From Pseudomonas sp. MPC6 (GTDB lineage Bacteria > Pseudomonadota > Gammaproteobacteria > Pseudomonadales > Pseudomonadaceae): DNA of 64,000 nucleotides. A model generated the notes under the pieces. The model was not told the DNA's origin and did no database searches. It saw nothing but the letters and a program-made list of their open reading frames with translations. Both the position numbers and the translations under genes were made by a program. This document shows positions 1 through 64,000 of this stretch, piece after piece (the stretch's first letter is position 1; the number at the start of each line of letters is the position of its first letter). Location of the stretch: NCBI RefSeq assembly GCF_006094435.1, contig NZ_CP034783.1:5297001-5361000 (forward strand), written 5' to 3'.

Positions 1-2
1 CC

Positions 3-143
3 GACAACATCGGCGAAGCGGTGCTGCGCGAGCGCGATCCGACCAAGGCCATCCCACCGCTGGCCGGCGCCCTGGTGAAGAACGAACAGGACGTGCAGTT
101 GCTTGAGCGCCTGGCGTTCATGAGCCGTCGCGGCACTCGCTGA
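3..143 (+). CDS. MoxR/CoxD-type AAA+ ATPase, C-terminal end (partial)
   Basis: Only the last 46 residues lie in the window; the gene enters from the left edge and stops at the TGA at 141-143. The tail (LRERDPTKAIPPLAGALVKN and on to AFMSRRGTR) resembles, from memory, the end of the MoxR-family ATPase that precedes CoxE-like VWA genes in Pseudomonas. The next gene starts 33 bp downstream on the same strand and is such a VWA protein, which supports the call. MoxR ATPases act with VWA partners as chaperone-like modules for metal-centre insertion or complex assembly. The Walker motifs are outside the window, so the call rests on the tail and the context. Confidence 0.7.
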   Translation, partial: DNIGEAVLRERDPTKAIPPLAGALVKNEQDVQLLERLAFMSRRGTR

Positions 144-176
144 TCCCTCTGTTTAACCAGATAGAGGGCGATAGCC

Positions 177-1355
177 ATGCTGCTCAACCTGTTCAATGAA
201 ATGCGCGCAGCCAAGGTCCCGGTCTCGGTGCGCGAGCTGCTGGACCTGATCAACGCGCTGAAACACCGGGTGACGTTCGCCGACATGGATGAGTTCTATT
301 ACCTGGCCCGGGCGATCCTGGTAAAGGACGAAAAGCATTTCGACAAGTTCGACCGCGCGTTCGGTGCCTACTTCAATGGCCTGGAAAAACTCGACGACCA
401 CCTCCAGGCCTTGATCCCGGAAGACTGGTTGCGCAAGGAATTCGAACGCTCCCTGAGCGATGAAGAGCGCGCGCAGATCCAGTCCCTCGGCGGCCTGGAC
501 AAGTTGATCGAAGAATTCAAGAAACGCCTGGAAGAACAGAAGGAACGCCATGCCGGTGGCAACAAGTGGATCGGCACCGGCGGCACCAGCCCGTTCGGCT
601 CCGGCGGTTTCAACCCCGAGGGCATTCGGGTCGGCGATGCCGGCAAGCGCCAGGGCAAGGCGGTCAAGGTCTGGGATCAGCGCGAGTACAAGAACCTCGA
701 CGACTCGGTGGAACTGGGCACGCGCAATATCAAGGTCGCTTTGCGCCGGCTGCGCAAATTCGCGCGCCAGGGTGCGGCGGAAGAGCTGGACATCGATGGC
801 ACCATCGACCACACCGCACGCGATGCCGGGCTGCTGAACATCCAGATGCGGCCCGAGCGGCGCAACACCGTCAAGCTGTTGCTGCTGTTCGACATCGGCG
901 GCTCGATGGACGCGCATGTGAAGATCTGCGAGGAATTATTTTCGGCCTGCAAGACCGAGTTCAAGCACCTGGAGTACTTCTACTTCCACAACTTCATTTA
1001 TGAATCGGTGTGGAAGAACAACATGCGCCGAAGCTCCGAACGCACCTCGACCCAGGATTTGCTGCACAAGTACGGCGCCGACTACAAAGTGATCTTCATT
1101 GGCGACGCCGCCATGGCGCCCTACGAAATCACCCAGCCCGGCGGCAGCGTCGAACACTGGAACGAAGAAGCGGGTTATGTGTGGATGCAGCGGTTCAAGG
1201 AGAAGTACAAGAAGCTCATCTGGATTAACCCGTATCCGAAAGATACCTGGGGGTATACCTCGTCGACCAACATTGTGCGGGAACTGATTGACGATCAGAT
1301 GTACCCGTTGACGTTGCGGGGGCTGGAAGAGGCGATGCGGTTTCTTTCCAAATAG
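177..1355 (+). CDS. VWA domain-containing CoxE-like protein
   Basis: A 392-residue protein with a helical, charged N-terminal half (about residues 1-130), a Gly-rich linker (about 127-145) and a C-terminal von Willebrand factor A domain from about residue 230. The metal-binding MIDAS position reads DIGGSMD (239-245), so the usual DxSxS serine is replaced by glycine; I recall this as typical of the CoxE/DUF58-like branch. It follows the MoxR-type ATPase gene by 33 bp and is probably cotranscribed with it. MoxR-VWA pairs act together in maturation or assembly of protein complexes; the client here is not evident. ATG start after GAGGGCGATAGCC, a weak ribosome site. Confidence 0.85.
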   Translation: MLLNLFNEMRAAKVPVSVRELLDLINALKHRVTFADMDEFYYLARAILVKDEKHFDKFDRAFGAYFNGLEKLDDHLQALIPEDWLRKEFERSLSDEERAQIQSLGGLDKLIEEFKKRLEEQKERHAGGNKWIGTGGTSPFGSGGFNPEGIRVGDAGKRQGKAVKVWDQREYKNLDDSVELGTRNIKVALRRLRKFARQGAAEELDIDGTIDHTARDAGLLNIQMRPERRNTVKLLLLFDIGGSMDAHVKICEELFSACKTEFKHLEYFYFHNFIYESVWKNNMRRSSERTSTQDLLHKYGADYKVIFIGDAAMAPYEITQPGGSVEHWNEEAGYVWMQRFKEKYKKLIWINPYPKDTWGYTSSTNIVRELIDDQMYPLTLRGLEEAMRFLSK

Positions 1356-1371
1356 AAATGCATTGCCTGCA

Positions 1372-1488
1372 AGGGCCTCTTCGTCGGAACGCCGCCCGGA
1401 GCAAGCCCGCGCCCACATTGGATTTTGTTCGCACACAAATAATGTGTCCGCTGGAGATCAACTGTGGGAGCGGGCTTGCTCGCGAAGC
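1372..1488. repeat. REP/REPIN-like inverted pair (GTGGGAGCGGGCTTGCTCGCGA type)
   Basis: A complete unit, GTGGGAGCGGGCTTGCTCGCGA, lies near 1464-1485. A degraded reverse-oriented copy (GCAAGCCCGCGCCCACATT) lies near 1401-1419. The pair sits between convergent genes and reaches almost to the stop codon of pxpC. It matches the short palindromic REP doublets of the P. fluorescens group and recurs in this window. It may double as the 3' processing or termination hairpin of both genes. Confidence 0.75.
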
Positions 1489-1490
1489 TT

Positions 1491-2417
1491 TTAGCAGTTA
1501 ACGAACCGGCGCAGATACTCGACCTGTTCCCGATGCGCCACCTCCTGCACCACCGGCTTCAATCTCACCTTCGATCCGGGCAAACGCTGCGCCAGCCGCG
1601 CCAACGCCAACGGCGTCAACGCCCCCAACCGCGGATACCCGCCGATGGTCTGCCGATCATTGAGCAACACGATCGGCTGCCCGTCCGGCGGCACCTGGAC
1701 TGCGCCCAGCGGGATGCCTTCGGAAATCATCGGCTGGCCCTGGTACTCCAACGCCGTTCCCAGCAAGCGAATGCCCATGCGATCGGCACGGCTGTCGAGG
1801 GTCCAGACGCTGTTGAACGCGTCGAACAGACTCTGCCCGCTGAACTCACCGATCTGCGCGCCCAGCACCAGGTCCAGCGGCGTAGCGAGGTCAAGGTCCG
1901 GTCGCTGATCGGCAGGCAACTCCCGCAGCAGCATCAGCGAGTTACCGGAATAACTCAACGACCGCCCCTGGGTCAGCGGGCGCCCCATGCCCTCCAGGCC
2001 ACCGAGCTCTTCGCGCACCACCGTCGACCGACTGCCCAGGACCTCGGGGGCTTCGAATCCTCCCGGGGCCGCCAGATAGGCCCGCGCCCCGAGTAGCGGC
2101 TGAGTGAATTGCAGCCGCTGACCTTTGTGCAACCGGAAACTACGCCACGGCGCCAACGCCTCGCCATCGATGTGCGCGCCCAGATCCGCGCCACCCAGGG
2201 CGAGCACACACTCCTCCTCGGCCAGCACGCTGAAACCGCCGAGGGTGATCTCGATCACCGGCGCATCCAGCCGGTTACCCAGCAACCAGTTGGCCCACGA
2301 CATCGATCGCCAATCCAGCGCTCCGCCCTGGGTCACGCCCAGATGCCGCACACCGAAACGGCCAGCGTCCTGCAACAGACACAACGGTGTACTCGCTTCT
2401 ATCGATAGACGGCTCAT
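1491..2417 (-). CDS. pxpC: 5-oxoprolinase subunit PxpC (biotin-dependent carboxyltransferase family)
   Basis: A 308-residue protein of the KipA/PxpC family, with the motifs QDAGRFGVRHLGVTQGGALD (about 16-35) and a C-terminal part containing LNDRQTIGGYPRLGAL. Together with PxpA and PxpB it forms the ATP-dependent 5-oxoprolinase that opens pyroglutamate to glutamate. The start codon overlaps the stop of pxpB by 4 bp (ATGA), so the two are translationally coupled. pxpA is not next to them. The length is normal for the family. Confidence 0.92.
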   Translation of the reverse strand: MSRLSIEASTPLCLLQDAGRFGVRHLGVTQGGALDWRSMSWANWLLGNRLDAPVIEITLGGFSVLAEEECVLALGGADLGAHIDGEALAPWRSFRLHKGQRLQFTQPLLGARAYLAAPGGFEAPEVLGSRSTVVREELGGLEGMGRPLTQGRSLSYSGNSLMLLRELPADQRPDLDLATPLDLVLGAQIGEFSGQSLFDAFNSVWTLDSRADRMGIRLLGTALEYQGQPMISEGIPLGAVQVPPDGQPIVLLNDRQTIGGYPRLGALTPLALARLAQRLPGSKVRLKPVVQEVAHREQVEYLRRFVNC

Positions 2418-3199
2418 GCCTGCGCCTCCAGTGGTGTGTCGTCACCGCCCAGGTTGATGAATTCGGCATGACTGACGGCTTCAAAGCGTACAGTGTCGCC
2501 CGGTTGCATCAGGCTGTAGCCGTCGCGCTCGCGGTCGAACAGTTTGGCCGGGGTCCGGCCGATCAGGTTCCAGCCGCCCGGCGACACCACGGGGTAAGCC
2601 GCCGTCTGGCGTTCGGCGATGCCGACACTGCCGGCAGCGACCTTTTTACGCGGAGTGTCCAGGCGCGGTGCCGCCAGCGCTTCCTCCACCAGGCCCATGA
2701 AGGCGAACCCCGGCGCGAAACCCAAGGCGAACACCTGATACTCGCGCTCGCTATGGCGGCGGATCACTTCATCGACCGCCAATCCGCTGCGCTGCGCCAA
2801 CAGACTCAGCTCCGGACCGACACTCAAGTCATACCAGACCGACAGCACATGACATTTGCCAGGGGTGCGGGCGTTGGGCGACAGATCGATCAAGGCTTCG
2901 GCAATCAACTCCCGAGCCTGGGCCGGACTCAGTGAAGTCAGGTCATAATGCACCATCAACGTCGTATAGGACGGCACCAGGTCAATCAGGTGCCCGGCGA
3001 ACGCAGTGCGAAGACCTTCGCTGGCCGCGAGTATCCACGGCATGTTCGCTTCGCTGATCGCATCGAACAGACGCACCATCAGGCAGTCCAGCGCCACCAC
3101 TTCCACGCGCGGCTTCATGATGCGCCCTGCTGATCGAGTGCTTAAAGCTCCCGGGCGAGCCGGTGCTTTCGGAATGAAGGGGGTGTCGGGCGCACTCAT
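2414..3199 (-). CDS. pxpB: 5-oxoprolinase subunit PxpB (KipI/AHS1 family)
   Basis: Allophanate hydrolase subunit 1-like protein, partner of PxpC. Family motifs include SYTTLMVHYD, FALGFAPGFAFMG and the C-terminal SPGGWNLIGRTP. The start at 3199 is chosen because GGAGA lies 6 bp upstream, giving 261 residues. A second ATG at 3118 (protein starting MKPRVEV) would give the more common length of about 234 residues, so the first 27 residues may not be translated. It is the first gene of a pxpB-pxpC operon divergent from a LysR-type regulator gene 159 bp away, which probably controls it. Confidence 0.9.
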   Translation of the reverse strand: MSAPDTPFIPKAPARPGALSTRSAGRIMKPRVEVVALDCLMVRLFDAISEANMPWILAASEGLRTAFAGHLIDLVPSYTTLMVHYDLTSLSPAQARELIAEALIDLSPNARTPGKCHVLSVWYDLSVGPELSLLAQRSGLAVDEVIRRHSEREYQVFALGFAPGFAFMGLVEEALAAPRLDTPRKKVAAGSVGIAERQTAAYPVVSPGGWNLIGRTPAKLFDRERDGYSLMQPGDTVRFEAVSHAEFINLGGDDTPLEAQA

Positions 3200-3358
3200 G
3201 GCAAATCTCCGCGCTGGTTTTTATTAATATTGTTCTGAGCCCCGACGACGCCTATCGTGGGAACCGGATAGCCTGATTTTTGGACGCATGGCCCTGCCGC
3301 GTCCAACTAATAAAATCCCGCCCTAGACATAAGAAAACTTTATCCGCGAGCTGCTCCC

Positions 3359-4273
3359 ATGAACCTGAAGTTTCTCGAGACCTTTGTCTGGGTCGCCCGA
3401 CTCAAGAGTTTTCGCCTGACGGCCGACAAACTCTTCACCACCCAGGCCTCGATTTCCAGCCGCATCGCGGTGCTCGAAGGCGAACTCGGCGTAAAACTGT
3501 TCCTGCGCGATTCCCGCGGCGTGAGCCTGACGCCCGAAGGCCTGAAAGTGCTCGACTATGCCGAGCAGATGATGGACACCATGCAGGCGCTCAAGCAGTC
3601 GATCGAGACGCGTTCGTGCAAGGTTGGACGGGTGCGGATCGGCGTGATGGACACGGTGATCCATACCTGGCTGAGCCCGTTGGTAGCACAGATGATGGAT
3701 CACTATCCGCTGGTGGAAATCGAGCTGGTGGCCGATACGGCGCTCAATCTCTGCGATCAGCTGCAAAAAGGCTTTCTCGACCTGATCCTGCAAACCGACC
3801 TGTTGCGCCAGGAAAGTGTCCGCAGCCTGGAGCTGGCCAGCCACCCGATGGGTTGGATCGTTGCCAGTAACTCGATCTACAACCGCGAGTATTGCGACAT
3901 CGCCGATCTGGCTCGCGAGCGAATTATTACCTACTCGAAAAACTCCCACCCACATCAGGACATCTTGAGCCTGATGCAGGCCAACGGTGTCATGGCACCA
4001 CGGCTCAACTGCGTGAACTCGGTGTCGGCGATTACCCGCTTGCTCCGGGATGGCTTCGGTATCGGCGCGTTGCCGCCGGTGCTGGTGGCCGAGGAACTGG
4101 CGCGAGGGGAACTGACCTTGCTGGCCATCGAGCAACGGCCGCCGAATTTGCAGGTGGTGGTGTCGTGGCGGACCGGGGTGGAGTGGGTCGAGGAGATAGT
4201 GGCGTTGTGTCAGCAGGTATTGGACGGGTATGCGCACAAGGTGGGTGAGGATTACATCGTCCTCGCGCGGTGA
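3359..4273 (+). CDS. LysR-family transcriptional regulator (divergent from pxpBC)
   Basis: A 304-residue LysR-type regulator. The N-terminal winged helix-turn-helix spans about residues 1-60 (FTTQASISSRIAVLEGELGV is the recognition part), followed by a linker helix and a periplasmic-binding-like effector domain (about 90-300). It is divergent from pxpB with 159 bp between the starts, the usual layout for a LysR regulator of its neighbour. By position it probably controls 5-oxoproline utilisation; the effector is unknown. Confidence 0.9.
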   Translation: MNLKFLETFVWVARLKSFRLTADKLFTTQASISSRIAVLEGELGVKLFLRDSRGVSLTPEGLKVLDYAEQMMDTMQALKQSIETRSCKVGRVRIGVMDTVIHTWLSPLVAQMMDHYPLVEIELVADTALNLCDQLQKGFLDLILQTDLLRQESVRSLELASHPMGWIVASNSIYNREYCDIADLARERIITYSKNSHPHQDILSLMQANGVMAPRLNCVNSVSAITRLLRDGFGIGALPPVLVAEELARGELTLLAIEQRPPNLQVVVSWRTGVEWVEEIVALCQQVLDGYAHKVGEDYIVLAR

Positions 4274-4280
4274 TCACACC

Positions 4281-4312
4281 CTGTGGCGAGGGAGCTTGCT
4301 CCTTCGCCACAG
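4281..4312. repeat. Palindromic hairpin element after LysR gene
   Basis: CTGTGGCGAGGGAGCTTGCT followed by CCTTCGCCACAG forms a nearly perfect 14-bp stem with one mismatch. It lies 8 bp after the LysR stop and before the convergent DUF2937 gene. The sequence is a repeat type common in Pseudomonas intergenic regions and may act as a bidirectional transcript end; there is no T tract. Confidence 0.6.
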
Positions 4313-4328
4313 AGATCGCATCGCCCCC

Positions 4329-4871
4329 TTACAACCCCCGCACATCCCGGTCTTCGATCGGCCGGCTCTGGCGCAGGCGTTTGCCGCCCAGCACCACCCA
4401 GTCGATCAGCCGGAACAGGCATTCGATGCCGAAAGACAGCAACAGCGCGCCGCTCATGCCCCAGATCATCGCTTCCGGCGTCAGCAGGATCTGGTAGTTG
4501 TAGCCATTCCAGGTTTCCTTGCGAATCTCCGGATCGGCGGCCAGGACCACTTGCAGGAAGCGGATATACCACGGCCCCTGCATCGCCTGGAACTGTTTGT
4601 CGAGGGCCTGTCGACGGGTCAACAGGGTGTTCAGGCTGTCGGCATCGCTACGAAAGATCGGGTCTTCGCTCGCGCGGTAATGGGCCACCAACGCCTGCAT
4701 GTCACCCTTGAAGAACTGATTGGCAGTCCCCTGAAAACCGCTCAGCCCGGTCTGCGCTTCGATCAGATGGGCTTCGACCCGCTTGGCGTAATCGCTGATG
4801 AACCCCGGCACCTGGACACCGATCAACAGGCCTGCCGCAAACAACACCAGCCGTAGATAACTGAGCAACAT
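4329..4871 (-). CDS. DUF2937 family membrane protein
   Basis: A 180-residue protein with a membrane segment at the N-terminus (about 5-25), a long charged, probably periplasmic helical region (about 27-125), and a second hydrophobic segment (about 130-155). The pattern and the LLIGVQVPGFI opening fit DUF2937, a Pseudomonas-type inner-membrane family of unknown function. It starts 12 bp after the stop of the upstream amidotransferase gene on the same strand, so it is probably the last gene of a three-gene operon. Confidence 0.8.
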   Translation of the reverse strand: MLLSYLRLVLFAAGLLIGVQVPGFISDYAKRVEAHLIEAQTGLSGFQGTANQFFKGDMQALVAHYRASEDPIFRSDADSLNTLLTRRQALDKQFQAMQGPWYIRFLQVVLAADPEIRKETWNGYNYQILLTPEAMIWGMSGALLLSFGIECLFRLIDWVVLGGKRLRQSRPIEDRDVRGL

Positions 4872-4883
4872 GGTTGCGTGTCC

Positions 4884-5660
4884 TTATTCGGTCTTGCCCT
4901 GGCTGACGCATTCACCGCGCCGCCACAGGCTCCATTGGCCCGGTTCGTAGCGGGTCCAGGTTTCGTTTTCGGTCAAGGGCTCGGTGGCAATCACCGTGAC
5001 CACGTCGTTGGGCGTGGTTTCGGCCTGGAAGTCGACGATCACGTCGACATCCTTCAAGCGCGCCGGGCCAAACGGTGCGCGGCGGGTAATCTGCGCCAGT
5101 TTGGTCGAGCAGTAGCAGAACAGCCAGTCGCCGTCGCTGAGCAGGCAATTGAACACCCCTTTGCTGCGGTATTCGGCGCACGCGGCCACCAGGTCCGGCA
5201 GCAGTTCTTCGACTTCCACCGGTTCCGGGAAGGCGGCACGCACCCGATTGAGCACGTCGCAGAACGCCGCTTCGCTGTCGGTATCGCCGACCGGGCGGTA
5301 AAAACTGGTGATGGGTTGAAAGTCCGCCAGTTGGCCGTTATGGGCGAAACACCAGTTGCGTCCCCACAACTCGCGCACGAACGGATGGGTGTTGGACAGG
5401 CAGACCTTGCCGACGTTGGCCTGGCGGATGTGCCCGATCACCACTTCGCTCTTGATCGGATAGCGTTGCACCAGGTTCGCGACTTCCGATTCGCAGCTCG
5501 CCGCCGGGTCCTGGAACAAGCGCAGGCCTCGGCCTTCATAGAAGGCGATGCCCCAACCGTCGCGGTGCGGACCGGTGCGGCCGCCGCGCTGCATCAGCCC
5601 GGTGAAGCTGAACACGATATCGGTCGGGACATTGGCGCTCATGCCCAATAACTCACACAT
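4884..5660 (-). CDS. Class II glutamine amidotransferase, YafJ-like
   Basis: A 258-residue Ntn-hydrolase-type glutaminase domain. The start [10 protein letters not shown] places the catalytic cysteine at position 2, exposed after removal of Met1. Further family motifs are [16 protein letters not shown] and [11 protein letters not shown], and the asparagine/glycine motif CFAHNGQL that forms the oxyanion hole. No synthase domain is attached, as in E. coli YafJ, whose substrate is uncertain. It belongs to the minus-strand operon 4329-6187. Confidence 0.9.
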
Positions 5661-5692
5661 GTTCTGACTCTCGATTCAATGCAGGGGCAAGG

Positions 5693-6187
5693 TTACAACC
5701 GCGGTTCGACCCGCAAACGCTGGGGATTGCTCGGCACCGGCGGGCGACCGTAACGATCGTCGCCGGCACCGCCGAAAGGCTGGTCTTCAGGTTCATCGGC
5801 CCTGGCCGCGGCCTGGGCGGCGGCAGCCTGCTCCATGCGAGCCTTGGAGCCGCGCTCGATCATGAAACGGATCGCCACGAACACCAGGTAGAGGCCGAAC
5901 GCGAGCATGCTGTACATCAACAGATCGGAAATCGCCCGCCAGGCGTTGTTGCCGACCTTGAACAACAGGTCCAGGGCCGTGATGGCGATGGCCGGGGCGA
6001 CCTTTTCCTTCACCGGGTCGATGATGGTCGGGCTGAACAGCAACACGAAAACCAGCAGCCGCAACGGCTCACGCAGCCAGCGCCACATCCAGCGGGTCAT
6101 GCGCATCCACACTAACAGGCAGCCTAAAGCGGCGAAGGCGTAAAGGCCCCAAGCGATCAGATAGTCGTTCTCGGTCATGGTGTCCAT
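5693..6187 (-). CDS. Conserved inner-membrane protein
   Basis: A 164-residue protein with three hydrophobic segments (about 9-27, 42-62 and 88-110) and an Ala/Glu-rich cytoplasmic C-terminal tail (about 118-164). It resembles a small Pseudomonas protein often labelled, without good basis, as an MFS transporter; it is far too short for that. Two in-frame ATGs, 6187 and 6178, are possible starts, neither with a strong ribosome site. It is the first gene of a three-gene minus-strand operon with the YafJ-like and DUF2937 genes. Function unknown. Confidence 0.75.
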   Translation of the reverse strand: MDTMTENDYLIAWGLYAFAALGCLLVWMRMTRWMWRWLREPLRLLVFVLLFSPTIIDPVKEKVAPAIAITALDLLFKVGNNAWRAISDLLMYSMLAFGLYLVFVAIRFMIERGSKARMEQAAAAQAAARADEPEDQPFGGAGDDRYGRPPVPSNPQRLRVEPRL

Positions 6188-6270
6188 GGCAAGGCAGGCA
6201 AAGAGGCGCTTATAGTAACGACTTTTCGCCCATCAGGCTTGTCCCAATACCTGTCTGTAGAGCGCAACCC

Positions 6271-6378
6271 CTGTGGGAGCGGGCTTGCTCGCGAAGAGGC
6301 CAGTCCATTCAACAACTGCGTTGACTGGCACACCGCTTTCGCGAGCAAGTCGAATCGTCGCACCGCCGCTCCCACAGG
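6271..6378. repeat. REPIN-like inverted pair
   Basis: CTGTGGGAGCGGGCTTGCTC at 6271-6290 faces a reverse-oriented copy ending CCGCTCCCACAG near 6367-6378. The second copy is a variant: between CGCGAGCAAG and CGCTCCCACAG it carries TCGAATCGTCGCACCGC. The pair lies in the divergent gap upstream of ptrB and contains no gene. Confidence 0.7.
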
Positions 6379-6417
6379 TTGCGAAGCCCCTTTCCGCACA
6401 TTGTTCGAGAGCCCTTC

Positions 6418-8472
6418 ATGCCCCTATCCGCCAACGTTTCCAACGCCCCGATCGCCCACAAGGCCGAAGGCGATGACCCGTATGCCTGGCTCCAGGAGCG
6501 CGACACCGACGCGGTGCTCGACTACCTGAAAGCGGAAAACACTTATCAAGAGGCGCAAACCGCCGATCAGGCCGGGCTGCGCGAAACCCTGTTCGAAGAG
6601 ATCAAGGGCCGGATTCTCGAAACCGACCTGTCGCTGCCCTCCCCCTGGGGGCCGTACCTGTATTACACACGCACCACGGCGGGTGACGAATACGCCCGTC
6701 ACTACCGCTGCCCGCGCCCGGCCGACGACAGCCTGCAGCTCGACGAAAGCCAGGAGCTACTGCTGCTGGACCCGAACGAACTGGCCAAGGGCGGCTTCTT
6801 TTCCCTGGGCGCATTCAGCATCAGCCCCGACCACCAACGCCTGGCCTACAGCATCGACTCCACGGGCGATGAGATTTTCACGTTGTTCGTGAAGGAATTG
6901 TCCAATGGTCGTGTCAGCGAATTGGAATTCCAGGACTGCGACGGCAGCATGACCTGGGCCAACGACAGCCTGACGCTGTTCTTCGGCGAACTGGACGACA
7001 CCCACCGCCCGCACAAACTGTACCGCTATCGACTGGATGGCACGGCGGCTGAAGAAGTGTTCCATGAAACCGACGGTCGATTCTTCATGCACTGCTACCG
7101 GTCCAGTTCCGAGCAGCAATTGCTGCTGTCGCTGGGCAGCAAGACGACCAGCGAAGTCTGGGTGCTCGACGCGTTCCAGCCGCAGCAAGCCTTTGCCTGC
7201 GTAGCGCCGCGGGTTGAAGATCATGAATACGACGTCGACCACGGTGTGCTCGACGGGGTCTGGACCTGGTTCATTCGCACCAATCGCGACGGCATCAACT
7301 TTGCCCTGTACACGGCCGTCGATACCGGCGTCGCGCCGACCCTGGCTGACTGGCAGAACCTGATTCCCCACAGCGACACCACGATGATCGACGGCATGAG
7401 CCTGAACGCCTCGGCCATGACCCTGAGCCTGCGGGTCGGCGGCTTGCCGGTGATCGAAGTCCATCCGCAAGACCTGCCGAGCTACCGTGTGCAACTGCCG
7501 GATGCGGCCTACAGCCTGCACGTGCAGAACAGCCTGGAATTCGTCAGCGACAGGATTCGCCTGCGCTACGAAGCGTTGAACCGTCCGGCGCAAATCCGCC
7601 AGCTGGGACTGGCCACCGGCGAGCAGCAAGTCCTCAAGCAAACCCCGGTACTGGGCCCGTTCGATGCCGATGCCTACGTCAGCCAGCGTCTATGGGCGAC
7701 GGCACCCGACGGTACGCAAGTGCCGATCAGCCTCGTCGTCAAACGCGAAGCCCTCGGTAAGCCGACGCCCCTTTATCTGTACGGCTACGGCGCGTATGGC
7801 GAAAGCCTCGACCCGTGGTTCTCCCATGCGCGCCTGAGCCTGCTGGACCGCGGCGTGGCGTTTGCCATCGCTCACGTGCGTGGCGGCGGTGAATTGGGCG
7901 AAGCCTGGTATCGCGCCGGCAAGCAGGAGCACAAGCACAACACCTTCAGCGACTTCATCGCCTGCGCCGAGCATTTGATCGACAACGGCTTCACCACATC
8001 AAGGCAACTGGCGATCAGCGGCGGTAGCGCTGGTGGGTTGCTGATCGGCGCCGTCCTCAACACGCGGCCGGAGTTGTTCGGCGCAGCGATTGCCGAAGTG
8101 CCGTTCGTCGACGTGCTCAACACCATGCTCGACCCGGACCTGCCGTTGACCGTGACCGAGTACGACGAGTGGGGCAATCCGCAGGAACCGGACGTTTATG
8201 AGCGGATCAAGGCTTATGCCCCGTACGAAAACGTCACCGCGCAGGCATATCCGGCGACGTTGGTGATTGCCGGCTACAACGACAGTCGCGTGCAGTATTG
8301 GGAAGCGGCCAAGTGGGTGGCCAAGTTGCGTGCGACCAAAACCGACAACAATCCCCTGTTGCTCAAGACCGAATTGGGCGCCGGGCACGGCGGGATGAGC
8401 GGGCGGTACCAGGGATTGCGTGATGTAGCGCTCGAATATGCATTTGTGTTCAAAGTGCTGGGTATTGCCTGA
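6418..8472 (+). CDS. ptrB: Oligopeptidase B / prolyl oligopeptidase family (S9A)
   Basis: A 684-residue serine peptidase. The N-terminal beta-propeller (about 70-400) is followed by an alpha/beta-hydrolase domain. The catalytic triad is visible: Ser537 in GGSAGG, Asp622 in GYNDSRV and His657 in GAGHGGMSGR. Oligopeptidase B cleaves short peptides after Arg/Lys in the cytoplasm. The ATG at 6418 is chosen because it opens the conserved N-terminus MPLSANVSN with GAGA upstream; an upstream TTG at 6379 lies inside the REPIN-like repeat. Monocistronic. Confidence 0.93.
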   Translation: MPLSANVSNAPIAHKAEGDDPYAWLQERDTDAVLDYLKAENTYQEAQTADQAGLRETLFEEIKGRILETDLSLPSPWGPYLYYTRTTAGDEYARHYRCPRPADDSLQLDESQELLLLDPNELAKGGFFSLGAFSISPDHQRLAYSIDSTGDEIFTLFVKELSNGRVSELEFQDCDGSMTWANDSLTLFFGELDDTHRPHKLYRYRLDGTAAEEVFHETDGRFFMHCYRSSSEQQLLLSLGSKTTSEVWVLDAFQPQQAFACVAPRVEDHEYDVDHGVLDGVWTWFIRTNRDGINFALYTAVDTGVAPTLADWQNLIPHSDTTMIDGMSLNASAMTLSLRVGGLPVIEVHPQDLPSYRVQLPDAAYSLHVQNSLEFVSDRIRLRYEALNRPAQIRQLGLATGEQQVLKQTPVLGPFDADAYVSQRLWATAPDGTQVPISLVVKREALGKPTPLYLYGYGAYGESLDPWFSHARLSLLDRGVAFAIAHVRGGGELGEAWYRAGKQEHKHNTFSDFIACAEHLIDNGFTTSRQLAISGGSAGGLLIGAVLNTRPELFGAAIAEVPFVDVLNTMLDPDLPLTVTEYDEWGNPQEPDVYERIKAYAPYENVTAQAYPATLVIAGYNDSRVQYWEAAKWVAKLRATKTDNNPLLLKTELGAGHGGMSGRYQGLRDVALEYAFVFKVLGIA

Positions 8473-8504
8473 GAAACCTGGGCCGACGGCCGATCGTCTT
8501 CGCC

Positions 8505-8795
8505 TTAACCGCCCGGCGACTTGATCTTCGTGCCGTTCTGCTCAAGCCCCGGCAACGTCTGGTCCTTGGGCGGGCTGGGCATTTCGATCGGCGGCAACAA
8601 CGGCGGCCCGCCACTGCCGGACCCGGCCTTGGGCACGCTGATCGGGGTAATCTGCGGGTAGGGCGTCGGCGTTGCGGTGCCCGGCGACCCGGGCAATGGC
8701 CCGGGGCTGGTGGGAATGGTGGGTTGTTCCTGGGCCTGCACTGCAGTTATCGAGAGCGCGGCCAGGGCAATGACCGTTAGAATGGTGCGCTTCAT
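8505..8795 (-). CDS. Small secreted proline-rich protein
   Basis: A 96-residue protein starting with a clear signal peptide (hydrophobic core about 5-16, likely cleavage after AVQA at residue 21). The mature part is rich in Pro, Gly and Thr with no cysteines, probably disordered, and found in the periplasm or outside the cell. GGAG lies 8 bp before the ATG. It is convergent with ptrB (32 bp between the stops) and divergent from the spermidine-synthase-like gene. Not assigned to a functional family. Confidence 0.75.
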   Translation of the reverse strand: MKRTILTVIALAALSITAVQAQEQPTIPTSPGPLPGSPGTATPTPYPQITPISVPKAGSGSGGPPLLPPIEMPSPPKDQTLPGLEQNGTKIKSPGG

Positions 8796-8892
8796 CAATG
8801 GCTCCGTTGGCCTTGTAGTCTGTTTGCAGGCTACTCCCAACCGCCGCTGTTTGCCTGCCCCTGATTGCCGATTTTCCATCAAGAGTGCCCCA

Positions 8893-9579
8893 ATGAAACG
8901 TTTCGTTCTGCTCGACACCACCCCGATTCCTGAAAATGGCGGTGCCTTGTGCCTGTTCGAATACGGCGAGGACTTTGTCATCAAGATCCAGGGGGGCGAT
9001 GGCGGGCAGTTGATGAACACACGCATGCACGGTTCCGAAGACGCCCTGGCCGAGATCCCGTGCCGCAAGGTGGCCGGCCGGCCGAACTCGCGGGTGTTGA
9101 TCGGTGGCCTGGGCATGGGCTTCACCCTCGCCTCGGCCCTCAAGCATCTGGGCAAGACCGCTGAAGTGGTGGTCGCCGAACTGGTGCCCGGCGTCGTCGA
9201 ATGGAACCGTGGGCCGCTGGGCGAGAAAGCCGGCAATCCGCTGCTCGATCCGCGCACGGTGATCCGCATGGAAGACGTGGCCAAGGTGCTGCAAACCGAG
9301 CCACAGGGCTTCGATGCGATCATGCTCGACGTCGACAACGGCCCCGAAGGCCTGACCCAGAAGGCCAACAGTTGGCTCTATTCCGCTGGAGGCCTGAGCG
9401 CCTGCGCCAAGGCCCTGCGCCCCAAAGGCGTGCTGGCGGTGTGGTCGGCCAGCGCTGACCGGCAGTTTTCCGACAAGCTGAAAAAGGCCGGTTTCAAGGC
9501 CGAGGAAGTGCAAGTCTTCGCCCATGGCAACAAAGGCACCCGCCACACCATCTGGATTGCCGAGAAGCTCAAGGCCTGA
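8893..9579 (+). CDS. Spermidine synthase-like methyltransferase-fold protein
   Basis: A 228-residue Rossmann-fold protein. The nucleotide-binding region LIGGLGMGFTLASAL (about 69-83), the acidic strand end VVVAELVPGVVEW (about 92-104) and the DAIMLDVDNGPEG motif (about 142-154) match the spermidine synthase/SAM-methyltransferase fold. It lacks the complete polyamine-site signature, and such orphan proteins in Pseudomonas have no settled role. Start chosen at the ATG opening MKRFVLLD. Confidence 0.75.
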   Translation: MKRFVLLDTTPIPENGGALCLFEYGEDFVIKIQGGDGGQLMNTRMHGSEDALAEIPCRKVAGRPNSRVLIGGLGMGFTLASALKHLGKTAEVVVAELVPGVVEWNRGPLGEKAGNPLLDPRTVIRMEDVAKVLQTEPQGFDAIMLDVDNGPEGLTQKANSWLYSAGGLSACAKALRPKGVLAVWSASADRQFSDKLKKAGFKAEEVQVFAHGNKGTRHTIWIAEKLKA

Positions 9580-9628
9580 GCTAAACTGACCTCATAACCG
9601 TCATTAGTCTTTTTACAAAGGTGAACCC

Positions 9629-10000
9629 ATGAGTTCGTCCACCCCAACCAATACATCGAAGCTGGACCGCATCCTCGCCGACAACCAGCGCGACAAGGAA
9701 ATGGGTTACCGCGACAAGGCCCTGAAGATGTACCCGCACGTGTGCGGCCGCTGCGCCCGCGAGTTCTCTGGCAAGCGCCTGAGCGAACTGACCGTGCACC
9801 ACCGCGACCACAACCACGACAACAATCCGCAGGACGGCTCGAACTGGGAATTGTTGTGCCTGTATTGCCACGACAATGAACACTCGCGATACACCGACCA
9901 GCAGTACTTTGGTGAAGGCTCGCTGAGCTCGCCGAAGATCGCCAAGGCGACGCATAACCCGTTTGCGGCGTTGGCCGGGTTGATGAAGAAAGACGAATAA
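9629..10000 (+). CDS. yajD: YajD family HNH nuclease
   Basis: A 123-residue protein with an HNH fold. CGRCAREF and CLYCHDNEH supply two CxxC zinc pairs, and the catalytic stretch is LTVHHRDHNHDNNP (about 53-66) with its His-His and Asn residues. Length and order match E. coli YajD, a putative endonuclease of unknown target. No toxin-immunity or phage context is seen. AAAGGTG lies before the ATG. Confidence 0.88.
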   Translation: MSSSTPTNTSKLDRILADNQRDKEMGYRDKALKMYPHVCGRCAREFSGKRLSELTVHHRDHNHDNNPQDGSNWELLCLYCHDNEHSRYTDQQYFGEGSLSSPKIAKATHNPFAALAGLMKKDE

Positions 10001-10017
10001 TCTTCAGCGCCTGAGCT

Positions 10018-10118
10018 GGCCTCTTCGCGAGCAAGCCCGCTCCCACATTGATCCGTGGTGACCACACTTATGATGTTCGCCGCAGATCCAGTGTGCGGGC
10101 TTGCTCGCGAAGGCAATC
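10018..10118. repeat. REPIN-like inverted pair
   Basis: CTCTTCGCGAGCAAGCCCGC followed by TCCCACATT at about 10020-10048 faces GTGTGCGGGCTTGCTCGCGA at about 10091-10110. Same sequence type as at 1372, 6271 and 62704. It lies between the yajD stop and the TrmH-type gene. Confidence 0.7.
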
Positions 10119-10202
10119 TCCTCGCCACCACAAGTCTCCAAACCGGACACCCCTCCCCCAATCCCCGTATAATCGCGCTTTTTCCCCGAAGGCACCCCGC
10201 TC

Positions 10203-10673
10203 GTGGCAGACAAACGGTACAGCTGCATAGGTTTGTATAACCCCAAATCACCGGAAAACGTCGGCTCGGTGATGCGCGCCGCCGGCTGTTATGGCGCCGC
10301 GTCGGTGTTCTACACCGGCAAGCGTTATGAACGCGCCGCAGACTTCGTCACCGACACCAAGCGCGTGCACTACGACATTCCGCTGATCGGCATCGACGAC
10401 CTGAAGAAAATCCTGCCCCTGGGCTGCGTCCCGGTCGCGGTGGAACTGGTCGAAGGCGCCCGTTCGCTGCCCGAATACACCCACCCGGATCGCGCGCTGT
10501 ACATCTTCGGCCCGGAAGACGGCTCGCTGGATCAAGAGATCCGCGACTGGTGCGAAGACGTGGTGTACATCCCGACCACCGGCTGCATGAACCTGGCGGC
10601 CACCGTCAATGTCGTGCTGTACGACCGCATGGCCAAGGGCCTGAACACCCGCTCGGGGCCGAAATTCCGCTGA
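10203..10673 (+). CDS. TrmH/SpoU-family RNA methyltransferase
   Basis: A 156-residue SPOUT methyltransferase. Family motifs are visible: PKSPENVGSVMRAAGCYGA (motif 1, about 14-32), LYIFGPEDGSL (motif 2, about 98-108) and PTTGCMNLAATVNVVLYDR (motif 3, about 124-142), which forms the knotted SAM site. Such proteins 2'-O-methylate tRNA or rRNA; the size resembles TrmL, but the target cannot be fixed from sequence. Start is GTG at 10203, opening MADKRYSC. Confidence 0.88.
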   Translation: MADKRYSCIGLYNPKSPENVGSVMRAAGCYGAASVFYTGKRYERAADFVTDTKRVHYDIPLIGIDDLKKILPLGCVPVAVELVEGARSLPEYTHPDRALYIFGPEDGSLDQEIRDWCEDVVYIPTTGCMNLAATVNVVLYDRMAKGLNTRSGPKFR

Positions 10674-10765
10674 ATTGCTGTACATCCGATGGAACAAGCC
10701 GCCCGCCTCGGCAGTCAGCTTAATTATCTATTCTTGCAGCAGCCCATCCAGCCAGGAGACAGATC

Positions 10766-11143
10766 ATGAGCGAACTCACACGCGTAGAACGCATCGAGTC
10801 CACCCCGTTCCAGACCCATTCCGACCATAACGTTCAGGGCTGGGAGCGCATCGGCTCCGTGGCCGGTGGCGTGGTGATGGTCAGCAAGGGCCTGCGTCGC
10901 GGCGGTGTGTTCGGATTGATTCAAGTGGCGATCGGCGGCGTGGCGCTGGCTCGCGGGATTACCGGGCACAGTTCGGTCAAGAGCCTGTTGGAGAAAAGCC
11001 GCCAGGACATGAATAACGTGCGGGCGAAAATCGAGCGGGCCGGGGAAGAGTTGGGGCGGTTGAAGGCGAATGCCGACGCGGCGACCAAGACGGCTACCGT
11101 GACCGGAAATGATTCGTTGAAGTCGCCTAAGACCGGGGTTTGA
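10766..11143 (+). CDS. DUF2892-type membrane protein
   Basis: A 125-residue protein. The middle (about 24-72) contains two hydrophobic, Gly-rich segments around RIGSVAGGVVMVSKGLRRGG and FGLIQVAIGGVALARGITG, as in the DUF2892/YgaP transmembrane domain. The C-terminal third is charged and probably helical, with heptad-like spacing (SLLEKSRQDMNNVRAKIERA). Strong ribosome site (CAGGAGACAGATC before ATG). Function unknown; the domain is usually a membrane anchor. Confidence 0.75.
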   Translation: MSELTRVERIESTPFQTHSDHNVQGWERIGSVAGGVVMVSKGLRRGGVFGLIQVAIGGVALARGITGHSSVKSLLEKSRQDMNNVRAKIERAGEELGRLKANADAATKTATVTGNDSLKSPKTGV

Positions 11144-11178
11144 CCCGGGATTTGATCCCGGATTTGATCCCGGATTTG
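11144..11178 (+). repeat. Three tandem copies of a 12-bp unit (CCCGGATTTGAT)
   Basis: Directly after the TGA of the DUF2892 gene, the unit CCCGGATTTGAT occurs three times; the first copy has an extra G and the last ends in GTA. Each copy overlaps a GGGATTTGATCCC-like partial palindrome, so several small hairpins are possible. It looks like replication slippage. Confidence 0.8.
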
Positions 11179-11190
11179 TAGTGGGGCTTA

Positions 11191-11276
11191 TGGCCTCTTC
11201 GCTGGCAAGCCAGCTCCTACAGTGATCTGTGCGGTTCACGAATCACTGTAGGAGCTGGCTTGCCAGCGAAGGCGAT
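11191..11276. repeat. REPIN-like inverted pair (GTAGGAGCTGGCTTGCCAGCGAAG type)
   Basis: CTTCGCTGGCAAGCCAGCTC CTACAG at about 11195-11220 faces CTGTAGGAGCTGGCTTGCCA GCGAAG at about 11246-11271, giving an almost perfect inverted repeat. It separates the DUF2892 gene from the convergent pseudo-peptidase gene, whose stop begins at 11278. Confidence 0.8.
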
Positions 11277-11277
11277 A

Positions 11278-12507
11278 TTACTGAAGCAACTCGGTATCAA
11301 GAACCTTGGAAGACTCGCCAATCACGCTCTCGGCGAGCTGAACGAATTCCTTGGTGTCCACACCCTCCAGACGCATCGCCCCACGCAACACATCATCCAG
11401 CGAACGCTTGTTGCGGGTCTTCAGGCGAATTTCGCGATCCAGCTCCTGCAGCAACAACACCGCCTTCGAAACCTGTGTCGGGCTCATTTGCTCACCGCGC
11501 AACGTCGTGACTTTCTGGCCGTCCTTGACCAACTTGCGGTGCAAACTCTCGTAGCGCTCATCACTCATGCCACCCGCCCGGCGCACCAGTTCGATGGCGT
11601 AATACTCGGCAAAGCCTTCACTGATCCAGTCACTTCGCTGCCGGTCGTTGATCCGGCCGAATACCTGGGCCAATTCACGCACCACCGCGCTGCGGCCGCT
11701 TTCGCTGACCAGCGGCAAACGTGTGTTCAGGTAAATCGATTCGTGCGCCGCCAGGCTGCCGCGCCACATCGGGTCATTGGCACCGACGATCAGCAGCTTG
11801 GTGGGATGACGCGGGAACACTGCCTGCACTTGCGGCCAGACAAAAGTCAGCAACGTCAGCACGTCCATGCGACGCATGCCCTGGCCTCGGGGCGAAGCGA
11901 CGGTGACTTCGGTTTCCCCCAATCGCGTGCGACGGCTGCCAAGGTGGCCGGCGAGCATCCAGCCCGTGGGCCGGTCGAACAATCGGGAGACGTTATCGAT
12001 GCGAAAGGTGTTCTTGCCGATCCGCGGCCAGGCGGTTTCGACGCTTTTCCAGCCGCTGGGCAACTCGAATTCAAGGCGTGAAACCAGCTCGATGCCGTCC
12101 TGTTGATCGAGCCGGGCAGCCGGCACCAGATCGTCGCCACGCATCAACGCCCAGGTCGGGGTCATGCGAGTGTCGAAACTGCCGCTCTTGCGGCCATGGC
12201 TGATGCGCACGCGGTAGGTCAGGCTGGCCTTGTCGGCGGACGGAAGCCAGACACCGCGCATCGGCTTGCCGGGCGTCAGTTGCCATTGGCCGTCGGCCTT
12301 GAAATCGCTGTAGTGGCTGCCATCGCCCAGGTCGAAATCCAGACTGCGCACTGCCGAGCCTTGAGCCAGGGTCAGGCGGACTTCGGCCTGATCGCTTTGC
12401 GGCAACAGGCGCACGTGATAATCCAGATCGACCTTCTTCGCCGCCAACACCGGCAAACCCAGGGCCAACAGCCCAACGACCAACGCCAGCCGCAATCCTA
12501 CAGCCAT
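11278..12507 (-). CDS. M1-like peptidase fold protein with degenerate zinc site
   Basis: A 409-residue secreted or membrane-anchored protein with a signal peptide (about 1-23, ending VLAA). The N-terminal half is beta-rich. The later part (about 265-310) reads VVRELAQVFGR followed by SDWISEGFAEYY, the layout of a gluzincin active site (HExxH, then a glutamate in the SEGF motif). Both zinc-ligand histidines are replaced, HELAH becoming RELAQ (277-281), while the downstream Glu297 is kept. Probably catalytically dead. ATG 12507 chosen over GTG 12513 because AAGGAG lies 5 bp upstream. Confidence 0.7.
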   Translation of the reverse strand: MAVGLRLALVVGLLALGLPVLAAKKVDLDYHVRLLPQSDQAEVRLTLAQGSAVRSLDFDLGDGSHYSDFKADGQWQLTPGKPMRGVWLPSADKASLTYRVRISHGRKSGSFDTRMTPTWALMRGDDLVPAARLDQQDGIELVSRLEFELPSGWKSVETAWPRIGKNTFRIDNVSRLFDRPTGWMLAGHLGSRRTRLGETEVTVASPRGQGMRRMDVLTLLTFVWPQVQAVFPRHPTKLLIVGANDPMWRGSLAAHESIYLNTRLPLVSESGRSAVVRELAQVFGRINDRQRSDWISEGFAEYYAIELVRRAGGMSDERYESLHRKLVKDGQKVTTLRGEQMSPTQVSKAVLLLQELDREIRLKTRNKRSLDDVLRGAMRLEGVDTKEFVQLAESVIGESSKVLDTELLQ

Positions 12508-12528
12508 ACACACTCCTTGGAGAAAACC

Positions 12529-12978
12529 TCAACCCGCCCGGAAAATCAGATGGTCTTCCCAATCCTCTTCGGCCACGCTGCCTTCGGCGAGCATGCGCCC
12601 GGATTGTGAAATTCGCTCGTGGTGCACGGCGTCGCGATCACCGCACACCAGGTGATGCCAGAGCGGCAGGTCCTTGCCCTCGCTGACCAGTCGATAACCG
12701 CAGGTCGGTGGCAGCCATTTGAACGTGTCGGCCTTGCCTGGCGTGAGCTGGATGCAGTCCGGCACGAAGTCGCGACGGTTGGGGTAATCGGTGCACTGGC
12801 AGGTTTTCAGGTCCAGCAGTTTGCAGGCAATGCGCGTGTAATAGACCGAGTTGTCTTCTTCATCTTCGAGCTTTTGCAGGCAGCACAGGCCGCAGCCGTC
12901 GCACAGCGATTCCCATTCCTGCGGATCGAGTTGATCGAGGGTTTTGCGCATCCAGAACGGTTCGACTTTAGCGGCCAT
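12529..12978 (-). CDS. ycgN: YcgN family cysteine-cluster protein (UPF0260)
   Basis: A 149-residue protein with the YcgN cysteine pattern: [11 protein letters not shown] (about 27-37), then [19 protein letters not shown] (about 50-68) and PTCGYRL. The clustered cysteines suggest a metal or Fe-S site, but the role is unknown. Length and spacing match E. coli YcgN. In enterics it neighbours ycgL; here ycgL is 2.1 kb away on the same strand. Confidence 0.88.
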
Positions 12979-13256
12979 GGTTCAACATCGACATCAGGTG
13001 GTGAAAAGGCCGCCAGTCTAGTGCCAAGGCCCTTGCGGGCCAAGCATTGGCGACTGCCGGTCGACAGGGCTTGTCAGTTTTTGCGCCGCGAAGTAGCTTT
13101 GCCAGTCGCCAGGAGCCAGACCCGCGTGCCATTAACGCTCGACCGCGTTGCATTCCGGCGAACTGCCCAGGCTCAAGAAAAACCTCAACGCTCAGCTCAA
13201 CTGCGGCCGCAGGTTTCAGACGACCCTCACCTTCAACCGTAGCAAGGAACCTCTTG

Positions 13257-13850
13257 ATGAGCGCTAATCCTCGCGTTGCCGACCACGCCATTCACCCACA
13301 ATTCACCGATCGTTGGTCGCCCCGCGCCTTCACCGGCGAAACCATTCCTGTCGAGACCCTGCTGAGCTTCTTCGAAGCCGCACGCTGGGCGCCATCGGCC
13401 TACAACTCGCAACCCTGGCGGTTCCTCTACGCGCGTCGCGACACGCCGAACTGGGAGCGTTACCTGGGCTTGCTGAACGAGTTCAACCGCAGCTGGGCAC
13501 AACACGCCTCGGCGCTGGTGATCGTAATCTCGAAAACCACCTTCATCGCGCCTGGCGCCACCGAAGAAACCCCGGCCCTGTGGCACACCTTCGACACCGG
13601 TTCGGCCTGGGGCCATCTGGCGCTGCAAGCGAGCATCAGCGGCTGGCACACCCACGGCATGGCCGGCTTCGATCAGGAACTGACCCGCAAGGTGCTGAAT
13701 ATTCCTGAGGGCTACGCCCTGCATGCGGCCGTGGCGATCGGCAAGTTGGGCGACAAGGCGAGCCTGGCGGAGTACCTGCAAGCGCGTGAAGCGCCGAGCC
13801 CGCGTCGTCCGTTGAACGAATTGGCGGCCGAAGGCGATTTCACCCTCTAA
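13257..13850 (+). CDS. Nitroreductase family protein
   Basis: A 197-residue FMN-dependent oxidoreductase of the nitroreductase fold. The FMN-binding start RWSPRAFTGE (about 19-28) and RWAPSAYNSQPWRFLY (about 44-59) are conserved, as is the later region ISGWHTHGMAGFD with AAVAIGKLG near the C-terminus. Such proteins reduce nitro compounds, quinones or enones with NAD(P)H; the substrate is unknown. The start is fixed by AAGGA 8 bp before the ATG at 13257. Confidence 0.88.
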   Translation: MSANPRVADHAIHPQFTDRWSPRAFTGETIPVETLLSFFEAARWAPSAYNSQPWRFLYARRDTPNWERYLGLLNEFNRSWAQHASALVIVISKTTFIAPGATEETPALWHTFDTGSAWGHLALQASISGWHTHGMAGFDQELTRKVLNIPEGYALHAAVAIGKLGDKASLAEYLQAREAPSPRRPLNELAAEGDFTL

Positions 13851-13865
13851 ACCACACCGCCGCCC

Positions 13866-14037
13866 CCCTGTAGGAGCTGGCTTGCCAGCGAAGACGGCCT
13901 CAAGCCTTGCAGCGGCCATGAAAACGCCCTCGCCGGCAAGCCTGGCTCCTACAGGTTCAGCTTGCCAGTGAAGGCGGGCTCACGCCATGCAGCGGCCATA
14001 CAACGCCTTCGCCGGCTAGCCGGCTCCTACAGGTTCA
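13866..14037. repeat. Cluster of three REP-like units
   Basis: The units are CTGTAGGAGCTGGCTTGCCA at about 13869, a reverse copy ending GGCTCCTACAGG at about 13955, and a further diverged reverse copy ending CCGGCTCCTACAGG at about 14036. Between them, GCAGCGGCCAT is repeated. An odd number of units separates the convergent nitroreductase and dehydrogenase genes. Confidence 0.7.
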
Positions 14038-14045
14038 TGGTGGTC

Positions 14046-14978
14046 TCAATACCCGCGATTGAAATCCACTTCCCCGCGCAACGCTTCGCCCGCCTCATAC
14101 GCCCGCAGGTTCTCGACAAACAGCTTGACCATCATCGATGGCGAGGTCGGCGCCGAACTGTGCCCGGTCAACAGCAAGCCCCAGGCGGTCCAGAACGGGT
14201 GACGTTGCGGCAGCGGCTCCTGACGGCAGACATCGATCACGGCGCCTGACAGATGCCCTTCCTTCAAGGCTGCCACCAGATCCGCATCGACCACTGCCAC
14301 CCCACGTCCGACATTGATGAACAAGCCGGTCGGCTTGAACTGCTTGAACAGCGCCGCGTCGTACAGGTCATGGGTACTGGGCGTGTTCGGCAACAGGTTG
14401 ATCACGTAATCCACTTCACCGACCAGACGCGGCAAATCAGCCAACGCGCCTACTTCGACAAACGGCGCCTGCTCGCGGGCCTCGCTGGCGATGCCATACA
14501 ACACCACGCCAAACGGCAGCAGGAACTGCGCCACGGTCTGGCCAATGTCACCGGTGCCGACGATCAACACCTTGCGCCCTGCCAGACTGTGCCCCTGGCG
14601 GCTGTCCCACTTGCGCTCGACCTGGCTGACCAGTCGCGGCAGCACTTCGCGCTCGTGGCCGAGCATGTAGGTGAGCACGTATTCGGCCATGACCTGGCCG
14701 AAAATCCCCACCGCCCGGGTCAGGCGATAATGCCGTGGCAAGCCGTCGGCCAACAGCGGCGTAATGCCGGCCCAGGTCGATTGCAGCCATTGCGGCTGGT
14801 GGCCCTGGCGCAGCAGGGTCGCCAGCAAATCCGGCTGGCCCAGCCAGATCGGACAATCGGCGGCCTGGCTGGCCAGTTCGGCGGAATCGCCGCTGGTCAG
14901 CACGTCCAGGTCGGGCGCTGCCTGACGCAGCAGTTGGGCGTACACAGGGTGCTCGTGTTCAGCAATCAGAACGCGCAT
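14046..14978 (-). CDS. D-2-hydroxyacid dehydrogenase
   Basis: A 310-residue NAD(P)-dependent dehydrogenase. The Rossmann motif is GTGDIG (141-146). The catalytic residues are visible: Arg225 in NVGRG, Glu254 in CRQEP and His273 in TGHSSAPT. The family reduces glyoxylate, hydroxypyruvate or related 2-keto acids; the GhrA-like size and C-terminus suggest a glyoxylate/hydroxypyruvate reductase, but specificity is not proven. Single gene, followed by REP-like repeats. Confidence 0.88.
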   Translation of the reverse strand: MRVLIAEHEHPVYAQLLRQAAPDLDVLTSGDSAELASQAADCPIWLGQPDLLATLLRQGHQPQWLQSTWAGITPLLADGLPRHYRLTRAVGIFGQVMAEYVLTYMLGHEREVLPRLVSQVERKWDSRQGHSLAGRKVLIVGTGDIGQTVAQFLLPFGVVLYGIASEAREQAPFVEVGALADLPRLVGEVDYVINLLPNTPSTHDLYDAALFKQFKPTGLFINVGRGVAVVDADLVAALKEGHLSGAVIDVCRQEPLPQRHPFWTAWGLLLTGHSSAPTSPSMMVKLFVENLRAYEAGEALRGEVDFNRGY

Positions 14979-15108
14979 GGTTCAAACCTTTCGAAAACAG
15001 TGCAGACGACCGCCGATGAAGTAACGCTCCATCGCCCTGGCCATCGCCAAATTCAATTCCAGTGATTCAAGAGAAGGCTCTTCACGAAAAGCCTGGATGC
15101 TCTGCCGA

Positions 15109-15402
15109 TCACATCGGGTCATTGCGTCGCAGCAACTCTTCCGGCAAATGTTCGATGTATTCGTCCTCGGCCGGCGGCATTTGCAGGTGATAGCCCTGCT
15201 TGTCGAGGTTTTCCAGGACCTGGGTGATGTCTTCGCGCGACAGTTTGCGCTCGGGACTCAGCACCAGGTCGAAGGCGTGATGCGGTTTGCCGAAGGCGGC
15301 CATCAGGCTTTCCGGGACGCGTTCCAGTGCATCGCTTTTGAGCACGTAGAGGTACATCTCGTTTTTCTTCAGGCTTCGGTAGATGGAGCAAATACGTTTC
15401 AA
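15109..15402 (-). CDS. ycgL: YcgL domain protein
   Basis: A 97-residue protein matching the YcgL family from its opening [17 protein letters not shown] to the middle [13 protein letters not shown]. It starts with TTG, not ATG: GGAGAA lies 6 bp upstream and the TTG overlaps the TGA of rnd (TTGA), so translation is coupled to rnd. YcgL has an alpha/beta fold of unknown function. The rnd-ycgL order is shared, to my knowledge, by many pseudomonads. Confidence 0.88.
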
Positions 15403-16532
15403 GGCTGTTCTCCGGCGGTGGCCAGGCTGTCGAGCAGCGCCTGGCCCATCAATTCGCGGCGCCAGCCACGCAGCGAATCAGGCAGTAGGTAAGGACCATT
15501 GGGGAAACCGCTCTTGAGCAGGGCTTCCAGGGTTTTCTTGCGCAGCATCAGTTCCGGCACGATGTTCAGGCGCTCGGCTTCGGCCTGGCCGATCGCCCGC
15601 AGCTGTTTGACCAACGCGGCGGCTTCCACCGGCAACGGCTCCGGCACGGCAGGCGGCCATTGATCCGGTGACACACTGCCAGAGCGCTTGATCAGATCAA
15701 GCAGGAATTCGCCGTCCTGACGCACGGTACGCGGGTGCATGTCTTCGATTTTCGCCAGTGCGCCCAGATTGTCCGGCTGCGTCCGCGCCAGCGGCCACAG
15801 GGAATGCTCACGGACAATGCGATTGCGCGGCAGATCGCGGGCGCGCGCCTCGCGCTCGCGCCAGGCGCAGAGTTCACGCAATACGGCGAGTTGGGCACGG
15901 GACAGCTTCCAGGCCAGCTTGGCGTCGCGATAGACCTCGTACGGGTCGATCTCGCGGCGCAGGTTCGCCACCAGTTCGGCACCGTCTTCCAGGACCCAGG
16001 CGTACTTGTCGTCAGAAAGCTTCGGGCGCAACTGTACGAAAACTTCCGCCAGGTGCACGGCATCTTCGGCGGCGTAGCTGATCTGGGTGTCGGAAAGCGG
16101 GCGTTGCAGCCAGTCGGAACGGGTCTCGCCCTTGGGCAGGTCGATGCCGAGCACTTCCTGCACCAGCCGCGAATACCCCATGGAGAAACCCAGGTTCAGG
16201 TAAGCGGCGGCCAGTTGGGTGTCGAACAATGGCGCCGGCAGGCTGCCGGTCAGGCGCAGCAGGACTTCGAGGTCTTCGCTGCAGGCATGCAGGACTTTGA
16301 CCACGGCCGGGTTTTCCAGCAACGCGGCCAGCGGCTGCCAGTTGTCGATGGTCAGCGGGTCAATCAGGTAAGCGCGTACGCCATCGCCGATCTGCAGCAG
16401 GCCCGCGATCGGATAAAAGGTGTCGACCCGCATGAATTCGGTGTCGAGGGCAACGAACGGCAGCTGCTGCCACTCGGCACAAAACCGACCGAGGCTATCG
16501 TTGTCGCGAATCCAGTGAATATCGATGGCCAC
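15399..16532 (-). CDS. rnd: Ribonuclease D
   Basis: A 377-residue 3'-5' exoribonuclease for tRNA 3'-end maturation. The DEDDy exonuclease domain is visible: [10 protein letters not shown] (about 26-35), [11 protein letters not shown] (about 84-94) and [13 protein letters not shown] (about 152-164) with the Tyr-x3-Asp signature. An HRDC domain follows at about 210-290. The start is GTG at 16532, giving VAIDIHWI, with GGGAG 5-6 bp upstream; an upstream ATG at 16595 would add a non-conserved extension. Overlaps ycgL. Confidence 0.93.
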
Positions 16533-16655
16533 ACGGCTCTCCCTTGAAGAATGGCGCGCAGTATATATCGCCTCAGGCGATTTCCACGCATCCACTGAAC
16601 AAGAGCTTTAGCGAAAATACCTGCCAATTAGCAAGAATTGTCTGACAAAGGGAGG

Positions 16656-17318
16656 TTATCTGGTCTTACGCAACACATAGACCCGCATCCGGGCGCAACC
16701 GGGCAGGAAATCCTGATGGCTGAGCAGACGTAATCCCGCCTGCCTGAATTCGGCTTCAACCTCGGCCTTGCCCGGCAGTTGCCGGGGCTGTGCGCCCTCT
16801 GCACCGGGACGCTGCAGTTTGAAATGCGCATCAATTCGTACCGCCACTATCACGGTATCGCGGCTGACCCGGTGGAACTCCTTGAGCATGGCCAACCGAT
16901 GCTCGGAACCGTCGATGTGTTGAAACAGTTGCATGCAAAAAATGCAATCGACCGCGTTCGCCGACAAATCGATGGTGAAGGCTGAGCTCTGAAAGGTCTT
17001 GATTCGCTCAAGCAGGTGCTGCGGATGGTGGGTCTGGGCGTGATTGAGCATTTCCTGGGAGGGATCGGACGCGAGGATCACCCGGTTTGCATGCTCGGCC
17101 AACACCGGCCAGAAGCGCCCGGCACCGCAGGCTACATCGAGGATCAGGCCCGGCTCGCCAGCCACCTTGAGTGCGCTGCGCACCAACTGCTCGTCGCGCC
17201 AGAACGTCAATCGCCGCCCCAGGCCCCGCGGACGCGACTGAAGGCAGTCGCGGGCGTGTTCCCGGTCGTAGCGCCGGGTGAACTCCAGTTCAATGGCGGA
17301 GGGGGGTTGCGCGGACAT
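16656..17318 (-). CDS. Class I SAM-dependent methyltransferase
   Basis: A 220-residue methyltransferase. Motif I reads LILDVACGAGRFWPVLAEHA (about 58-77), with the acidic ASDPSQEML after strand 2 and a later CIFCMQLFQHID motif. No domain identifies the substrate. The start at 17318 (MSAQPPS) is chosen since the upstream extension begins in the terminator region of the previous gene. It lies 73 bp downstream of the eptA-like gene on the same strand, behind two hairpins. Confidence 0.82.
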   Translation of the reverse strand: MSAQPPSAIELEFTRRYDREHARDCLQSRPRGLGRRLTFWRDEQLVRSALKVAGEPGLILDVACGAGRFWPVLAEHANRVILASDPSQEMLNHAQTHHPQHLLERIKTFQSSAFTIDLSANAVDCIFCMQLFQHIDGSEHRLAMLKEFHRVSRDTVIVAVRIDAHFKLQRPGAEGAQPRQLPGKAEVEAEFRQAGLRLLSHQDFLPGCARMRVYVLRKTR

Positions 17319-17345
17319 GTGCAATGACTCTTGTAGGAATATGAA

Positions 17346-17391
17346 CCCGCCGCAGCTTAGCGGCGGGTGCGTAAAAAAAAGGTTGAAGCCT
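17346..17391 (-). terminator. Double hairpin after the eptA-like gene
   Basis: On the minus strand, just after the stop codon, AAAGG-CTTCAA-CCTTT leads into a run of eight T. This is followed by the strong GC hairpin CCCGCCGC-TAAGCT-GCGGCGGG (17346-17367). The first has the T tract but a short stem, the second a strong stem but a poor T tract. Together they probably end most transcription. Confidence 0.5.
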
Positions 17392-19041
17392 TTATTCTTT
17401 GGCCAGCACACCGTCGATCACGGCACCGCGGCATCCGGCGAACATATCCAGATCCTGGTTGTAGACCTTGCTCTTGACCTCCAGCAGACCGAGCATCGAA
17501 TGGAACAGGTTGTCCTGGCTCAAGGGCCTCTCACGGCTCAGTTGCAGGCAGTGGGTGTCCACCGAGAAGGATTTTTGATAGGTGTCGGAGAACCAGGCCA
17601 GCATTGCGACATGCTTTTGTTGTTCCGGCGCCAGCAGGTAAGGCGTGCCATGAAGGAACAGGTTGTATTCGCCCAGGGACTCGCCGTGATCGGACAGGTA
17701 CAGCATCGCGGTATCGACTTTGTCCTGATTGCTGCGCAACAGATCGATCAGGGTCGACAGCACGTGGTCGGTGTACACCAGGGTGTTGTCGTAACCGTTG
17801 ACGATACTTTCGCGACTGCAATTGTTCAGCGCGTTGCTGTCGCAGACCGGGGTGAAGCGTTCGTACTCTTTCGGGTAGCGCTTGAAATACTCCGGACCGT
17901 GACTGCCCATCTGATGCAACACCAGGACCGTATCCTTATCCAGGGTATCGATGAAGTGCTGCAGCCCCTGCAGCAGAATTTCATCACGGCATTCACTGTT
18001 GGCGCACAGTACCGGGTCCTTGAGGTTGCTGACGTCCTGGAGGGTGACCCGATCGCAGGTGCCTTTGCAGCCCGATTGGTTATCGCGCCAGATTACGTCA
18101 AGACCGGCGCGCTTGAGTACGTCCAGCAAGCTCTCTTCGTTTTTCGCCTGGCTGGCGTTGTAATCCTTGCGGCCCATGTTGGAAAACATGCACGGCACCG
18201 ACACGGCTGTTTCCGTGCCGCAGGAATGCACATCGGTAAAGGCGATCAGGCCGGCTTCTTTATCCAGTTTTGGCGTGGTATCGCGGTCATAGCCGAGGAT
18301 GCCGAAATTCTCGGCCCGGGCGCTTTCTCCCACCACCAGTACGGTCAAGGATTTACGGGCATGGGTTTGCCCGGCCGGGTTTCTCTCGGCGTCTTCACCG
18401 ACTTTGACAAAAGGTTGCTGCGCGGAAACCACTTGTTCACGCAAGTAGCTGGCCGAGGCACCGATGTAGTTACTCGGCACCACCATCAAACGCAACTCAT
18501 GGTGATTGCGAAACAACGAAGACAAGCCCTGATAGTTGATCAAGGCAACGCCGCCCAAGACCGCGACTGAAGCGGCACACACCAGCACTTTACTTAACAG
18601 TTCACGGTGCCAGCGACGATAACTGATCGGTGTCTTCCACAACAGCCACGAAGGAAGAATGCCCAGCAACAGAATATAAACAAGTAGTTTTATCGAGAGT
18701 AAGTCGCGTACTTCCGTCGCATTGGTCTGTGCAAAGTTGCGCAGCATGCCAATGTCGATCATCACGCCATATTGACTCATGAAATAGGCCACGCCGGCAC
18801 TGACCATGAAGATCAGCGTCAGCACTGGTTTCATCACGCCCCGGAACGCCAGCAAGGTCAGCACAATGTTAAACACGGCGAGGATCATCACCCCGAACGC
18901 CACGCGCATGACCAGGCCTTTGCCGTCAGACGCGGTGATTGCAAACAGGTGCTTCCAGAGCACCAGATTGAACGCCGTTAATAACAAGGCGCTGGCAATC
19001 AGTGTCACCCACTCTGGGCGCACGGCTTTAATCTTCAACAT
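17392..19041 (-). CDS. eptA: Phosphoethanolamine transferase, EptA-like
   Basis: A 549-residue inner-membrane enzyme that transfers phosphoethanolamine to lipid A and lowers sensitivity to cationic peptides such as polymyxin. About five membrane segments (about 10-175) precede a periplasmic sulfatase-like domain. Its metal and catalytic elements are visible: VVGESARAENFGILGYDR, the nucleophile threonine in CGTETAVSVPC, LHQMGSHGP and YLSDHGESLGE, plus several disulfide-type cysteines. ATG 19041 (MLKIKAVRPEW) fits the family N-terminus. No PmrAB-type regulator is adjacent. Confidence 0.88.
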   Translation of the reverse strand: MLKIKAVRPEWVTLIASALLLTAFNLVLWKHLFAITASDGKGLVMRVAFGVMILAVFNIVLTLLAFRGVMKPVLTLIFMVSAGVAYFMSQYGVMIDIGMLRNFAQTNATEVRDLLSIKLLVYILLLGILPSWLLWKTPISYRRWHRELLSKVLVCAASVAVLGGVALINYQGLSSLFRNHHELRLMVVPSNYIGASASYLREQVVSAQQPFVKVGEDAERNPAGQTHARKSLTVLVVGESARAENFGILGYDRDTTPKLDKEAGLIAFTDVHSCGTETAVSVPCMFSNMGRKDYNASQAKNEESLLDVLKRAGLDVIWRDNQSGCKGTCDRVTLQDVSNLKDPVLCANSECRDEILLQGLQHFIDTLDKDTVLVLHQMGSHGPEYFKRYPKEYERFTPVCDSNALNNCSRESIVNGYDNTLVYTDHVLSTLIDLLRSNQDKVDTAMLYLSDHGESLGEYNLFLHGTPYLLAPEQQKHVAMLAWFSDTYQKSFSVDTHCLQLSRERPLSQDNLFHSMLGLLEVKSKVYNQDLDMFAGCRGAVIDGVLAKE

Positions 19042-19135
19042 GATGATTGGCTGATCCTGAAAAGAAGTGCTGTCGGCAAATGTGAAAATTTCATTTACCG
19101 CAGCGACACAAATTTTAAGCAGCCAACCATCAATT

Positions 19136-19170
19136 TTTTGTGAAAAAGAAGCCAACGATTAGTTGGCTTC
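19136..19170 (-). terminator. Rho-independent terminator of the glutamine synthetase-like gene
   Basis: Read on the minus strand, GAAGCCAAC-TAATC-GTTGGCTTC (9-bp perfect stem, 19148-19170) is followed by TTTTTCACAAAAAATT. It lies 50 bp after the stop of the PuuA-like gene and just before the eptA-like gene. Confidence 0.85.
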
Positions 19171-19220
19171 GGGGATTAACGCTTAACTTTTAGCTTATTT
19201 GAGAATGGTTCAGGTTCTGT

Positions 19221-20603
19221 TCAGGCTTGATGCAAATACCAGCGCCAGTCCTGCTCACCGACTTCACCCATGAATTGTCGGTATTCGGCACGCTTCACCG
19301 CCAGATAAACCCCAAGAAACTCGGCGCCGAATGCCTCCCGCGCCCAGCTCGAACCTTCCAGCGCCCGCAACGTCGTCAGCCAGTCCGTCGGCAACAGTTT
19401 CGTCGCCTGGGCGTAACCATTGCCCTCCACCGGTGCGCCCGGGTCGAGTTGCTCGCGAATGCCGCGATGGATACCCGCCAGGATCGCCGCCGCCGCCAGA
19501 TACGGGTTGGCGTCGGCGCCGCAGATACGATGCTCGATATGCCGCGAGAACGCCGGCCCGCCGGGCACACGCAAACTCACGGTGCGATTGTCCACGCCCC
19601 AGGTAACCGCCAGCGGCGCGTAGCTGTTGGTCTGGAAACGGCGGTAAGAGTTGGCGTTGGGACAGAACAGCAACAACGAATCGAGCAACGTGCCGAGCAT
19701 CCCTGCGACTGCCTGTTTCAGCAGCGGGGTGCCATCCGGGGCTTCGCTGGCGAACAGGTTGTTGCCGTCCTTATCCGCCAGGCTGACGTGCATGTGCATC
19801 CCGGTGCCCGCCAGGTCATCGAAGGGTTTGGCCATGAAGCATGCCGTCATCCCGTGCTTGTGTGCCACGCCCTTGACCAGCCTTTTGTAACGCACCGCTT
19901 CGTCCATCGCCTGCAAGGCGTCAGTGCGGTGTTCGAGGGTGATTTCCACCTGCCCCGGCGCGTATTCGGATATCGCCGTGCGCGCCGGAATGCCCTGGAG
20001 CTTACAGGCGCTGTAGAGGTCGGCCAGGAACGGCTCGATCTGCTCCAGCTCACGCAAGCCGTAGACCTGGGTCCCACGCGGACGCCCGCCATCGACATCC
20101 CGCGCCGGCTGCGGCCGTCCGTTGCTGTCGCGCTGCTGATCCAGCAGGTAGAACTCCAGCTCCGCCGCCATGACCGGGTAATAGCCGTCGGCCTGCAAAC
20201 CTTCGATGACTTTCGCCAGCAGATGCCGTGGATCGGCAATGGTCGCGGGCATGCCCTCTTTCGGGTGCATGCTGACCTGCACCGCCGCGGTCGGAATCAA
20301 TCGCCACGGCATGCGCGTCAGACTGCCGCTGATCGGGTAGGCCCGGCAATCGATATCACCGACGTCCCAGACCAGCCCGGAATTTTCCACGTCATCACCG
20401 TTGATGGTCAGGCCGAGGATGGTGCTCGGCAAAGGCCGCCCGCTTTCATACACCGCCAGCAACTCATCGCGGTGCAGCAACTTGCCCCGGGGTACGCCGT
20501 TGTTGTCGAGGATGAACAACTCGAACATCTCGATATCCGGGTTCTGCTCGAGGAAGGTCAAGGCTTCTTGTGTGGAGGCGAAGGAGGTCGTGGCACAACT
20601 CAT
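19221..20603 (-). CDS. Glutamine synthetase family, PuuA-like (gamma-glutamylpolyamine synthetase)
   Basis: A 460-residue glutamine synthetase-fold ligase. The catalytic elements are MAAELEFYLLD (about 142-152), EYAPGQVEITLEH (about 212-224) and GTGMHMHVSLAD (about 265-276), with NANSYRRF and RVPGGPAF near the ATP site. The sequence fits the PuuA/GlnA-like branch that ligates glutamate to putrescine or other amines rather than ammonia. ATG 20603 is chosen over 20609 because AAGAG is 8 bp upstream. No other puu gene adjoins it, so the substrate is uncertain. Confidence 0.85.
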   Translation of the reverse strand: MSCATTSFASTQEALTFLEQNPDIEMFELFILDNNGVPRGKLLHRDELLAVYESGRPLPSTILGLTINGDDVENSGLVWDVGDIDCRAYPISGSLTRMPWRLIPTAAVQVSMHPKEGMPATIADPRHLLAKVIEGLQADGYYPVMAAELEFYLLDQQRDSNGRPQPARDVDGGRPRGTQVYGLRELEQIEPFLADLYSACKLQGIPARTAISEYAPGQVEITLEHRTDALQAMDEAVRYKRLVKGVAHKHGMTACFMAKPFDDLAGTGMHMHVSLADKDGNNLFASEAPDGTPLLKQAVAGMLGTLLDSLLLFCPNANSYRRFQTNSYAPLAVTWGVDNRTVSLRVPGGPAFSRHIEHRICGADANPYLAAAAILAGIHRGIREQLDPGAPVEGNGYAQATKLLPTDWLTTLRALEGSSWAREAFGAEFLGVYLAVKRAEYRQFMGEVGEQDWRWYLHQA

Positions 20604-21111
20604 GGGCATTCTCTTGTATTCGCGTCAGGCAAACGCACAGGCGCTGCCGATTTGATCCCGGCGCACAGCACGGGACCTGTAGGAACAATCAACGGAAAAG
20701 GCAGGAGTCCGGCGGGCGCGCGTGACGACAATGCCACAGCGCCCAAAAGGCGAGTTCGGAAGGGAGTGCAACCGGACTATCGTCCATAGAGAAGACCGCG
20801 GTAAACACATAAGCGGCAGCGTCACACGGGTGGTCAAGTCGTTAAATCGGGATTTGAAGAACTTTGGGTGTGGGTTGGCTAAACATTCACAGTCCCTGTA
20901 GGAGCGAGCTTGCTCGCGATGGTCTTTAACGATAACGCGTGCTTACTAGCTAAACGCGGCGCTCTTAAGTCCATCGCGAGCAAGCTCGCTCCTACAGGGT
21001 GCTGTGTTCCGACAGTAATATTTAATTTCTAGATACCACCCCGGACATTCTGATTTGCGGCCTCCACCCCTCCAGCGCCTAATCGGTTCCTTGTCATACT
21101 AGGTCCGATTG
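20604..21111. other. 508-bp divergent intergenic region
   Basis: Holds the upstream regions of the PuuA-like gene (minus) and the CynX-type transporter gene (plus), and one REPIN-like pair near 20896-20999. No convincing coding frame was seen. The last 110 bp before the transporter are free of repeats. Confidence 0.6.
20896..21000. repeat. REPIN-like inverted pair (GTAGGAGCGAGCTTGCTCGCGA type)
   Basis: CTGTAGGAGCGAGCTTGCTC GCGATGG at about 20897-20923 faces CCATCGCGAGCAAGCTCGCT CCTACAGG at about 20972-20999. The inverted repeat is perfect, about 27 bp per arm, around a central spacer of about 48 bp. Confidence 0.85.
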
Positions 21112-22296
21112 ATGGAAAACGTCCGCGCAACCTCCCGCCCTGCCCTCTGGCTGATGGCCGGCATCATTCTCGTAGCCCTGAACCTGCGCCCCTCCATGGC
21201 CGCCGTCGGTCCTTTGTTATCCGCCATTCGCGGCGACATCGCGCTGAGTTTCAGCCTGGCCTCGCTGCTGACCATGCTGCCAGTGATGGCGATGGGGCTG
21301 GCGATGTTCTTCGGTCTCCGGGTCAGCCAACGACTCGGGGAACAACGTACCGTGGTGCTCTCGTTGCTGATTATCGGCATCGCCACCGTGTCGCGCCTGT
21401 TCCTCGATTCGGCGGTCGAACTGATCCTCAGCGCCGTGCTGGCCGGTATCGGTATCGCGCTGATCCAGGCCGTGATGCCGGCGCTGATCAAATCCCGCTT
21501 CAGCGATAACGTATCCGTGTGCATGGGCCTCTACGTCACCTCGATCATGGGCGGCGCCGCCATCGCCGCGTCTTTCGCCCCCCTTGTGATGGCGCGGACC
21601 GGCAGTTGGCGCGTGGGCCTGGCGATCTGGGCGGCGCTGGCGCTGGTGGCGTTGCTGGTCTGGGGCGGCCGGCGCTCAGGGATGCCGACGCCGGTTTCGG
21701 CGTCATCACCTGACGCATCCTTCTTCGGCAATTCCCGCGCCTGGTTGCTGGCGCTGTTCTTTGGCCTCGGAACAGCGTCCTACACCTGTGTGCTGGCCTG
21801 GCTGGCGCCGTACTACGTGGAAAAGGGCTGGAGCGAACAGAACGCCGGGTTGCTCCTGGGTTTCCTGACCGCCATGGAAGTGTTGTCCGGCCTGGTGACG
21901 CCGGCCATCGCCAACCGCAGCCGCGACCGACGCCTCGTGCTGGTGGTGTTGCTGGCACTGATCATGGCCGGGTTCTGCGGGCTGATTCTCGGCCCGCAAC
22001 ACCTCAGCCTGTTATGGCCGTGCCTGTTGGGGCTGGGCATCGGCGGGTTGTTTCCGATGAACCTGATCGTGTCGCTGGATCACCTGGACAACCCCCGGCG
22101 AGCCGGTGGACTGACCGCCTTCGTACAAGGCATCGGCTACCTGATCGCCGGTCTCTCGCCGCTGTTGGCCGGGATGACCCGCGATCAACTCGGCAGCTTC
22201 GAGTGGGCCTGGTGGTCACTGACCGGCGTCACGGCGCTGATGATCCTGATGGTCTTGCGCTTCGATCCACGGCACTACGCCAGACACATCAGCTAA
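21112..22296 (+). CDS. CynX/NimT family MFS transporter
   Basis: A 394-residue protein with about 12 membrane segments. The opening segment GIILVALNLRPSMAAVGPLL is typical of the CynX/NimT branch of the major facilitator superfamily (cyanate or nitroimidazole transport annotations). Loop 2-3 contains FFGLRVSQRLGEQ. ATG 21112 is used rather than the adjacent TTG; AGGT lies 8 bp upstream. No cyanase or other linked enzyme gene is present, so the substrate is unknown. Confidence 0.85.
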   Translation: MENVRATSRPALWLMAGIILVALNLRPSMAAVGPLLSAIRGDIALSFSLASLLTMLPVMAMGLAMFFGLRVSQRLGEQRTVVLSLLIIGIATVSRLFLDSAVELILSAVLAGIGIALIQAVMPALIKSRFSDNVSVCMGLYVTSIMGGAAIAASFAPLVMARTGSWRVGLAIWAALALVALLVWGGRRSGMPTPVSASSPDASFFGNSRAWLLALFFGLGTASYTCVLAWLAPYYVEKGWSEQNAGLLLGFLTAMEVLSGLVTPAIANRSRDRRLVLVVLLALIMAGFCGLILGPQHLSLLWPCLLGLGIGGLFPMNLIVSLDHLDNPRRAGGLTAFVQGIGYLIAGLSPLLAGMTRDQLGSFEWAWWSLTGVTALMILMVLRFDPRHYARHIS

Positions 22297-22510
22297 TCTG
22301 GAACGGGCGATCGGGGTCATGCATTGGCACGCGACCACTGTCGATGCCCAGGCGCCGCGCAATGCTTGCCGCCTTGCAAAAGCTCAAGGCTTATGGCAAC
22401 CGCCTCACAACTATCAGCGAAACTTCCCACAAGGCATTTTCCTGACACCATCGTTCCGCTAGGATCTTGCGCACACGTTTGCGCATGTTCAGCGCAAGGA
22501 ACGCAGCGAG

Positions 22511-23446
22511 ATGGAATGGATGCTGAACAGCAATTTGCTTAGAAAGCTCGACATGCAAGACCTCATGGTGTTTGTCGCCGTGTACGAGCAAAGCAGCGTC
22601 ACCGGTGTCGCCGAGACACTCTGCGTCAGCCAGTCCACCGTGAGCTATTGCCTGAAAAAGCTGCGCACCAGTTTCGAAGATGAGCTGTTCATCAATACCC
22701 GCGCCGGCATGCGCCCCACCGGCAAAGCCAGCACCATGTACTCCCACGTGCTGAAAATCCTCGAAAGCATCAACCTGTGTCACGCCAGCGCCCAGACGTT
22801 CGACCCGACCTTGCAGTCCATCACGTTCAACATCTGTGCCCCGGAGTACTTCGAGCAACTGATCCTGCCGCGCCTGCTGAAACGCTTGGATTTCGCCGGC
22901 CTGCCGGTGATGATCAACATGCACAAGCTCGAAACCGACATCCCGACCGAGGCACTGCGCGATGGCAGCCTGGACCTGGTGATTTGCTTCGGCCCCCACT
23001 TCCATCGCAGCCACAGCGACCTCAACTCCCGGGTATTGCTGGAGGATGAGCTGGTCTGTGTCTTCGATAAGCGCGCCCCACCGCTGGAGCTGCCGCTAAG
23101 CCTGCAAGCCTACGTCGCCCGCCGGCATGTGTTTCCGACACCCTGGACGTCCAACACCAACATGGTCGATGGCTGGCTGGCGCAGCAGGCGCAAAAACGG
23201 CAAATCGTCGCCCGCGCCAACAGCTACAGCGCGGCGCTGAAAATGATCACCGGCACCGACTTCATCGTGACCCTGCCCCGACGCATCCAGCCATTGCTGG
23301 CCAGCGAGGCGATCTTCAAGCATTGCGAAGCGCCCGTCGGCTTGCCGGGGTTCACCCTCGATATGCAGTGGAGCCAAAGGGCCGATCAGGACAGCGCCAA
23401 TACCTGGTTGCGCAAACAAGTGGCCCAAGCCTGCATCGAGCAGTAA
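22511..23446 (+). CDS. LysR-family transcriptional regulator
   Basis: A 311-residue regulator with the N-terminal helix-turn-helix at about 15-75 (VAETLCVSQSTVSYCLKKLR) and a substrate-binding-like C-terminal domain. The DLMVFVAVYEQSSVTGVAE opening places it in the NodD/LeuO-like part of the family. It is convergent with the small isomerase gene (12 bp between the stops). ATG 22511 or 22520 are both possible. Target unknown. Confidence 0.88.
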   Translation: MEWMLNSNLLRKLDMQDLMVFVAVYEQSSVTGVAETLCVSQSTVSYCLKKLRTSFEDELFINTRAGMRPTGKASTMYSHVLKILESINLCHASAQTFDPTLQSITFNICAPEYFEQLILPRLLKRLDFAGLPVMINMHKLETDIPTEALRDGSLDLVICFGPHFHRSHSDLNSRVLLEDELVCVFDKRAPPLELPLSLQAYVARRHVFPTPWTSNTNMVDGWLAQQAQKRQIVARANSYSAALKMITGTDFIVTLPRRIQPLLASEAIFKHCEAPVGLPGFTLDMQWSQRADQDSANTWLRKQVAQACIEQ

Positions 23447-23458
23447 AAGGCCTGAGAC

Positions 23459-23824
23459 TCAGTGACCAATGGCAATCTTGGTGTAGGACTCGCGATCGAT
23501 GTCGAGAATTTCCACGGCCAGCTGGACTTCAATGCCCGTTGGCCATTGACACAGGTCCTGCACCACCGCCAGCAGGCTGTCCGACAACTGCTTCTTGATC
23601 TGCCCTGAGCGACCACTCAATAACGCCAGCTTCACATGCACGAACGCCCGTTCAGCCATTGCCGTACCGACCTTGAACGTCTCGACCTTTACCGCCCGGC
23701 TCTTGATGTCGAATTCGGCAGCGAACTGACCGGAAGCCACCAGCGCATTGTTGAGCCGGATCAATGCCACGTCGGCATTCAGATCAGGCAGGTTGGCGGT
23801 GTATTCCATGTGCAGATGAGGCAT
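23459..23824 (-). CDS. 5-carboxymethyl-2-hydroxymuconate delta-isomerase-like protein
   Basis: A 121-residue tautomerase-superfamily protein of the HpaF/CHMI family. Residue 2 is proline (MPHLHMEYTANL), which becomes the catalytic N-terminal proline after Met removal. CHMI works in homoprotocatechuate (4-hydroxyphenylacetate) degradation, but no other hpa gene is near, so it is an orphan here. It lies between two LysR genes, 57 bp downstream of the second, on the same strand as it. Confidence 0.88.
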   Translation of the reverse strand: MPHLHMEYTANLPDLNADVALIRLNNALVASGQFAAEFDIKSRAVKVETFKVGTAMAERAFVHVKLALLSGRSGQIKKQLSDSLLAVVQDLCQWPTGIEVQLAVEILDIDRESYTKIAIGH

Positions 23825-23881
23825 GACGGTGCTCCTGAAAGTGGGCGGAAGGGTCGTAGATATAACACAGCGGTGCCCTGC

Positions 23882-24808
23882 TCACTCTGGCAGCGGCAAC
23901 ATCGCGCGCTCACCCATGAATGCCTCCAGCCGCGACCGCAACCAGCGCTCGGCCGGATCGGTATCGACATGGCTGAGCCAGACCATCGACAGGTCCAGGG
24001 TCGGCGCCTGGAACGGAATGGGTTCCCTGAACAGCACCCCGGACGCGGCCATCGCCTCGGCGGTGTAATCCGGCAGGCTGGCAATCAGATCAGTCCCGGC
24101 GAGCAAGGCCGGCAATGAACTGTATTGCGGCACCGAGAGCACCACATGGCGCGTCCGGCCAATCTCCGCCAGCCACTCATCGGCATAACCGCTGATATTG
24201 GCGGTGTGGGACACCAGCACGTGGGGACGCTGGCAATATTCATCGAGGGTCAGCGGCGTATCGGACGCATCGGCGCGCAATATATTGGGCTGGATATGCC
24301 GCAGCAACTTGCGCTTGGCATTGGCCGGTAACCCGCGGGTCTGGCTGATGCCGACGGTGATATCACCGGACGCCAGCAAATCCGGAATCCGCCAGTAATC
24401 GACATGCTGCACCACGAACACCACCTTCGGCGCTTCCTGGCGCAAGGCCCGCAGCAACGGCGGCAGCAGGCCAAACTCGACATCGTCCGACAGCCCGATA
24501 CGGAAGGTCATGGTGCTGCTGATGGGGTCGAAATCATGGGTCAGGCTCAAGGCCACCGACAACGAATCCAGCGCCGGCGACAGGTGCCGAATAATCTCCT
24601 CGGCCCGCGCCGTCGGCTCCATGCGATGGCCGACGCGAATGAACAGCGGATCGTTGAACATCACACGTAAGCGATTAAGGGCCGAACTGATGGTCGGCTG
24701 ACCGAGAAACAACTTCTCCGCCACGCGCGTGACATTGCGTTCGAGCATCAAGGTCTCGAACACCACCATCAGGTTGATATCGGCCTTGCGTAGTTCATTG
24801 CGATTCAT
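23882..24808 (-). CDS. LysR-family transcriptional regulator
   Basis: A 308-residue LysR-type protein. The helix-turn-helix is at about 10-70 (VTRVAEKLFLGQPTISSALN), and the effector domain opens with TMTFRIGLSDDVEFGLLPPL. It precedes the CHMI-like gene on the same strand with a 57-bp gap, so the two could be cotranscribed. Its target is not clear. Confidence 0.88.
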   Translation of the reverse strand: MNRNELRKADINLMVVFETLMLERNVTRVAEKLFLGQPTISSALNRLRVMFNDPLFIRVGHRMEPTARAEEIIRHLSPALDSLSVALSLTHDFDPISSTMTFRIGLSDDVEFGLLPPLLRALRQEAPKVVFVVQHVDYWRIPDLLASGDITVGISQTRGLPANAKRKLLRHIQPNILRADASDTPLTLDEYCQRPHVLVSHTANISGYADEWLAEIGRTRHVVLSVPQYSSLPALLAGTDLIASLPDYTAEAMAASGVLFREPIPFQAPTLDLSMVWLSHVDTDPAERWLRSRLEAFMGERAMLPLPE

Positions 24809-24931
24809 CCACTGATCCCGATCCCTGTATCTGCCGACAGTTTAGGTAGGTGTCTCAATCGGCGTCTATGCGACCAAGTGAATAGGTTGATGCAGTTTGC
24901 GTTTAATGTCCGAAAGCGGCCTGATACCGGT

Positions 24932-25276
24932 TCACTGATTTTTCTGCCGAGTTGAATCGTCAGCGGGTAGGACCGGAGGAGATTCGGGCATCAGCGGCGC
25001 ATCTTCATCAGGCGTTGTCTGAGGTTGAGCCACTACCGTCGGGGTGACCGGATCAGGGAAAGGCAGGAAAAGTCGGACAATCCATCCGATCAGTGACAGA
25101 AGCCCGAAGGTAACGAAGCCAAAGATCAGCCCGACAACCAAAATGCTCAGGGGGTGGATTTGCTCTGCGTCAGGGCTTTCCAGCATGTAGCGAGAAGCCT
25201 GGACAGCCGCGTACAGGCAGGCCGCCACGGCTGCCAGCAGCTTTACGACCAACCAGAGCCGTTGCCCTCTGTTCAT
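24932..25276 (-). CDS. Hypothetical two-pass membrane protein
   Basis: A 114-residue protein with two hydrophobic segments (about 8-28 and 42-70) and a Pro/Asp-rich soluble tail (about 72-114). No family recognised. CAACAGAGGGC-type sequence near the ATG gives no clear ribosome site choice. It lies just outside the proposed left edge of the accessory block. Confidence 0.6.
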   Translation of the reverse strand: MNRGQRLWLVVKLLAAVAACLYAAVQASRYMLESPDAEQIHPLSILVVGLIFGFVTFGLLSLIGWIVRLFLPFPDPVTPTVVAQPQTTPDEDAPLMPESPPVLPADDSTRQKNQ

Positions 25277-25361
25277 GCACTACCCCGTCAGCAGGTGATT
25301 TGCTCTGTATTGCATGATAGCTAATGAGCTGGATGCGCCTTCTCTTGATCTGGAAAACAAC

Positions 25362-25396
25362 AAAACCCCATAACTTGTCCAGCTACGAGGCTTTTC
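25362..25396 (-). terminator. Terminator of tacAT, a diverged copy of the tRNA-Ser terminator
   Basis: On the minus strand, AAAAGCCTCGTAGCTGGACA followed by AGTTATGGGGTTTTGTTGTTTT can form a stem (AAAA/TTTT and CCTC/GGGG with a bulged G) ending in a T-rich run. By eye about 84 percent of some 43 positions match the tRNA-Ser terminator at 39210-39250, including flanking bases to CATGTA. It lies 12 bp after the tacT stop. Confidence 0.6.
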
Positions 25397-25407
25397 TATG
25401 TATTACG

Positions 25408-25959
25408 TTATTCAGTCGTATCGACAATCGCCCGCAGGATCGGCTCGATGCTGACGAGCATGGGAACTCCTCCCCTGGTATCGGGCCCGCTCAGGGATTG
25501 AAAACCCAAAGACTCGTAATACGAAACTGCATTCGGCGCCGCATCCAGATACAAACCTCTGATAGGCACCTCGTTGTGAACCTTGGCCGCCTGGATAAAT
25601 GTATGTCTCAGGATTTCCTGTCCAATTCCAAGCCCCTGATATCGACGGTCCACACCGAACATCACCATCCGCACCACGGGCAACTGAGACGGCAGGTTCG
25701 ATTTTTTGATGGCCGATTTCGCTAGCGTTCTGTCAATGTGCCCCAGCGTGAGCGTACCAAAGCCAACGACTTCGCTCGCAGGGTTAATCGCACCAATACC
25801 CCGGATGTTTTCGCTCTTCAGGGCACGCTTCAAACCGCTTTTGTAGTACTCGTCCATCATGGCAAGCCCACAATCGAAATCTTTCAGATAAAGGTAAGTC
25901 TCAAGACGAACCTGCAAATGGTTGTCGATTTCATAAGCCGGAGCCGCTTTTGTCCCCAT
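25408..25959 (-). CDS. GNAT acetyltransferase toxin, TacT-like
   Basis: A 183-residue GNAT-fold protein. The acetyl-CoA pyrophosphate loop is RRYQGLGIGQEIL (105-117) and the C-terminal part has NAVSYYESLGF (143-153), with the tyrosine typical of TacT/AtaT toxins. These toxins acetylate the amino group of charged tRNA and stop translation. The gene overlaps the DUF1778 antitoxin gene by 29 bp, the standard module layout. The toxin appears intact. Confidence 0.85.
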   Translation of the reverse strand: MGTKAAPAYEIDNHLQVRLETYLYLKDFDCGLAMMDEYYKSGLKRALKSENIRGIGAINPASEVVGFGTLTLGHIDRTLAKSAIKKSNLPSQLPVVRMVMFGVDRRYQGLGIGQEILRHTFIQAAKVHNEVPIRGLYLDAAPNAVSYYESLGFQSLSGPDTRGGVPMLVSIEPILRAIVDTTE

Positions 25960-26236
25960 GCTTCCCTCTCATCAGGTTCAGTAACCCAGGCGTTGGAGCC
26001 GTATCCTCGTTAAGGATCTCCAGGGCTCGGGCATAGGCTTGTTCCGACACTTCGATACGCCGATGTTTTTCCATCACCTCCTCCGCCTTCTCAAAGGCAG
26101 ACGAAATAATGAAAGAAGTCATATCAAGCCCAGAGATTGAAGCGGCCTTGCGGATGAACTCCTTCGCGACGTCCGTGGTTTTGAGTTCAAGCCGCGCATT
26201 TTTTGGTGCTTTGAGAATTTCGTTAATTTCTATCAT
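25931..26236 (-). CDS. DUF1778 antitoxin, TacA-like
   Basis: A 101-residue protein with an N-terminal ribbon-helix-helix region (ARLELKTTDVAKEFIRKAAS, about 14-33, then GLDMTSFIISSAFEKAEEV) and a C-terminal tail that in this family binds the GNAT toxin. It precedes and overlaps tacT. Such antitoxins also repress their own promoter, so the 26237-26330 stretch should contain the operator. GGGGA lies 6 bp before the ATG. Confidence 0.85.
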   Translation of the reverse strand: MIEINEILKAPKNARLELKTTDVAKEFIRKAASISGLDMTSFIISSAFEKAEEVMEKHRRIEVSEQAYARALEILNEDTAPTPGLLNLMRGKHGDKSGSGL

Positions 26237-26555
26237 GGGATGTCCCCGTTTTCAGAGCGTATATTTCCTTACTGAGTGTCATTTTGTTGCATCCCCAGAT
26301 GACCCGTGAGCAAGCGCTTTATCTCTGCTCGTATCAGAGGTCTTCAATCAATGTACGGATGTTAGACGTATAGCCAGACGAGCGTCAACCTCCATCCGTA
26401 CAGTAGCCGTACGCGGCAGCTATCTGAAAAGTGAAACGTCGCATGCAAGTGATCCTCACGCTCTGGAGGGATGATCCGGCTCGCTGAACTCTCGATACAG
26501 TTGTAGGCAAAATCCGAGAGTTGCGCGTTATCCGGACCCGAGGGAACGACCGGAT
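26237..26555. other. 319-bp gap: tacAT promoter region and two repeats
   Basis: Contains the tacA upstream region, an inverted repeat TGTACGGATG (26352-26361) / CATCCGTACA (26393-26402), and a 33-nt segment (26489-26521) also found at 38669-38701. A 65-codon minus-strand frame (26362-26559) covers the repeat and encodes LSDFAYNCIES, but it has no family match or ribosome site. No other gene is seen. Confidence 0.6.
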
Positions 26556-27488
26556 TCAAATTTGCAGCGTCCCCCTTACCAAGGCTTCCAGCCTGGGCAA
26601 AATACTCGCTTCGTCATTGCCCAAAATGGCAATCGAAGAACCCTGTAACCCTGCCGACGAAACGGCGGCTGCGTCGCCGGCCAACGCCACCGGGCACGTA
26701 ACGCCCATTTGAAGGGCACGCAGACGCTGGTGCGCATCGGCCTGCAGTGGCACCTGGACCCATAACACCAGCGCGGCGGGCTGAATGGCCTTACACAGCA
26801 ACGGCAGTTCTTCCAGGGGCTGGCCCGTGCCCAGCACCTCGATGCGCAGCTGGTCATTACTCATCAACAAACCGGCGCACAACAGCTCCAGTTCGTGCGC
26901 ATGGCCCGAGCCGTCCGCCAGCAGCACGCAAGCACCGTTGCTCGGGTTCATCTGCAGTCGCAACAACATCCGCGCACGCAAGAAGGCGTCCAGGAACAGC
27001 CACTGACTGCGTCGGCCGAATGCATTGCCGGATGCCAGGCTGCGCCAGACAGGCAGCAGAACAGCCTCCAGTACCGTAGCCTTCGGATAGATCGTGAATA
27101 GTTGCCCGTGGAGGCGCTCCAGCTCTGCGCCATCAAAAGCCTGCGTGGCACGATGAACTGCCTCTTGCCACTGGACCAGGGGGGATTCGGCCGAGCCTGA
27201 TACAGCGAGCCCGGGCGTGTCCTGCTGCCGGACGAGCAGAGCGCCTATCTTGCTGATGGGCAGACCCCGGCTGGTCCAGAGCATGATGCTACGTATATGT
27301 TCGATGTCCTGTTGCGAATACAGGCGATGCCCTCCCACAGTGCGTACTGGTCGGATCAGCCCGTGGCGGCGCTCCCATGCCCGCAGGGTGATCGGGTTGA
27401 CGCCGGTCAGGCTGGCGACTTCCCGCATGGGGAGCAAGACGTCGTCGGAGGCGGATTCGATGGGCTCGGTCATTAAAAGTCGTTGCAT
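26556..27488 (-). CDS. MerR-family regulator, class II LitR/PplR-like
   Basis: A 310-residue protein. The MerR helix-turn-helix (about 18-85) contains MREVASLTGVNPITLRAWER and RRHGLIRPVRTVGGHRLYSQ. The rest (about 105-305) has the size and helix/Rossmann layout of the cobalamin-binding domains of LitR/CarH, but the canonical DxHxxG motif is not seen. This fits class II LitR proteins, which I recall use a partner LOV protein rather than B12. It is divergent from a LOV gene. Start could be 27488 or 27473; neither has a good ribosome site. Confidence 0.82.
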   Translation of the reverse strand: MQRLLMTEPIESASDDVLLPMREVASLTGVNPITLRAWERRHGLIRPVRTVGGHRLYSQQDIEHIRSIMLWTSRGLPISKIGALLVRQQDTPGLAVSGSAESPLVQWQEAVHRATQAFDGAELERLHGQLFTIYPKATVLEAVLLPVWRSLASGNAFGRRSQWLFLDAFLRARMLLRLQMNPSNGACVLLADGSGHAHELELLCAGLLMSNDQLRIEVLGTGQPLEELPLLCKAIQPAALVLWVQVPLQADAHQRLRALQMGVTCPVALAGDAAAVSSAGLQGSSIAILGNDEASILPRLEALVRGTLQI

Positions 27489-27637
27489 CCTGAGTGTGTC
27501 GGCATTCTAAACCAGGCATGACACTTTTAAACCAGCACCAATCGTTGTCCGGCGTCCCTGCGCCCTGCCATCTAGGCATGGCTGTCGCTGACGACTACGC
27601 TGTTGGACAAACCCCCGAACCCCAGCGAGCCCGGACC

Positions 27638-28084
27638 ATGATTGACGCCAAACTCCTGCAACTTATGGTCGAAGCCTCCAATGACGGCATCGTCGTGGCC
27701 GAGCAGGAAGGCGATGACAGCATCCTCATCTATGCCAACCCTGCCTTCGAGCGCCTGACCGGCTACAGTGCCGACGAAATTCTCTACCAGGATTGCCGGT
27801 TCCTGCAGGCAGACGATCATGATCAGGTCGGCCTCGAGGCAATTCGCGATGCCATCCGCCGCGGCCAGCCCTGCCGTCAGGTGCTGCGCAACTATCGTAA
27901 GGATGGCAGCCCGTTCTGGAACGAGCTGTCTATCACTCCCGTGCACAATGATGCCGACCAGTTGACCTACTACATTGGCATTCAGCATGACGTCAGCGAC
28001 AAGATTGCCGCTCTGGAAAGGATTCAGTCACTCGAGACCGAAGTGGCCGAGCTTCGCCTTCAATTGGCAAGGCTTGGTGGCTAA
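27638..28084 (+). CDS. Short LOV-domain blue-light photoreceptor, PplA/SB1-LOV-like
   Basis: A 148-residue single LOV domain. The flavin-adduct cysteine is Cys53 in YQDCRFLQADD, and the FMN contacts NYRKDGSPFWNEL (about 88-100) and YYIGIQHDVS (about 111-120) are present. It ends in an amphipathic helix (SLETEVAELRLQLARL) suited to dimerisation or partner binding. No output domain is attached. Similar short LOV proteins of P. putida work with PplR1. ATG 27638 opens MIDAKLLQ; an upstream extension is not conserved. 150 bp separate it from the divergent merR gene. Confidence 0.9.
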   Translation: MIDAKLLQLMVEASNDGIVVAEQEGDDSILIYANPAFERLTGYSADEILYQDCRFLQADDHDQVGLEAIRDAIRRGQPCRQVLRNYRKDGSPFWNELSITPVHNDADQLTYYIGIQHDVSDKIAALERIQSLETEVAELRLQLARLGG

Positions 28085-28114
28085 AGACGGATAGCGCTAG
28101 ACCGACACGAAAAG

Positions 28115-28138
28115 TGTACAAGAATATTGACTTGTACA
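28115..28138. promoter_or_regulatory. LitR/PplR-type operator 1 (TGTACA-N12-TGTACA)
   Basis: TGTACA at 28115-28120 and TGTACA at 28133-28138 are separated by exactly 12 bp. It matches the class II LitR consensus T(G/A)TACA-N12-TGTA(C/T)A as I remember it. TTGACT (28127-28132) inside the spacer can serve as a -35, with TAGGCT as a possible -10, so a bound repressor would cover the promoter of the 28209-33164 operon. Confidence 0.8.
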
Positions 28139-28165
28139 ATTTTCGACGTAGGCTTCAGACAAACC

Positions 28166-28189
28166 TGTACAATTATTTCGAATTGTACA
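28166..28189. promoter_or_regulatory. LitR/PplR-type operator 2 (TGTACA-N12-TGTACA)
   Basis: TGTACA at 28166-28171 and 28184-28189, again with 12 bp between. It starts exactly 51 bp after operator 1 (about five helical turns), so two bound dimers would sit on the same face of the DNA. It ends 19 bp before the first ATG of the operon. Confidence 0.8.
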
Positions 28190-28208
28190 ATTTTGCCTGG
28201 AGCCTGCC

Positions 28209-28631
28209 ATGTCTGCATATCTCCGCCATTTTGCTGACACGTTCATAACGCTGAACGCTGATCGCCTGGGCCAACTGGGCGAGCTATACAGCAACGACGT
28301 TCAGTTTCGTGATCCGTTGCATCAGCTTGATGGCTTGACGGCACTGCACACTTACTTTGAAAAACTGTACACCAACGTCCAAGAAATCCGCTACGACATC
28401 CTCGACGTGGATGAAACCGCCCCCGGCCACGGTTATCTGCGCTGGAACCTGCATTTCCGTCATCCGCGCCTGTCCCGCGGCCAGCTGATCAGTCTGCAAG
28501 GCTGCAGCCACCTGCGCTGGGCGACACATGTCTACCTGCACCACGACTACTTCGATGCCGGCGCCCTGCTCTACGAGCACGTCCCGGTTCTTGGCGGGGT
28601 GATCGGCTGGATCAAGGGAAGGCTCGCATGA
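28209..28631 (+). CDS. NTF2/SnoaL-like fold protein
   Basis: A 140-residue protein with an NTF2-like/SnoaL cone fold: FADTFITLNADRLGQLGELY, then YSNDVQFRDPLHQLDG, a typical opening. It starts the light-box operon and overlaps the next gene by 4 bp (ATGA). TGGAGCC lies before the ATG. Such small proteins can be isomerases, hydrolases or binding proteins; here a role with the lipid-modifying enzymes is only inferred from the operon. Confidence 0.8.
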   Translation: MSAYLRHFADTFITLNADRLGQLGELYSNDVQFRDPLHQLDGLTALHTYFEKLYTNVQEIRYDILDVDETAPGHGYLRWNLHFRHPRLSRGQLISLQGCSHLRWATHVYLHHDYFDAGALLYEHVPVLGGVIGWIKGRLA

Positions 28632-29377
28632 GTCGCTGCTGGTTGACAGGGGCCAGTAGCGGCCTTGGTGCTGCCCTGGCTGAATTGCTGCTGGAGCAAG
28701 GCCATGCGGTGGCCTTGGGGGGCCGGCGGGCGGAGGCACTGATGCCGCTCGTGCTGCGCCACCCTCGGGCCCTGCTTGCTACCGGCGACGTGACTGACCC
28801 ACGACAGGTCGCGGCTATCTGCGAGGACATCGAGCATGCGTGGGGCGCACTCGACCTGGTGATCCTGAACGCCGGCACCTGCGAATACCTTGTGCCGGGC
28901 AGGTTCGACGCCGAGACAGTCGAGCGCGTGATGCGCACTAACCTGCTCGGGGTCAGTTACTGCCTGCAGGCGGCACTGCCACTGCTGCGCCGCGGGCACC
29001 GGCCACACCTGGTGGTGATCGGCAGCTCGGTGACCTGGCTGGCGCTGCCCCGGGCTGGCGCCTATGGCGCGTCCAAGGCGGCCCTGCGTTATCTGGTCGA
29101 GTCCCTGCGCCTGGATCTGCACGCCGAAGGCATCGATGTAACGCTGGTCAGCCCAGGCTTCATCGACACCCCCCTGACCCGGCGCAATGCCTTTGCCATG
29201 CCACAACTCTGGACGTCCGACCGCGCCGCGCGGCATGTCGTCGCGCGCCTGCCGCGCCGACCGTTGGAGATCAACTTTCCACGTCTTTTCACTCTCGTCC
29301 TGCGCCTGCTCGGCGCCCTGCCAGCGCGTTGGCGCCTGGCCCTGGGCCGTCGCCTGGCGCGAACCGAACAGGAATAG
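28628..29377 (+). CDS. Short-chain dehydrogenase/reductase
   Basis: A 249-residue SDR. The cofactor motif TGASSGLGAALAELL (about 7-21), the NAG motif LNAGTCEY (about 79-86) and the catalytic Ser plus YGASKAAL (Tyr-x3-Lys, about 142-149) are present, followed by VSPGFIDTPL. The basic tail after residue 215 (GALPARWRLALGRRLAR) may associate with the membrane. Second gene of the operon, 4-bp overlap upstream and 6-bp gap downstream. Substrate unknown. Confidence 0.88.
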   Translation: MSRCWLTGASSGLGAALAELLLEQGHAVALGGRRAEALMPLVLRHPRALLATGDVTDPRQVAAICEDIEHAWGALDLVILNAGTCEYLVPGRFDAETVERVMRTNLLGVSYCLQAALPLLRRGHRPHLVVIGSSVTWLALPRAGAYGASKAALRYLVESLRLDLHAEGIDVTLVSPGFIDTPLTRRNAFAMPQLWTSDRAARHVVARLPRRPLEINFPRLFTLVLRLLGALPARWRLALGRRLARTEQE

Positions 29378-29383
29378 CGACAC

Positions 29384-30631
29384 ATGCGCATCGCCATCAT
29401 CGGTAGCGGGATCTCTGGGCTGACCTGTGCCTATCTGCTGTCACGTCGCAACGAGGTGACCGTGTTTGAAGCAGCCGACTGGATCGGCGGCCATACCCAT
29501 ACTGTCGACGTCCAATGGCAGGGCCAGCGTTATGCCGTGGACACCGGTTTCATCGTCTTCAACGACTGGACCTACCCCAACTTCATCCGTTTGATGGATC
29601 GCCTGGGCGTCGTCTCGCGCCCTACCGAGATGAGCTTTTCCGTCAACGATCCGGACAGCGGCCTGGAATACAACGGCAATAACCTCGACACCCTCTTCGC
29701 CCAGCGCGGCAATCTGCTGTCGCCGGGCTTCTGGGGAATGTTGCGCGATATCGTGCGCTTCAATCGCCAGGCGGTGGCCGACCTGGATGGCCACCGCATC
29801 GAGCCAGGCATGAGTCTTGGCGATTACCTGCACACGCGAAGCTACGGGCAGCGTTTCATCCATCACTATATCGTCCCTATGGGCTCGGCCATCTGGTCGG
29901 TATCAAGGGCCGACATGCTGCGCTTCCCGCTGCACTTCTTCGTCCGATTCTTTCGTAACCATGGCCTGCTCTCGATCAGCCAACGCCCGCAGTGGCGAGT
30001 GATCGAGGGTGGCTCGAGCAGCTACGTGGAGCCGTTGTGCAAGACCTTCGGCGAGCGCATTCGGCTCAATTGCCCGGTGACGAGCGTCCACCGGGACGAC
30101 ACCGGCGTGGAGATCACCAGCGCCGCAGGCCAGGAGCGCTTCGACAAGGTCGTGTTCGCCTGCCACAGCGACCAGGCTTTGGCGCTGCTGGAGCAACCTT
30201 TGATCGCCGAGCGCGAGGTGCTTGGCGCCCTCACCTATGCCGCCAATGAAATAGTGCTGCACACCGACACCCGCCTGCTGCCCTGCCGGCGCAAGGCCTG
30301 GGCCAGCTGGAACTATCGCCTCGGCGGACCCGCCCACGCCCCGGCGGCCGTGACCTACAACATGAACATTCTGCAAGGCCTCGACGCCCCGGTGACCTTC
30401 TGCCTGAGCCTCAATCAGGGCGACTGCGTGGACCCGTCGCAAGTGCTGGCACGCTTCAATTACGCCCATCCCCAATACAGCCTGGCCGCCATGGCGGCCC
30501 AGGCGCGCCAGGGTGAGCTGCAGGGGAACCGGCACAGCTATTTCTGCGGCGCTTACTGGGCAAACGGCTTCCATGAGGATGGCGTGGTCAGCGCACTGGA
30601 CGTCGCACAAAGGTTCGGGGAGCGCCTGTGA
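29384..30631 (+). CDS. NAD(P)/FAD-dependent amine oxidase-like protein
   Basis: A 415-residue flavoprotein with the N-terminal dinucleotide fold IIGSGISGLTCAYLL (about 5-19) and FEAADWIGGHTHT (about 29-41) of the amine oxidase/phytoene desaturase type. In proteobacteria it is regularly found beside DUF1365 and CFA-like methyltransferase genes. I recall a related set in Rhodobacter under RpoE-ChrR control and linked to furan fatty acids. Its stop overlaps the GTG start of the DUF1365 gene by 4 bp. Confidence 0.88.
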   Translation: MRIAIIGSGISGLTCAYLLSRRNEVTVFEAADWIGGHTHTVDVQWQGQRYAVDTGFIVFNDWTYPNFIRLMDRLGVVSRPTEMSFSVNDPDSGLEYNGNNLDTLFAQRGNLLSPGFWGMLRDIVRFNRQAVADLDGHRIEPGMSLGDYLHTRSYGQRFIHHYIVPMGSAIWSVSRADMLRFPLHFFVRFFRNHGLLSISQRPQWRVIEGGSSSYVEPLCKTFGERIRLNCPVTSVHRDDTGVEITSAAGQERFDKVVFACHSDQALALLEQPLIAEREVLGALTYAANEIVLHTDTRLLPCRRKAWASWNYRLGGPAHAPAAVTYNMNILQGLDAPVTFCLSLNQGDCVDPSQVLARFNYAHPQYSLAAMAAQARQGELQGNRHSYFCGAYWANGFHEDGVVSALDVAQRFGERL

Positions 30632-31440
30632 ACAGCAGCCTTTGCTACGGTTGGGTCAGCCACCGGCGCCTGGCGCCGCGGTTCCATGGTTTCCGCTATC
30701 GCAGCGGCATGTTTTACCTGGACCTGGACGAACAGGAACAGCTGCTGGGCCTGTCCCCGCTGCTCGGTGCTTCTCGCCTGGCGCCGCTGTGCTGGCGAGA
30801 AACCGATTACCTGCCGGCCTGGACCCGTCGCGGCATACCCTTGAAGGACGCGGTGCGCGAAGTGGTGGCCAAGGCCCTGGGCCAGGCACCGGACGGCGCC
30901 ATTCATTTGCTGACCCAGCCGCGCAGCTGGGGAATCTCGTTCAATCCGGTCAGTTTCTACTTTTGCCACGACAGCGACGGGCACCTGGCGGCAATTGTGC
31001 TGGAAGTCCGCAACACCCCCTGGCGTGAGCGCTTTCACTACGTGTTGTCGGTGCTGCCCGGTCAGCCCCGGCAGTTCTCGGTCAGCAAGGCCTTCCATGT
31101 CTCGCCGTTCCTGCCGATGGACATGCAGTACCACATGCGCTTCCACATCGATGGCGAGCACCTGCGCATCCACATGGAAAACCGCCGCGAAGGGCAAACA
31201 GTCTTCGAGGCCGACCTGGCCCTGCGCCGCCAGCCGCTGGATGCCGGCGCCCTGCGACGCCACGTACTGGCCTTCCCCTGGATGAGCCTGCGCACCCTCA
31301 CCGCCATTTACTGGCAAGCCATGCGCCTGCTGCTCAAGCGCACCCCGCTCTACACCCACACGTCCAGTAAGAGCAGCCAAGACCTTGGCCATCACGTCCA
31401 CGAGGAGCCCGAGCATGTCCGATCCAACTCTGAGCGTTAG
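30628..31440 (+). CDS. DUF1365 family protein
   Basis: A 270-residue protein starting with GTG that overlaps the previous stop (GTGA). DUF1365 features include YGWVSHRRLAPRFHGFRYRS at the N-terminus, SWGISFNPVSFYFCHD (about 91-106), KAFHVSPFLPMDMQY (about 153-167), and a membrane-proximal C-terminal helix. It is a constant neighbour of the flavoprotein and CFA-like enzyme, so a role in lipid modification is likely but unproven. The 3' end overlaps the next gene by 26 bp. Confidence 0.88.
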   Translation: MNSSLCYGWVSHRRLAPRFHGFRYRSGMFYLDLDEQEQLLGLSPLLGASRLAPLCWRETDYLPAWTRRGIPLKDAVREVVAKALGQAPDGAIHLLTQPRSWGISFNPVSFYFCHDSDGHLAAIVLEVRNTPWRERFHYVLSVLPGQPRQFSVSKAFHVSPFLPMDMQYHMRFHIDGEHLRIHMENRREGQTVFEADLALRRQPLDAGALRRHVLAFPWMSLRTLTAIYWQAMRLLLKRTPLYTHTSSKSSQDLGHHVHEEPEHVRSNSER

Positions 31441-32674
31441 CAAATCCTTTAGCCTGGCGCCACTATTCGGCGGCCTGGCCAGAAGCGCCGTGCTCACTCA
31501 GCTGCGCAACCTGCGCCAAGGCCGTCTGCGCCTGATCTGCAAAGGCCGGCAGTGGCTGTTCGGCGATGCCGGCAGCGCACTGCATGCCGAGGTCGAGATC
31601 TTCGACGAGGCAGCCTGGGGCATGGTGGCGGCCAACGGCTCGATCGGTGCCGGCGAAGCTTACATCCACGGCTGCTGGCGCACTCCGGACCTGGCCGCGG
31701 TCACCCGCCTCTTCGTCGCCAACCTCGAGGTGCTCGACGCCCTTGAAGGCGGGCTGGCCCGCCTGGGCCGTCCGGTCCTGCGCCTGCTGCATTGGTTCAA
31801 TCGCAACAACAGGCGCGGCTCGCGGCGCAATATTCTCGCCCATTACGATCTGGGCAATGCCTTGTTCGAGCGGCTGCTGGACCCGACCATGATGTACTCG
31901 GCGGCCATGTTCGACAGCCTGGAGCAGAGCCTGGAGCAGGGCCAACTAAACAAGCTTGAGCGTATCTGCGACAAACTCGCGCTGCGCCCCGACGATCATC
32001 TGCTCGAGATCGGTACCGGATGGGGTAGCCTGGCGATCCATGCCGCCACCCGGCACGGCTGCCGAGTGACCACCACCACGTTGTCCGAGGCGCAGTACGC
32101 CCATACCCTGCAGCGCGTCCGCGATCTTGGCCTGCAAGAACGCATTACCGTCCTGCGCGAGGACTACCGCGACCTTGGCGGACGCTTCGACAAGCTGGTC
32201 TCGATCGAAATGATCGAGGCGGTCGGGCACCGCTATCTGCCGGTTTACTTCCGCCGCTGCGCGTCGCTGCTCAAGGATGACGGCTTGATGCTGCTGCAGG
32301 CCATCACCATCCGCGACCAGCGCTATGAACAGGCCCGGCGGTCGGTGGATTTCATTCAACGGCATATCTTTCCCGGCGGTTCCCTGCCCTCCCTGAGCGT
32401 CATGCTGCAGACCGCCAGTCGGCATACCTCTTTGAACCTGGTGCACATGGAGGACTTCGGCCTGGACTATGCGCGGACCCTGCAGCACTGGCGCGACAAC
32501 TTGCGTCAGTCGCGCACCGCGTTGGTCGAGCTGGGCTATGACGATACCTTTCAGCGCCTGTGGGAGTTCTACCTGTGTTACTGCCAAGGCGGTTTCGAGG
32601 AGCGCGCGATCGGCGTCGCGCAACTGCTCTGGGCAGCCCCGGCCGCACGTCGCGCATCGCTGCCGGGCGGCTGA
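31415..32674 (+). CDS. Cyclopropane/furan fatty acid synthase-like methyltransferase
   Basis: A 419-residue SAM-dependent methyltransferase of the CFA synthase family, acting on unsaturated acyl chains of membrane phospholipids. Visible are HYDLGNALFERLLDP (143-157), the SAM motif LLEIGTGWGSLA (196-207), SIEMIEAVGHRYLPVY and a C-terminal GFEERAIGVAQLL. The active-site stretch reads MMYSAAMF, so the Cys of E. coli CFA (SCAYW) is Ala163. This and the context favour a UfaM-like, furan fatty acid type enzyme. ATG 31415 has GAGGAG upstream. Confidence 0.88.
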   Translation: MSDPTLSVSKSFSLAPLFGGLARSAVLTQLRNLRQGRLRLICKGRQWLFGDAGSALHAEVEIFDEAAWGMVAANGSIGAGEAYIHGCWRTPDLAAVTRLFVANLEVLDALEGGLARLGRPVLRLLHWFNRNNRRGSRRNILAHYDLGNALFERLLDPTMMYSAAMFDSLEQSLEQGQLNKLERICDKLALRPDDHLLEIGTGWGSLAIHAATRHGCRVTTTTLSEAQYAHTLQRVRDLGLQERITVLREDYRDLGGRFDKLVSIEMIEAVGHRYLPVYFRRCASLLKDDGLMLLQAITIRDQRYEQARRSVDFIQRHIFPGGSLPSLSVMLQTASRHTSLNLVHMEDFGLDYARTLQHWRDNLRQSRTALVELGYDDTFQRLWEFYLCYCQGGFEERAIGVAQLLWAAPAARRASLPGG

Positions 32675-32675
32675 T

Positions 32676-33164
32676 ATGAGCCGGGCCTGGCTGATCGGTA
32701 ACGCGCTATGGATGCAGGCCGCCTGGTGGGCTTGCGTGCTGAGCGAGCGGCATCCTTGGCTGCTACTGCCGGTGGTGGCCGGCCTGTTGGTGCATGTGGC
32801 TGCTTGCCCTCGCCCGGGCGAAGAAGCAATCACTCTGGCCTGCGTGGGGATGGCAGGTTGTTTACTGGATGCCGGCCTGGGTGCGCTGGGCGTTTTCGAT
32901 TTTGCCCAGCGCCCCCTACCCTTGTGGCTGGCCATGCTGTGGCTGGTGTTGGCCAGTGGGCTTCGCCACAGCCTGGCCTGGGCTCGACGTCCCCTCTGGT
33001 ACGGGGCGCTACTGGGCCTGTGCGGCGCACCTCCGGCTTACATCGCCGGTGCTACGCTGGCCGGTGTTGGCCTGCCTTGGGGCACTCTCGGCACGGTCCT
33101 GCTGCTCGCGCCGTTGTGGGCTGTATGGATGCCGCTTGTCCTGCGCCTGGCTGCACCCCGCTGA
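32676..33164 (+). CDS. DUF2878 family membrane protein
   Basis: A 162-residue, strongly hydrophobic protein with about five membrane segments, starting 1 bp after the stop of the CFA-like gene. The length, the Trp-rich start (ALWMQAAWWACVLSE) and the position in the cluster match DUF2878. It is the last gene of the plus-strand operon and is convergent with the DUF3833 gene (56-bp gap). Function unknown. Confidence 0.82.
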   Translation: MSRAWLIGNALWMQAAWWACVLSERHPWLLLPVVAGLLVHVAACPRPGEEAITLACVGMAGCLLDAGLGALGVFDFAQRPLPLWLAMLWLVLASGLRHSLAWARRPLWYGALLGLCGAPPAYIAGATLAGVGLPWGTLGTVLLLAPLWAVWMPLVLRLAAPR

Positions 33165-33220
33165 CAAGCAACTGCCTTCGAATGCGTGAACATCCTCTGC
33201 TTTGGCCGGTTATCGAGGGT

Positions 33221-33757
33221 TCATGGAAGCGACTCCGGCTGGCGACGGAAGAACAGGATCACTTCTCCCACCTCGACGCCAAGCTTGCTCATGCTCGAGC
33301 GATTGATCATCGTGTCTTCGTCCATCAGGTACATCCAGTCGTCCAGATCAACTTCCCAATGCCTGCCGTCAACCGGCAGGTCAAGACGATAGCGCCAGCG
33401 CAGCGCGTTGCCAGCGACCTCGCCCCTGGCCTCTCCGATTACGTCGTCCGCACGACCACGCCAATGCCCGGCGCCGGTCTGTTCCAGCGTCCAGACGCGC
33501 CGCTGACGCGTGCCATCGCTGTAGAGAAAACGCTCGTCGAGGATCAGCTGCCGGCCCTCGACGCGGCTTTCGATCCGGACATGGAAACGCTTGACCACCT
33601 CGCCCGAGCGATTCTGGAACAGGCCCCAAGCCTGTACCGGCCGGGAGAAGAACGCCACCAGATCCAGGGCCGGTCGCTCCTTTGCATAGTGCTCCACGCC
33701 AATGTTGTTACAGCTGACCAGCAACAGGCTAACGAGCAGTACCAGTATTTGACGCAT
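33221..33757 (-). CDS. DUF3833 family lipoprotein
   Basis: A 178-residue protein with a lipoprotein signal (hydrophobic core, lipobox LVSC, Cys16). The mature part opens NNIGVEHYAKERPALDLVAF and looks like a beta-rich, lipocalin-like domain; later RWRYRLDLPVDGRHWEVDLD. DUF3833 members are usual partners of the DUF1365/CFA set. Strong ribosome site GAGGAGG 5 bp upstream. It is 10 bp downstream of the chalcone-isomerase-like gene and cotranscribed with it. Confidence 0.85.
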   Translation of the reverse strand: MRQILVLLVSLLLVSCNNIGVEHYAKERPALDLVAFFSRPVQAWGLFQNRSGEVVKRFHVRIESRVEGRQLILDERFLYSDGTRQRRVWTLEQTGAGHWRGRADDVIGEARGEVAGNALRWRYRLDLPVDGRHWEVDLDDWMYLMDEDTMINRSSMSKLGVEVGEVILFFRRQPESLP

Positions 33758-33767
33758 CTCAACCTCC

Positions 33768-34325
33768 TCACTCCGCCGATCCGGCCATCCCCAGCAGTTG
33801 TTGACGCAATTGCTTATCCCGGGTGCGCGGATCGAGCCAGATGCCGAAGAAGGCGCGGGCGAATGCAGGGTCCTCGACCCGCCGGCGCAGTTGGCCGTCG
33901 ACGAAGAACGTGCAGCCAAAGCCTGGATGGTAGACCCCGGTAATCCGCATTCCGGGCCGAACATCGACGAAGGCGCCACGCATTTCACGGGACCAGCGTT
34001 GGAGCGTTGAGTCCTCTGGACGAGCCCCTGCCATGCGACGCATTTCCTTGAGACTGGCCTCCACCAGCGTGTCCCTGGAAAAGACACGGTGATAAGTCAG
34101 TTCGAGTGCAAAGGGCTGATCCCAGGTCAACGGCAACCCAGCGCTCCACAACCGCGCGGTGTATAGATTTACGCCGAACCAGGTGAAGTCGCCGCTGCCC
34201 ACCAGACGCCCATCGGGCAGCGCGGGACGCCAATCCGCCCAGGCAGGTACAGCGAGTACCAGTGCGAAGAGCAAGCATCTCGACAGACGATGTGCGAGAA
34301 AGCGTCTGGAATCAGCCACGTTCAT
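33768..34325 (-). CDS. Chalcone isomerase-like secreted protein
   Basis: A 185-residue protein with a signal peptide (about 8-30, ending PAWA) and a mature chalcone isomerase-like fold: GSGDFTWFGVNLYTARLWSA (about 43-62) and a conserved LTYHRVFSRDTLVEASL. Bacterial members are periplasmic and probably bind or transport fatty acids or lipids. First gene of the minus-strand pair; a LitR/PplR-type box lies 28 bp upstream. ATG 34325 chosen over a TTG one codon earlier. Confidence 0.82.
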   Translation of the reverse strand: MNVADSRRFLAHRLSRCLLFALVLAVPAWADWRPALPDGRLVGSGDFTWFGVNLYTARLWSAGLPLTWDQPFALELTYHRVFSRDTLVEASLKEMRRMAGARPEDSTLQRWSREMRGAFVDVRPGMRITGVYHPGFGCTFFVDGQLRRRVEDPAFARAFFGIWLDPRTRDKQLRQQLLGMAGSAE

Positions 34326-34352
34326 CAAGGTATTGACCTTCTTATGAAATTC

Positions 34353-34376
34353 TATACAAGACTAGCTCAATGTATA
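34353..34376. promoter_or_regulatory. LitR/PplR-type operator 3 (TATACA-N12-TGTATA)
   Basis: TATACA at 34353-34358 and TGTATA at 34371-34376, again 12 bp apart and a perfect inverted repeat of half-sites. It fits both degenerate positions of the consensus T(G/A)TACA-N12-TGTA(C/T)A. It lies immediately upstream of the chalcone-isomerase-like gene on the minus strand and ties that pair to the same regulator. Confidence 0.75.
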
Positions 34377-34923
34377 GTTTTTACGCGACCAATAGATAGC
34401 GGCGTACAACTTTTTGGGTAGGCATTTGATGCCCCCCCCCCCCCGTGGCTCTGGGGCACCTCCGTTGGCGCCACCGCAGGTCAGCGCGGCCGCGTAGTAG
34501 GCGACCAAGGCGATTCAGTCTAATACCTCAAATTAAATGCGCGTACCTAATCGCGGGGACTGCGTTTTGTGTCCGTATTTATTACAACTTGCCGATAAGA
34601 ATCCAGAAGCCTTATTCAGGTCGATACACTACTTGAACTCTCAATTAGTTGCTTCAGACCCACAACTTTTAAAATAACAAATCCTATAGAGCGAAATATT
34701 CTACAAAAAAATGAATTTGCAGTCCGCAAGGCGCGCGAATGAAAACAACCGAACTACGCTATTACGGGCACCTTGAGTAGTGAGCGGGAGTTCTATTACT
34801 GGTTGACCTTATTGAACTGCCCAGGAGCAAGGTTTGGGGGATCACTCACCATGATTCTGGTTGTTGCGCACTTGATGTTTGAGTGGCAGCAACAAGATCA
34901 ATACTCGGCAGAGGAATCCAGTC
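34377..34923. other. 547-bp AT-rich region with a C13 tract
   Basis: A run of 13 cytosines (34432-34444) lies 55 bp from operator 3. The stretch after about 34500 is clearly AT-richer than its surroundings (for example AACTTTTAAAATAACAAATC near 34663), which suggests acquired DNA. It should hold the sulfatase promoter. No convincing coding frame is seen; a 63-codon plus-strand frame at 34445 has no family match. Confidence 0.6.
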
Positions 34924-36582
34924 ATGAAACAACCCCCGCATCGCGCCAGGTTCTACCTTGCCTGTTCATTGCTGTTAGCGCTCAACGGTCTTGTCCAGGC
35001 TGCGCAAACGGCAAAACCCAACATTCTGTTTATCGTCTCCGACGACACTGGCTATGGTGACTTGGGACCTTACGGTGGCGGTGTCGGTCGAGGCATGCCC
35101 ACACCCAGCATTGATGAACTGGCCGCACAAGGTACGACCTTTTATTCCTTCTACGCCCAACCCAGTTGCACGCCCGGTCGGGCAGCCATGCAAACCGGGC
35201 GCATTCCGAACCGCAGTGGCATGACCACGGTTGCGTTCCAAGGCCAGGGTGGCGGTTTGCCTGCGGCCGAGTGGACGCTGGCTTCGGTGCTCAAGACCGG
35301 CGGCTACGACACGTACTTCACCGGTAAATGGCATTTGGGCGAAGCCGACTATGCGCTGCCCAACGCCCAGGGCTATGACGTGATGAAATACGTCGGCCTG
35401 TATCATCTCAATGCCTACACCTACGCTGACCCGGAATGGTTCCCCGACATGGATCCTGAAACGCGGGCGATGTTCACCCAAGTGACCAAGGGTGCGCTAT
35501 CGGCCAAGGCCGGCGAAAAGCCGGTCGAAGAGTTCAAGATCAATGGCCAGTACGTTGATACACCTGTAGTGGACGGTAAGCCCGGCGTGGTCGGGATTCC
35601 GTTCTTTGACGGGTATGTCGAGAAAGCCGCGATGGAGTTCCTCGACACTGCGGCCAAATCGGACAAGCCGTTTTTTATCAACATCAACTTCATGAAAGTG
35701 CATCAACCGAACATGCCGGCACCCGAGTTCGTCCATAAATCGATCTCCAAATCCAAGTATGCCGACTCGGTGGTGGAACTCGACACCCGTATTGGCCGCA
35801 TCATGGCCAAGCTCAAGGCACTGGGCATGGATAAAAACACCTTGGTGGTCTACACCACCGACAACGGTGCCTGGCAGGACGTATACCCCGACGCCGGCTA
35901 CACACCCTTCCGGGGTACCAAAGGCACGGTGCGTGAAGGTGGCAACCGGGTGCCTGCGATAATGGTCTGGCCGGAAAAAATCAAACCCAGTATGAAAAAC
36001 CACGACATCATCGGTGGACTTGATCTGATGGCGACCTTTGCCGCGGTAGCCGGGATCAAACTGCCGGAGAAAGATCGCGAAGGCCAGCCCATCATGTTCG
36101 ACAGCTATGACATGACCCCGGTACTGCTCGGCACCGGCCCGTCCCCTCGCAAAGAGTGGTTCTACTTCACCGAGAACGAACTGTCGCCCGGTGCCGCCCG
36201 CGTCGGTAACTTCAAGGCCGTATTCAACCTGCGGGGCGATGACGGCGCCCCCACCGGTGGCCTGGCTGTCGATACCAACCAAGGCTGGAAAGGCGCGAGC
36301 AAGTATGTGGCGACCGTGCCGCAGGTCTTTGACTTGTTGCAAGATCCCCAGGAACGCTACGACATTTTCATGAACAACTTCACCGAGCGTACCTGGTCGA
36401 TGGTTCCCATCAGCGTGGCGATCAACAACCTGATGAAAACCTACGCTCAGTACCCGCCACGCAAGATGCAAAGCATGACTTATGACGGGCCGATCGAGTT
36501 GTCCAAATACCAGAAATTCCAGTGGGTTCGAGAAGAATTGCAGAAGGAAGGCATTCACCTGCCGATGCCAGCCGGCAACTAG
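34924..36582 (+). CDS. Secreted arylsulfatase (type I)
   Basis: A 552-residue formylglycine sulfatase with a signal peptide (about 1-26, ending LVQA). The metal pair Asp40-Asp41 is in IVSDDTGYGDLG, the catalytic motif Cys82-Thr-Pro-Gly-Arg is in SCTPGRAAMQTGR, and other active-site parts are FTGKWHLGE and VYTTDNGAWQD. The Cys must be converted to formylglycine; no FGE/SUMF gene is in the window. Substrate unknown. GAGGAA lies 8 bp before ATG 34924. Followed 130 bp later by a FadL-type porin gene. Confidence 0.88.
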   Translation: MKQPPHRARFYLACSLLLALNGLVQAAQTAKPNILFIVSDDTGYGDLGPYGGGVGRGMPTPSIDELAAQGTTFYSFYAQPSCTPGRAAMQTGRIPNRSGMTTVAFQGQGGGLPAAEWTLASVLKTGGYDTYFTGKWHLGEADYALPNAQGYDVMKYVGLYHLNAYTYADPEWFPDMDPETRAMFTQVTKGALSAKAGEKPVEEFKINGQYVDTPVVDGKPGVVGIPFFDGYVEKAAMEFLDTAAKSDKPFFININFMKVHQPNMPAPEFVHKSISKSKYADSVVELDTRIGRIMAKLKALGMDKNTLVVYTTDNGAWQDVYPDAGYTPFRGTKGTVREGGNRVPAIMVWPEKIKPSMKNHDIIGGLDLMATFAAVAGIKLPEKDREGQPIMFDSYDMTPVLLGTGPSPRKEWFYFTENELSPGAARVGNFKAVFNLRGDDGAPTGGLAVDTNQGWKGASKYVATVPQVFDLLQDPQERYDIFMNNFTERTWSMVPISVAINNLMKTYAQYPPRKMQSMTYDGPIELSKYQKFQWVREELQKEGIHLPMPAGN

Positions 36583-36712
36583 TCAACCTGGAAAAAAGTG
36601 GCGGGCTGTTCGCACGCCGTCACTTCTGACCTGACGTTTATGAGTATCCGCTAACGCGTCAATAACTCACTGCCGGGAGCATCAAAATGAAAACAGTTGG
36701 CAAGGTGAATGT

Positions 36713-37981
36713 ATGCCGACAAAAATGACTACCTTGCCCGCTTGTACATTACTCGTCCTGTGCTCTCAGCAAGCATGGGCTGGCGGGATCATGCTTTACG
36801 AAATCGGTACCGATAACGTCGGCCTAGCCAACGCCGGTTCCGCCGCCAGGGCTCAAGGCCCTTCGACGATTGCCAGCAATCCGGCAGGCATGAGCTACCT
36901 GCCGGGCACGCAGATCACAGGTGGCTTGCAGGTGCTCTACGGCAACCTCAAATTCAATCGCGACGACGACACCAACGTCGTGGGCAGTGGCAGTGGCGCT
37001 GCCCTTGACCCGATGCCGGGTGCCAGTTTTTTCATTAGCCATCAACTTGATGATCATTGGAGCGTGGGCTTCGGCAACTACGGTGACTTCGGTCTTGCCG
37101 TCAATTACGACAACGACTGGTCCGGGCGCTACTTCGCACAGAATTCCAGCCTCCTCGGAGTGTCTTTTGTGCCAAGCCTGGCCTACCGCTTCAATGACCA
37201 ATGGTCGGTGGGCATAGGCGTTAAAGCCATGTACGGCATGCTGCAAGCCCAGACGGCCATCGACCGCTCACCCTTCGCCCTTACCGACCGCGGCGATGGA
37301 CAATACAAGTACAAGGATAACGATTGGGGCTTTGGCGCGAACGTGGGGGTCATCTATGCCCCGCAACCCGGCACGCGCATCGGCCTGACCTATACCAGCA
37401 AGGTCGACCTGAAGTTCGAAGACGGCCTGGACGTAAAGGGTAACGGCCCGCTCCTGCAGCGCCTGGACGGCACCAACACCGAACTCGACATGACGGTGCC
37501 ACAAACCGTCACATTGAGCCTGTTCCAGCAACTCGACCCACGCTGGGCCCTGCTCGCCTCGGTCAACTGGCAGGATTGGTCGGAATTCGGCGAGATCGCG
37601 GCCCGGGTCGACACCACGGCGATCGATGCGGTATCTACCACGATCGATGCCCACTACAAAGACACTTGGCACGTGTCGCTTGGCGGGCAATTCCAGGCCA
37701 CCCCGCAGTTGCTGTGGAATTTCGGCGTAGCGTACGACAGCAGTGCGGTGTCCGATGGCGATCGCACCTTTACCGTGCCCATGGCCGAATCCTGGCGCCT
37801 GGGGACGGGCGCCACCTATGCGCTGAACGAGGACACGGACGTCAACGTCAGTTGGGCCTTGATCTGGCTCGGCGATATGCCGGTGGATCAGACTAAACCT
37901 CTATCGGGCAACCGCACTTCGGGCCAGTTCGACAACGCCTGGATACAAACCGTGACCGGAAACATGACTTGGCGTTTCTGA
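36713..37981 (+). CDS. FadL/OmpP1/TodX-type outer-membrane transport protein
   Basis: A 422-residue outer-membrane beta-barrel with a signal peptide (cleavage near AWA at residue 23). The mature N-terminus GGIMLYEIGTDNVGLANAG and the NPAGMSYLPG hatch motif are typical of FadL-family channels for hydrophobic substrates. It ends in MTWRF, the C-terminal Phe expected for BAM recognition. It follows the sulfatase gene; the pair may desulfate and take up a lipophilic or aromatic sulfate ester. AAGG lies 7 bp before ATG. Confidence 0.88.
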   Translation: MPTKMTTLPACTLLVLCSQQAWAGGIMLYEIGTDNVGLANAGSAARAQGPSTIASNPAGMSYLPGTQITGGLQVLYGNLKFNRDDDTNVVGSGSGAALDPMPGASFFISHQLDDHWSVGFGNYGDFGLAVNYDNDWSGRYFAQNSSLLGVSFVPSLAYRFNDQWSVGIGVKAMYGMLQAQTAIDRSPFALTDRGDGQYKYKDNDWGFGANVGVIYAPQPGTRIGLTYTSKVDLKFEDGLDVKGNGPLLQRLDGTNTELDMTVPQTVTLSLFQQLDPRWALLASVNWQDWSEFGEIAARVDTTAIDAVSTTIDAHYKDTWHVSLGGQFQATPQLLWNFGVAYDSSAVSDGDRTFTVPMAESWRLGTGATYALNEDTDVNVSWALIWLGDMPVDQTKPLSGNRTSGQFDNAWIQTVTGNMTWRF

Positions 37982-38135
37982 AATCCGCGACGGCTTGAAT
38001 GAAGTGGATCGCTGTCGACATCGTTCGCATCAACCGCGTGATGCCGCGTTATATACATGTATCTGCAGGAGGGAGTTTTGCAGATCAAATTCCGAGTCGT
38101 CCCTATATTTCGGGTGCGCCCCCCATACCATTTCG

Positions 38136-38468
38136 TCAGGCATGCGCCTCACGATCAAGAACGTCAGCCACCCACTGATTGATACCTTTGCGAGCCAGCT
38201 GAGCTTTTACGGCAACGGTAGCGTGGAGCGCTGGCGCCAAACGAAGACTGAGATTGCCCGAATAAGGTTTCTGCGGCGTCCGGCCGAGCTTGGCACACGT
38301 ATCCAGATAATCGGTGACGGCCTCTTCAAAGGCTTCTCGAAGCTCCCGTACTGACTCGCCATGAAAGCCAACGATATCCTTGATACCCGCGATGTGGCCG
38401 ACAAACAGACCGTCTTCGTCGCTGTATTCAATTCGGGCGGCATAGCCTTGATAGTTCATTACGTTCAT
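38136..38468 (-). CDS. hicB: HicB family antitoxin
   Basis: A 110-residue protein with the HicB partial RNase H-like domain (YAARIEYSDEDGLFVGHIAG, about 9-28, then VGFHGESVRELREAFEEAV) and a C-terminal ribbon/helix DNA-binding part (LHATVAVKAQLARKGINQWV). It normally binds HicA toxin and represses the hicAB promoter. The hicA upstream is truncated, so this antitoxin is orphaned. The ATG overlaps the hicA stop (ATGA), the normal operon layout. Confidence 0.9.
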   Translation of the reverse strand: MNVMNYQGYAARIEYSDEDGLFVGHIAGIKDIVGFHGESVRELREAFEEAVTDYLDTCAKLGRTPQKPYSGNLSLRLAPALHATVAVKAQLARKGINQWVADVLDREAHA

Positions 38469-38650
38469 GGGGTGACTCCTGCTTGTTCAAGGAAAGCCCG
38501 CGCATCACGAACCTGGTAGGGCTTCGCTTCTTTGTCTGGGTGAGGCCGGTGAAAGGTAGCAACCACACCGTTCAGTTCGAAGCGTACCCACGACCCATTG
38601 CCTTCAATGGTCTTGGCACCAACCGCGCCAAAAAGCGACTCGATACGCGC
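38465..38650 (-). pseudogene. hicA: hicA toxin remnant, 5' end lost
   Basis: A frame ending in TGA at 38465-38467 encodes the C-terminal about 60 residues of HicA: IESLFGAVGAKTIEGNGSW, RFELNGVVATFHRPHPDKEA and DARAFLEQAGVTP. The N-terminal part before IESLF is missing. Upstream the frame runs to a TAA near 38736 through unrelated residues (LGFCLQLHRESPRYSGAR) and contains no ATG, GTG or TTG that could start the conserved part. The break coincides with the 33-nt repeat shared with 26489-26521. Confidence 0.75.
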
Positions 38651-38668
38651 CCCAGAATATCTGGGTGA

Positions 38669-38701
38669 CTCTCGATGAAGTTGTAGGCAAAATCCGAGAA
38701 C
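38669..38701. repeat. 33-nt repeat shared with 26489-26521
   Basis: ACTCTCGATGAAGTTGTAGG followed by CAAAATCCGAGA occurs here, and with AC in place of GA (positions 9-10 of the segment) near 26489. Both are in the same orientation, 12.2 kb apart. On the minus strand one frame of each reads SDFAYN(F/C)IES, which suggests fragments of the same lost gene. Confidence 0.7.
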
Positions 38702-38798
38702 TACGTAAGGGGGTTCGCTTGCTGCGCTTTTGGGCAGTTACCGCCTTGTTGGCCATATCTCGGCGGGATACTCTCCAGACGTCGCTGCACATTCAGCG

Positions 38799-38993
38799 AC
38801 CGGGCTTGGTAACCCGGTGGAATATGGCGTAACAGCGCCTCCAACACGATTGCGGATGTTTTTTCTCATCTGCAATTCTGTTTTATGGCGGCTGTGCGTG
38901 GGACGTCTTCGGACGTGCCGGTTTCCTTGATTCCCCGGTTTACCAACCTGCGTACAGCTGCCACCCATTAGCTTGGTATCGAATGCGGCAGCT
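38799..38993 (+). ncRNA. Structured RNA-like leader element with alternative pairings
   Basis: Plus-strand folding by eye gives ACCGGG/CCCGGT (38799-38818), GCGGATG/CATCTGC (38852-38873) and a multi-part element 38887-38962. The last is closed by GGCGGCTGT with ACAGCTGCC (9 bp) around a C(UUCG)G hairpin, ACGTC-TTCG-GACGT (38903-38916). The closing strand AGCTGCC (38956-38962) can instead pair with GGCAGCT (38987-38993). From memory, similar elements precede small DUF3077/DUF6124-type genes in pseudomonads. No intact gene follows here. Confidence 0.45.
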
Positions 38994-39209
38994 CCTCAAA
39001 TCTTGGGCCGCACACTATTTGACTGCAATGGGAAAAGCGCTGATCGATGATGTGGTTAAGGCTGTTTCGCCACGACCTACCTGGAAAGCTAAAAAGTCAG
39101 CAAAATAGCGGTCAGCCTCTCTCCGACAAGACTCGCGCTTTCTGGGGCCTCCAACTGCGGTTGAGAGCGTGCAGCTAAAAAAACCCCCTATTACGAAACG
39201 CTAGAAACG
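38994..39209. other. Gap between RNA-like element and tRNA-Ser terminator
   Basis: Contains the end of a 41-codon plus-strand frame (38983-39108, MRQLLKSWAA to KAKKSAK) without a ribosome site. It could be the remains of the small gene that once followed the leader element. Nothing else recognised. Confidence 0.4.
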
Positions 39210-39245
39210 AAAAAGCCCCGTAACTTTTCAGCTACGGGGCTTTTT
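39210..39245 (-). terminator. Rho-independent terminator of tRNA-Ser
   Basis: AAAAAGCCCCGTA (39210-39222) pairs perfectly with TACGGGGCTTTTT (39233-39245) around a 10-nt loop. It lies 8 bp beyond the CCA end of the tRNA on the minus strand, with a T-rich tail. A diverged copy occurs at 25362-25396. Confidence 0.92.
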
Positions 39246-39253
39246 CCATGTAA

Positions 39254-39343
39254 TGGCGGAGAGATAGGGATTCGAACCCTAGGTACCGGTGAAGGTACAA
39301 CGGATTTCGAATCCGTCCCATTCGGCCACTCTGGCATCTCTCC
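39254..39343 (-). tRNA. tRNA-Ser (anticodon CGA)
   Basis: A 90-nt class II tRNA with encoded CCA. Acceptor GGAGAGA pairs with TCTCTCC, followed by discriminator G. The anticodon arm is ACGGA-TTCGAAA-TCCGT with anticodon CGA, there is a long variable arm (TGTACCTTCACCGGTACC), and the T arm is TAGGG-TTCGAAT-CCCTA. It reads UCG codons. A TATGAT -10 lies at 39354-39359 on the minus strand. Its 3' side faces the accessory block. Confidence 0.96.
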
Positions 39344-39426
39344 AACGGCGCGCATCATAACAACACTTTCGCCGGAAGCGAACCCCCTAAGCGAAATATT
39401 TCTGTGCTATCAGATGCTTGCGTCGA

Positions 39427-40140
39427 TTAAAGCGGTACGCCCAGACGATTGGCGACTTCTTCGTAGGCTTCGATGACATCACCGAGGCCCTGGCGGAAGC
39501 GGTCCTTGTCCATTTTCTTGCCGGTGGCCTTGTCCCACAGGCGGCAGCCGTCCGGGCTGAATTCGTCGCCCAGGACGATGGAGCCGTCGGAGAACACGCC
39601 GAATTCGAGTTTGAAGTCGACCAGCAGCAGGCCGGCGTCGTCGAACAGTTTGCTCAGGACTTCGTTGACCTTGAGCGACAGTTCTTTCATGCGAACCAGT
39701 TGCTCGGCGGTGCCCCAACCGAAGGCCACGACGTGGGATTCGTTGATGAACGGGTCGCCCTTGGCGTCGTCCTTCAGGAACAGTTCGAAGGTGTAAGGGT
39801 TGAGCTTCATGCCCTCTTCGACGCCCAGGCGCTTGACCAGGCTGCCGGCGGCGTAGTTACGCACGACGCACTCGACCGGGATCATGTCGAGTTTTTTCAC
39901 CAGGCATTCGTTGTCGCCCAGCAGTTTGTCGAATTGGGTCGGCACGCCGGCGGCTTCGAGTTTCTGCATGATGAAGGCGTTGAACTTGTTGTTCACCATG
40001 CCTTTACGGTCGAGCTGTTCGATGCGCTTGCCGTCGAACGCCGAGGTGTCGTTGCGAAACAGCAGGATCAAGCGGTCAGCGTCGTCGGTCTTGTAAACCG
40101 ATTTGGCTTTGCCGCGGTAGAGTTCTTCACGTTTTTCCAT
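39427..40140 (-). CDS. purC: SAICAR synthetase
   Basis: A 237-residue phosphoribosylaminoimidazole-succinocarboxamide synthase, purine step 7, joining aspartate to CAIR with ATP. It opens with [18 protein letters not shown], the family ATP-site motif, and has [16 protein letters not shown] and [24 protein letters not shown] lies 7 bp before ATG. Last gene of the dapA-bamC-MBL-purC operon (all minus strand), then tRNA-Ser. Length is normal. Confidence 0.96.
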
Positions 40141-40168
40141 GATGGGCTCCGCTTGCTAAGTAGGTGGG

Positions 40169-40927
40169 CTAGGCGATGTGTCGCCAGTCGAGCCCTGAAT
40201 CTTGATCGGCCAGTTGCAGCCAGTCCGGGTCGCACCCGAGGGTGTCGACAAAACATTGCCGGGCCAGCTGCGGCAGGTTGTTCTTGCTGCTCAGATGGGC
40301 CAGGACCAGGTGTTGCAGGCCTTGCCAGCCCAACTCGGACACCAGGAATGCCGCCTGGTGGTTGTTCAAATGTCCCAGTTCGCCGCCTACCCGCTGCTTG
40401 AGAAAGTAGGGGTAGTGACCGCGAGCCAGCATGTCACGGCAATGGTTGGACTCGATCATCAATGCATCGAGGTCCCGATAGCCGTCCAGCACCTTGTTGC
40501 AATACGAGCCCAGGTCGGTCAACAGGCCGAAGCGCCGCTCACCGTCACTGAAGACGTATTGCGTCGGCTCTTGCGCATCGTGGGCCACGGCAATGACACC
40601 GATGCTCAGGTTGCCGATCTGCAGTTGCTCGCCGCCCGCCAGAAGGCCGGCCGGTTCAATCGGTTTGCGCATCCCGCGCAGTGTGCCGCGACTGAGGTAG
40701 ACCGGCAGATTGTAACGCCGAGACAGTAAACCCACGCCATGCACATGATCGGCATGTTCGTGGGTCACGAGTATCGCGCTCAGTTGCGCCGGGTTTACAC
40801 CCAGGCGCAACAGGCGTTTTTCGGTTTCCCGCAAGGAGAAACCACAATCCACCAGCACGTACGTGTCAGCGCTGGCTATCAGCGTGCCGTTCCCTTGGCT
40901 ACCGCTGCCGAGAACGGCAAAACGCAT
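40169..40927 (-). CDS. MBL-fold metallohydrolase (VicX/WalJ-like)
   Basis: A 252-residue metallo-beta-lactamase fold protein. The zinc motif THEHADHVHGVGLL is at about 54-67, with further ligands in TDLGSYCNK and ESNHCRDML. It opens with VLGSGSQGNGT, typical of the YycJ/VicX/WalJ branch, which has a proposed exonuclease or DNA-repair role. It lies between bamC (6-bp gap) and purC (28-bp gap) in the dapA operon. Confidence 0.88.
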   Translation of the reverse strand: MRFAVLGSGSQGNGTLIASADTYVLVDCGFSLRETEKRLLRLGVNPAQLSAILVTHEHADHVHGVGLLSRRYNLPVYLSRGTLRGMRKPIEPAGLLAGGEQLQIGNLSIGVIAVAHDAQEPTQYVFSDGERRFGLLTDLGSYCNKVLDGYRDLDALMIESNHCRDMLARGHYPYFLKQRVGGELGHLNNHQAAFLVSELGWQGLQHLVLAHLSSKNNLPQLARQCFVDTLGCDPDWLQLADQDSGLDWRHIA

Positions 40928-40933
40928 GAGAGA

Positions 40934-42052
40934 TCAGCCCAGGTTGTCCTGAATCACGCTCAACACTTTGCGCGCCACGTCAGCCGGCGCCACGGTGTTG
41001 ATGTTTTTCTCGACGGTGACCTGGACGTTTTCGCCCACCTTGCTCAGGCGAACCTGATAACGCTCGGCACGGGCTTCGACGGCTTCCTTGTCCGGCGCGC
41101 TGCCGAACAGGCTGCTGAAGAAACCAGGCTTGTCGTCTGCCTTCTCGGCTTTTTCCGCCAGGTTGATGTAGTACAGGCCCAGGCTGCGGTTGATGTCTTC
41201 AACCCGCCATTCGCCCTGTTCCAGCGCACGACCGACGCTCGACCAGGCACGATCCAGGTCCGTACCGACGTTCAGCACAGGGTTGCCGCTGCCGTCTTCG
41301 CTCAGGCTGACGCGACTTGGCGTATCGAAATCACGGGAAGCCAGCATGGAGACCGAACCGCCCTTCTCCGACGTGCGGCTCATGCTTGCGAGCATGTCGT
41401 CGACCAGTGCCGCGTCCAGGCCAGTGTTGACCGAACGGTTGGTGAAGGCCACGTCGGCGGTGCTGCCGGCAGGACGCTGGGCGCTGACCACATAGACTTC
41501 ACTGGTATTGCGCTGCACGCCAGGTTCGATGCGGACCCGCACGCGCGATTCGCTGTCGGTGCCGACACCGGCGGCGCTCAGGCGCTTGGCCATCGCGGCC
41601 GACAGTTCGTCGGAATGCTGCCAGGTGGTGGTGAATTCACCGGTTTGCGGGCGCTGTTCGTCCAGACGGAAACCATTGTCCTGGAAGAACTGCACGGCCA
41701 CTGGCCAGACTTCGGCCGGCGGGCTCTGGGCCACGATCCAGCGCGTGTCACCGGTCTTCTGCAGCGAGTAGGCGCCAGCGGCGTCGGCTCCGGCGGTCAG
41801 CGGCTGCGGACGCGGCACGACGTATTCGCCCTTGGCGGTGTCGTCGGCCACGTTGCGCGGGATCGGCAACAGGGGATCCAGACGCTTGGCGGTGTTGACG
41901 TCCGGCGGCAATTGCATCGGTGCAGTCTGTTGCGCTTCCAGGTAATCGCTGCCACGGTCACGGAAATAACCTTCCGGGCCCCAGACCCATCCACAGCCAC
42001 TGGTGCTGGAGATAATCAAGGCAAGTGCGGAAAGTCCGGCCAATCGCTTCAT
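40934..42052 (-). CDS. bamC: Outer-membrane protein assembly factor BamC
   Basis: A 372-residue lipoprotein of the BAM complex. The lipobox is STSGC with Cys20, then a long unstructured N-terminus rich in Pro (LPPDVNTAKRLDPLLPIP), which in BamC binds BamD, then two helix-grip domains (about 110-230 and 255-370). It is 17 bp downstream of dapA on the same strand, the usual order. The sequence matches the Pseudomonas form, which is weakly conserved against E. coli. Confidence 0.92.
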   Translation of the reverse strand: MKRLAGLSALALIISSTSGCGWVWGPEGYFRDRGSDYLEAQQTAPMQLPPDVNTAKRLDPLLPIPRNVADDTAKGEYVVPRPQPLTAGADAAGAYSLQKTGDTRWIVAQSPPAEVWPVAVQFFQDNGFRLDEQRPQTGEFTTTWQHSDELSAAMAKRLSAAGVGTDSESRVRVRIEPGVQRNTSEVYVVSAQRPAGSTADVAFTNRSVNTGLDAALVDDMLASMSRTSEKGGSVSMLASRDFDTPSRVSLSEDGSGNPVLNVGTDLDRAWSSVGRALEQGEWRVEDINRSLGLYYINLAEKAEKADDKPGFFSSLFGSAPDKEAVEARAERYQVRLSKVGENVQVTVEKNINTVAPADVARKVLSVIQDNLG

Positions 42053-42069
42053 GCGTAGTGCTTCCTCAA

Positions 42070-42948
42070 TTAAACCAGGACGCCGGACTGGCGCATGGCC
42101 TGCCGCAGCGGTTCGTGACAGGCAGCGCTGAGCCAGGTGAGCGGCAGACGGATACCGTCCGGCATCAAGCCCATTTCATGCAGCGCCCATTTCACGGGAA
42201 TAGGGTTGGATTCGATAAACAGGGTTTTATTGAGCGGCATCAGCTTTTCGTGGATCGCGCGGGCCGTGACGGCATCGCCCTTCAGGGCGGCATTGCACAT
42301 GTCGGCCATGTCGCGCGGCGCGACGTTGGCGGTCACCGAGATATTGCCTTTGCCGCCCAGCAGCATCAGCTCGACCGCGGTGGCGTCGTCGCCGGATACC
42401 ACCAGGAAGTCCTTGCTGACGCCGTCGATGATGGCTTTGGCACGGGACATGTCGCCGGTGGCTTCCTTGATGCCGATGATGTTTTTCACGGTCGACAGGC
42501 GGATCACGGTGTCGGCCAGCATGTCGCACGCGGTGCGGCCAGGCACGTTATACAGGATCTGCGGGATGTCGACGGCTTCGGCGATGGCCTTGAAGTGCTG
42601 GTACAGGCCTTCCTGGGTCGGCTTGTTGTAATACGGAGTCACCAGCAGGCAGGCATCGGCGCCGGCGATCTTCGCATTGGTGGTCAGCTCGATGGCTTCA
42701 CGAGTCGAGTTCGCGCCAGTCCCGGCGATCACCGGAATGCGCCCTGCAACCTGCTTCACCACGTAACGAATCACTTCGATGTGCTCGTTCACGTCAAGGG
42801 TGGCCGATTCACCTGTAGTGCCGACCGCCACGATGGCGTGGGTGCCGTTTTGCAGGTGAAAGTCCACCAGTTTGCTCAGGCTGTCCCAGTCGAGACGACC
42901 TTGTGCATCCATGGGTGTGACCAGTGCCACCATACTGCCCGCAATCAT
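42070..42948 (-). CDS. dapA: 4-hydroxy-tetrahydrodipicolinate synthase
   Basis: A 292-residue class I aldolase that condenses pyruvate with aspartate semialdehyde, the first step to lysine and diaminopimelate. Lys161 in IGIKEATGD forms the Schiff base; Tyr133 in YNVPGRT and Thr44-Thr45 in GTTGES complete the site, at the same numbers as in E. coli. ATG 42948 is chosen for AGGAG 8 bp upstream. First gene of the four-gene operon ending with purC. Divergent from gcvR. Confidence 0.96.
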   Translation of the reverse strand: MIAGSMVALVTPMDAQGRLDWDSLSKLVDFHLQNGTHAIVAVGTTGESATLDVNEHIEVIRYVVKQVAGRIPVIAGTGANSTREAIELTTNAKIAGADACLLVTPYYNKPTQEGLYQHFKAIAEAVDIPQILYNVPGRTACDMLADTVIRLSTVKNIIGIKEATGDMSRAKAIIDGVSKDFLVVSGDDATAVELMLLGGKGNISVTANVAPRDMADMCNAALKGDAVTARAIHEKLMPLNKTLFIESNPIPVKWALHEMGLMPDGIRLPLTWLSAACHEPLRQAMRQSGVLV

Positions 42949-43275
42949 GCAACCGCTCCTGCCGGAAAAAGAGAGCGGTAATGGTACTGGCGCCAAGATG
43001 CTTGTACAAGCGAAGTACTGCGCTGCTGCCATTCCCCTTGGCGCTGCTTTTCGCTACCCTTCAGACTTTGATCGGTACTGATAAGCTCGCAAGCCGGGTT
43101 CCAGCCTCCATTTTCGGCATCACAAGCCCCGATCCAGCGTTGCCGCCCTTCGCTCTTGCCACTCTGGAGCAGGTTGCAACCTTCCGGCCCGGGTTTTCTG
43201 AATTCGCATCCGCAGGCTCGCCCCGGCAAAAAAGCCCATAAAAGTATCGACCGCTCATCGCTTTAGGAATGCTGC

Positions 43276-43836
43276 ATGTCCACCCCCACAGTTCGCGAAC
43301 AATTCCTTGTCATCAGTGCCCTCGGCGCCAACCCCATGGAGCTGACTAACGTCCTGTGCCGCGCCAGCCATGAAAACCGCTGCGCCGTGGTTACCTCTCG
43401 CCTGACCCGTCATGGCGAGTGCAGTGCGTTGGTCCTCGAGATCTCCGGCAGCTGGGACGCCCTGGCGCGCCTGGAAGGCAGCCTGTCGAGCCTCGCCAAG
43501 AAGCACGCCTTCACCGTCAATGTGGTGCGCAGTGCGGCGCTGGAGAATCGCCCCCAGGCCCTGCCGTACGTCGCTTATGTCAGCTCGGCCTACCGCTCGG
43601 ACATCATCAACGAGCTGTGCCAGTTCTTCATGGACCACAACGTCGAGCTGGAAAACCTGACCTGCGACACCTATCAGGCACCCCAGACCGGCGGCACCAT
43701 GCTCAATGCCACGTTTACCGTGACCTTGCCGGCCGGCGTGCAGATCAGCTGGCTGCGCGATCAGTTCCTGGATTTCGCCGACGCGCTGAACCTGGACGCC
43801 CTGATCGAACCGTGGCGCCCACAAAACCCAATGTAA
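43276..43836 (+). CDS. gcvR: Glycine cleavage system transcriptional repressor GcvR-like
   Basis: A 186-residue protein with two ACT domains (about 8-85 and 97-175) and no DNA-binding domain. GcvR controls the glycine cleavage operon by binding the activator GcvA when glycine is low. GcvR and Bcp adjacency is a common gammaproteobacterial order; bcp starts 10 bp downstream. Divergent from dapA, also a common order. Confidence 0.9.
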   Translation: MSTPTVREQFLVISALGANPMELTNVLCRASHENRCAVVTSRLTRHGECSALVLEISGSWDALARLEGSLSSLAKKHAFTVNVVRSAALENRPQALPYVAYVSSAYRSDIINELCQFFMDHNVELENLTCDTYQAPQTGGTMLNATFTVTLPAGVQISWLRDQFLDFADALNLDALIEPWRPQNPM

Positions 43837-43846
43837 GGAAGCTTTC

Positions 43847-44320
43847 ATGGCCGTTGCCATCGACCAACCGGTTGCCGATTTCGAAGCACCCGCCACCAAT
43901 GGGCAGACCGTCAGCCTGGCGGGCCTCAAAGGCAAGCAGGTGGTGATTTACTTCTATCCGAAGGACAGCACGCCGGGCTGCACCACCCAGGGCCAGGGCT
44001 TTCGTGATCAGCTTGACGCCTTTAAAGCGGCCAATACCGAAGTCTTCGGCGTGTCCCGCGACAGCCTGAAATCCCACGAGAACTTCAAGGCCAAGCAGGC
44101 GTTCACCTTCGAGCTGATCAGCGACAAGGAAGAAGCGCTGTGCCAGCTGTTCGACGTGATCAAGTTGAAGAAGCTGTATGGCAAGGAATACATGGGGGTT
44201 GATCGCAGCACGTTCCTGATCGATAAGGATGGGGTGCTGCGTCAGGAATGGCGGGGGGTGAAGGTGCCGGGGCATGTGGATGCGGTTCTGGCGGCTGCCC
44301 AGGCGCTCGATAAAGCCTGA
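43847..44320 (+). CDS. bcp: Thiol peroxidase BCP (peroxiredoxin)
   Basis: A 157-residue peroxiredoxin. The peroxidatic Cys45 is in STPGCTTQ, with Pro43 and the Arg of the active site. The position of the resolving cysteine of E. coli BCP (residue 50) is Gln here, so it is probably a 1-Cys form needing an external thiol; Cys is also found in EEALCQLFDV, the equivalent of E. coli Cys99. It follows gcvR by 10 bp; AAGGAAG lies before ATG. Confidence 0.93.
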   Translation: MAVAIDQPVADFEAPATNGQTVSLAGLKGKQVVIYFYPKDSTPGCTTQGQGFRDQLDAFKAANTEVFGVSRDSLKSHENFKAKQAFTFELISDKEEALCQLFDVIKLKKLYGKEYMGVDRSTFLIDKDGVLRQEWRGVKVPGHVDAVLAAAQALDKA

Positions 44321-44337
44321 TTCATCTGGCGTCTGTT

Positions 44338-44438
44338 CGGACGCCTTCGCTGGCAAGCCAGCTCCTACAGGGATTGTGTCGTGCCAAATCGTGCGATCGA
44401 CGCAAACCTGTAGGAGCTGGCTTGCCAGCGAAGAGGCC
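44338..44438. repeat. REPIN-like inverted pair (GTAGGAGCTGGCTTGCCAGCGAAG type)
   Basis: CCTTCGCTGGCAAGCCAGCT CCTACAGG at about 44343-44371 faces CCTGTAGGAGCTGGCTTGCC AGCGAAG at about 44408-44434. Same type as at 11191 and 13866. It lies between the convergent bcp and perM-like genes and may form the shared transcript end. Confidence 0.82.
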
Positions 44439-44469
44439 ATCAACCCCACTGAAGATTCAGAGCTGGCAG

Positions 44470-45540
44470 TTAAAGCAGCGGCGCCACCACCGGCTCCTTG
44501 CGCGGCCACGCATCCAGCACAGCCTTGAACAGCGTCGCCAGGGGAATCGCAAAGAACACCCCCCAAAACCCCCACAACCCGCCAAACAACAGCACCGCGC
44601 AGATGATTGCCACCGGATGCAGGTTGACCGCTTCCGAGAACAACAGCGGCACCAGCACGTTGCCGTCCAGGACCTGGATAATGCCGTAGACCGCCATCAA
44701 ATAGATGAACTGATCGCTCCAGCCCCACTGGAACAGGGCGATCAACAGCACTGGCACGGTCACCACCACGGCGCCGACATAGGGCACCACCACCGACACG
44801 CCCACCAGCAACGCCAGCAGCGCCGCATAGTTGAGCCCCAGCACCACGAAACCGATGTAAGTCGCGCCGCCGCAAATGACGATCTCGATGCCTTTGCCGC
44901 GAATGTAGTTGGCGATCTGCCGGTTCATCTCCCGGGCGACGCGGGTGATCAGCGCCCGTTCGCGAGGCAGGTAGCCGCGCACCCACTGGCCGATCATTTC
45001 CCGGTCCTTGAGAAAGAAAAACACCAGGATCGGTACCAGTACCAGGTAGATCATGATGTTGACCAGCAGCGGCAGGCTCGACAGCGAGTACGTCAGCGCC
45101 CACTGGCCGAAATTGCCGATCTCGCCCCGCGCCACTTCGATGGCCCGCAGCACCTGCTCATCGGACACCAGATGCGGGTAACGCTCGGGCAGCAGCAATA
45201 ACAGTGACTGCCATTTGGCGAGCATGCCGGGCAATTCGTTGAACAAGGTGATCAGTTGATGCCAGAGCAACGGCACCACGACCACGATGAACACCAGCAG
45301 CAGCCCCATGAATAACGCAAAGACCAGCCCGACCGCCGCGCCGCCCGGCACACGCATGCGCTCCAGCGTCACCACCAGGCCCTGCATCAGATACGCCAGC
45401 ACCATCCCGGCAAGTACCGGGGCGAGCATGCCACCGAGCGTCAGGACGGCGGTAAACGCCAGAAACAGCAGCACGGCAAGCACCACGGCTTCTTCGTCGG
45501 AAAAATAGCGCTGAATCCAGTCGCGTAACACCTTGAACAT
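44470..45540 (-). CDS. AI-2E/PerM family permease
   Basis: A 356-residue membrane protein with about 7-8 hydrophobic segments in the PF01594 pattern: a pair near the N-terminus, a long soluble insertion (about 95-145), and the conserved C-terminal YGIIQVLDGNVLVPLLFSEAV. The family contains exporters such as PerM and TqsA. The TusA-like gene just upstream, on the same strand, is probably in the same operon. Start ATG 45540 with AAGGGA 7 bp upstream; a TTG lies directly before it. Confidence 0.88.
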   Translation of the reverse strand: MFKVLRDWIQRYFSDEEAVVLAVLLFLAFTAVLTLGGMLAPVLAGMVLAYLMQGLVVTLERMRVPGGAAVGLVFALFMGLLLVFIVVVVPLLWHQLITLFNELPGMLAKWQSLLLLLPERYPHLVSDEQVLRAIEVARGEIGNFGQWALTYSLSSLPLLVNIMIYLVLVPILVFFFLKDREMIGQWVRGYLPRERALITRVAREMNRQIANYIRGKGIEIVICGGATYIGFVVLGLNYAALLALLVGVSVVVPYVGAVVVTVPVLLIALFQWGWSDQFIYLMAVYGIIQVLDGNVLVPLLFSEAVNLHPVAIICAVLLFGGLWGFWGVFFAIPLATLFKAVLDAWPRKEPVVAPLL

Positions 45541-45571
45541 CAATAATCCCTTAGCAACGATCGCAGCAGGT

Positions 45572-45811
45572 TCAGGCTTTTTTCAGCCAATAGCGGTAAA
45601 CGCCCGCCTCATCTTCTTCACGCAGTAGCGTATGACCGGCCAATCGGGCAAAGGTGCGAAAGTCGCGCTGCGAGCCCGCATCGGTGGCGATTACCTTGAG
45701 CACTGCGCCGCTGGTCATGCGATTGAGTTCCAGTTTGGCCTTGAGTAACGGCAGCGGACAATTGAGGCCGCTGGCGTCGAGTTCGGCGTCATGGGCTACG
45801 GCATCGGTCAT
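45572..45811 (-). CDS. TusA/SirA family sulfurtransferase-like protein
   Basis: A 79-residue protein with the family CPxP motif in ASGLNCPLPLLKAKLELN, whose Cys carries persulfide sulfur. It ends in YRYWLKKA. Length and motif match TusA (tRNA 2-thiouridine sulfur relay), but related small proteins serve other sulfur-transfer steps; a partner gene is not adjacent. Divergent from bepA, 31 bp upstream of the permease gene. Confidence 0.88.
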   Translation of the reverse strand: MTDAVAHDAELDASGLNCPLPLLKAKLELNRMTSGAVLKVIATDAGSQRDFRTFARLAGHTLLREEDEAGVYRYWLKKA

Positions 45812-45908
45812 TGCATCACTCCGGTCAGGTGGTCGAGAGGCTTAGAATATCTGGTCCGAAGCGTACTGTCCGGCTACAGTAAGGTCTTTGTCGACTAAGG
45901 CTTTGTGC

Positions 45909-47342
45909 ATGACATTTCTGCGCCCTACCCTGCTGACGCTCGCTTGCCTGCTCGCCTCACCGGGCTTCGCCGACGACCTGCCGTCACTCGGCGACGCCAG
46001 TTCTGCCATCGTCTCGCCGCAACAGGAACACCAGTTGGGCCGGGCCTGGCTGGCGCTGTTGCGTAGCCAGGTGTCCCAACTGAACGACCCACAGCTCAAG
46101 GACTACGTCGAATCCAGCGTCTACCGCCTGGTGGAGACCAGCCAGGTCAATGACCGGCGCCTGGAGTTCATCCTGATCAACAGCCCGCAGCTCAACGCCT
46201 TCGCGGCACCGGGCGGGATTGTCGGGGTCAACGGCGGTCTGTTCCTCAATGCCCAGACCGAAGGCGAATACGCCTCGGTACTGGCTCACGAACTGGCTCA
46301 CTTGTCGCAGCGTCACTTTGCCCGTGGCGTCGAAGCCCAGCAGCGGATGCAGGTACCGATGATGGCCGCCCTGCTGGCCGGGATCGTGATTGCCGCGGCC
46401 GGTGCCGGCGACGCCGGGATCGCGGCCATTGCCGGCACGCAGGCAGCGGCGATTCAGGAACAGCGGCGCTTTTCGCGGCAGAACGAACAGGAAGCCGACC
46501 GTATCGGCATTCTCAATCTGGAAAAAGCCGGTTACGACCCGCGCTCGATGCCGACCATGTTCGAGCGTTTGTCGCGCCAATACCGCTTTGACGCCAAGCC
46601 ACCGGAATTCCTGCTGACTCACCCGGTCACCGAATCGCGGATCGCCGACACCCGCAACCGTGCCGAGCAGGCCAAGCCGGGCGGCATTGAAGACACCATG
46701 CGTTATCAGCTGATCCGGGCACGGGTCCAGCTGATCTATGAAGAAACCCCGGGCCTGGGCGCCAAGCGCTTCCGCGCCCAGCTGGATGAAAACCCGAAAA
46801 ACGATGTCGCGCGCTATGGCCTGGCGATCGCCCAGATCAAGGGCGGCCAGTTGAACGAAGCTCGGGAAAACCTGGCGACGCTGCTGGCCAAGTCGCCGAA
46901 CGAGATCATCTACAACCTGGCTCAGGTCGATCTGGATATCACCAACAATCGGCTGCCCGATGCTCAATCCCGGGTGGACCGGATGTTGACTCAATATCCC
47001 GGCAACTATCCGCTGAATTCAGTGCGTGTCGACCTGCTGCTCAAGCAAAACCGTGCGCCCGAAGCGGAAAAGGCCCTGGAGAATCTGCTCAAGAGTCGGC
47101 CGGACGATCCGGACGTCTGGTACATGGTGGCCGAGACTCGTGGCTTGTCGGGCAACATTATCGGTTTGCACCAGGCCCGCGCCGAGTACTTTGCCCTGGT
47201 CGGCGACTACCGCCAGGCCATTCAGCAACTGGACTTCGCCAAGCGCAAGGCCGGCACCAACTTCCCGCTGTCGTCGCGGATCGACGCCCGGCAACGGGAG
47301 TTGATGGAGCAGGAGCGCATGATCAAGGACATGATGGGCTGA
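45909..47342 (+). CDS. bepA: M48 metalloprotease BepA (YfgC)
   Basis: A 477-residue periplasmic protease and chaperone for outer-membrane proteins such as LptD. The signal peptide (about 1-22, ending GFA) is followed by the M48 domain with the zinc motif HELAH (127-131) and Glu in NEQEADRIG, and a C-terminal TPR array (about 255-460). ATG 45909 is used; AAGG lies 9 bp upstream. Followed by a strong terminator. Confidence 0.93.
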   Translation: MTFLRPTLLTLACLLASPGFADDLPSLGDASSAIVSPQQEHQLGRAWLALLRSQVSQLNDPQLKDYVESSVYRLVETSQVNDRRLEFILINSPQLNAFAAPGGIVGVNGGLFLNAQTEGEYASVLAHELAHLSQRHFARGVEAQQRMQVPMMAALLAGIVIAAAGAGDAGIAAIAGTQAAAIQEQRRFSRQNEQEADRIGILNLEKAGYDPRSMPTMFERLSRQYRFDAKPPEFLLTHPVTESRIADTRNRAEQAKPGGIEDTMRYQLIRARVQLIYEETPGLGAKRFRAQLDENPKNDVARYGLAIAQIKGGQLNEARENLATLLAKSPNEIIYNLAQVDLDITNNRLPDAQSRVDRMLTQYPGNYPLNSVRVDLLLKQNRAPEAEKALENLLKSRPDDPDVWYMVAETRGLSGNIIGLHQARAEYFALVGDYRQAIQQLDFAKRKAGTNFPLSSRIDARQRELMEQERMIKDMMG

Positions 47343-47359
47343 CGCTTTTGCGAACGCGT

Positions 47360-47390
47360 AAAAAAACCGCCCTTTCGAGGCGGTTTTTTT
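47360..47390 (+). terminator. Rho-independent terminator after bepA
   Basis: AAAAAAACCGCC-CTTTCGA-GGCGGTTTTTTT: a 12-bp perfect stem including the A/T tracts, 18 bp after the bepA stop. It is symmetric and may also stop transcripts from the other side. Confidence 0.95.
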
Positions 47391-47421
47391 ATTCAACCAA
47401 CAACTGACGATGCCTTTGCCT

Positions 47422-47524
47422 TTGTAGGAGCAAGCTTGCTCGCGATGGACGTCAACGATGACGCGTTCTTTCTGGATGAACGCGTCGCCCTTGAGACCTT
47501 CGCGAGCAAGCTCGCTCCTACAGT
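47422..47524. repeat. REPIN-like inverted pair (GTAGGAGC(G/A)AGCTTGCTCGCGA type)
   Basis: TTGTAGGAGCAAGCTTGCTC GCGATGG at about 47423 faces TTCGCGAGCAAGCTCGCTCC TACAG ending near 47522. Between convergent bepA and mucD. Related to the units at 20896 and 56121. Confidence 0.8.
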
Positions 47525-47534
47525 AACAACCGGA

Positions 47535-48962
47535 CTATTCAGCCAGCTTGAAGGTGATGAAGCTGGCGCGACCTTGACGCAGAACCCGCATCGACACCGA
47601 GCGGTTCTTCGGCAGCGCCTTGGCGATGTCGGTGAACTCCTTGGTGGAACCGATCGCCTGATTGTTCAGGTGGGTGATCACATCGCCAGGCTGCAAGCCG
47701 ATCAGGGCGGCAGGACCGTCCTGGACTTCCTTGATGACTACGCCGCCCTTGAGGTCGAAGGTTTTCTTCTGCTCATCGGTCAGCTCGGCCACGGAAACAC
47801 CCAGGCGATTGCTGCTGGTCTCGACACCGGATTTTGGCTCGGCGTCCAGCTCTTTGCCTTCTTCAGGAATAGCGCCAACCGTCAGTGCGACGTTCTTGCG
47901 CTTGCCTTCGCGGATCACTTCCAGATCGGCTTTCGAGCCGGCCTTCAGCGCGCCAACCAGGTGCGGCAGGTCGGCGGACATGACGATCGGTTGACCGTTC
48001 ATGCTCAGGATCACATCGCCGACTTGCAGACCGCCCTTGGCAGCCGGGCCGTCATCCTGGATCTGGGCCACCAGCGCACCGGCAGGCTTTTCAAGACCGA
48101 ACGATTCGGCCAGGTCCTTGTTCACTTCCTGAATGACCACGCCCAACCAGCCACGGCTGACCTTGCCGCCGCTTTTCAGCTGGTTGGATACGTCCATGGC
48201 GACGTCGATCGGAATCGCGAACGATACGCCCATGAAGCCGCCGGAACGGGTGTAGATCTGCGAGTTGATCCCCACCACCTCGCCCGCCAGGTTGAACAGC
48301 GGACCACCGGAGTTACCCGGGTTGATCGGCACGTCGGTCTGGATGAACGGCACATAGTTTTCGTTCGGCAGGCTGCGACCGATGGCGCTGACGATGCCCT
48401 GGGTCACGGTGTGGTCGAAACCGAACGGCGAGCCGATCGCCACCACCCATTGGCCGGCCTTCAGGTCCTGGGATTTGCCGAGTTTCAGCACCGGCAGGCC
48501 TTTGCCTTCGATTTTCAGCAGGGCCACGTCGGAACGCGGATCGGTGCCGACCAGCTTGGCTTTCAATTCGCTGCGGTCAGCCAGGCGGACGAGGATTTCG
48601 TCGGCATCGGCAATCACATGGTTGTTGGTCAGGATGTAGCCGTCGGGCGAGATGATGAAACCCGACCCCAGGGACTGGGCTTCACGCTGACGGTCACCCC
48701 GTGGCGTACGCGGTTGTGGCGGCATGCCGCGCTCGAAGAACTCGCGCAGCATCGGCGGCAAGCCCTCAAGGTCGGGCATCTGCTGGTTCACTTTACGGTC
48801 CGGCAGTTTCTGCGTGGTACTGATGTTCACGACCGCCGGCGAGGCCTGCTCGACCAACTGCGTAAAATCAGGCAGTTCGACCGCTAGCGCAGGAACCGCC
48901 TGACCCAGCACCAGTACGGTGGCAACAACCGAGAGATAAGACTTCAAACTGAGTATCGACAT
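47535..48962 (-). CDS. mucD: Periplasmic serine protease MucD (DegP-like)
   Basis: A 475-residue HtrA-family protease with a signal peptide (about 1-27). The catalytic triad is His115 (TNNHV), Asp145 (RSDVALL) and Ser218 (GNSGG). Two PDZ domains follow (about 260-355 and 375-470). MucD degrades misfolded periplasmic proteins and dampens the AlgU stress response. ATG 48962 has GGGAGC upstream. It is last in algU-mucA-mucB-mucD; 207 bp separate it from mucB, with no mucC between. Confidence 0.95.
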   Translation of the reverse strand: MSILSLKSYLSVVATVLVLGQAVPALAVELPDFTQLVEQASPAVVNISTTQKLPDRKVNQQMPDLEGLPPMLREFFERGMPPQPRTPRGDRQREAQSLGSGFIISPDGYILTNNHVIADADEILVRLADRSELKAKLVGTDPRSDVALLKIEGKGLPVLKLGKSQDLKAGQWVVAIGSPFGFDHTVTQGIVSAIGRSLPNENYVPFIQTDVPINPGNSGGPLFNLAGEVVGINSQIYTRSGGFMGVSFAIPIDVAMDVSNQLKSGGKVSRGWLGVVIQEVNKDLAESFGLEKPAGALVAQIQDDGPAAKGGLQVGDVILSMNGQPIVMSADLPHLVGALKAGSKADLEVIREGKRKNVALTVGAIPEEGKELDAEPKSGVETSSNRLGVSVAELTDEQKKTFDLKGGVVIKEVQDGPAALIGLQPGDVITHLNNQAIGSTKEFTDIAKALPKNRSVSMRVLRQGRASFITFKLAE

Positions 48963-49169
48963 ACAGCTCCCATTACGACGAGCAGGGTTAAGCGATATGG
49001 AGCAAGGAACACCGGTCACGACAGGCCGGCATTTTTGTTCCGGGAACAACAAACAAGGCCAGAGCCAAGGTGCTCTGACCTATAAAAAATTTTCGGGATA
49101 TTTGCAAATGAAAATGCTCAGCAAACATTTCGACGTCTCGCCAACGAGGTGAAAAGGGCCGAAATCAGC

Positions 49170-50132
49170 TCACTGCTTGCTGGTGGCAGCGTTATCACTG
49201 CGCATCGACAGCGCAATGCGTTCAGCGGTGCCAGCGGGAATTTCTCCGACCACCGTAACCATCATTTCGCCCTCAGAGGTACTCAAGCGCCGGGATACGG
49301 CCACGGTCGGGCCCATCTGAACGCGAGTATCGGTGACGGCTGCGCCATCCAGTGGCTCGAGGAATACCGAGAAACGGGCCAGACCATCGTCATACATCAG
49401 ACTGTTGACCTGGATCTTGGTCTGCGGATCCTTGCGTGCGGTACTGCTGGTCAGCTCGAAACCGGGTGGCAACCAATCCGAATGCCAGGCCTGGGCAACC
49501 TTGGCTGCAGAAGCCTTGTCGCTTTCGAGGGCGAGCGCCTTGCAGTCGTCGCCCGGCTGCAAGTCTCTGTCCGCGGGCACGTCAGTGGTATTGAGCTGCG
49601 TGAACTGGAATCGCTCCAGCAACTGCCCTTTGTCATTGATCAGCAATGACTTGAGAGGCAGGCCGGTTTCTTTATCCAGATGCAGTTCAAACCCATAGCG
49701 ATGCTGATCGCGAGGCGTCAGGGAAATGATCACTGCCGAACGCCCGGCCACACGCGACTTGCCAATGACGGCAAGGTCATACCAATTCTTGAGCTTTTGA
49801 GGATCGAGTGCACGAGCGGCGGAATTCGGGGTATCCCCGAGCCCTGCAATCAGGGTGCCGCTGACGCATTGAGTATGCCCATCAATGCGCACGACTTCCT
49901 GGGCCGAACCGTCGAGCTGGAGTAAACGCTCGCGGACCTTGCCATCCTGGACGCGGTGCCAGATGTTGTGGGTAGAAAAACTGCCGTTACGCTCGTAGAC
50001 GAAAGTACCGTGAAAGCTTTGCTGCTGCTCGGCCTGACCCAGACGGGTCAACCAGTCCTGGGCTTCATCGGCGTGGGCTGGAACAATGAACCAGCCACCG
50101 AGCACAAGCGTAAGTAAAGGTATGGAGCGCAT
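49170..50132 (-). CDS. mucB: Sigma factor regulatory protein MucB (RseB-like)
   Basis: A 320-residue periplasmic protein with a signal peptide (ending PAHA, about residue 21), a large lipid-binding-like N-terminal domain (opening WLTRLGQAEQQQSFHGTFVY) and a smaller C-terminal domain (about 215-310) that binds MucA. It protects the anti-sigma factor MucA from proteolysis and is released on lipopolysaccharide or envelope stress. 8 bp after mucA. Confidence 0.95.
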   Translation of the reverse strand: MRSIPLLTLVLGGWFIVPAHADEAQDWLTRLGQAEQQQSFHGTFVYERNGSFSTHNIWHRVQDGKVRERLLQLDGSAQEVVRIDGHTQCVSGTLIAGLGDTPNSAARALDPQKLKNWYDLAVIGKSRVAGRSAVIISLTPRDQHRYGFELHLDKETGLPLKSLLINDKGQLLERFQFTQLNTTDVPADRDLQPGDDCKALALESDKASAAKVAQAWHSDWLPPGFELTSSTARKDPQTKIQVNSLMYDDGLARFSVFLEPLDGAAVTDTRVQMGPTVAVSRRLSTSEGEMMVTVVGEIPAGTAERIALSMRSDNAATSKQ

Positions 50133-50140
50133 GGTCCTCC

Positions 50141-50728
50141 TTAACGGTTTTCCAGACTTGCTGCACGAGCGTACGGCAATGCACTTTCAGTACCTTTCAG
50201 TGCGGCCTGCTGAGCATGTTGGCGCAAGTAGCCTGGCAAACGCTGATCGTGCCAGCCTGGCTGACCTTGCAATACGCCATTGGCCATGGGGCCGGTGGCA
50301 TCCGAACTCTCACTATAGCCTGCCAATACAGCTGGACCCTTGGCCTGAGGTGCAACCAGACCCTGTTGGGTGGATTGCTGGGCCAGTTCGACACCTGCGA
50401 TATCGTCCTGATTGTACAGACGGACACCTGCCAATACTGCAACGGTGACCGAAGCAGCGACTGCCAGGCGACCCAGGCTGCGCCATGGACCACGAGTAGC
50501 TTTTGCCGGTACGGCTTCGTCAGCCAATGCAGCGGAAACTGCCGCGGCAATGTCCAGGCGTGGAAGCAGCAGATCCTTGTGCATCACTGCCCGAGCGATT
50601 TGATAACGAGCCCAGGTTTCACGAGTTTCAACATCGTCGAAGGCATTCAACACCCGACGCAATTCCAATTCGTCCGCTTCGTTATCCATCACTGCGGACA
50701 GCGATTCCTGCAGGGCTTCACGACTCAT
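50141..50728 (-). CDS. mucA: Anti-sigma factor MucA
   Basis: A 195-residue inner-membrane anti-sigma factor. The cytoplasmic part (about 1-80) opens SREALQESLSAVMDNEADEL and binds AlgU, one membrane segment is at about 86-104 (LGRLAVAASVTVAVLAGVRL), and the periplasmic part is the target of AlgW and binds MucB. The frame is complete, so there is no mucA mucoid-type truncation. 30 bp downstream of algU. Confidence 0.95.
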   Translation of the reverse strand: MSREALQESLSAVMDNEADELELRRVLNAFDDVETRETWARYQIARAVMHKDLLLPRLDIAAAVSAALADEAVPAKATRGPWRSLGRLAVAASVTVAVLAGVRLYNQDDIAGVELAQQSTQQGLVAPQAKGPAVLAGYSESSDATGPMANGVLQGQPGWHDQRLPGYLRQHAQQAALKGTESALPYARAASLENR

Positions 50729-50758
50729 GGCGTTCCTCTCTTGGCTGTCGCCGCTGTC

Positions 50759-51340
50759 TCAGTTTTCCTGCAACAACGGCTGCAGGGCTTTATCGATGGC
50801 TTCCCGAGCGCGGAAAATCCGGGAGCGCACGGTACCCACCGGACATTGCATGACGGCCGCAATGTCCTCGTAACTCAGACCATCGAATTCACGTAAAGTT
50901 AAAGCGGTACGCAAATCTTCTGGAAGTTGCTGGATGGTTCGATGGACAGTGCCTTCGATCTCATCGCGCAGCAGTGCACGTTCAGGCGACTCGAGGTCCT
51001 TGAGGCCATGATCGCCATCGTAGAACTCTGCATCTTCGGAACTGACATCGCTATCAGGCGGCCGGCGGCCGCGTGAAACCAAATAGTTTTTCGCCGTGTT
51101 AATGGCGATGCGGTAAAGCCACGTATAAAACGCACTGTCCCCGCGAAAATTTCCAAGCGCACGGTACGCCTTGATAAAGGCTTCCTGTGCCACATCCTGG
51201 GCTTCATGGGTGTCGTGCACGAATCGCACGATCAACCCGAGAATTTTGTGCTGGTATTTCAGCACTAGCAGATCGAAAGCTCGCTTGTCGCCGCGCTGTA
51301 CGCGTTCGACCAGCTGCTGATCCTCTTCCTGGGTTAGCAT
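50759..51340 (-). CDS. algU: RNA polymerase sigma factor AlgU (RpoE-like)
   Basis: A 193-residue ECF sigma factor for envelope stress and alginate genes. Region 2 (about 22-90) contains KILGLIVRFVHDTHEAQDVA and YTWLYRIAINTAKNYL, and region 4 (about 130-185) contains FDGLSYEDIAAVMQCPVGTV. ATG 51340 with GAGGAG 6 bp upstream. First gene of algU-mucA-mucB-mucD. An AlgU-type promoter (51400-51426) lies upstream, implying autoregulation. Confidence 0.96.
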   Translation of the reverse strand: MLTQEEDQQLVERVQRGDKRAFDLLVLKYQHKILGLIVRFVHDTHEAQDVAQEAFIKAYRALGNFRGDSAFYTWLYRIAINTAKNYLVSRGRRPPDSDVSSEDAEFYDGDHGLKDLESPERALLRDEIEGTVHRTIQQLPEDLRTALTLREFDGLSYEDIAAVMQCPVGTVRSRIFRAREAIDKALQPLLQEN

Positions 51341-51399
51341 GAACACTCCTCGATAAGCTCGAAGGAGGCTTGCATGACTAAACGACCAGGCTTGCAAAC

Positions 51400-51426
51400 A
51401 TAGACTCGGGCTTTTCGCAAAAGTTC
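51400..51426 (-). promoter_or_regulatory. AlgU-dependent promoter of algU (P1-like)
   Basis: On the minus strand GAACTT (51421-51426), 16 bp, then TCTAT (51400-51404). The stretch GAACTTTTGCGAAAAGCCCG followed by AGTCTAT closely resembles, from memory, the P. aeruginosa algU P1. It is 60 bp upstream of the algU start codon. Confidence 0.85.
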
Positions 51427-51593
51427 TCCCCCTCCAAGCAAGTTTCCTGCGGGCTCTGATTTGGCACGCACGAAAAGCGCAGCGCGAGTTAACCCGGCTG
51501 CGCGAATAATCTTGTCATCGGTTTCGCCGGTGAGGATCCAACCACGATCCTGCAACTGAAGCCGACACTGTCCCTTGATTCAGGCAACCTTCT

Positions 51594-51621
51594 ATTGATC
51601 TTGGGCCTTTGGCAAAAGTTC
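51594..51621 (-). promoter_or_regulatory. Possible second AlgU-type promoter
   Basis: On the minus strand GAACTT (51616-51621), 17 bp, then TCAAT (51594-51598). The -35 is perfect, the -10 matches TCtga only partly. It lies 254 bp upstream of algU, comparable to distal autoregulated promoters of this operon in P. aeruginosa. Confidence 0.4.
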
Positions 51622-51897
51622 CAAATATTTATAGCCGGAGCCAGCCGACATTGTGCAACCGTGGACAGAAAAGAGTGTTAAATCCACGATACAGTGAGGG
51701 TGTCGCCGAACCGGGGAGAAACCATCCGACGAAGCGTCCCCTTTTTTCCGTCACAGTAGTTTCACAATGCCATACAGGCTCGGCTATTGTGCCGCTCCCC
51801 CCCTCTATATACTAGTGGGCTGTGTGGCTGTCTTGACTCGCCGATCCAGGTGTCATGCGCCAACCCCGACCCGGGTCGCTTAGAGCGGAATCCTGAA

Positions 51898-53514
51898 ATG
51901 AGCCAACAGTTTCAACATGATGTTCTGGTAATTGGCAGCGGCGCTGCCGGCTTGAGCCTTGCGCTGACCTTGCCCGATCATTTGCGCATTGCCGTACTGA
52001 GCAAAGGCAACCTCGCCAATGGCTCGACTTTCTGGGCCCAGGGCGGTGTCGCAGCCGTCCTGGATGACACCGACACCGTTGAGTCCCACGTCGATGACAC
52101 GCTCAATGCCGGCGGCGGCCTGTGTCACGAAGACGCCGTGCGCTTTACCGTCGAGCACAGCAAAGAAGCCATTCAATGGTTGATCGACCAGGGCGTGCCG
52201 TTTACCCGCGATGAACAGTCAGGTACCGAGGACGGTGGATTCGAGTTCCACCTGACCCGTGAAGGAGGCCACAGTCATCGGCGCATCATCCATGCCGCCG
52301 ATGCCACGGGCGCCGCGATTTTCAAGACCTTGCTCGACAAAGCCCGGCAACGGCCGAACATCGAACTGCTGGAACAGCGGGTTGCGATCGACCTGATCAC
52401 CGAAAAACGCCTGGGCCTGGAAGGCGACCGCTGTCTCGGCGCCTACGTGCTCAATCGGGGCACAGGAGAAGTCGACACCTACGGCGCGCGCTTTGTGATC
52501 CTCGCGTCCGGCGGCGCCGCCAAGGTCTACCTCTATACCAGCAACCCTGACGGCGCCTGTGGTGACGGCATCGCCATGGCCTGGCGCTCCGGCTGCCGGG
52601 TAGCCAATCTGGAATTCAACCAGTTCCACCCCACCTGCCTCTATCACCCGCAAGCCAAGAGCTTCCTGGTCACCGAAGCCCTGCGCGGCGAGGGTGCGCA
52701 CCTGAAGCTGCCCAACGGCGAACGCTTCATGCAGCGCTTCGACCCACGCGCCGAACTGGCCCCCCGGGACATCGTCGCCCGGGCCATCGACCACGAGATG
52801 AAGCGCCTGGGTATCGATTGCGTTTACCTGGACATCAGCCATAAGCCCGAAGCCTTCATCAAGGCTCATTTCCCGACGGTGTACGAGCGCTGCCTCGAGT
52901 TTTCCATCGACATCACCAAGCAACCGATCCCGGTGGTGCCGGCGGCGCACTACACCTGCGGCGGCGTGATGGTCGATCAGCAGGGCCGCACCGACGTGCC
53001 GGGCCTCTACGCCATTGGCGAAACCAGTTTCACCGGCCTGCACGGAGCCAACCGCATGGCCAGCAACTCCTTGCTGGAGTGCTTCGTTTACGCGCGCTCG
53101 GCAGCGGCAGACATTCTTGAGCAGTTGCCCCAGGTGTCGATTCCTGCCGCCCTGCCCGTCTGGGATGCGAGCCAGGTCACCGATTCCGACGAAGACGTGA
53201 TCATTGCGCACAACTGGGATGAGCTGCGGCGATTCATGTGGGACTACGTGGGAATCGTGCGCACCAACAAGCGCCTGCAGCGAGCCCAGCACCGCGTGCG
53301 CCTGTTGCTGGACGAGATCGACGAGTTCTACAGCAATTACAAGGTCAGTCGCGACCTGATCGAGTTGCGTAACCTGGCCCAGGTGGCCGAGCTGATGATT
53401 CAGTCAGCCATGGAGCGCAAGGAAAGTCGCGGCCTGCATTACACCCTCGACTACCCGAACATGCTGCCGGACGCCCTCGACACTATTCTGGTGCCGCCCA
53501 CCTACGCCGACTGA
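51898..53514 (+). CDS. nadB: L-aspartate oxidase
   Basis: A 538-residue flavoenzyme oxidising aspartate to iminoaspartate, the first step of NAD synthesis. The FAD motif [15 protein letters not shown] is at about 11-25. Succinate dehydrogenase-like motifs include [35 protein letters not shown] and HYTCGGV. ATG 51898 opens MSQQFQHDV; an upstream extension is not conserved. Divergent from algU, the usual Pseudomonas order. The 3' end overlaps ygfX by 32 bp. Confidence 0.96.
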
Positions 53515-53935
53515 ATGTGAGCCGGACCCGCAGGCGTCGGTGCAGATCCGCCGCCTGCGAATCCCGGGGCACACAGATCGATCGGTCATGCCACTCGCCC
53601 CGCAGACGAAAACGCAGCACCACGATCAAGGGGAGCGCCAGGCTGTCCGGCCGCAGTTGCACCGGTTGCCAGCCCGCTGCCTGGTTCCACAACTGCCAGC
53701 CATCCCCATCGCGACGCAAGCCGCGAAACGCCCGGGGGTGCGTCAGCAGAATCTGCCGCGGCAACACCCGCACGCCGTGCGCCACGCACAACGAAACGCC
53801 GAGCAGACTGGCCCAGACCGGTATCGACAGCAGACACAACGCACCCAGCGCGAACAGCTGGGCCAACAGGTACACCGCCAGCAGCAGCCGTGAGGCGTGC
53901 CAGCGGCATTCGAACGAATTACTTGGGCTGGACAC
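53483..53935 (-). CDS. ygfX: YgfX family inner-membrane protein
   Basis: A 150-residue protein with two close membrane segments (about 16-52) and a soluble C-terminal half. The [17 protein letters not shown] start and [12 protein letters not shown] fit YgfX/CptA, the putative toxin partner of CptB/SdhE reported in E. coli, although that TA role is debated. It starts with GTG and overlaps the sdhE stop by 17 bp. Its 3' end is convergent with and overlaps nadB. Confidence 0.88.
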
Positions 53936-54173
53936 GATCCAGGATCATGCGCACCATGCGCTGCAGCTCCGGATCTTCCGATTCGGCGCGTTCCATGAAC
54001 CAGCCGAACATGTCCTGATCTTCGCATTCGAGCAACCTGACGTAGCAGGCGCGGTCGACTTCGTTGAGGTGCGGATAAACCTCTTTCACGAACGGCACCA
54101 GCAACACGTCAAGTTCAAGCATGCCGCGACGGCTGTGCCAGTAGAGGCGATTCAGTTCAACATCTTCGACCAT
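53919..54173 (-). CDS. sdhE: FAD assembly factor SdhE (YgfY)
   Basis: An 84-residue protein that promotes flavin attachment to succinate dehydrogenase. The conserved N-terminal motif is [19 protein letters not shown] (about 6-24), containing the RGxxE core (RRGMLE). ATG 54173 is set by GAGGAG 7 bp upstream. Overlaps ygfX in the usual sdhE-ygfX pair; divergent from ygfZ. Confidence 0.94.
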
Positions 54174-54321
54174 GGAGCGCTCCTCAAATAGGCGGCAAGT
54201 ATACAGCCCCATGCTCCGTCGAACACTCGGCTTTGGTCAGGCAACAGGGTCTTTTGTGAACTACCCATTTCATGGGCGCCCCCTTATGATGTCCCCCAGA
54301 CTTTTTATCCTGCGATGACCC

Positions 54322-55263
54322 ATGGCCGACTCAGCTTTTTTCTGCACCCTGTCTCACGAAGGCGTTCTCGCGGTCCGCGGCGCGGATGCCGGTAAATTCC
54401 TGCAAGGCCAACTGACCTGCAACCTCGATTACCTGAGCGACACCCGGGCCAGCCTTGGCGCGCGCTGCACGCAAAAAGGCCGGATGCAGTCGAGTTTCCG
54501 CATCCTGCTGGAAGGTGACGGCGTCGTGCTGGCCATGGCCAGCGAGTTGCTGGAGCCACAACTGGCGGACCTGAAAAAGTACGCGGTGTTCTCCAAATCC
54601 AAATTGACCGATGAAAGCGCCGCCTGGGTGCGCTTCGGCATCGAGCATGGCGATGCCGCACTGCTCGGCCTGGGTCTTGGGCTGCCGACAGAAACCGACA
54701 GTGTCGTGCGCAAGGATGGCCTGATTGCCATCCGCGTCTCGCCCGATCGCGCCGAACTCTGGGCCGGCGCCGATCAAGCGGACGTCCTCAAGGGCAAGCT
54801 GTCGGCGCTGCTGACCGAAGGCGATCTGAATCAATGGTTGTTGGGCCAGGTCCGCGCCGGGATCGGTCAGGTCATGCCGGGCACGCGTGAACTGTTCATC
54901 CCGCAGATGCTCAACCTGCAAGCCGTCGGTGGCGTGAGTTTCAAGAAAGGGTGCTACACCGGCCAGGAAATCGTCGCGCGGATGCAGTACCTGGGCAAAC
55001 TCAAGCGCCGCCTGTATCGCCTGCACCTGGATGCCGACCAATTGCCGGAACCCGGTACACCGCTGTTTTCGCCGACCCATGGCAGCGCTATCGGCGAAGT
55101 GGTGCTTGCCGCCCGCGCCGGGCAAAACATTGAACTCCTGGCCGTGCTGCAAGCCGAAGCAGCAGAAGGTGGCGATATTCACCTGGGCGCGCTCGAAGGG
55201 CCAGCCTTGCACCTGCTCGACCTGCCTTATCAACTGGACCGCGATCGCGAAATCCAGCGCTGA
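54322..55263 (+). CDS. ygfZ: Folate-binding protein YgfZ
   Basis: A 313-residue tetrahydrofolate-binding protein needed for maturation of certain [4Fe-4S] enzymes. The signature KKGCYTGQEIVARMQYLGK is at about 208-226, with the functional Cys211. The fold is GcvT-like. Divergent from sdhE by 148 bp, as in many gammaproteobacteria. Length matches the family. Confidence 0.94.
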   Translation: MADSAFFCTLSHEGVLAVRGADAGKFLQGQLTCNLDYLSDTRASLGARCTQKGRMQSSFRILLEGDGVVLAMASELLEPQLADLKKYAVFSKSKLTDESAAWVRFGIEHGDAALLGLGLGLPTETDSVVRKDGLIAIRVSPDRAELWAGADQADVLKGKLSALLTEGDLNQWLLGQVRAGIGQVMPGTRELFIPQMLNLQAVGGVSFKKGCYTGQEIVARMQYLGKLKRRLYRLHLDADQLPEPGTPLFSPTHGSAIGEVVLAARAGQNIELLAVLQAEAAEGGDIHLGALEGPALHLLDLPYQLDRDREIQR

Positions 55264-55297
55264 ATGCAGCACTTGTCGCAATACCCAGAGAGTCGAA

Positions 55298-56119
55298 ATG
55301 AGCAAGCTGGCGGATAAGGTCCAACAGGATTTGGTTGCGGCCATCGATAACGATGACCTGGTTCTGCCAACATTACCGGAAGTGGCCTTGCAGATTCGCA
55401 AGGCCGCCGAAGACCCGGAAATCAGCGTCAGTACGCTCAGCAAAGTGATCGCTCGCGATACCGCGTTGTCGGCGCGCCTGATCAAGGTGGTCAACAGCCC
55501 GCTGCTGCGCGCGATCCGGGAAGTCACTGACCTGCACACGGCGATCACTCGCCTGGGCGTCAATTACAGCAGCAACCTGGCGATCGGCCTGGTGATGGAA
55601 CAGATTTTCCATGCCCGCTCCGAGGTGGTGGAACAGAAAATGCGCGACGTCTGGCGCAAAAGCCTGGAAATCGCCGGGGTCAGCTATGCGCTGTGCCGGC
55701 GTTACACCCGACTCAAACCCGATCAGGCCGCCCTCGGTGGGCTGGTGCATCAGATCGGTGTGCTGCCGATCCTGACCTACGCCGAAGACCACAATGAGCT
55801 GCTGTCCGATTCGATCAGCCTGAATCATGTGATCGACCAGATCCATCCATTGATCGGCGACAAACTGCTCAGGGTCTGGGAGTTTCCGGAGATGCTGGTG
55901 CAGGTGCCCGGGATGTACCTGGACTTCGACCGCCAGTCCGAACGGGTCGATTATGTCGACCTGGTGCAGGTGGCCTGCCTGTTTTGCTACAGGGGCACTG
56001 ACCACCCGCTGGCCGAAATCGACGCGGCCAGTGTGCCGGCGTTCAGGAAGCTGAGAATTGATCTGGAGAACGAGGTGCAATGCAGGGCACTGGAAGAATC
56101 GCGGTCGATGTTTTATTAA
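55298..56119 (+). CDS. HDOD domain protein
   Basis: A 273-residue protein consisting of one HDOD domain (LPTLPEVALQIRKAAEDPEI at about 24-43, then IARDTALSARLIKVVNSPLL). The metal-binding HD pair of true HD phosphohydrolases is not seen, as usual in HDOD. Such proteins act in signalling or motility control without known enzymatic activity. It follows ygfZ by 34 bp and may be cotranscribed. AGAGAG lies 6 bp before ATG. Confidence 0.9.
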   Translation: MSKLADKVQQDLVAAIDNDDLVLPTLPEVALQIRKAAEDPEISVSTLSKVIARDTALSARLIKVVNSPLLRAIREVTDLHTAITRLGVNYSSNLAIGLVMEQIFHARSEVVEQKMRDVWRKSLEIAGVSYALCRRYTRLKPDQAALGGLVHQIGVLPILTYAEDHNELLSDSISLNHVIDQIHPLIGDKLLRVWEFPEMLVQVPGMYLDFDRQSERVDYVDLVQVACLFCYRGTDHPLAEIDAASVPAFRKLRIDLENEVQCRALEESRSMFY

Positions 56120-56120
56120 A

Positions 56121-56199
56121 GCTTCGCTCCGCTCCTACAGATCATAACAAACCGTAGGAGCGAGCGGTGCGGCGATCCGACTTGCCCGCGAAGAGGCCG
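56121..56199. repeat. REP-like inverted pair
   Basis: GCTTCGCTCCGCTCCTACAG at 56121-56140 faces CGTAGGAGCGAGCGGTGCGG from about 56153, followed by CGATCCGACTTGCCCGCGAA G. The pair is short and diverged. It lies between the convergent HDOD and tctE-like genes. Confidence 0.65.
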
Positions 56200-56211
56200 G
56201 CACTGGCACCA

Positions 56212-57600
56212 TCAATCTCCCGCAATAAAACTCACCCGCACCTTCAACCCCGCCTGCTCGCCATCATGCAGGCTGATCTGCGCCAGGTGCGCGCGGCAGA
56301 TCTCGCCGACAATCGCCAGGCCCAACCCGGACCCGGCCACCTGCTGATTGCGTCGATAGAAACGCTCGAACACCCGATCACGCTCTTCAAGCGGAATTCC
56401 GGGGCCATCGTCCTCGACCTCCAGCACGGCCGGCGCGGTCACCCGCAAAATCACGTTGCCGCCCGGTGGCGTGTGCGCCAGGGCGTTATCCACCAGATTG
56501 CTCAGCAATTCATTCAACAGCGTCGGTTCACCGCGCAGCCACACCGGTTCATCCGCTTCCAGCGCCAGTGCCACGCCACGCTTGTGCGCCAACGGCGCCA
56601 TCGCCATGCCGAGTTCGCGCGCCAACTGACTGAGGTCCAGCAACTGTGCACCGCCCTCGGCGATCGCCCGCGCGCCATTCTCCACCCGTGCCAGGGACAG
56701 CAGCTGGTTCGCCAGGTGGGTCAGGCGATCCGTGCCCTGGGCCGCGGTTTCCAGCGTGCTGCGCCAGGTGTGCGGTTCGGTGGAGCGCAGGCCCAGTTCG
56801 AGCCGGGCCTTGAGCGCCGCCAGGGGCGTGCGCAGTTCATGGGCCGCATCGGCAATGAACTGCGCCTGTCGCTCGAACTGTCCGCGCAGGCGTTCGGTAA
56901 AGTGATTGAGCGCACGCACCAGCGGCCACAACTCGTGTTGCACTTCCACCAGCGGCAACGGCCGCAAATCATCGGGCTGGCGCTCTTCCACCGCTGTGCG
57001 CAAGCGCTCCAGCGGGCGCAGTGCCGCGCTGACCGCGAACCACACCATCAACAACGCTCCGATGGCCAGCATACCCAGCCGCAGCAAGGTGTCCGCCGCC
57101 AGGCTGCGTGCCATGCTGACCCGCGCCTCATCGGTTTCCGCTACGCGGATTTCCGCCATGCCGTTCATGTTCGGCTCGCTCACGGGCTTGAGCAGGCTGA
57201 CCACCCGTACGTTCTGCCCTTGGTATTTAGCGTTGTAGAAGCGTGCCAGCGCCGGATAGTCATCCGTGCGCGGTGTACCCGGCGGTGGTGGCGGCAGGTT
57301 TTCGTAGCCGGAAATCAGCTTCTGGTTGATGTCGTTGACCAGGTAGAAAATCCGCCCGGCGCTGTCGTAGGCAAAGGTGTCGAGGGCCACGTAAGGCACA
57401 TCGGCACTGAGGCTGCCGTCACGCTGGGACACCCCGGCGGCGATGGTCCGCGCCGAGGCCAGCAACGTCCGGTCATAGGCGGTGTCGGCGGCTTCGCGAC
57501 CGTTCCAGTACGCACTCAAACCACTGGCCAGCATCAGCACCACCAGCAACAGCGCGAGGTTCCACAGCAACCGCCAGCGCAGGCTGCTGGGCTTATGCAT
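56212..57600 (-). CDS. tctE: Sensor histidine kinase, TctE-like
   Basis: A 462-residue kinase with two membrane segments (about 10-30 and 172-192) around a periplasmic sensor domain, then HAMP-like (about 195-245), HisKA (phospho-acceptor His254 in DAAHELRTPLAALK) and HATPase (N box NLVDNALAHT, G boxes DDGPGIP and GSGLGLAIV). It overlaps tctD by 8 bp. With tctCBA nearby, it most likely senses citrate or other tricarboxylates and phosphorylates TctD. Confidence 0.9.
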   Translation of the reverse strand: MHKPSSLRWRLLWNLALLLVVLMLASGLSAYWNGREAADTAYDRTLLASARTIAAGVSQRDGSLSADVPYVALDTFAYDSAGRIFYLVNDINQKLISGYENLPPPPPGTPRTDDYPALARFYNAKYQGQNVRVVSLLKPVSEPNMNGMAEIRVAETDEARVSMARSLAADTLLRLGMLAIGALLMVWFAVSAALRPLERLRTAVEERQPDDLRPLPLVEVQHELWPLVRALNHFTERLRGQFERQAQFIADAAHELRTPLAALKARLELGLRSTEPHTWRSTLETAAQGTDRLTHLANQLLSLARVENGARAIAEGGAQLLDLSQLARELGMAMAPLAHKRGVALALEADEPVWLRGEPTLLNELLSNLVDNALAHTPPGGNVILRVTAPAVLEVEDDGPGIPLEERDRVFERFYRRNQQVAGSGLGLAIVGEICRAHLAQISLHDGEQAGLKVRVSFIAGD

Positions 57601-58264
57601 CGCGGCTTTCCAGCAAATAGCCGAGACCGCGGAACGTCACGATAGCGACCGGATACCCGTCGAGCTTCTTGCGCAGGCGATGAACGTAGATCTCGATGGC
57701 GTCGGGGCTGGCCTCTTCGTCCAGGCCGAACACCTGGGCGGCCAGTTGCTCTTTGCTCATCACCCGGCCGGGACGGGCGATCAGGGCCTCGAGCACCGCC
57801 TGCTCGCGGGAGGTCAGGGTCAGCAGTTCTTCGCCCAGGGTAAAGCGCCGGGTGTCGAGATCGTAAGCCAGCACCCCGCAGGTCTGCTGACGTTCGCCAC
57901 CGAGCACACTGCGGCGCAGCAAGGCTTTGACCCGGGCTTCGAGCTCGGTCAGTTCGAACGGTTTGGCCAGGTAGTCGTCGGCGCCCAGGTTCAGGCCATG
58001 GACTCGGTCCTTGACGTCGCTGCGGGCCGTCAGCATCAGCACCGGCAGGTTCTTGCCCCGGGCCCGCAGGCGCGCCAGCACTTCAAAACCGTCCATGCGC
58101 GGCAGGCCGACATCGAGGATCGCCATGGCGTATTCCTCGCTGCTCAAGGCCAGGTCGGCCGCCACACCGTCGTGCAGCACATCCACGGTCAGGCCGGTGC
58201 TCTTGAGCGCCTGGGCGACACTTTCAGCGAGCTGCAGATGGTCTTCGACGAGCAGAACACGCAT
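57593..58264 (-). CDS. tctD: OmpR-family response regulator, TctD-like
   Basis: A 223-residue regulator. The receiver domain has the phospho-acceptor Asp51 (AILDVGLPRMDG) and acidic pair EDH at 7-9, and the winged-helix output domain (about 125-220) contains AIEIYVHRLRKKLDG. The genes tctD-tctE face away from tctCBA with 384 bp between tctD and tctC. Three GAAAG half-sites (58353-58382) in that gap are likely binding sites. Confidence 0.9.
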   Translation of the reverse strand: MRVLLVEDHLQLAESVAQALKSTGLTVDVLHDGVAADLALSSEEYAMAILDVGLPRMDGFEVLARLRARGKNLPVLMLTARSDVKDRVHGLNLGADDYLAKPFELTELEARVKALLRRSVLGGERQQTCGVLAYDLDTRRFTLGEELLTLTSREQAVLEALIARPGRVMSKEQLAAQVFGLDEEASPDAIEIYVHRLRKKLDGYPVAIVTFRGLGYLLESRDA

Positions 58265-58352
58265 GGCTAGTTACCTCATTCAGGGATGTTCGACGCCATT
58301 GTTTGGCGCGGAGTTTACAGCCGCCTCCGCCGCTGTGAAGCCCGAAAACCGT

Positions 58353-58382
58353 GAAAGCCCGCTGAAAGGTTAGCGAAAGGTT
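58353..58382. promoter_or_regulatory. Three half-sites at 11-bp spacing, likely TctD-binding region
   Basis: GAAAGCCC (58353), GAAAGGTT (58364) and GAAAGGTT (58375) start exactly 11 bp apart in direct orientation. OmpR-family regulators bind such head-to-tail repeats as dimers. The position, between tctD and tctC, fits control of either or both transcripts. Confidence 0.6.
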
Positions 58383-58507
58383 CGACCGTTAGAGTCGGCC
58401 CACGGATGGTTTCGACCCCAAGCCATCACACCGTGCTTTGAAATGTAGCTCTCGAAAAACGCCTTGATGCGTTTTCGCCAATAAGAACAATAACGAGGTA
58501 CTGCACC

Positions 58508-58609
58508 ATGCTGTCATTACAGCTCCAGGCTCACCCTCCCCTTCCTTTCCCATCGTTCACGCTCGCCAGCGCCAAACCCGGCTGCACGGCGCAACACCGT
58601 CGCTTCTGA
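58508..58609 (+). CDS. Possible 33-residue small ORF in the tctC leader
   Basis: ATG at 58508 with ACGAGGT about 9 bp upstream begins a 33-codon frame (MLSLQLQAHPPLPFPSFTLA and on to AQHRRF), stopping at 58607-58609, 39 bp before tctC. The Pro-rich peptide matches no family I know. It could be a leader peptide for tctC translation or transcription. The porin gene opdH, which often precedes tctC in pseudomonads, is absent here. Confidence 0.35.
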   Translation: MLSLQLQAHPPLPFPSFTLASAKPGCTAQHRRF

Positions 58610-58648
58610 AACATCCCCAAAAACAACAACTCCCGTGGAGACAAAAAA

Positions 58649-59626
58649 ATGAATCGATCACTGCGCCGTTTTGCCCTCGCCGCCAGCTGCATGCTGTTTG
58701 CCGGCCAACTGATGGCCGAGCCCAAACGCCCGGAATGCATCGCCCCGGCCTCGCCAGGCGGCGGTTTCGACCTGACCTGCAAACTGGTGCAAAGCGCGCT
58801 GGTGAATCAGAAGCTGCTGAGCAAACCCATGCGCGTGACCTACATGCCCGGCGGTGTCGGCGCCGTGGCGTACAACGCCGTGGTGGCGCAGCGTCCGGCC
58901 GACGCCGGCACACTGGTCGCCTGGTCCAGCGGTTCGCTGCTGAACCTGGCCCAGGGCAAATTCGGTCGTTTCGATGAAAACGCCGTGCGCTGGCTGGCGG
59001 CGGTCGGCACCAGCTATGGCGCCATCGCGGTGAAAAACGATTCGCCTTACAAAAACCTCGACGACCTGGTCAAGGCGCTGAAGAAAGACCCGAGCACCGT
59101 GGTCATCGGCTCCGGCGGCACCGTCGGCAGCCAGGACTGGATGCAGACCGCCCTGATCGCCAAGGCCGCCGGCATCAACCCGCGGGACTTGCGTTATGTC
59201 GCCCTCGAAGGTGGCGGGGAAATCGCCACCGCGCTGCTCGGCGGCCACATCCAGGTCGGCAGCACCGACATCTCCGACTCCATGCCGCACATCCTGAGCG
59301 GCGACATGCGCCTGCTGGCGGTGTTCTCCGAGAAGCGTCTGGACGAGCCGGAAATGAAGGACATCCCGACCGCCAAGGAGCAAGGCTACGACATCGTCTG
59401 GCCCGTGGTCCGCGGGTTCTACCTCGGGCCAAAGGTCAGCGACGAAGACTACGCCTGGTGGAAAGACTCCTTCGACAAACTGCTGGCTTCCGACGAGTTC
59501 GCCAAGCTGCGCGATCAGCGCGAGCTCTTCCCGTTCGCCATGACCGGCCCGGAGCTGGACGTCTACGTGAAGAAGCAGGTAGCGGACTACAAAGTGCTGG
59601 CCAAAGAGTTCGGCCTGATCCAGTGA
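58649..59626 (+). CDS. tctC: Tripartite tricarboxylate transporter substrate-binding protein TctC
   Basis: A 325-residue periplasmic binding protein of the Bug/TctC family with a signal peptide (about 1-23, ending LMA). Family motifs are ECIAPASPGGGFDLTC (about 29-44), MPGGVGAVAYN and GTVGSQDW. It captures citrate or similar acids and delivers them to TctAB. GTGGAG lies 8 bp before ATG. First main gene of the tctCBA operon. Confidence 0.93.
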   Translation: MNRSLRRFALAASCMLFAGQLMAEPKRPECIAPASPGGGFDLTCKLVQSALVNQKLLSKPMRVTYMPGGVGAVAYNAVVAQRPADAGTLVAWSSGSLLNLAQGKFGRFDENAVRWLAAVGTSYGAIAVKNDSPYKNLDDLVKALKKDPSTVVIGSGGTVGSQDWMQTALIAKAAGINPRDLRYVALEGGGEIATALLGGHIQVGSTDISDSMPHILSGDMRLLAVFSEKRLDEPEMKDIPTAKEQGYDIVWPVVRGFYLGPKVSDEDYAWWKDSFDKLLASDEFAKLRDQRELFPFAMTGPELDVYVKKQVADYKVLAKEFGLIQ

Positions 59627-59684
59627 TCGCCTCTGTCTAGCGGCTGCGGCCCCGGTTCTCGGGGGCGCGGCCCAGGAGTTTCTC

Positions 59685-60143
59685 ATGCTCTTACAACGCA
59701 TTTTCGCTTCGGTGCTGTTGCTGGCCTGCATCGGCCTGGCACTGATGGCGTGGCCGTATCAAGCGGCTTTTTCCTACGAACCGGTGGGACCTCGAGCCTT
59801 TCCGCTGCTGATGCTCGGCCTGATGGGCCTTGGCTTGCTGTACATGGTGTTTCGCCCGACACCAATCATCCACAGTGATGACGACCCGAAACTGGACCGC
59901 GAAACCCTGACCAAAATCGGCATTTGCGTGGTGCTGTTGCTGGTGTTCGCCGGGACCTTCGAACCCCTTGGTTTCATCGTCGCCAGCATTCTGATCGGAG
60001 TTCCCATGGCTCGCCTGTATGGCGGTCGCTGGCTGCCCAGTGCAGTGATTATCAGCGTGATGGCCGTCGGTCTTTATCTGCTGTTCGACAAAGTGATGGA
60101 CGTGCCACTGCCGCTGGGCGTGCTCGACGTTCTGGAGAACTGA
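59685..60143 (+). CDS. tctB: Tripartite tricarboxylate transporter small membrane subunit TctB
   Basis: A 152-residue protein with four hydrophobic segments (about 4-22, 37-56, 76-100 and 110-132), the DctQ-like small subunit. Its opening has FSYEPVGPRAFPLLMLGLMG, the conserved loop of the family. It lies between tctC (58-bp gap) and tctA (1-bp gap). Confidence 0.9.
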   Translation: MLLQRIFASVLLLACIGLALMAWPYQAAFSYEPVGPRAFPLLMLGLMGLGLLYMVFRPTPIIHSDDDPKLDRETLTKIGICVVLLLVFAGTFEPLGFIVASILIGVPMARLYGGRWLPSAVIISVMAVGLYLLFDKVMDVPLPLGVLDVLEN

Positions 60144-60144
60144 T

Positions 60145-61659
60145 ATGGATACTCTTGGCTATTTGGGTCAGGGCTTCGGCGTCGCGCTGAGCCCGTACAA
60201 CCTGGTGACCGCACTGTGCGGCACCCTCATCGGCACCGTCGTTGGCCTGCTGCCGGGCCTGGGCCCGATCAACGGCGTGGCGTTGCTGATTCCGATCGCG
60301 TTCGCCCTCGGCCTGCCACCGGAGTCGGCGCTGATCCTGCTGGCGGCGGTGTACCTGGGTTGCGAATACGGCGGCCGGATCAGCTCGATCCTGCTGAACA
60401 TTCCAGGCGAAGCCTCCACCGTGATGACCACCCTCGACGGTTACCCGATGGCCCGCAAAGGCCTGGCCGGTGTGGCCCTGTCGCTGTCGGCGTGGAGTTC
60501 GTTCATCGGTGCGTTCATCGCCACCTGCGGCATGGTGCTGTTCGCCCCGCTACTGGCGAAATGGGCGATCGCCTTCGGACCGGCGGAATATTTCGTGCTG
60601 ATGGTGTTCGCGATTGTCTGTCTCGGCGGCATGGCCGGTGACCGTCCGCTCAAGACCTTCATTGCGGCGCTCATCGGTCTGTTTCTGTCGAGCGTCGGGA
60701 TCGATGCCAACAGCGGCGTGTACCGTTTCACCGGGGACAACATCCATCTGACTGACGGCATTCAGTTCGTCGTGCTGGTATTGGGCCTGTTCTCCATCAG
60801 CGAAATCCTCCTGCTGCTGGAAAAAACCCATCGCGGCCAGGAAGCGGTGAAGGCCACTGGACGCATGATGTTCAACTTCAAGGAAGCCTCGGCGGTGTTC
60901 CTGGTAAATATCCGTTGCGGTTTGCTGGGTTTCATCATGGGCGTGTTGCCGGGCGCTGGCGCAACATTGGCCAGTGCGGTGGCCTACATGACCGAGAAAC
61001 GTATCGCCGGCGCCAAGGGCACGTTCGGACAAGGCGATATGCGTGGCCTCGCGGCACCGGAAACCGCCATCGGTGGTGCAGCCTGCGGTGCACTGGTGCC
61101 GATGCTGACCCTTGGCGTTCCGGGTTCGGGCACTACGGCGGTGATGATCGGCGCGCTGTCGCTGTACAACATCACCCCCGGCCCGCTGCTGTTCCAACAG
61201 CAACCGGACATTGTCTGGGGCCTGATCGCTTCGTTGTTCGTCGCCAACATCATGCTGGTGATCCTCAACATCCCGATGATCCGCATTTTCACGCGCATCC
61301 TCGCCGTGCCGAACTGGGCGCTGGTGCCGGTCATCGCCATCATCACCGGGATTGGCGTCTACGCGGTGCATGCCACCACCTTCGACCTGTTCCTGATGAT
61401 CGGCATCGGCATCTTCGGCTACATCCTGCGCAAGCTGGACTTCCCGTTGTCGCCCGTACTGCTGGGCTTCATCCTCGGCGGCCTGATGGAACAGAACCTG
61501 CGGCGCGCGCTGTCGATTTCCAACGGCGCACTGGAAATCCTCTGGTCGAGCCCGATCACTTTCGGCGTCTGGGTACTGACCGCGTTGATGCTGCTGATGC
61601 CGCTGCTGCGGATCTGGCGCAAACGTTCGGTCGCCCGGCGCGCCCTCGCCGATGTCTGA
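60145..61659 (+). CDS. tctA: Tripartite tricarboxylate transporter large membrane subunit TctA
   Basis: A 504-residue membrane protein with about 12 segments. Family motifs are GLLPGLGPINGVALLIPI (about 32-49), GGRISSILLNIPGEASTVMT (about 74-93) and GVLPGAGATLASAVAY (about 268-283). It is the sodium- or proton-driven translocating subunit with TctB and TctC. Starts 1 bp after the tctB stop and overlaps the AbrB-type gene by 8 bp. Confidence 0.94.
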   Translation: MDTLGYLGQGFGVALSPYNLVTALCGTLIGTVVGLLPGLGPINGVALLIPIAFALGLPPESALILLAAVYLGCEYGGRISSILLNIPGEASTVMTTLDGYPMARKGLAGVALSLSAWSSFIGAFIATCGMVLFAPLLAKWAIAFGPAEYFVLMVFAIVCLGGMAGDRPLKTFIAALIGLFLSSVGIDANSGVYRFTGDNIHLTDGIQFVVLVLGLFSISEILLLLEKTHRGQEAVKATGRMMFNFKEASAVFLVNIRCGLLGFIMGVLPGAGATLASAVAYMTEKRIAGAKGTFGQGDMRGLAAPETAIGGAACGALVPMLTLGVPGSGTTAVMIGALSLYNITPGPLLFQQQPDIVWGLIASLFVANIMLVILNIPMIRIFTRILAVPNWALVPVIAIITGIGVYAVHATTFDLFLMIGIGIFGYILRKLDFPLSPVLLGFILGGLMEQNLRRALSISNGALEILWSSPITFGVWVLTALMLLMPLLRIWRKRSVARRALADV

Positions 61660-62692
61660 TCGAATTCCGTTCAAAGCCTGGTGGGGAACTCCGCTGGTCG
61701 GTCTGCTGGGCGGTTACCTCGCCAGCCAGATCGGCTGGCCGCTGCCGTGGATGGTCGGCTCGTTGCTGGCGATCATCCTGGTGCGGTGCCTGACCCCCTG
61801 GCAATTGGCGGAAATCCCTGGCGGACGCAAGGTCGGCCAGTGGATCATCGGCATCGGTATCGGCCTGCACTTCACCCCGCTGGTGATGGAGCAGGTGCTG
61901 AGCCACTTCGGCTTGATCTTCTTCGGTGCGTTGATCACCAGCCTGTCGGCGGTGGTCGGGGTCTGGTTGATGCGGCGCACCGGCGAGGACCGCGCCACGG
62001 CGTTCTTTTCCAGCATGCCCGGCGGCTCCGGGGAGATGGTCAACCTCGGTGCGCGTAATGGCGCGGTGCTCAGCCGGGTGGCGGCGGGGCAAAGCCTGCG
62101 GGTGTTGGTGGTGGTGCTGTGCGTGCCGGCTGCGTTCAAGTATTTGCTGGGCGACGGTGCACCGGTGTTCCATCCGAGCGCTGTCGACTGGCGGTGGCTG
62201 GCCTTTCTATTACCGGCAGGCGCGTTGGCGGCGTGGCTGTGGGAGCGCCTTCGTCAACCCAATCCGTGGCTGTTCGGGCCGTTGCTGGTCAGCGCAGCGG
62301 TGAGCATCGGTTGGGACCTGCACATCGGCTTGCCCAATGGCGGCAGCCAGATCGGCCAATGGCTGATCGGCAGCGGCTTGGGGTGCCACTTCAATCGGCA
62401 GTTTTTCCGTCGCGCACCGTCGTTCATGGGCCGGACATTGATCGGCACTGTGTTGACCATGTTGATCGCTACGCTGGCAGCCCTGGGCTTGAGTGCGTTG
62501 ACCCATCTGGATCTGCGCTCGCTGACCCTGGGCATGATGCCCGGCGGGATTGCGGAGATGAGCCTTACCGCTGAAACCCTGCAGCTGTCGGTGCCGTTGG
62601 TGACGGCGATGCAGGTGATGCGGTTGTTGTTTGTGTTGTTTCTGGCGGAGCCGTTGTTCAAGTATTGGGACCGTCAGCCGGATTCTGTCTGA
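61652..62692 (+). CDS. AbrB family (COG3180) membrane transporter
   Basis: A 346-residue protein with about nine to ten membrane segments and an internal repeat: PWMVGSLLAIILVR and SSMPGGSGEMVNLGARNG in the first half, GMMPGGIAEMSLTAETL in the second. This pattern fits the AbrB/putative ammonia monooxygenase family, a membrane family of unclear role unrelated to the Bacillus AbrB regulator. It overlaps tctA by 8 bp, so it belongs to the tct operon and may aid the same transport process. Confidence 0.85.
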   Translation: MSDRIPFKAWWGTPLVGLLGGYLASQIGWPLPWMVGSLLAIILVRCLTPWQLAEIPGGRKVGQWIIGIGIGLHFTPLVMEQVLSHFGLIFFGALITSLSAVVGVWLMRRTGEDRATAFFSSMPGGSGEMVNLGARNGAVLSRVAAGQSLRVLVVVLCVPAAFKYLLGDGAPVFHPSAVDWRWLAFLLPAGALAAWLWERLRQPNPWLFGPLLVSAAVSIGWDLHIGLPNGGSQIGQWLIGSGLGCHFNRQFFRRAPSFMGRTLIGTVLTMLIATLAALGLSALTHLDLRSLTLGMMPGGIAEMSLTAETLQLSVPLVTAMQVMRLLFVLFLAEPLFKYWDRQPDSV

Positions 62693-62703
62693 TGGACCGA
62701 GTC

Positions 62704-62784
62704 GCTTCATTCGCGAGCAAGCCCGCTCCCACAGGAGGCTCGCGTGATCCTTGTGGGAGCGGGCTTGCTCGCGAAGGGGCCAGC
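62704..62784. repeat. REPIN-like inverted pair (GTGGGAGCGGGCTTGCTCGCGA type)
   Basis: TTCGCGAGCAAGCCCGCTCC CACAGG at 62710-62735 faces CTTGTGGGAGCGGGCTTGCT CGCGAAGGGG at about 62751-62780. Very close to a perfect inverted repeat. Between the convergent AbrB-type and ung genes. Confidence 0.85.
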
Positions 62785-62796
62785 GCGGTCAACGCA

Positions 62797-63489
62797 TCAA
62801 ACCGGCGGCAACCGCCACTCGATCGGCGTCTCGCCATTCTGCTCCAGAAACTTGTTGGTCCGGCTGAAATGCCCGCAGCCCAGAAAACCACGGTAAGCGG
62901 ACAACGGCGACGGATGCACCGACGTCAGCACCAGGTGCTTGGTCGCATCGATCAGTTTCTGTTTGCTCTGGGCATGGGCGCCCCACAGCATGAACACCAG
63001 ATGCGGCTGCTGCTGGCTGACCACTTCAATGATCCGGTCGGTGAAGAATTGCCAGCCCTTATCCTTGTGCGCATTGGCGTTGGCGCGCTCCACCGTCATG
63101 GTGGTGTTGAGCATCAGCACGCCCTGCTCGGCCCAGCTTTGCAGGTAACCGTGGCTCGGGATATCGATGTTCAGGTCGCGCTTCAATTCTTTATAGATGT
63201 TCACCAGCGATGGCGGTGCCGGTACGCCCGGTTGCACCGAGAAACACAGGCCGTGGGCCTGGCCGGGGCCGTGGTACGGATCCTGGCCGAGGATGACCAC
63301 CTTGACCTTGTCCAGCGGCGTCGAGTTGAGCGCGTTGAAAATCATCGGGCCCGGCGGATAGATCTCCTTGCCCGCCGCGCGCTCCTGCTGCAGGAAGTTA
63401 CGCAACTCTGCCATGTAAGGCTGGTCGAATTCCGCACGCAGTGCCTCCTTCCAGCTCGGTTCGAGTTTGATACGGTCGTCAGCAGTCAT
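62797..63489 (-). CDS. ung: Uracil-DNA glycosylase (family 1)
   Basis: A 230-residue enzyme removing uracil from DNA. The water-activating motif [18 protein letters not shown] has Asp70, and the Leu-intercalation loop is [19 protein letters not shown] with the catalytic His. Further: [10 protein letters not shown] and [12 protein letters not shown]. Length matches the family. Divergent from the enoyl-CoA hydratase gene. Confidence 0.96.
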
Positions 63490-63621
63490 GGTTACATCCG
63501 GCTAAAACAATGGGGCGAACCCTAGGAAAGCTGACCCTGCTTGTCAATTGATCTGACGCAGAACCGGCACTTTCCTGAACAGCGATCATACTGAACGCTC
63601 AAATTCCCGATCGAGGTCACG

Positions 63622-64000
63622 ATGAATCTGCACTTCGAAGAACTCACCGGCACCGACGGCGCACGCATCGGCGTTGCCAGCCTGGATGCCGAAAAATCCC
63701 TCAACGCCTTGTCCCTGCCAATGATAAGCGCCCTGCGCGATCAACTGGAGGCCTGGGCCAAGGAGCCGCAAATCGTCTGTGTCGTGTTGCGTGGCAACGG
63801 CACCAAGGCCTTTTGCGCCGGTGGCGAAGTCCGCAGCCTGGTGGAAGCCTGTCGCGCTCACCCGGGTGAAGTGCCGCCCTTGGCCGCGCACTTCTTCGCC
63901 GCGGAATATCGCCTGGACTACATGTTGCACACCTACCCCAAACCGCTGATCTGCTGGGGGCATGGTTACGTGCTGGGCGGCGGCATGGGGCTGCTGCAAG
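63622..64000 (+). CDS. Enoyl-CoA hydratase/isomerase family protein (partial)
   Basis: Only the first 126 residues are in the window; the gene runs off the right edge. The crotonase fold is visible: SLNALSLPMISAL, VLRGNGTKAFCAGGEVRSLV (oxyanion-hole region) and HGYVLGGGMGLL at the end. The GGEVRSLVEACRAH region suggests the 3-hydroxyisobutyryl-CoA hydrolase-like branch, not certain. GAGG lies 6 bp before ATG 63622. Confidence 0.85.
   Translation, partial: MNLHFEELTGTDGARIGVASLDAEKSLNALSLPMISALRDQLEAWAKEPQIVCVVLRGNGTKAFCAGGEVRSLVEACRAHPGEVPPLAAHFFAAEYRLDYMLHTYPKPLICWGHGYVLGGGMGLLQ

Follow-up and report, generated by a model that had tools for sequence, protein, structure and literature searches.

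Blue light is likely to switch on furan fatty acid synthesis through the locus at positions 26556-34376 of the window. The window is the whole stretch of 64,000 nt analysed here (Pseudomonas sp. MPC6, GCF_006094435.1, NZ_CP034783.1, 5,297,001-5,361,000, forward strand), and all positions refer to it. A MerR gene diverges from a short LOV gene, and lipid-type genes lie downstream of LOV in the order SnoaL, SDR, flavoprotein, DUF1365, CFA-like and DUF2878, with DUF3833 and chalcone-isomerase-like genes convergent on them. The sequence features that point to such a switch are conserved exact operators, a promoter with P6650-like geometry, a LOV protein nearest to PpSB2-LOV, a CarH-related LitR and a neighbourhood in which DUF1365 accompanies a UfaM-type gene. 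The features are as follows.

26556-27488, minus strand: class II LitR-type MerR regulator, predicted dark repressor (310 aa; MerR_1 E 2.4e-15)
27638-28084, plus strand: short LOV protein, predicted light-activated anti-repressor (148 aa, Cys53; PAS_9)
28115-28138: candidate LitR operator 1, exact match, overlapping the predicted -35
28127-28154, plus strand: predicted sigma-70 promoter TTGACT-N16-TAGGCT, spacing as in P6650
28166-28189: candidate LitR operator 2, exact match, between predicted transcription start and ATG
28209-28631, plus strand: SnoaL-like protein, first lipid-operon gene (SnoaL_2 E 1.6e-10)
28628-29377, plus strand: short-chain dehydrogenase (SDR), overlapping the SnoaL-like gene (adh_short E 3.3e-38)
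29384-30631, plus strand: UfaD-like flavoprotein, predicted fatty acyl desaturase (Amino_oxidase, 2.4e-27; NAD_binding_8)
30628-31440, plus strand: DUF1365 protein, UfaO-like, predicted furan-forming oxygenase (PF07103 E 8.3e-77); its GTG start overlaps the flavoprotein gene
31415-32674, plus strand: CFA-like SAM methyltransferase, UfaM-type by active site (A-E-A-Q-Y) and tree (419 aa; CMAS E 2.2e-83)
32676-33164, plus strand: DUF2878 protein (E 2.2e-34)
33221-33757, minus strand: DUF3833 protein, probable lipoprotein (LVSC lipobox, by eye; E 9.3e-68)
33768-34325, minus strand: chalcone-isomerase-like protein (Chalcone_3 E 1.6e-12) with a probable signal peptide, judged by eye
34353-34376: candidate LitR operator 3, exact match, upstream of the chalcone-isomerase-like/DUF3833 unit

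Every gene that an earlier note had listed here, from the SDR to the chalcone-isomerase-like gene, was found in its place by Pfam matches. The SnoaL-like gene heading the lipid operon and the three exact LitR operators had been overlooked. That note had further proposed one light-controlled membrane-remodelling unit. A short LOV sensor with a B12-independent LitR repressor that would control linked lipid-modifying genes is supported by the operators, their conservation, the synteny and, by analogy, the biochemistry of P. mendocina in the available text of PMC9758184; we infer the light control of the cluster and its lipid product. The unit is not closed, however, because the genome has two further LitR paralogues (L031 and L034, three LitR-type proteins in all) and a second short LOV protein, and the same operator occurs at L031. 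Its genes also fall into two or more transcription units, and there are three operators. An arrangement much like this one has already been described in Pseudomonas, so the locus is mostly a tidy further example and not a new system.

The LOV sensor and the regulator

The 148-residue LOV protein with its cysteine at residue 53, divergent from the MerR gene, is as the earlier note had described it. It consists of a lone LOV domain with the adduct Cys and flanking helices, carries no effector, and has R54, H61, L66 and R70. Its best solved relative is 7a6p (PpSB2-LOV), aligned over residues 1-143; like the window protein, PpSB2-LOV of P. putida KT2440 has His61 and a hydrophobic residue 66. By analogy, the window LOV is predicted to form a flavin-Cys53 adduct in blue light.

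The regulator carries an N-terminal MerR helix-turn-helix, and CarH matches it by profile (E 1.8e-22) with homology running through the C-terminal half. Its predicted model comprises the HTH, four helices (103-180) and an alpha/beta domain, with a mean pLDDT of 88.1. This architecture could mean that the MerR protein is itself a CarH-type B12 photoreceptor, but we give that reading almost no credence. The earlier note had seen no D-x-H-x-x-G motif in the long C-terminal half, and the motif is indeed absent over all 310 aa. CarH W131, H132 and E141 align with N155, A156 and W163 of the regulator (counted by hand), and a His at the CarH H177 position occurs in only 2 of 47 aligned regulator sequences. 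Neither the axial His in a DxHxxG-type motif nor the adenosyl-pocket Trp/Glu of CarH and class I LitR is thus present, and on these grounds we rejected B12 sensing by this protein. Moreover, B12 is not needed for the P. putida light response, according to the available text of PMC9758184. A CarH-like C-terminal half without a B12-binding motif, together with the class II operator pattern at putative target promoters, places the regulator in class II LitR; by analogy it is predicted to repress light-inducible genes without B12. In a Pfam search at E up to 1, B12-binding_2 (PF02607) was not matched by the window LitR, and only 3 of 47 aligned orthologues match it, a point against our explanation. 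The L031 paralogue does have this domain, which is also reported for PmlR1 and PmlR2 (PMC9758184, available text).

Operators, promoter and the choice of partner

Operators were sought with the published class II LitR site TRTACA-N12-TGTAYA, i.e. T(G/A)TACA-N12-TGTA(C/T)A. Operators 1 and 2 lie over the lipid promoter with a distance of 51 bp between them. All three exact operators are present in 9 of 13 related loci, again with the paired sites 51 bp apart. The predicted promoter has the same spacing as P6650 (TTGACT-N16-TATGAT); its -10, TAGGCT, is weak, which counts against our explanation. At up to two mismatches the window holds 6 matches against 1.36 expected, a number reached in 0 of 100 shuffles. 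Genome-wide there are 8 exact sites, compared with 0 for the reversed control pattern: five are intergenic (three at the window locus and two at the photolyase locus L031) and three fall within long open reading frames. With one mismatch allowed, there were 21 genome sites versus 11 for the control pattern, so many of these sites are chance matches, and we rejected a wide LitR regulon. Among the 2 of the 13 one-mismatch sites whose surroundings were viewed, C4:1055416 lies just before a flavoprotein gene in L031, an operator-like placement, and C4:5307216 (window 10216) falls inside a reading frame. Between the MerR and LOV genes the best operator candidate has 4 mismatches, which fits the constitutive LOV-LitR pair of P. 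mendocina.

In P. mendocina, a short LOV protein activated by light is known to relieve a class II LitR; its PmlR2/PmSB-LOV likewise combines a 148-aa short LOV with Cys53 and a nearby class II LitR (PMC9758184, available text). According to the same text, P. mendocina uses the same operator, also in a pair, of which one copy covers the -35 and the other lies between the transcription start and the ATG. Its ufaM-containing operon is light-induced, whereas light control of the window operon is predicted. There, folM/folE/folX accompany the LOV-LitR pair, and the ufa genes are found at another locus together with pmlR1 and phrB, whereas in the window such a pair stands next to the ufa operon. 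In the MPC6 genome, L034 corresponds to the P. mendocina pair and has a LOV protein, a 201-aa protein, LitR, FolM and FolE; a P. mendocina-like folM operator was not found there with up to one mismatch, the only site, at the LitR start, having two. P. putida KT2440 resembles MPC6 in having two LOV and three LitR-type proteins. The P. putida LOV proteins are named PpSB1-LOV and PpSB2-LOV in the literature, where the earlier note had used the name PplA. A literature search on KT2440 locus tags returned nothing pertinent, the match concerning fungi. The PpSB2-LOV gene probably borders the ufa operon in KT2440 too, since 6 of 6 PpSB2-like loci show this arrangement. The sensor of E. coli BluF-BluR is a BLUF and not a LOV protein. 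In that system a blue-light flavin protein controls a MerR-type regulator, as proposed for the window (PMC9758184, available text).

We infer that the window LOV acts on the window LitR. A LitR paralogue, that of L034 or that of L031, might instead read the operators, with the adjacency incidental, given the three LitR-type and two short LOV proteins of this genome and the three PplR proteins of P. putida, which act jointly and have similar DNA-binding heads (PMC9758184, available text). We consider this rather unlikely: a divergent LOV gene stands beside the regulator in all 13 loci retrieved with the regulator as the only query, although the regulators of L028 and L029 resemble the L034 paralogue more, and the same holds for 6 of 6 PpSB2-type loci. 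In these six, the genomes with the exact PpSB2-LOV gene start out of 398 genomes searched, the synteny search that the earlier note had suggested found the MerR-LOV-lipid arrangement throughout. Twelve synteny loci were hand-picked to span UfaM identities and are not random. Of 119 genomes sampled, only 10 had LOV and UfaM-type genes at most 6 kb apart, and therefore linkage is not required; this count used 115 LOV matches with E up to 4.4e-53, some of them also in long open frames and hence not all necessarily short, and 29 weaker matches, mostly in long multidomain frames, were dropped.

With the neighbouring LOV as partner, the switch would work as follows. In the dark, LitR would block transcription by occupying both the operator pair at the lipid promoter and the third operator, which precedes the chalcone-isomerase-like gene. 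In blue light, the flavin-Cys53 adduct would form, and LOV would bind LitR and remove it from DNA. Methylation by UfaM of the cis-vaccenate of membrane phospholipids would then yield a methyl-branched alkene. UfaD would desaturate this to a diene, and UfaO would complete the furan ring with O2-derived oxygen. Singlet oxygen would consume the resulting furan lipid, so that the membrane is protected. The SDR, SnoaL, DUF2878, DUF3833 and chalcone-isomerase-like proteins would be light-co-induced accessories, perhaps in envelope lipid handling. With sensor, repressor, a probably complete furan-lipid pathway and three clear operators inside 7.8 kb, the locus offers a compact natural cassette for testing blue-light protection of membranes against singlet oxygen, with possible use in optogenetics.

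The lipid genes and the methyltransferase active site

By family and neighbourhood, the flavoprotein, DUF1365 and CFA-like genes, found here together, resemble UfaD, UfaO and UfaM, whose three enzyme steps towards furan fatty acids were shown in R. sphaeroides and R. palustris (PMC7380195). That system shares the CFA-like methylase, an NAD/FAD flavoprotein resembling phytoene desaturase and the DUF1365 protein, DUF1365 being contained in UfaO (PMC7380195). The window has additional SnoaL, SDR, DUF2878, DUF3833 and Chalcone_3 genes; and whereas more product is made there when the anti-sigma factor ChrR is lost (PMC7380195), LOV-LitR control is predicted here. The UfaD-like flavoprotein gave weak carotenoid-desaturase matches, every one below cut-off. 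At E up to 1 the DUF1365 profile had 0 matches among solved structures, and DUF3833 did not occur in any of the papers listed as naming at least two of DUF3833, DUF2878, DUF1365, chalcone isomerase-like and furan.

The freshest point of the locus is the active-site switch in the CFA-like methyltransferase. The active-site alignment comprised 120 homologues, the best of 8000 matches and 80-99% identical. For the active-site test we took 69 CFA-family loci (L051-L119) from a longer list, chosen before their neighbours were viewed: the 29 best matches besides the window's own, 20 of middle score (picked by score, passing over those with an internal stop; one, L099, turned out Cfa-type) and 20 from the CFA-like tail. 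Flanks of about 1.5 kb (L051-L079) or 3 kb (other loci) were available, and therefore neighbour counts are lower bounds.

The earlier note had left the product as cyclopropane or furan fatty acids. The fold is that of CMAS, the best solved relative is the E. coli CFA synthase 6bqc, several homologues are named cyclopropane synthase in databases, and cyclic fatty acids also occur in E. coli overexpressing Halomonas ufaM (PMC12089945, available text); light might then induce ring formation in membranes. We nevertheless regard this as highly improbable and rejected the cyclopropane synthase identity. The window enzyme misses all three NCBIfam CFA cut-offs (255 against 400, 250 against 600 and 222 against 650 bits), whereas the genome's other CFA homologue passes CfaB (747 against 650). 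Of the bicarbonate ligands Glu, His and Tyr it keeps Glu268 and Tyr352, but the His is replaced by Gln295, and the Cys conserved in Cfa is Ala. In the family tree the ligand-His position is Gln in 48 of 48 proteins examined on the window enzyme's side, whereas 21 of 21 from the opposite side have His there, and because this His is catalytic the enzyme is unlikely to make cyclopropanes. Besides, the CFA-like gene adjoins UfaD- and UfaO-like genes; within the flanks examined, at least 38 of the 48 relatives have a DUF1365 gene near the UfaM-type gene, compared with 0 of the 21 Cfa-type genes. Ufa-like neighbours, active site and tree together make a furan fatty acid the probable lipid of the cluster.

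The proposed marks of a rebuilt site in the UfaM-type branch are Cys to Ser/Ala/Gly, Ala for the residue after the catalytic Glu, and Gln for the ligand His. We see about an even chance that this is a separate CFA-family branch whose rebuilt bicarbonate site no longer deprotonates the transferred methyl, the cation losing a chain proton instead to give the methyl-branched alkene. If so, many light-regulon enzymes now annotated as "cyclopropane synthases" would be furan-lipid methylases. The signature would be a simple, testable rule to separate the two groups, which share annotation names. A possible case for its application is VC1122 of V. cholerae, which is blue-light-induced and called a putative CFA synthase in the available text of PMC5241685.

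Divergent regulator, sensor and operators

In the 7.2-Mb genome that contains the window, the light and lipid genes and their predicted operators lie as follows.

26556..27488, minus strand: MerR protein, a 310-aa class II LitR-type regulator
27638..28084, plus strand: 148-aa LOV protein
28209..33164, plus strand: lipid operon
28115, 28166 and 34353: predicted LitR operators 1, 2 and 3

The MerR and LOV genes are divergent, six plus-strand genes follow, and two further genes (DUF3833 and chalcone-isomerase-like) converge on those six. Three of the six overlap the preceding gene (28631/28628, 30631/30628 and 31440/31415). Pfam matches bore out all gene names in the earlier note and added to its list a SnoaL-like gene, the first of the lipid operon. 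The predicted mechanism of light control is already known in kind, and the locus is a well-marked member. Near the MerR gene, a GNAT acetyltransferase and a TacA1-like antitoxin (25408-26236, minus strand) look like a TacA-TacT-type toxin-antitoxin pair. On the other side, a run of 13 C (34432-34444), which might be phase-variable or error-prone in sequencing, separates the chalcone-isomerase-like unit from the next gene; a sulfatase gene and then a FadL/TodX-type outer membrane protein occupy 34879-37981, and a HicB-family protein 38136-38468 (minus strand).

The three operators are the exact matches in the window to the class II LitR consensus T(G/A)TACA-N12-TGTA(C/T)A, as given in PMC9758184. 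The whole genome holds eight exact places, versus none for the reversed pattern: two others are paired, at a distance of 50 bp, at L031, another LitR locus of this genome, and the remaining three fall within long reading frames. Among 13 named loci related by the MerR protein (12 Pseudomonas, one Azotobacter), nine (L017-L025) carry three exact sites each, and L026 has two exact sites and one with a single mismatch at the same places, plus another one-mismatch site elsewhere; the starts of the paired sites are 51 bp apart in all ten. L027 has one site, L028 a one-mismatch site, and L029 an exact and a one-mismatch site. Operator 1 covers TTGACT, for which N16 spacing would put the predicted -10 element at TAGGCT, a weak one. 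The L031 promoter sequence, TTGACT-N16-TATGAT, is identical in hexamers and spacing to P6650 of P. mendocina (PMC9758184).

Cys53 is present in the LOV protein, whose nearest relative among solved structures is 7a6p (E 3.3e-71), assigned to PpSB2-LOV in PMC13322254. According to that source, PpSB1-LOV recovers slowly (about 2400 min at 20 C), which is linked to a cluster of arginines, Arg61 and Arg66 among them, and PpSB2-LOV, with His61 and Ile66, recovers fast (about 2 min); the values quoted in PMC9758184 are 109 and 0.5 min, in the same order. Having His61 and Leu66, the window protein is predicted to have a fast photocycle. The genome's second LOV protein has Arg61 and Leu66, and a faster and a slower sensor within one cell would match P. 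putida KT2440.

Similarity of the MerR protein to CarH extends past the DNA-binding part (profile E 1.8e-22), and a construct limited to the B12 domain of CarH matches at E 1.3e-3. The predicted model (mean pLDDT 88.1) shows a helix-turn-helix region; residues 103-180 form four helices and residues 186-305 an alpha/beta domain. CarH uses His177, His132, Trp131 and Glu141 (PMC10442372), which align, as counted by hand, to H198, A156, N155 and W163; H198 occurs in 2 of 47 aligned sequences and W163 in all 47. Therefore, the B12-domain architecture overall seems to be kept without the B12 site. The genome encodes two additional LitR-type regulators (43% and 34% identical to this one), and one weak match is confined to the DNA-binding part.

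Probable furan lipid enzymes and the altered bicarbonate site

In the furan lipid pathway described in PMC7380195, UfaM methylates vaccenate, UfaD (predicted NAD/FAD-binding, phytoene dehydrogenase-like) desaturates, and UfaO (DUF1365) with O2 yields the furan; singlet oxygen makes the furan lipid disappear and kills cells unable to make it. The same three enzyme kinds are consecutive in the window, as are the three Ufa genes in a Halomonas (PMC12089945). The CFA-like protein falls below the curated CFA cut-offs, and the genome's only other homologue found at E up to 0.001 passes that of CfaB.

CFA synthases hold a catalytic bicarbonate by Glu239, His266 and Tyr317 in E. coli numbering (PMC11387697). 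The window enzyme retains Glu268 and Tyr352, Gln295 replaces the His, and Ala163 stands at the Cfa Cys position; this pattern recurs in all 120 close homologues (the best 120 of 8000 matches) and at 13/13 synteny loci. We then considered 69 further CFA-family proteins, chosen among the matches listed from a sample of 200 genomes across the phylum. The His-ligand position was Gln in 48 and His in 21, and a DUF1365 gene lay near 38 of the 48 Gln proteins versus none of the 21 His proteins. Among the ten other Gln proteins, a photolyase gene was nearby in six (the UfaM-type genes of L081, L092-L094, L096 and L098), and four had neither; R. sphaeroides ufaM likewise lies far from ufaD and ufaO (PMC12089945). 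In a tree of 73 proteins, a single branch with support 100/100 separated 51 Gln from 22 His proteins.

According to PMC7791843, the Cfa bicarbonate site is conserved in the 10-methylene-forming genes described there, and therefore its loss may be particular to UfaM. We infer that the proton comes from the new methyl carbon in CFA synthase and BfaA and from the chain in UfaM, which would hence need a different base. No publication on the altered site or the proton source was found in the literature searched, which lacks most subscription papers, and the word "bicarbonate" is absent from the main text of PMC7380195.

Distribution and other light loci

Of 119 sampled Pseudomonas genomes, 113 had a LOV match with E no higher than 1e-25, and 106 had one that was close (E up to 4.4e-53); a UfaM-type gene (E up to 1e-100) was present in 89. 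The close LOV and UfaM-type genes co-occurred in 84, and lay within 6 kb of each other in 10, a number from which split assemblies may hide some pairs. Among 12 hand-picked loci, five carried RudS-LitR-PhrB-SnoaL-SDR-FAD-DUF1365-UfaM-DUF2878 in a single run behind paired operators, and seven the window-type operon, with LOV-LitR adjoining in two and absent from the stretch fetched in five. The exact PpSB2-LOV gene start occurred in 6 of 398 genomes. None of the six encodes the exact 7a6p protein (118-131 of 143 residues shared), and SnoaL was undetected in one of their loci (L140) and DUF3833 in another (L138). In all six, the MerR and LOV genes and the lipid operon occur together, and operators are present.

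In the window genome, it looks as if the lipid pathway had been relocated next to its sensor. The SDR and flavoprotein copies at the photolyase locus L031 are 51% and 65% identical, and neither DUF1365 nor a second UfaM was seen there. The order at L031:1751-8423 is flavoprotein, paired operators, RudS-type gene (2-thiouracil desulfurase and DUF1722), LitR with a B12-binding_2 match, photolyase, SDR and flavoprotein, without UfaM. At L034, the genome's other LitR locus, the second LOV gene and the LitR gene flank a gene for a 201-aa protein (L034:7693-8298) that matched no Pfam family at E up to 0.001; its position corresponds to that of P. mendocina PME15565 (PMC9758184).
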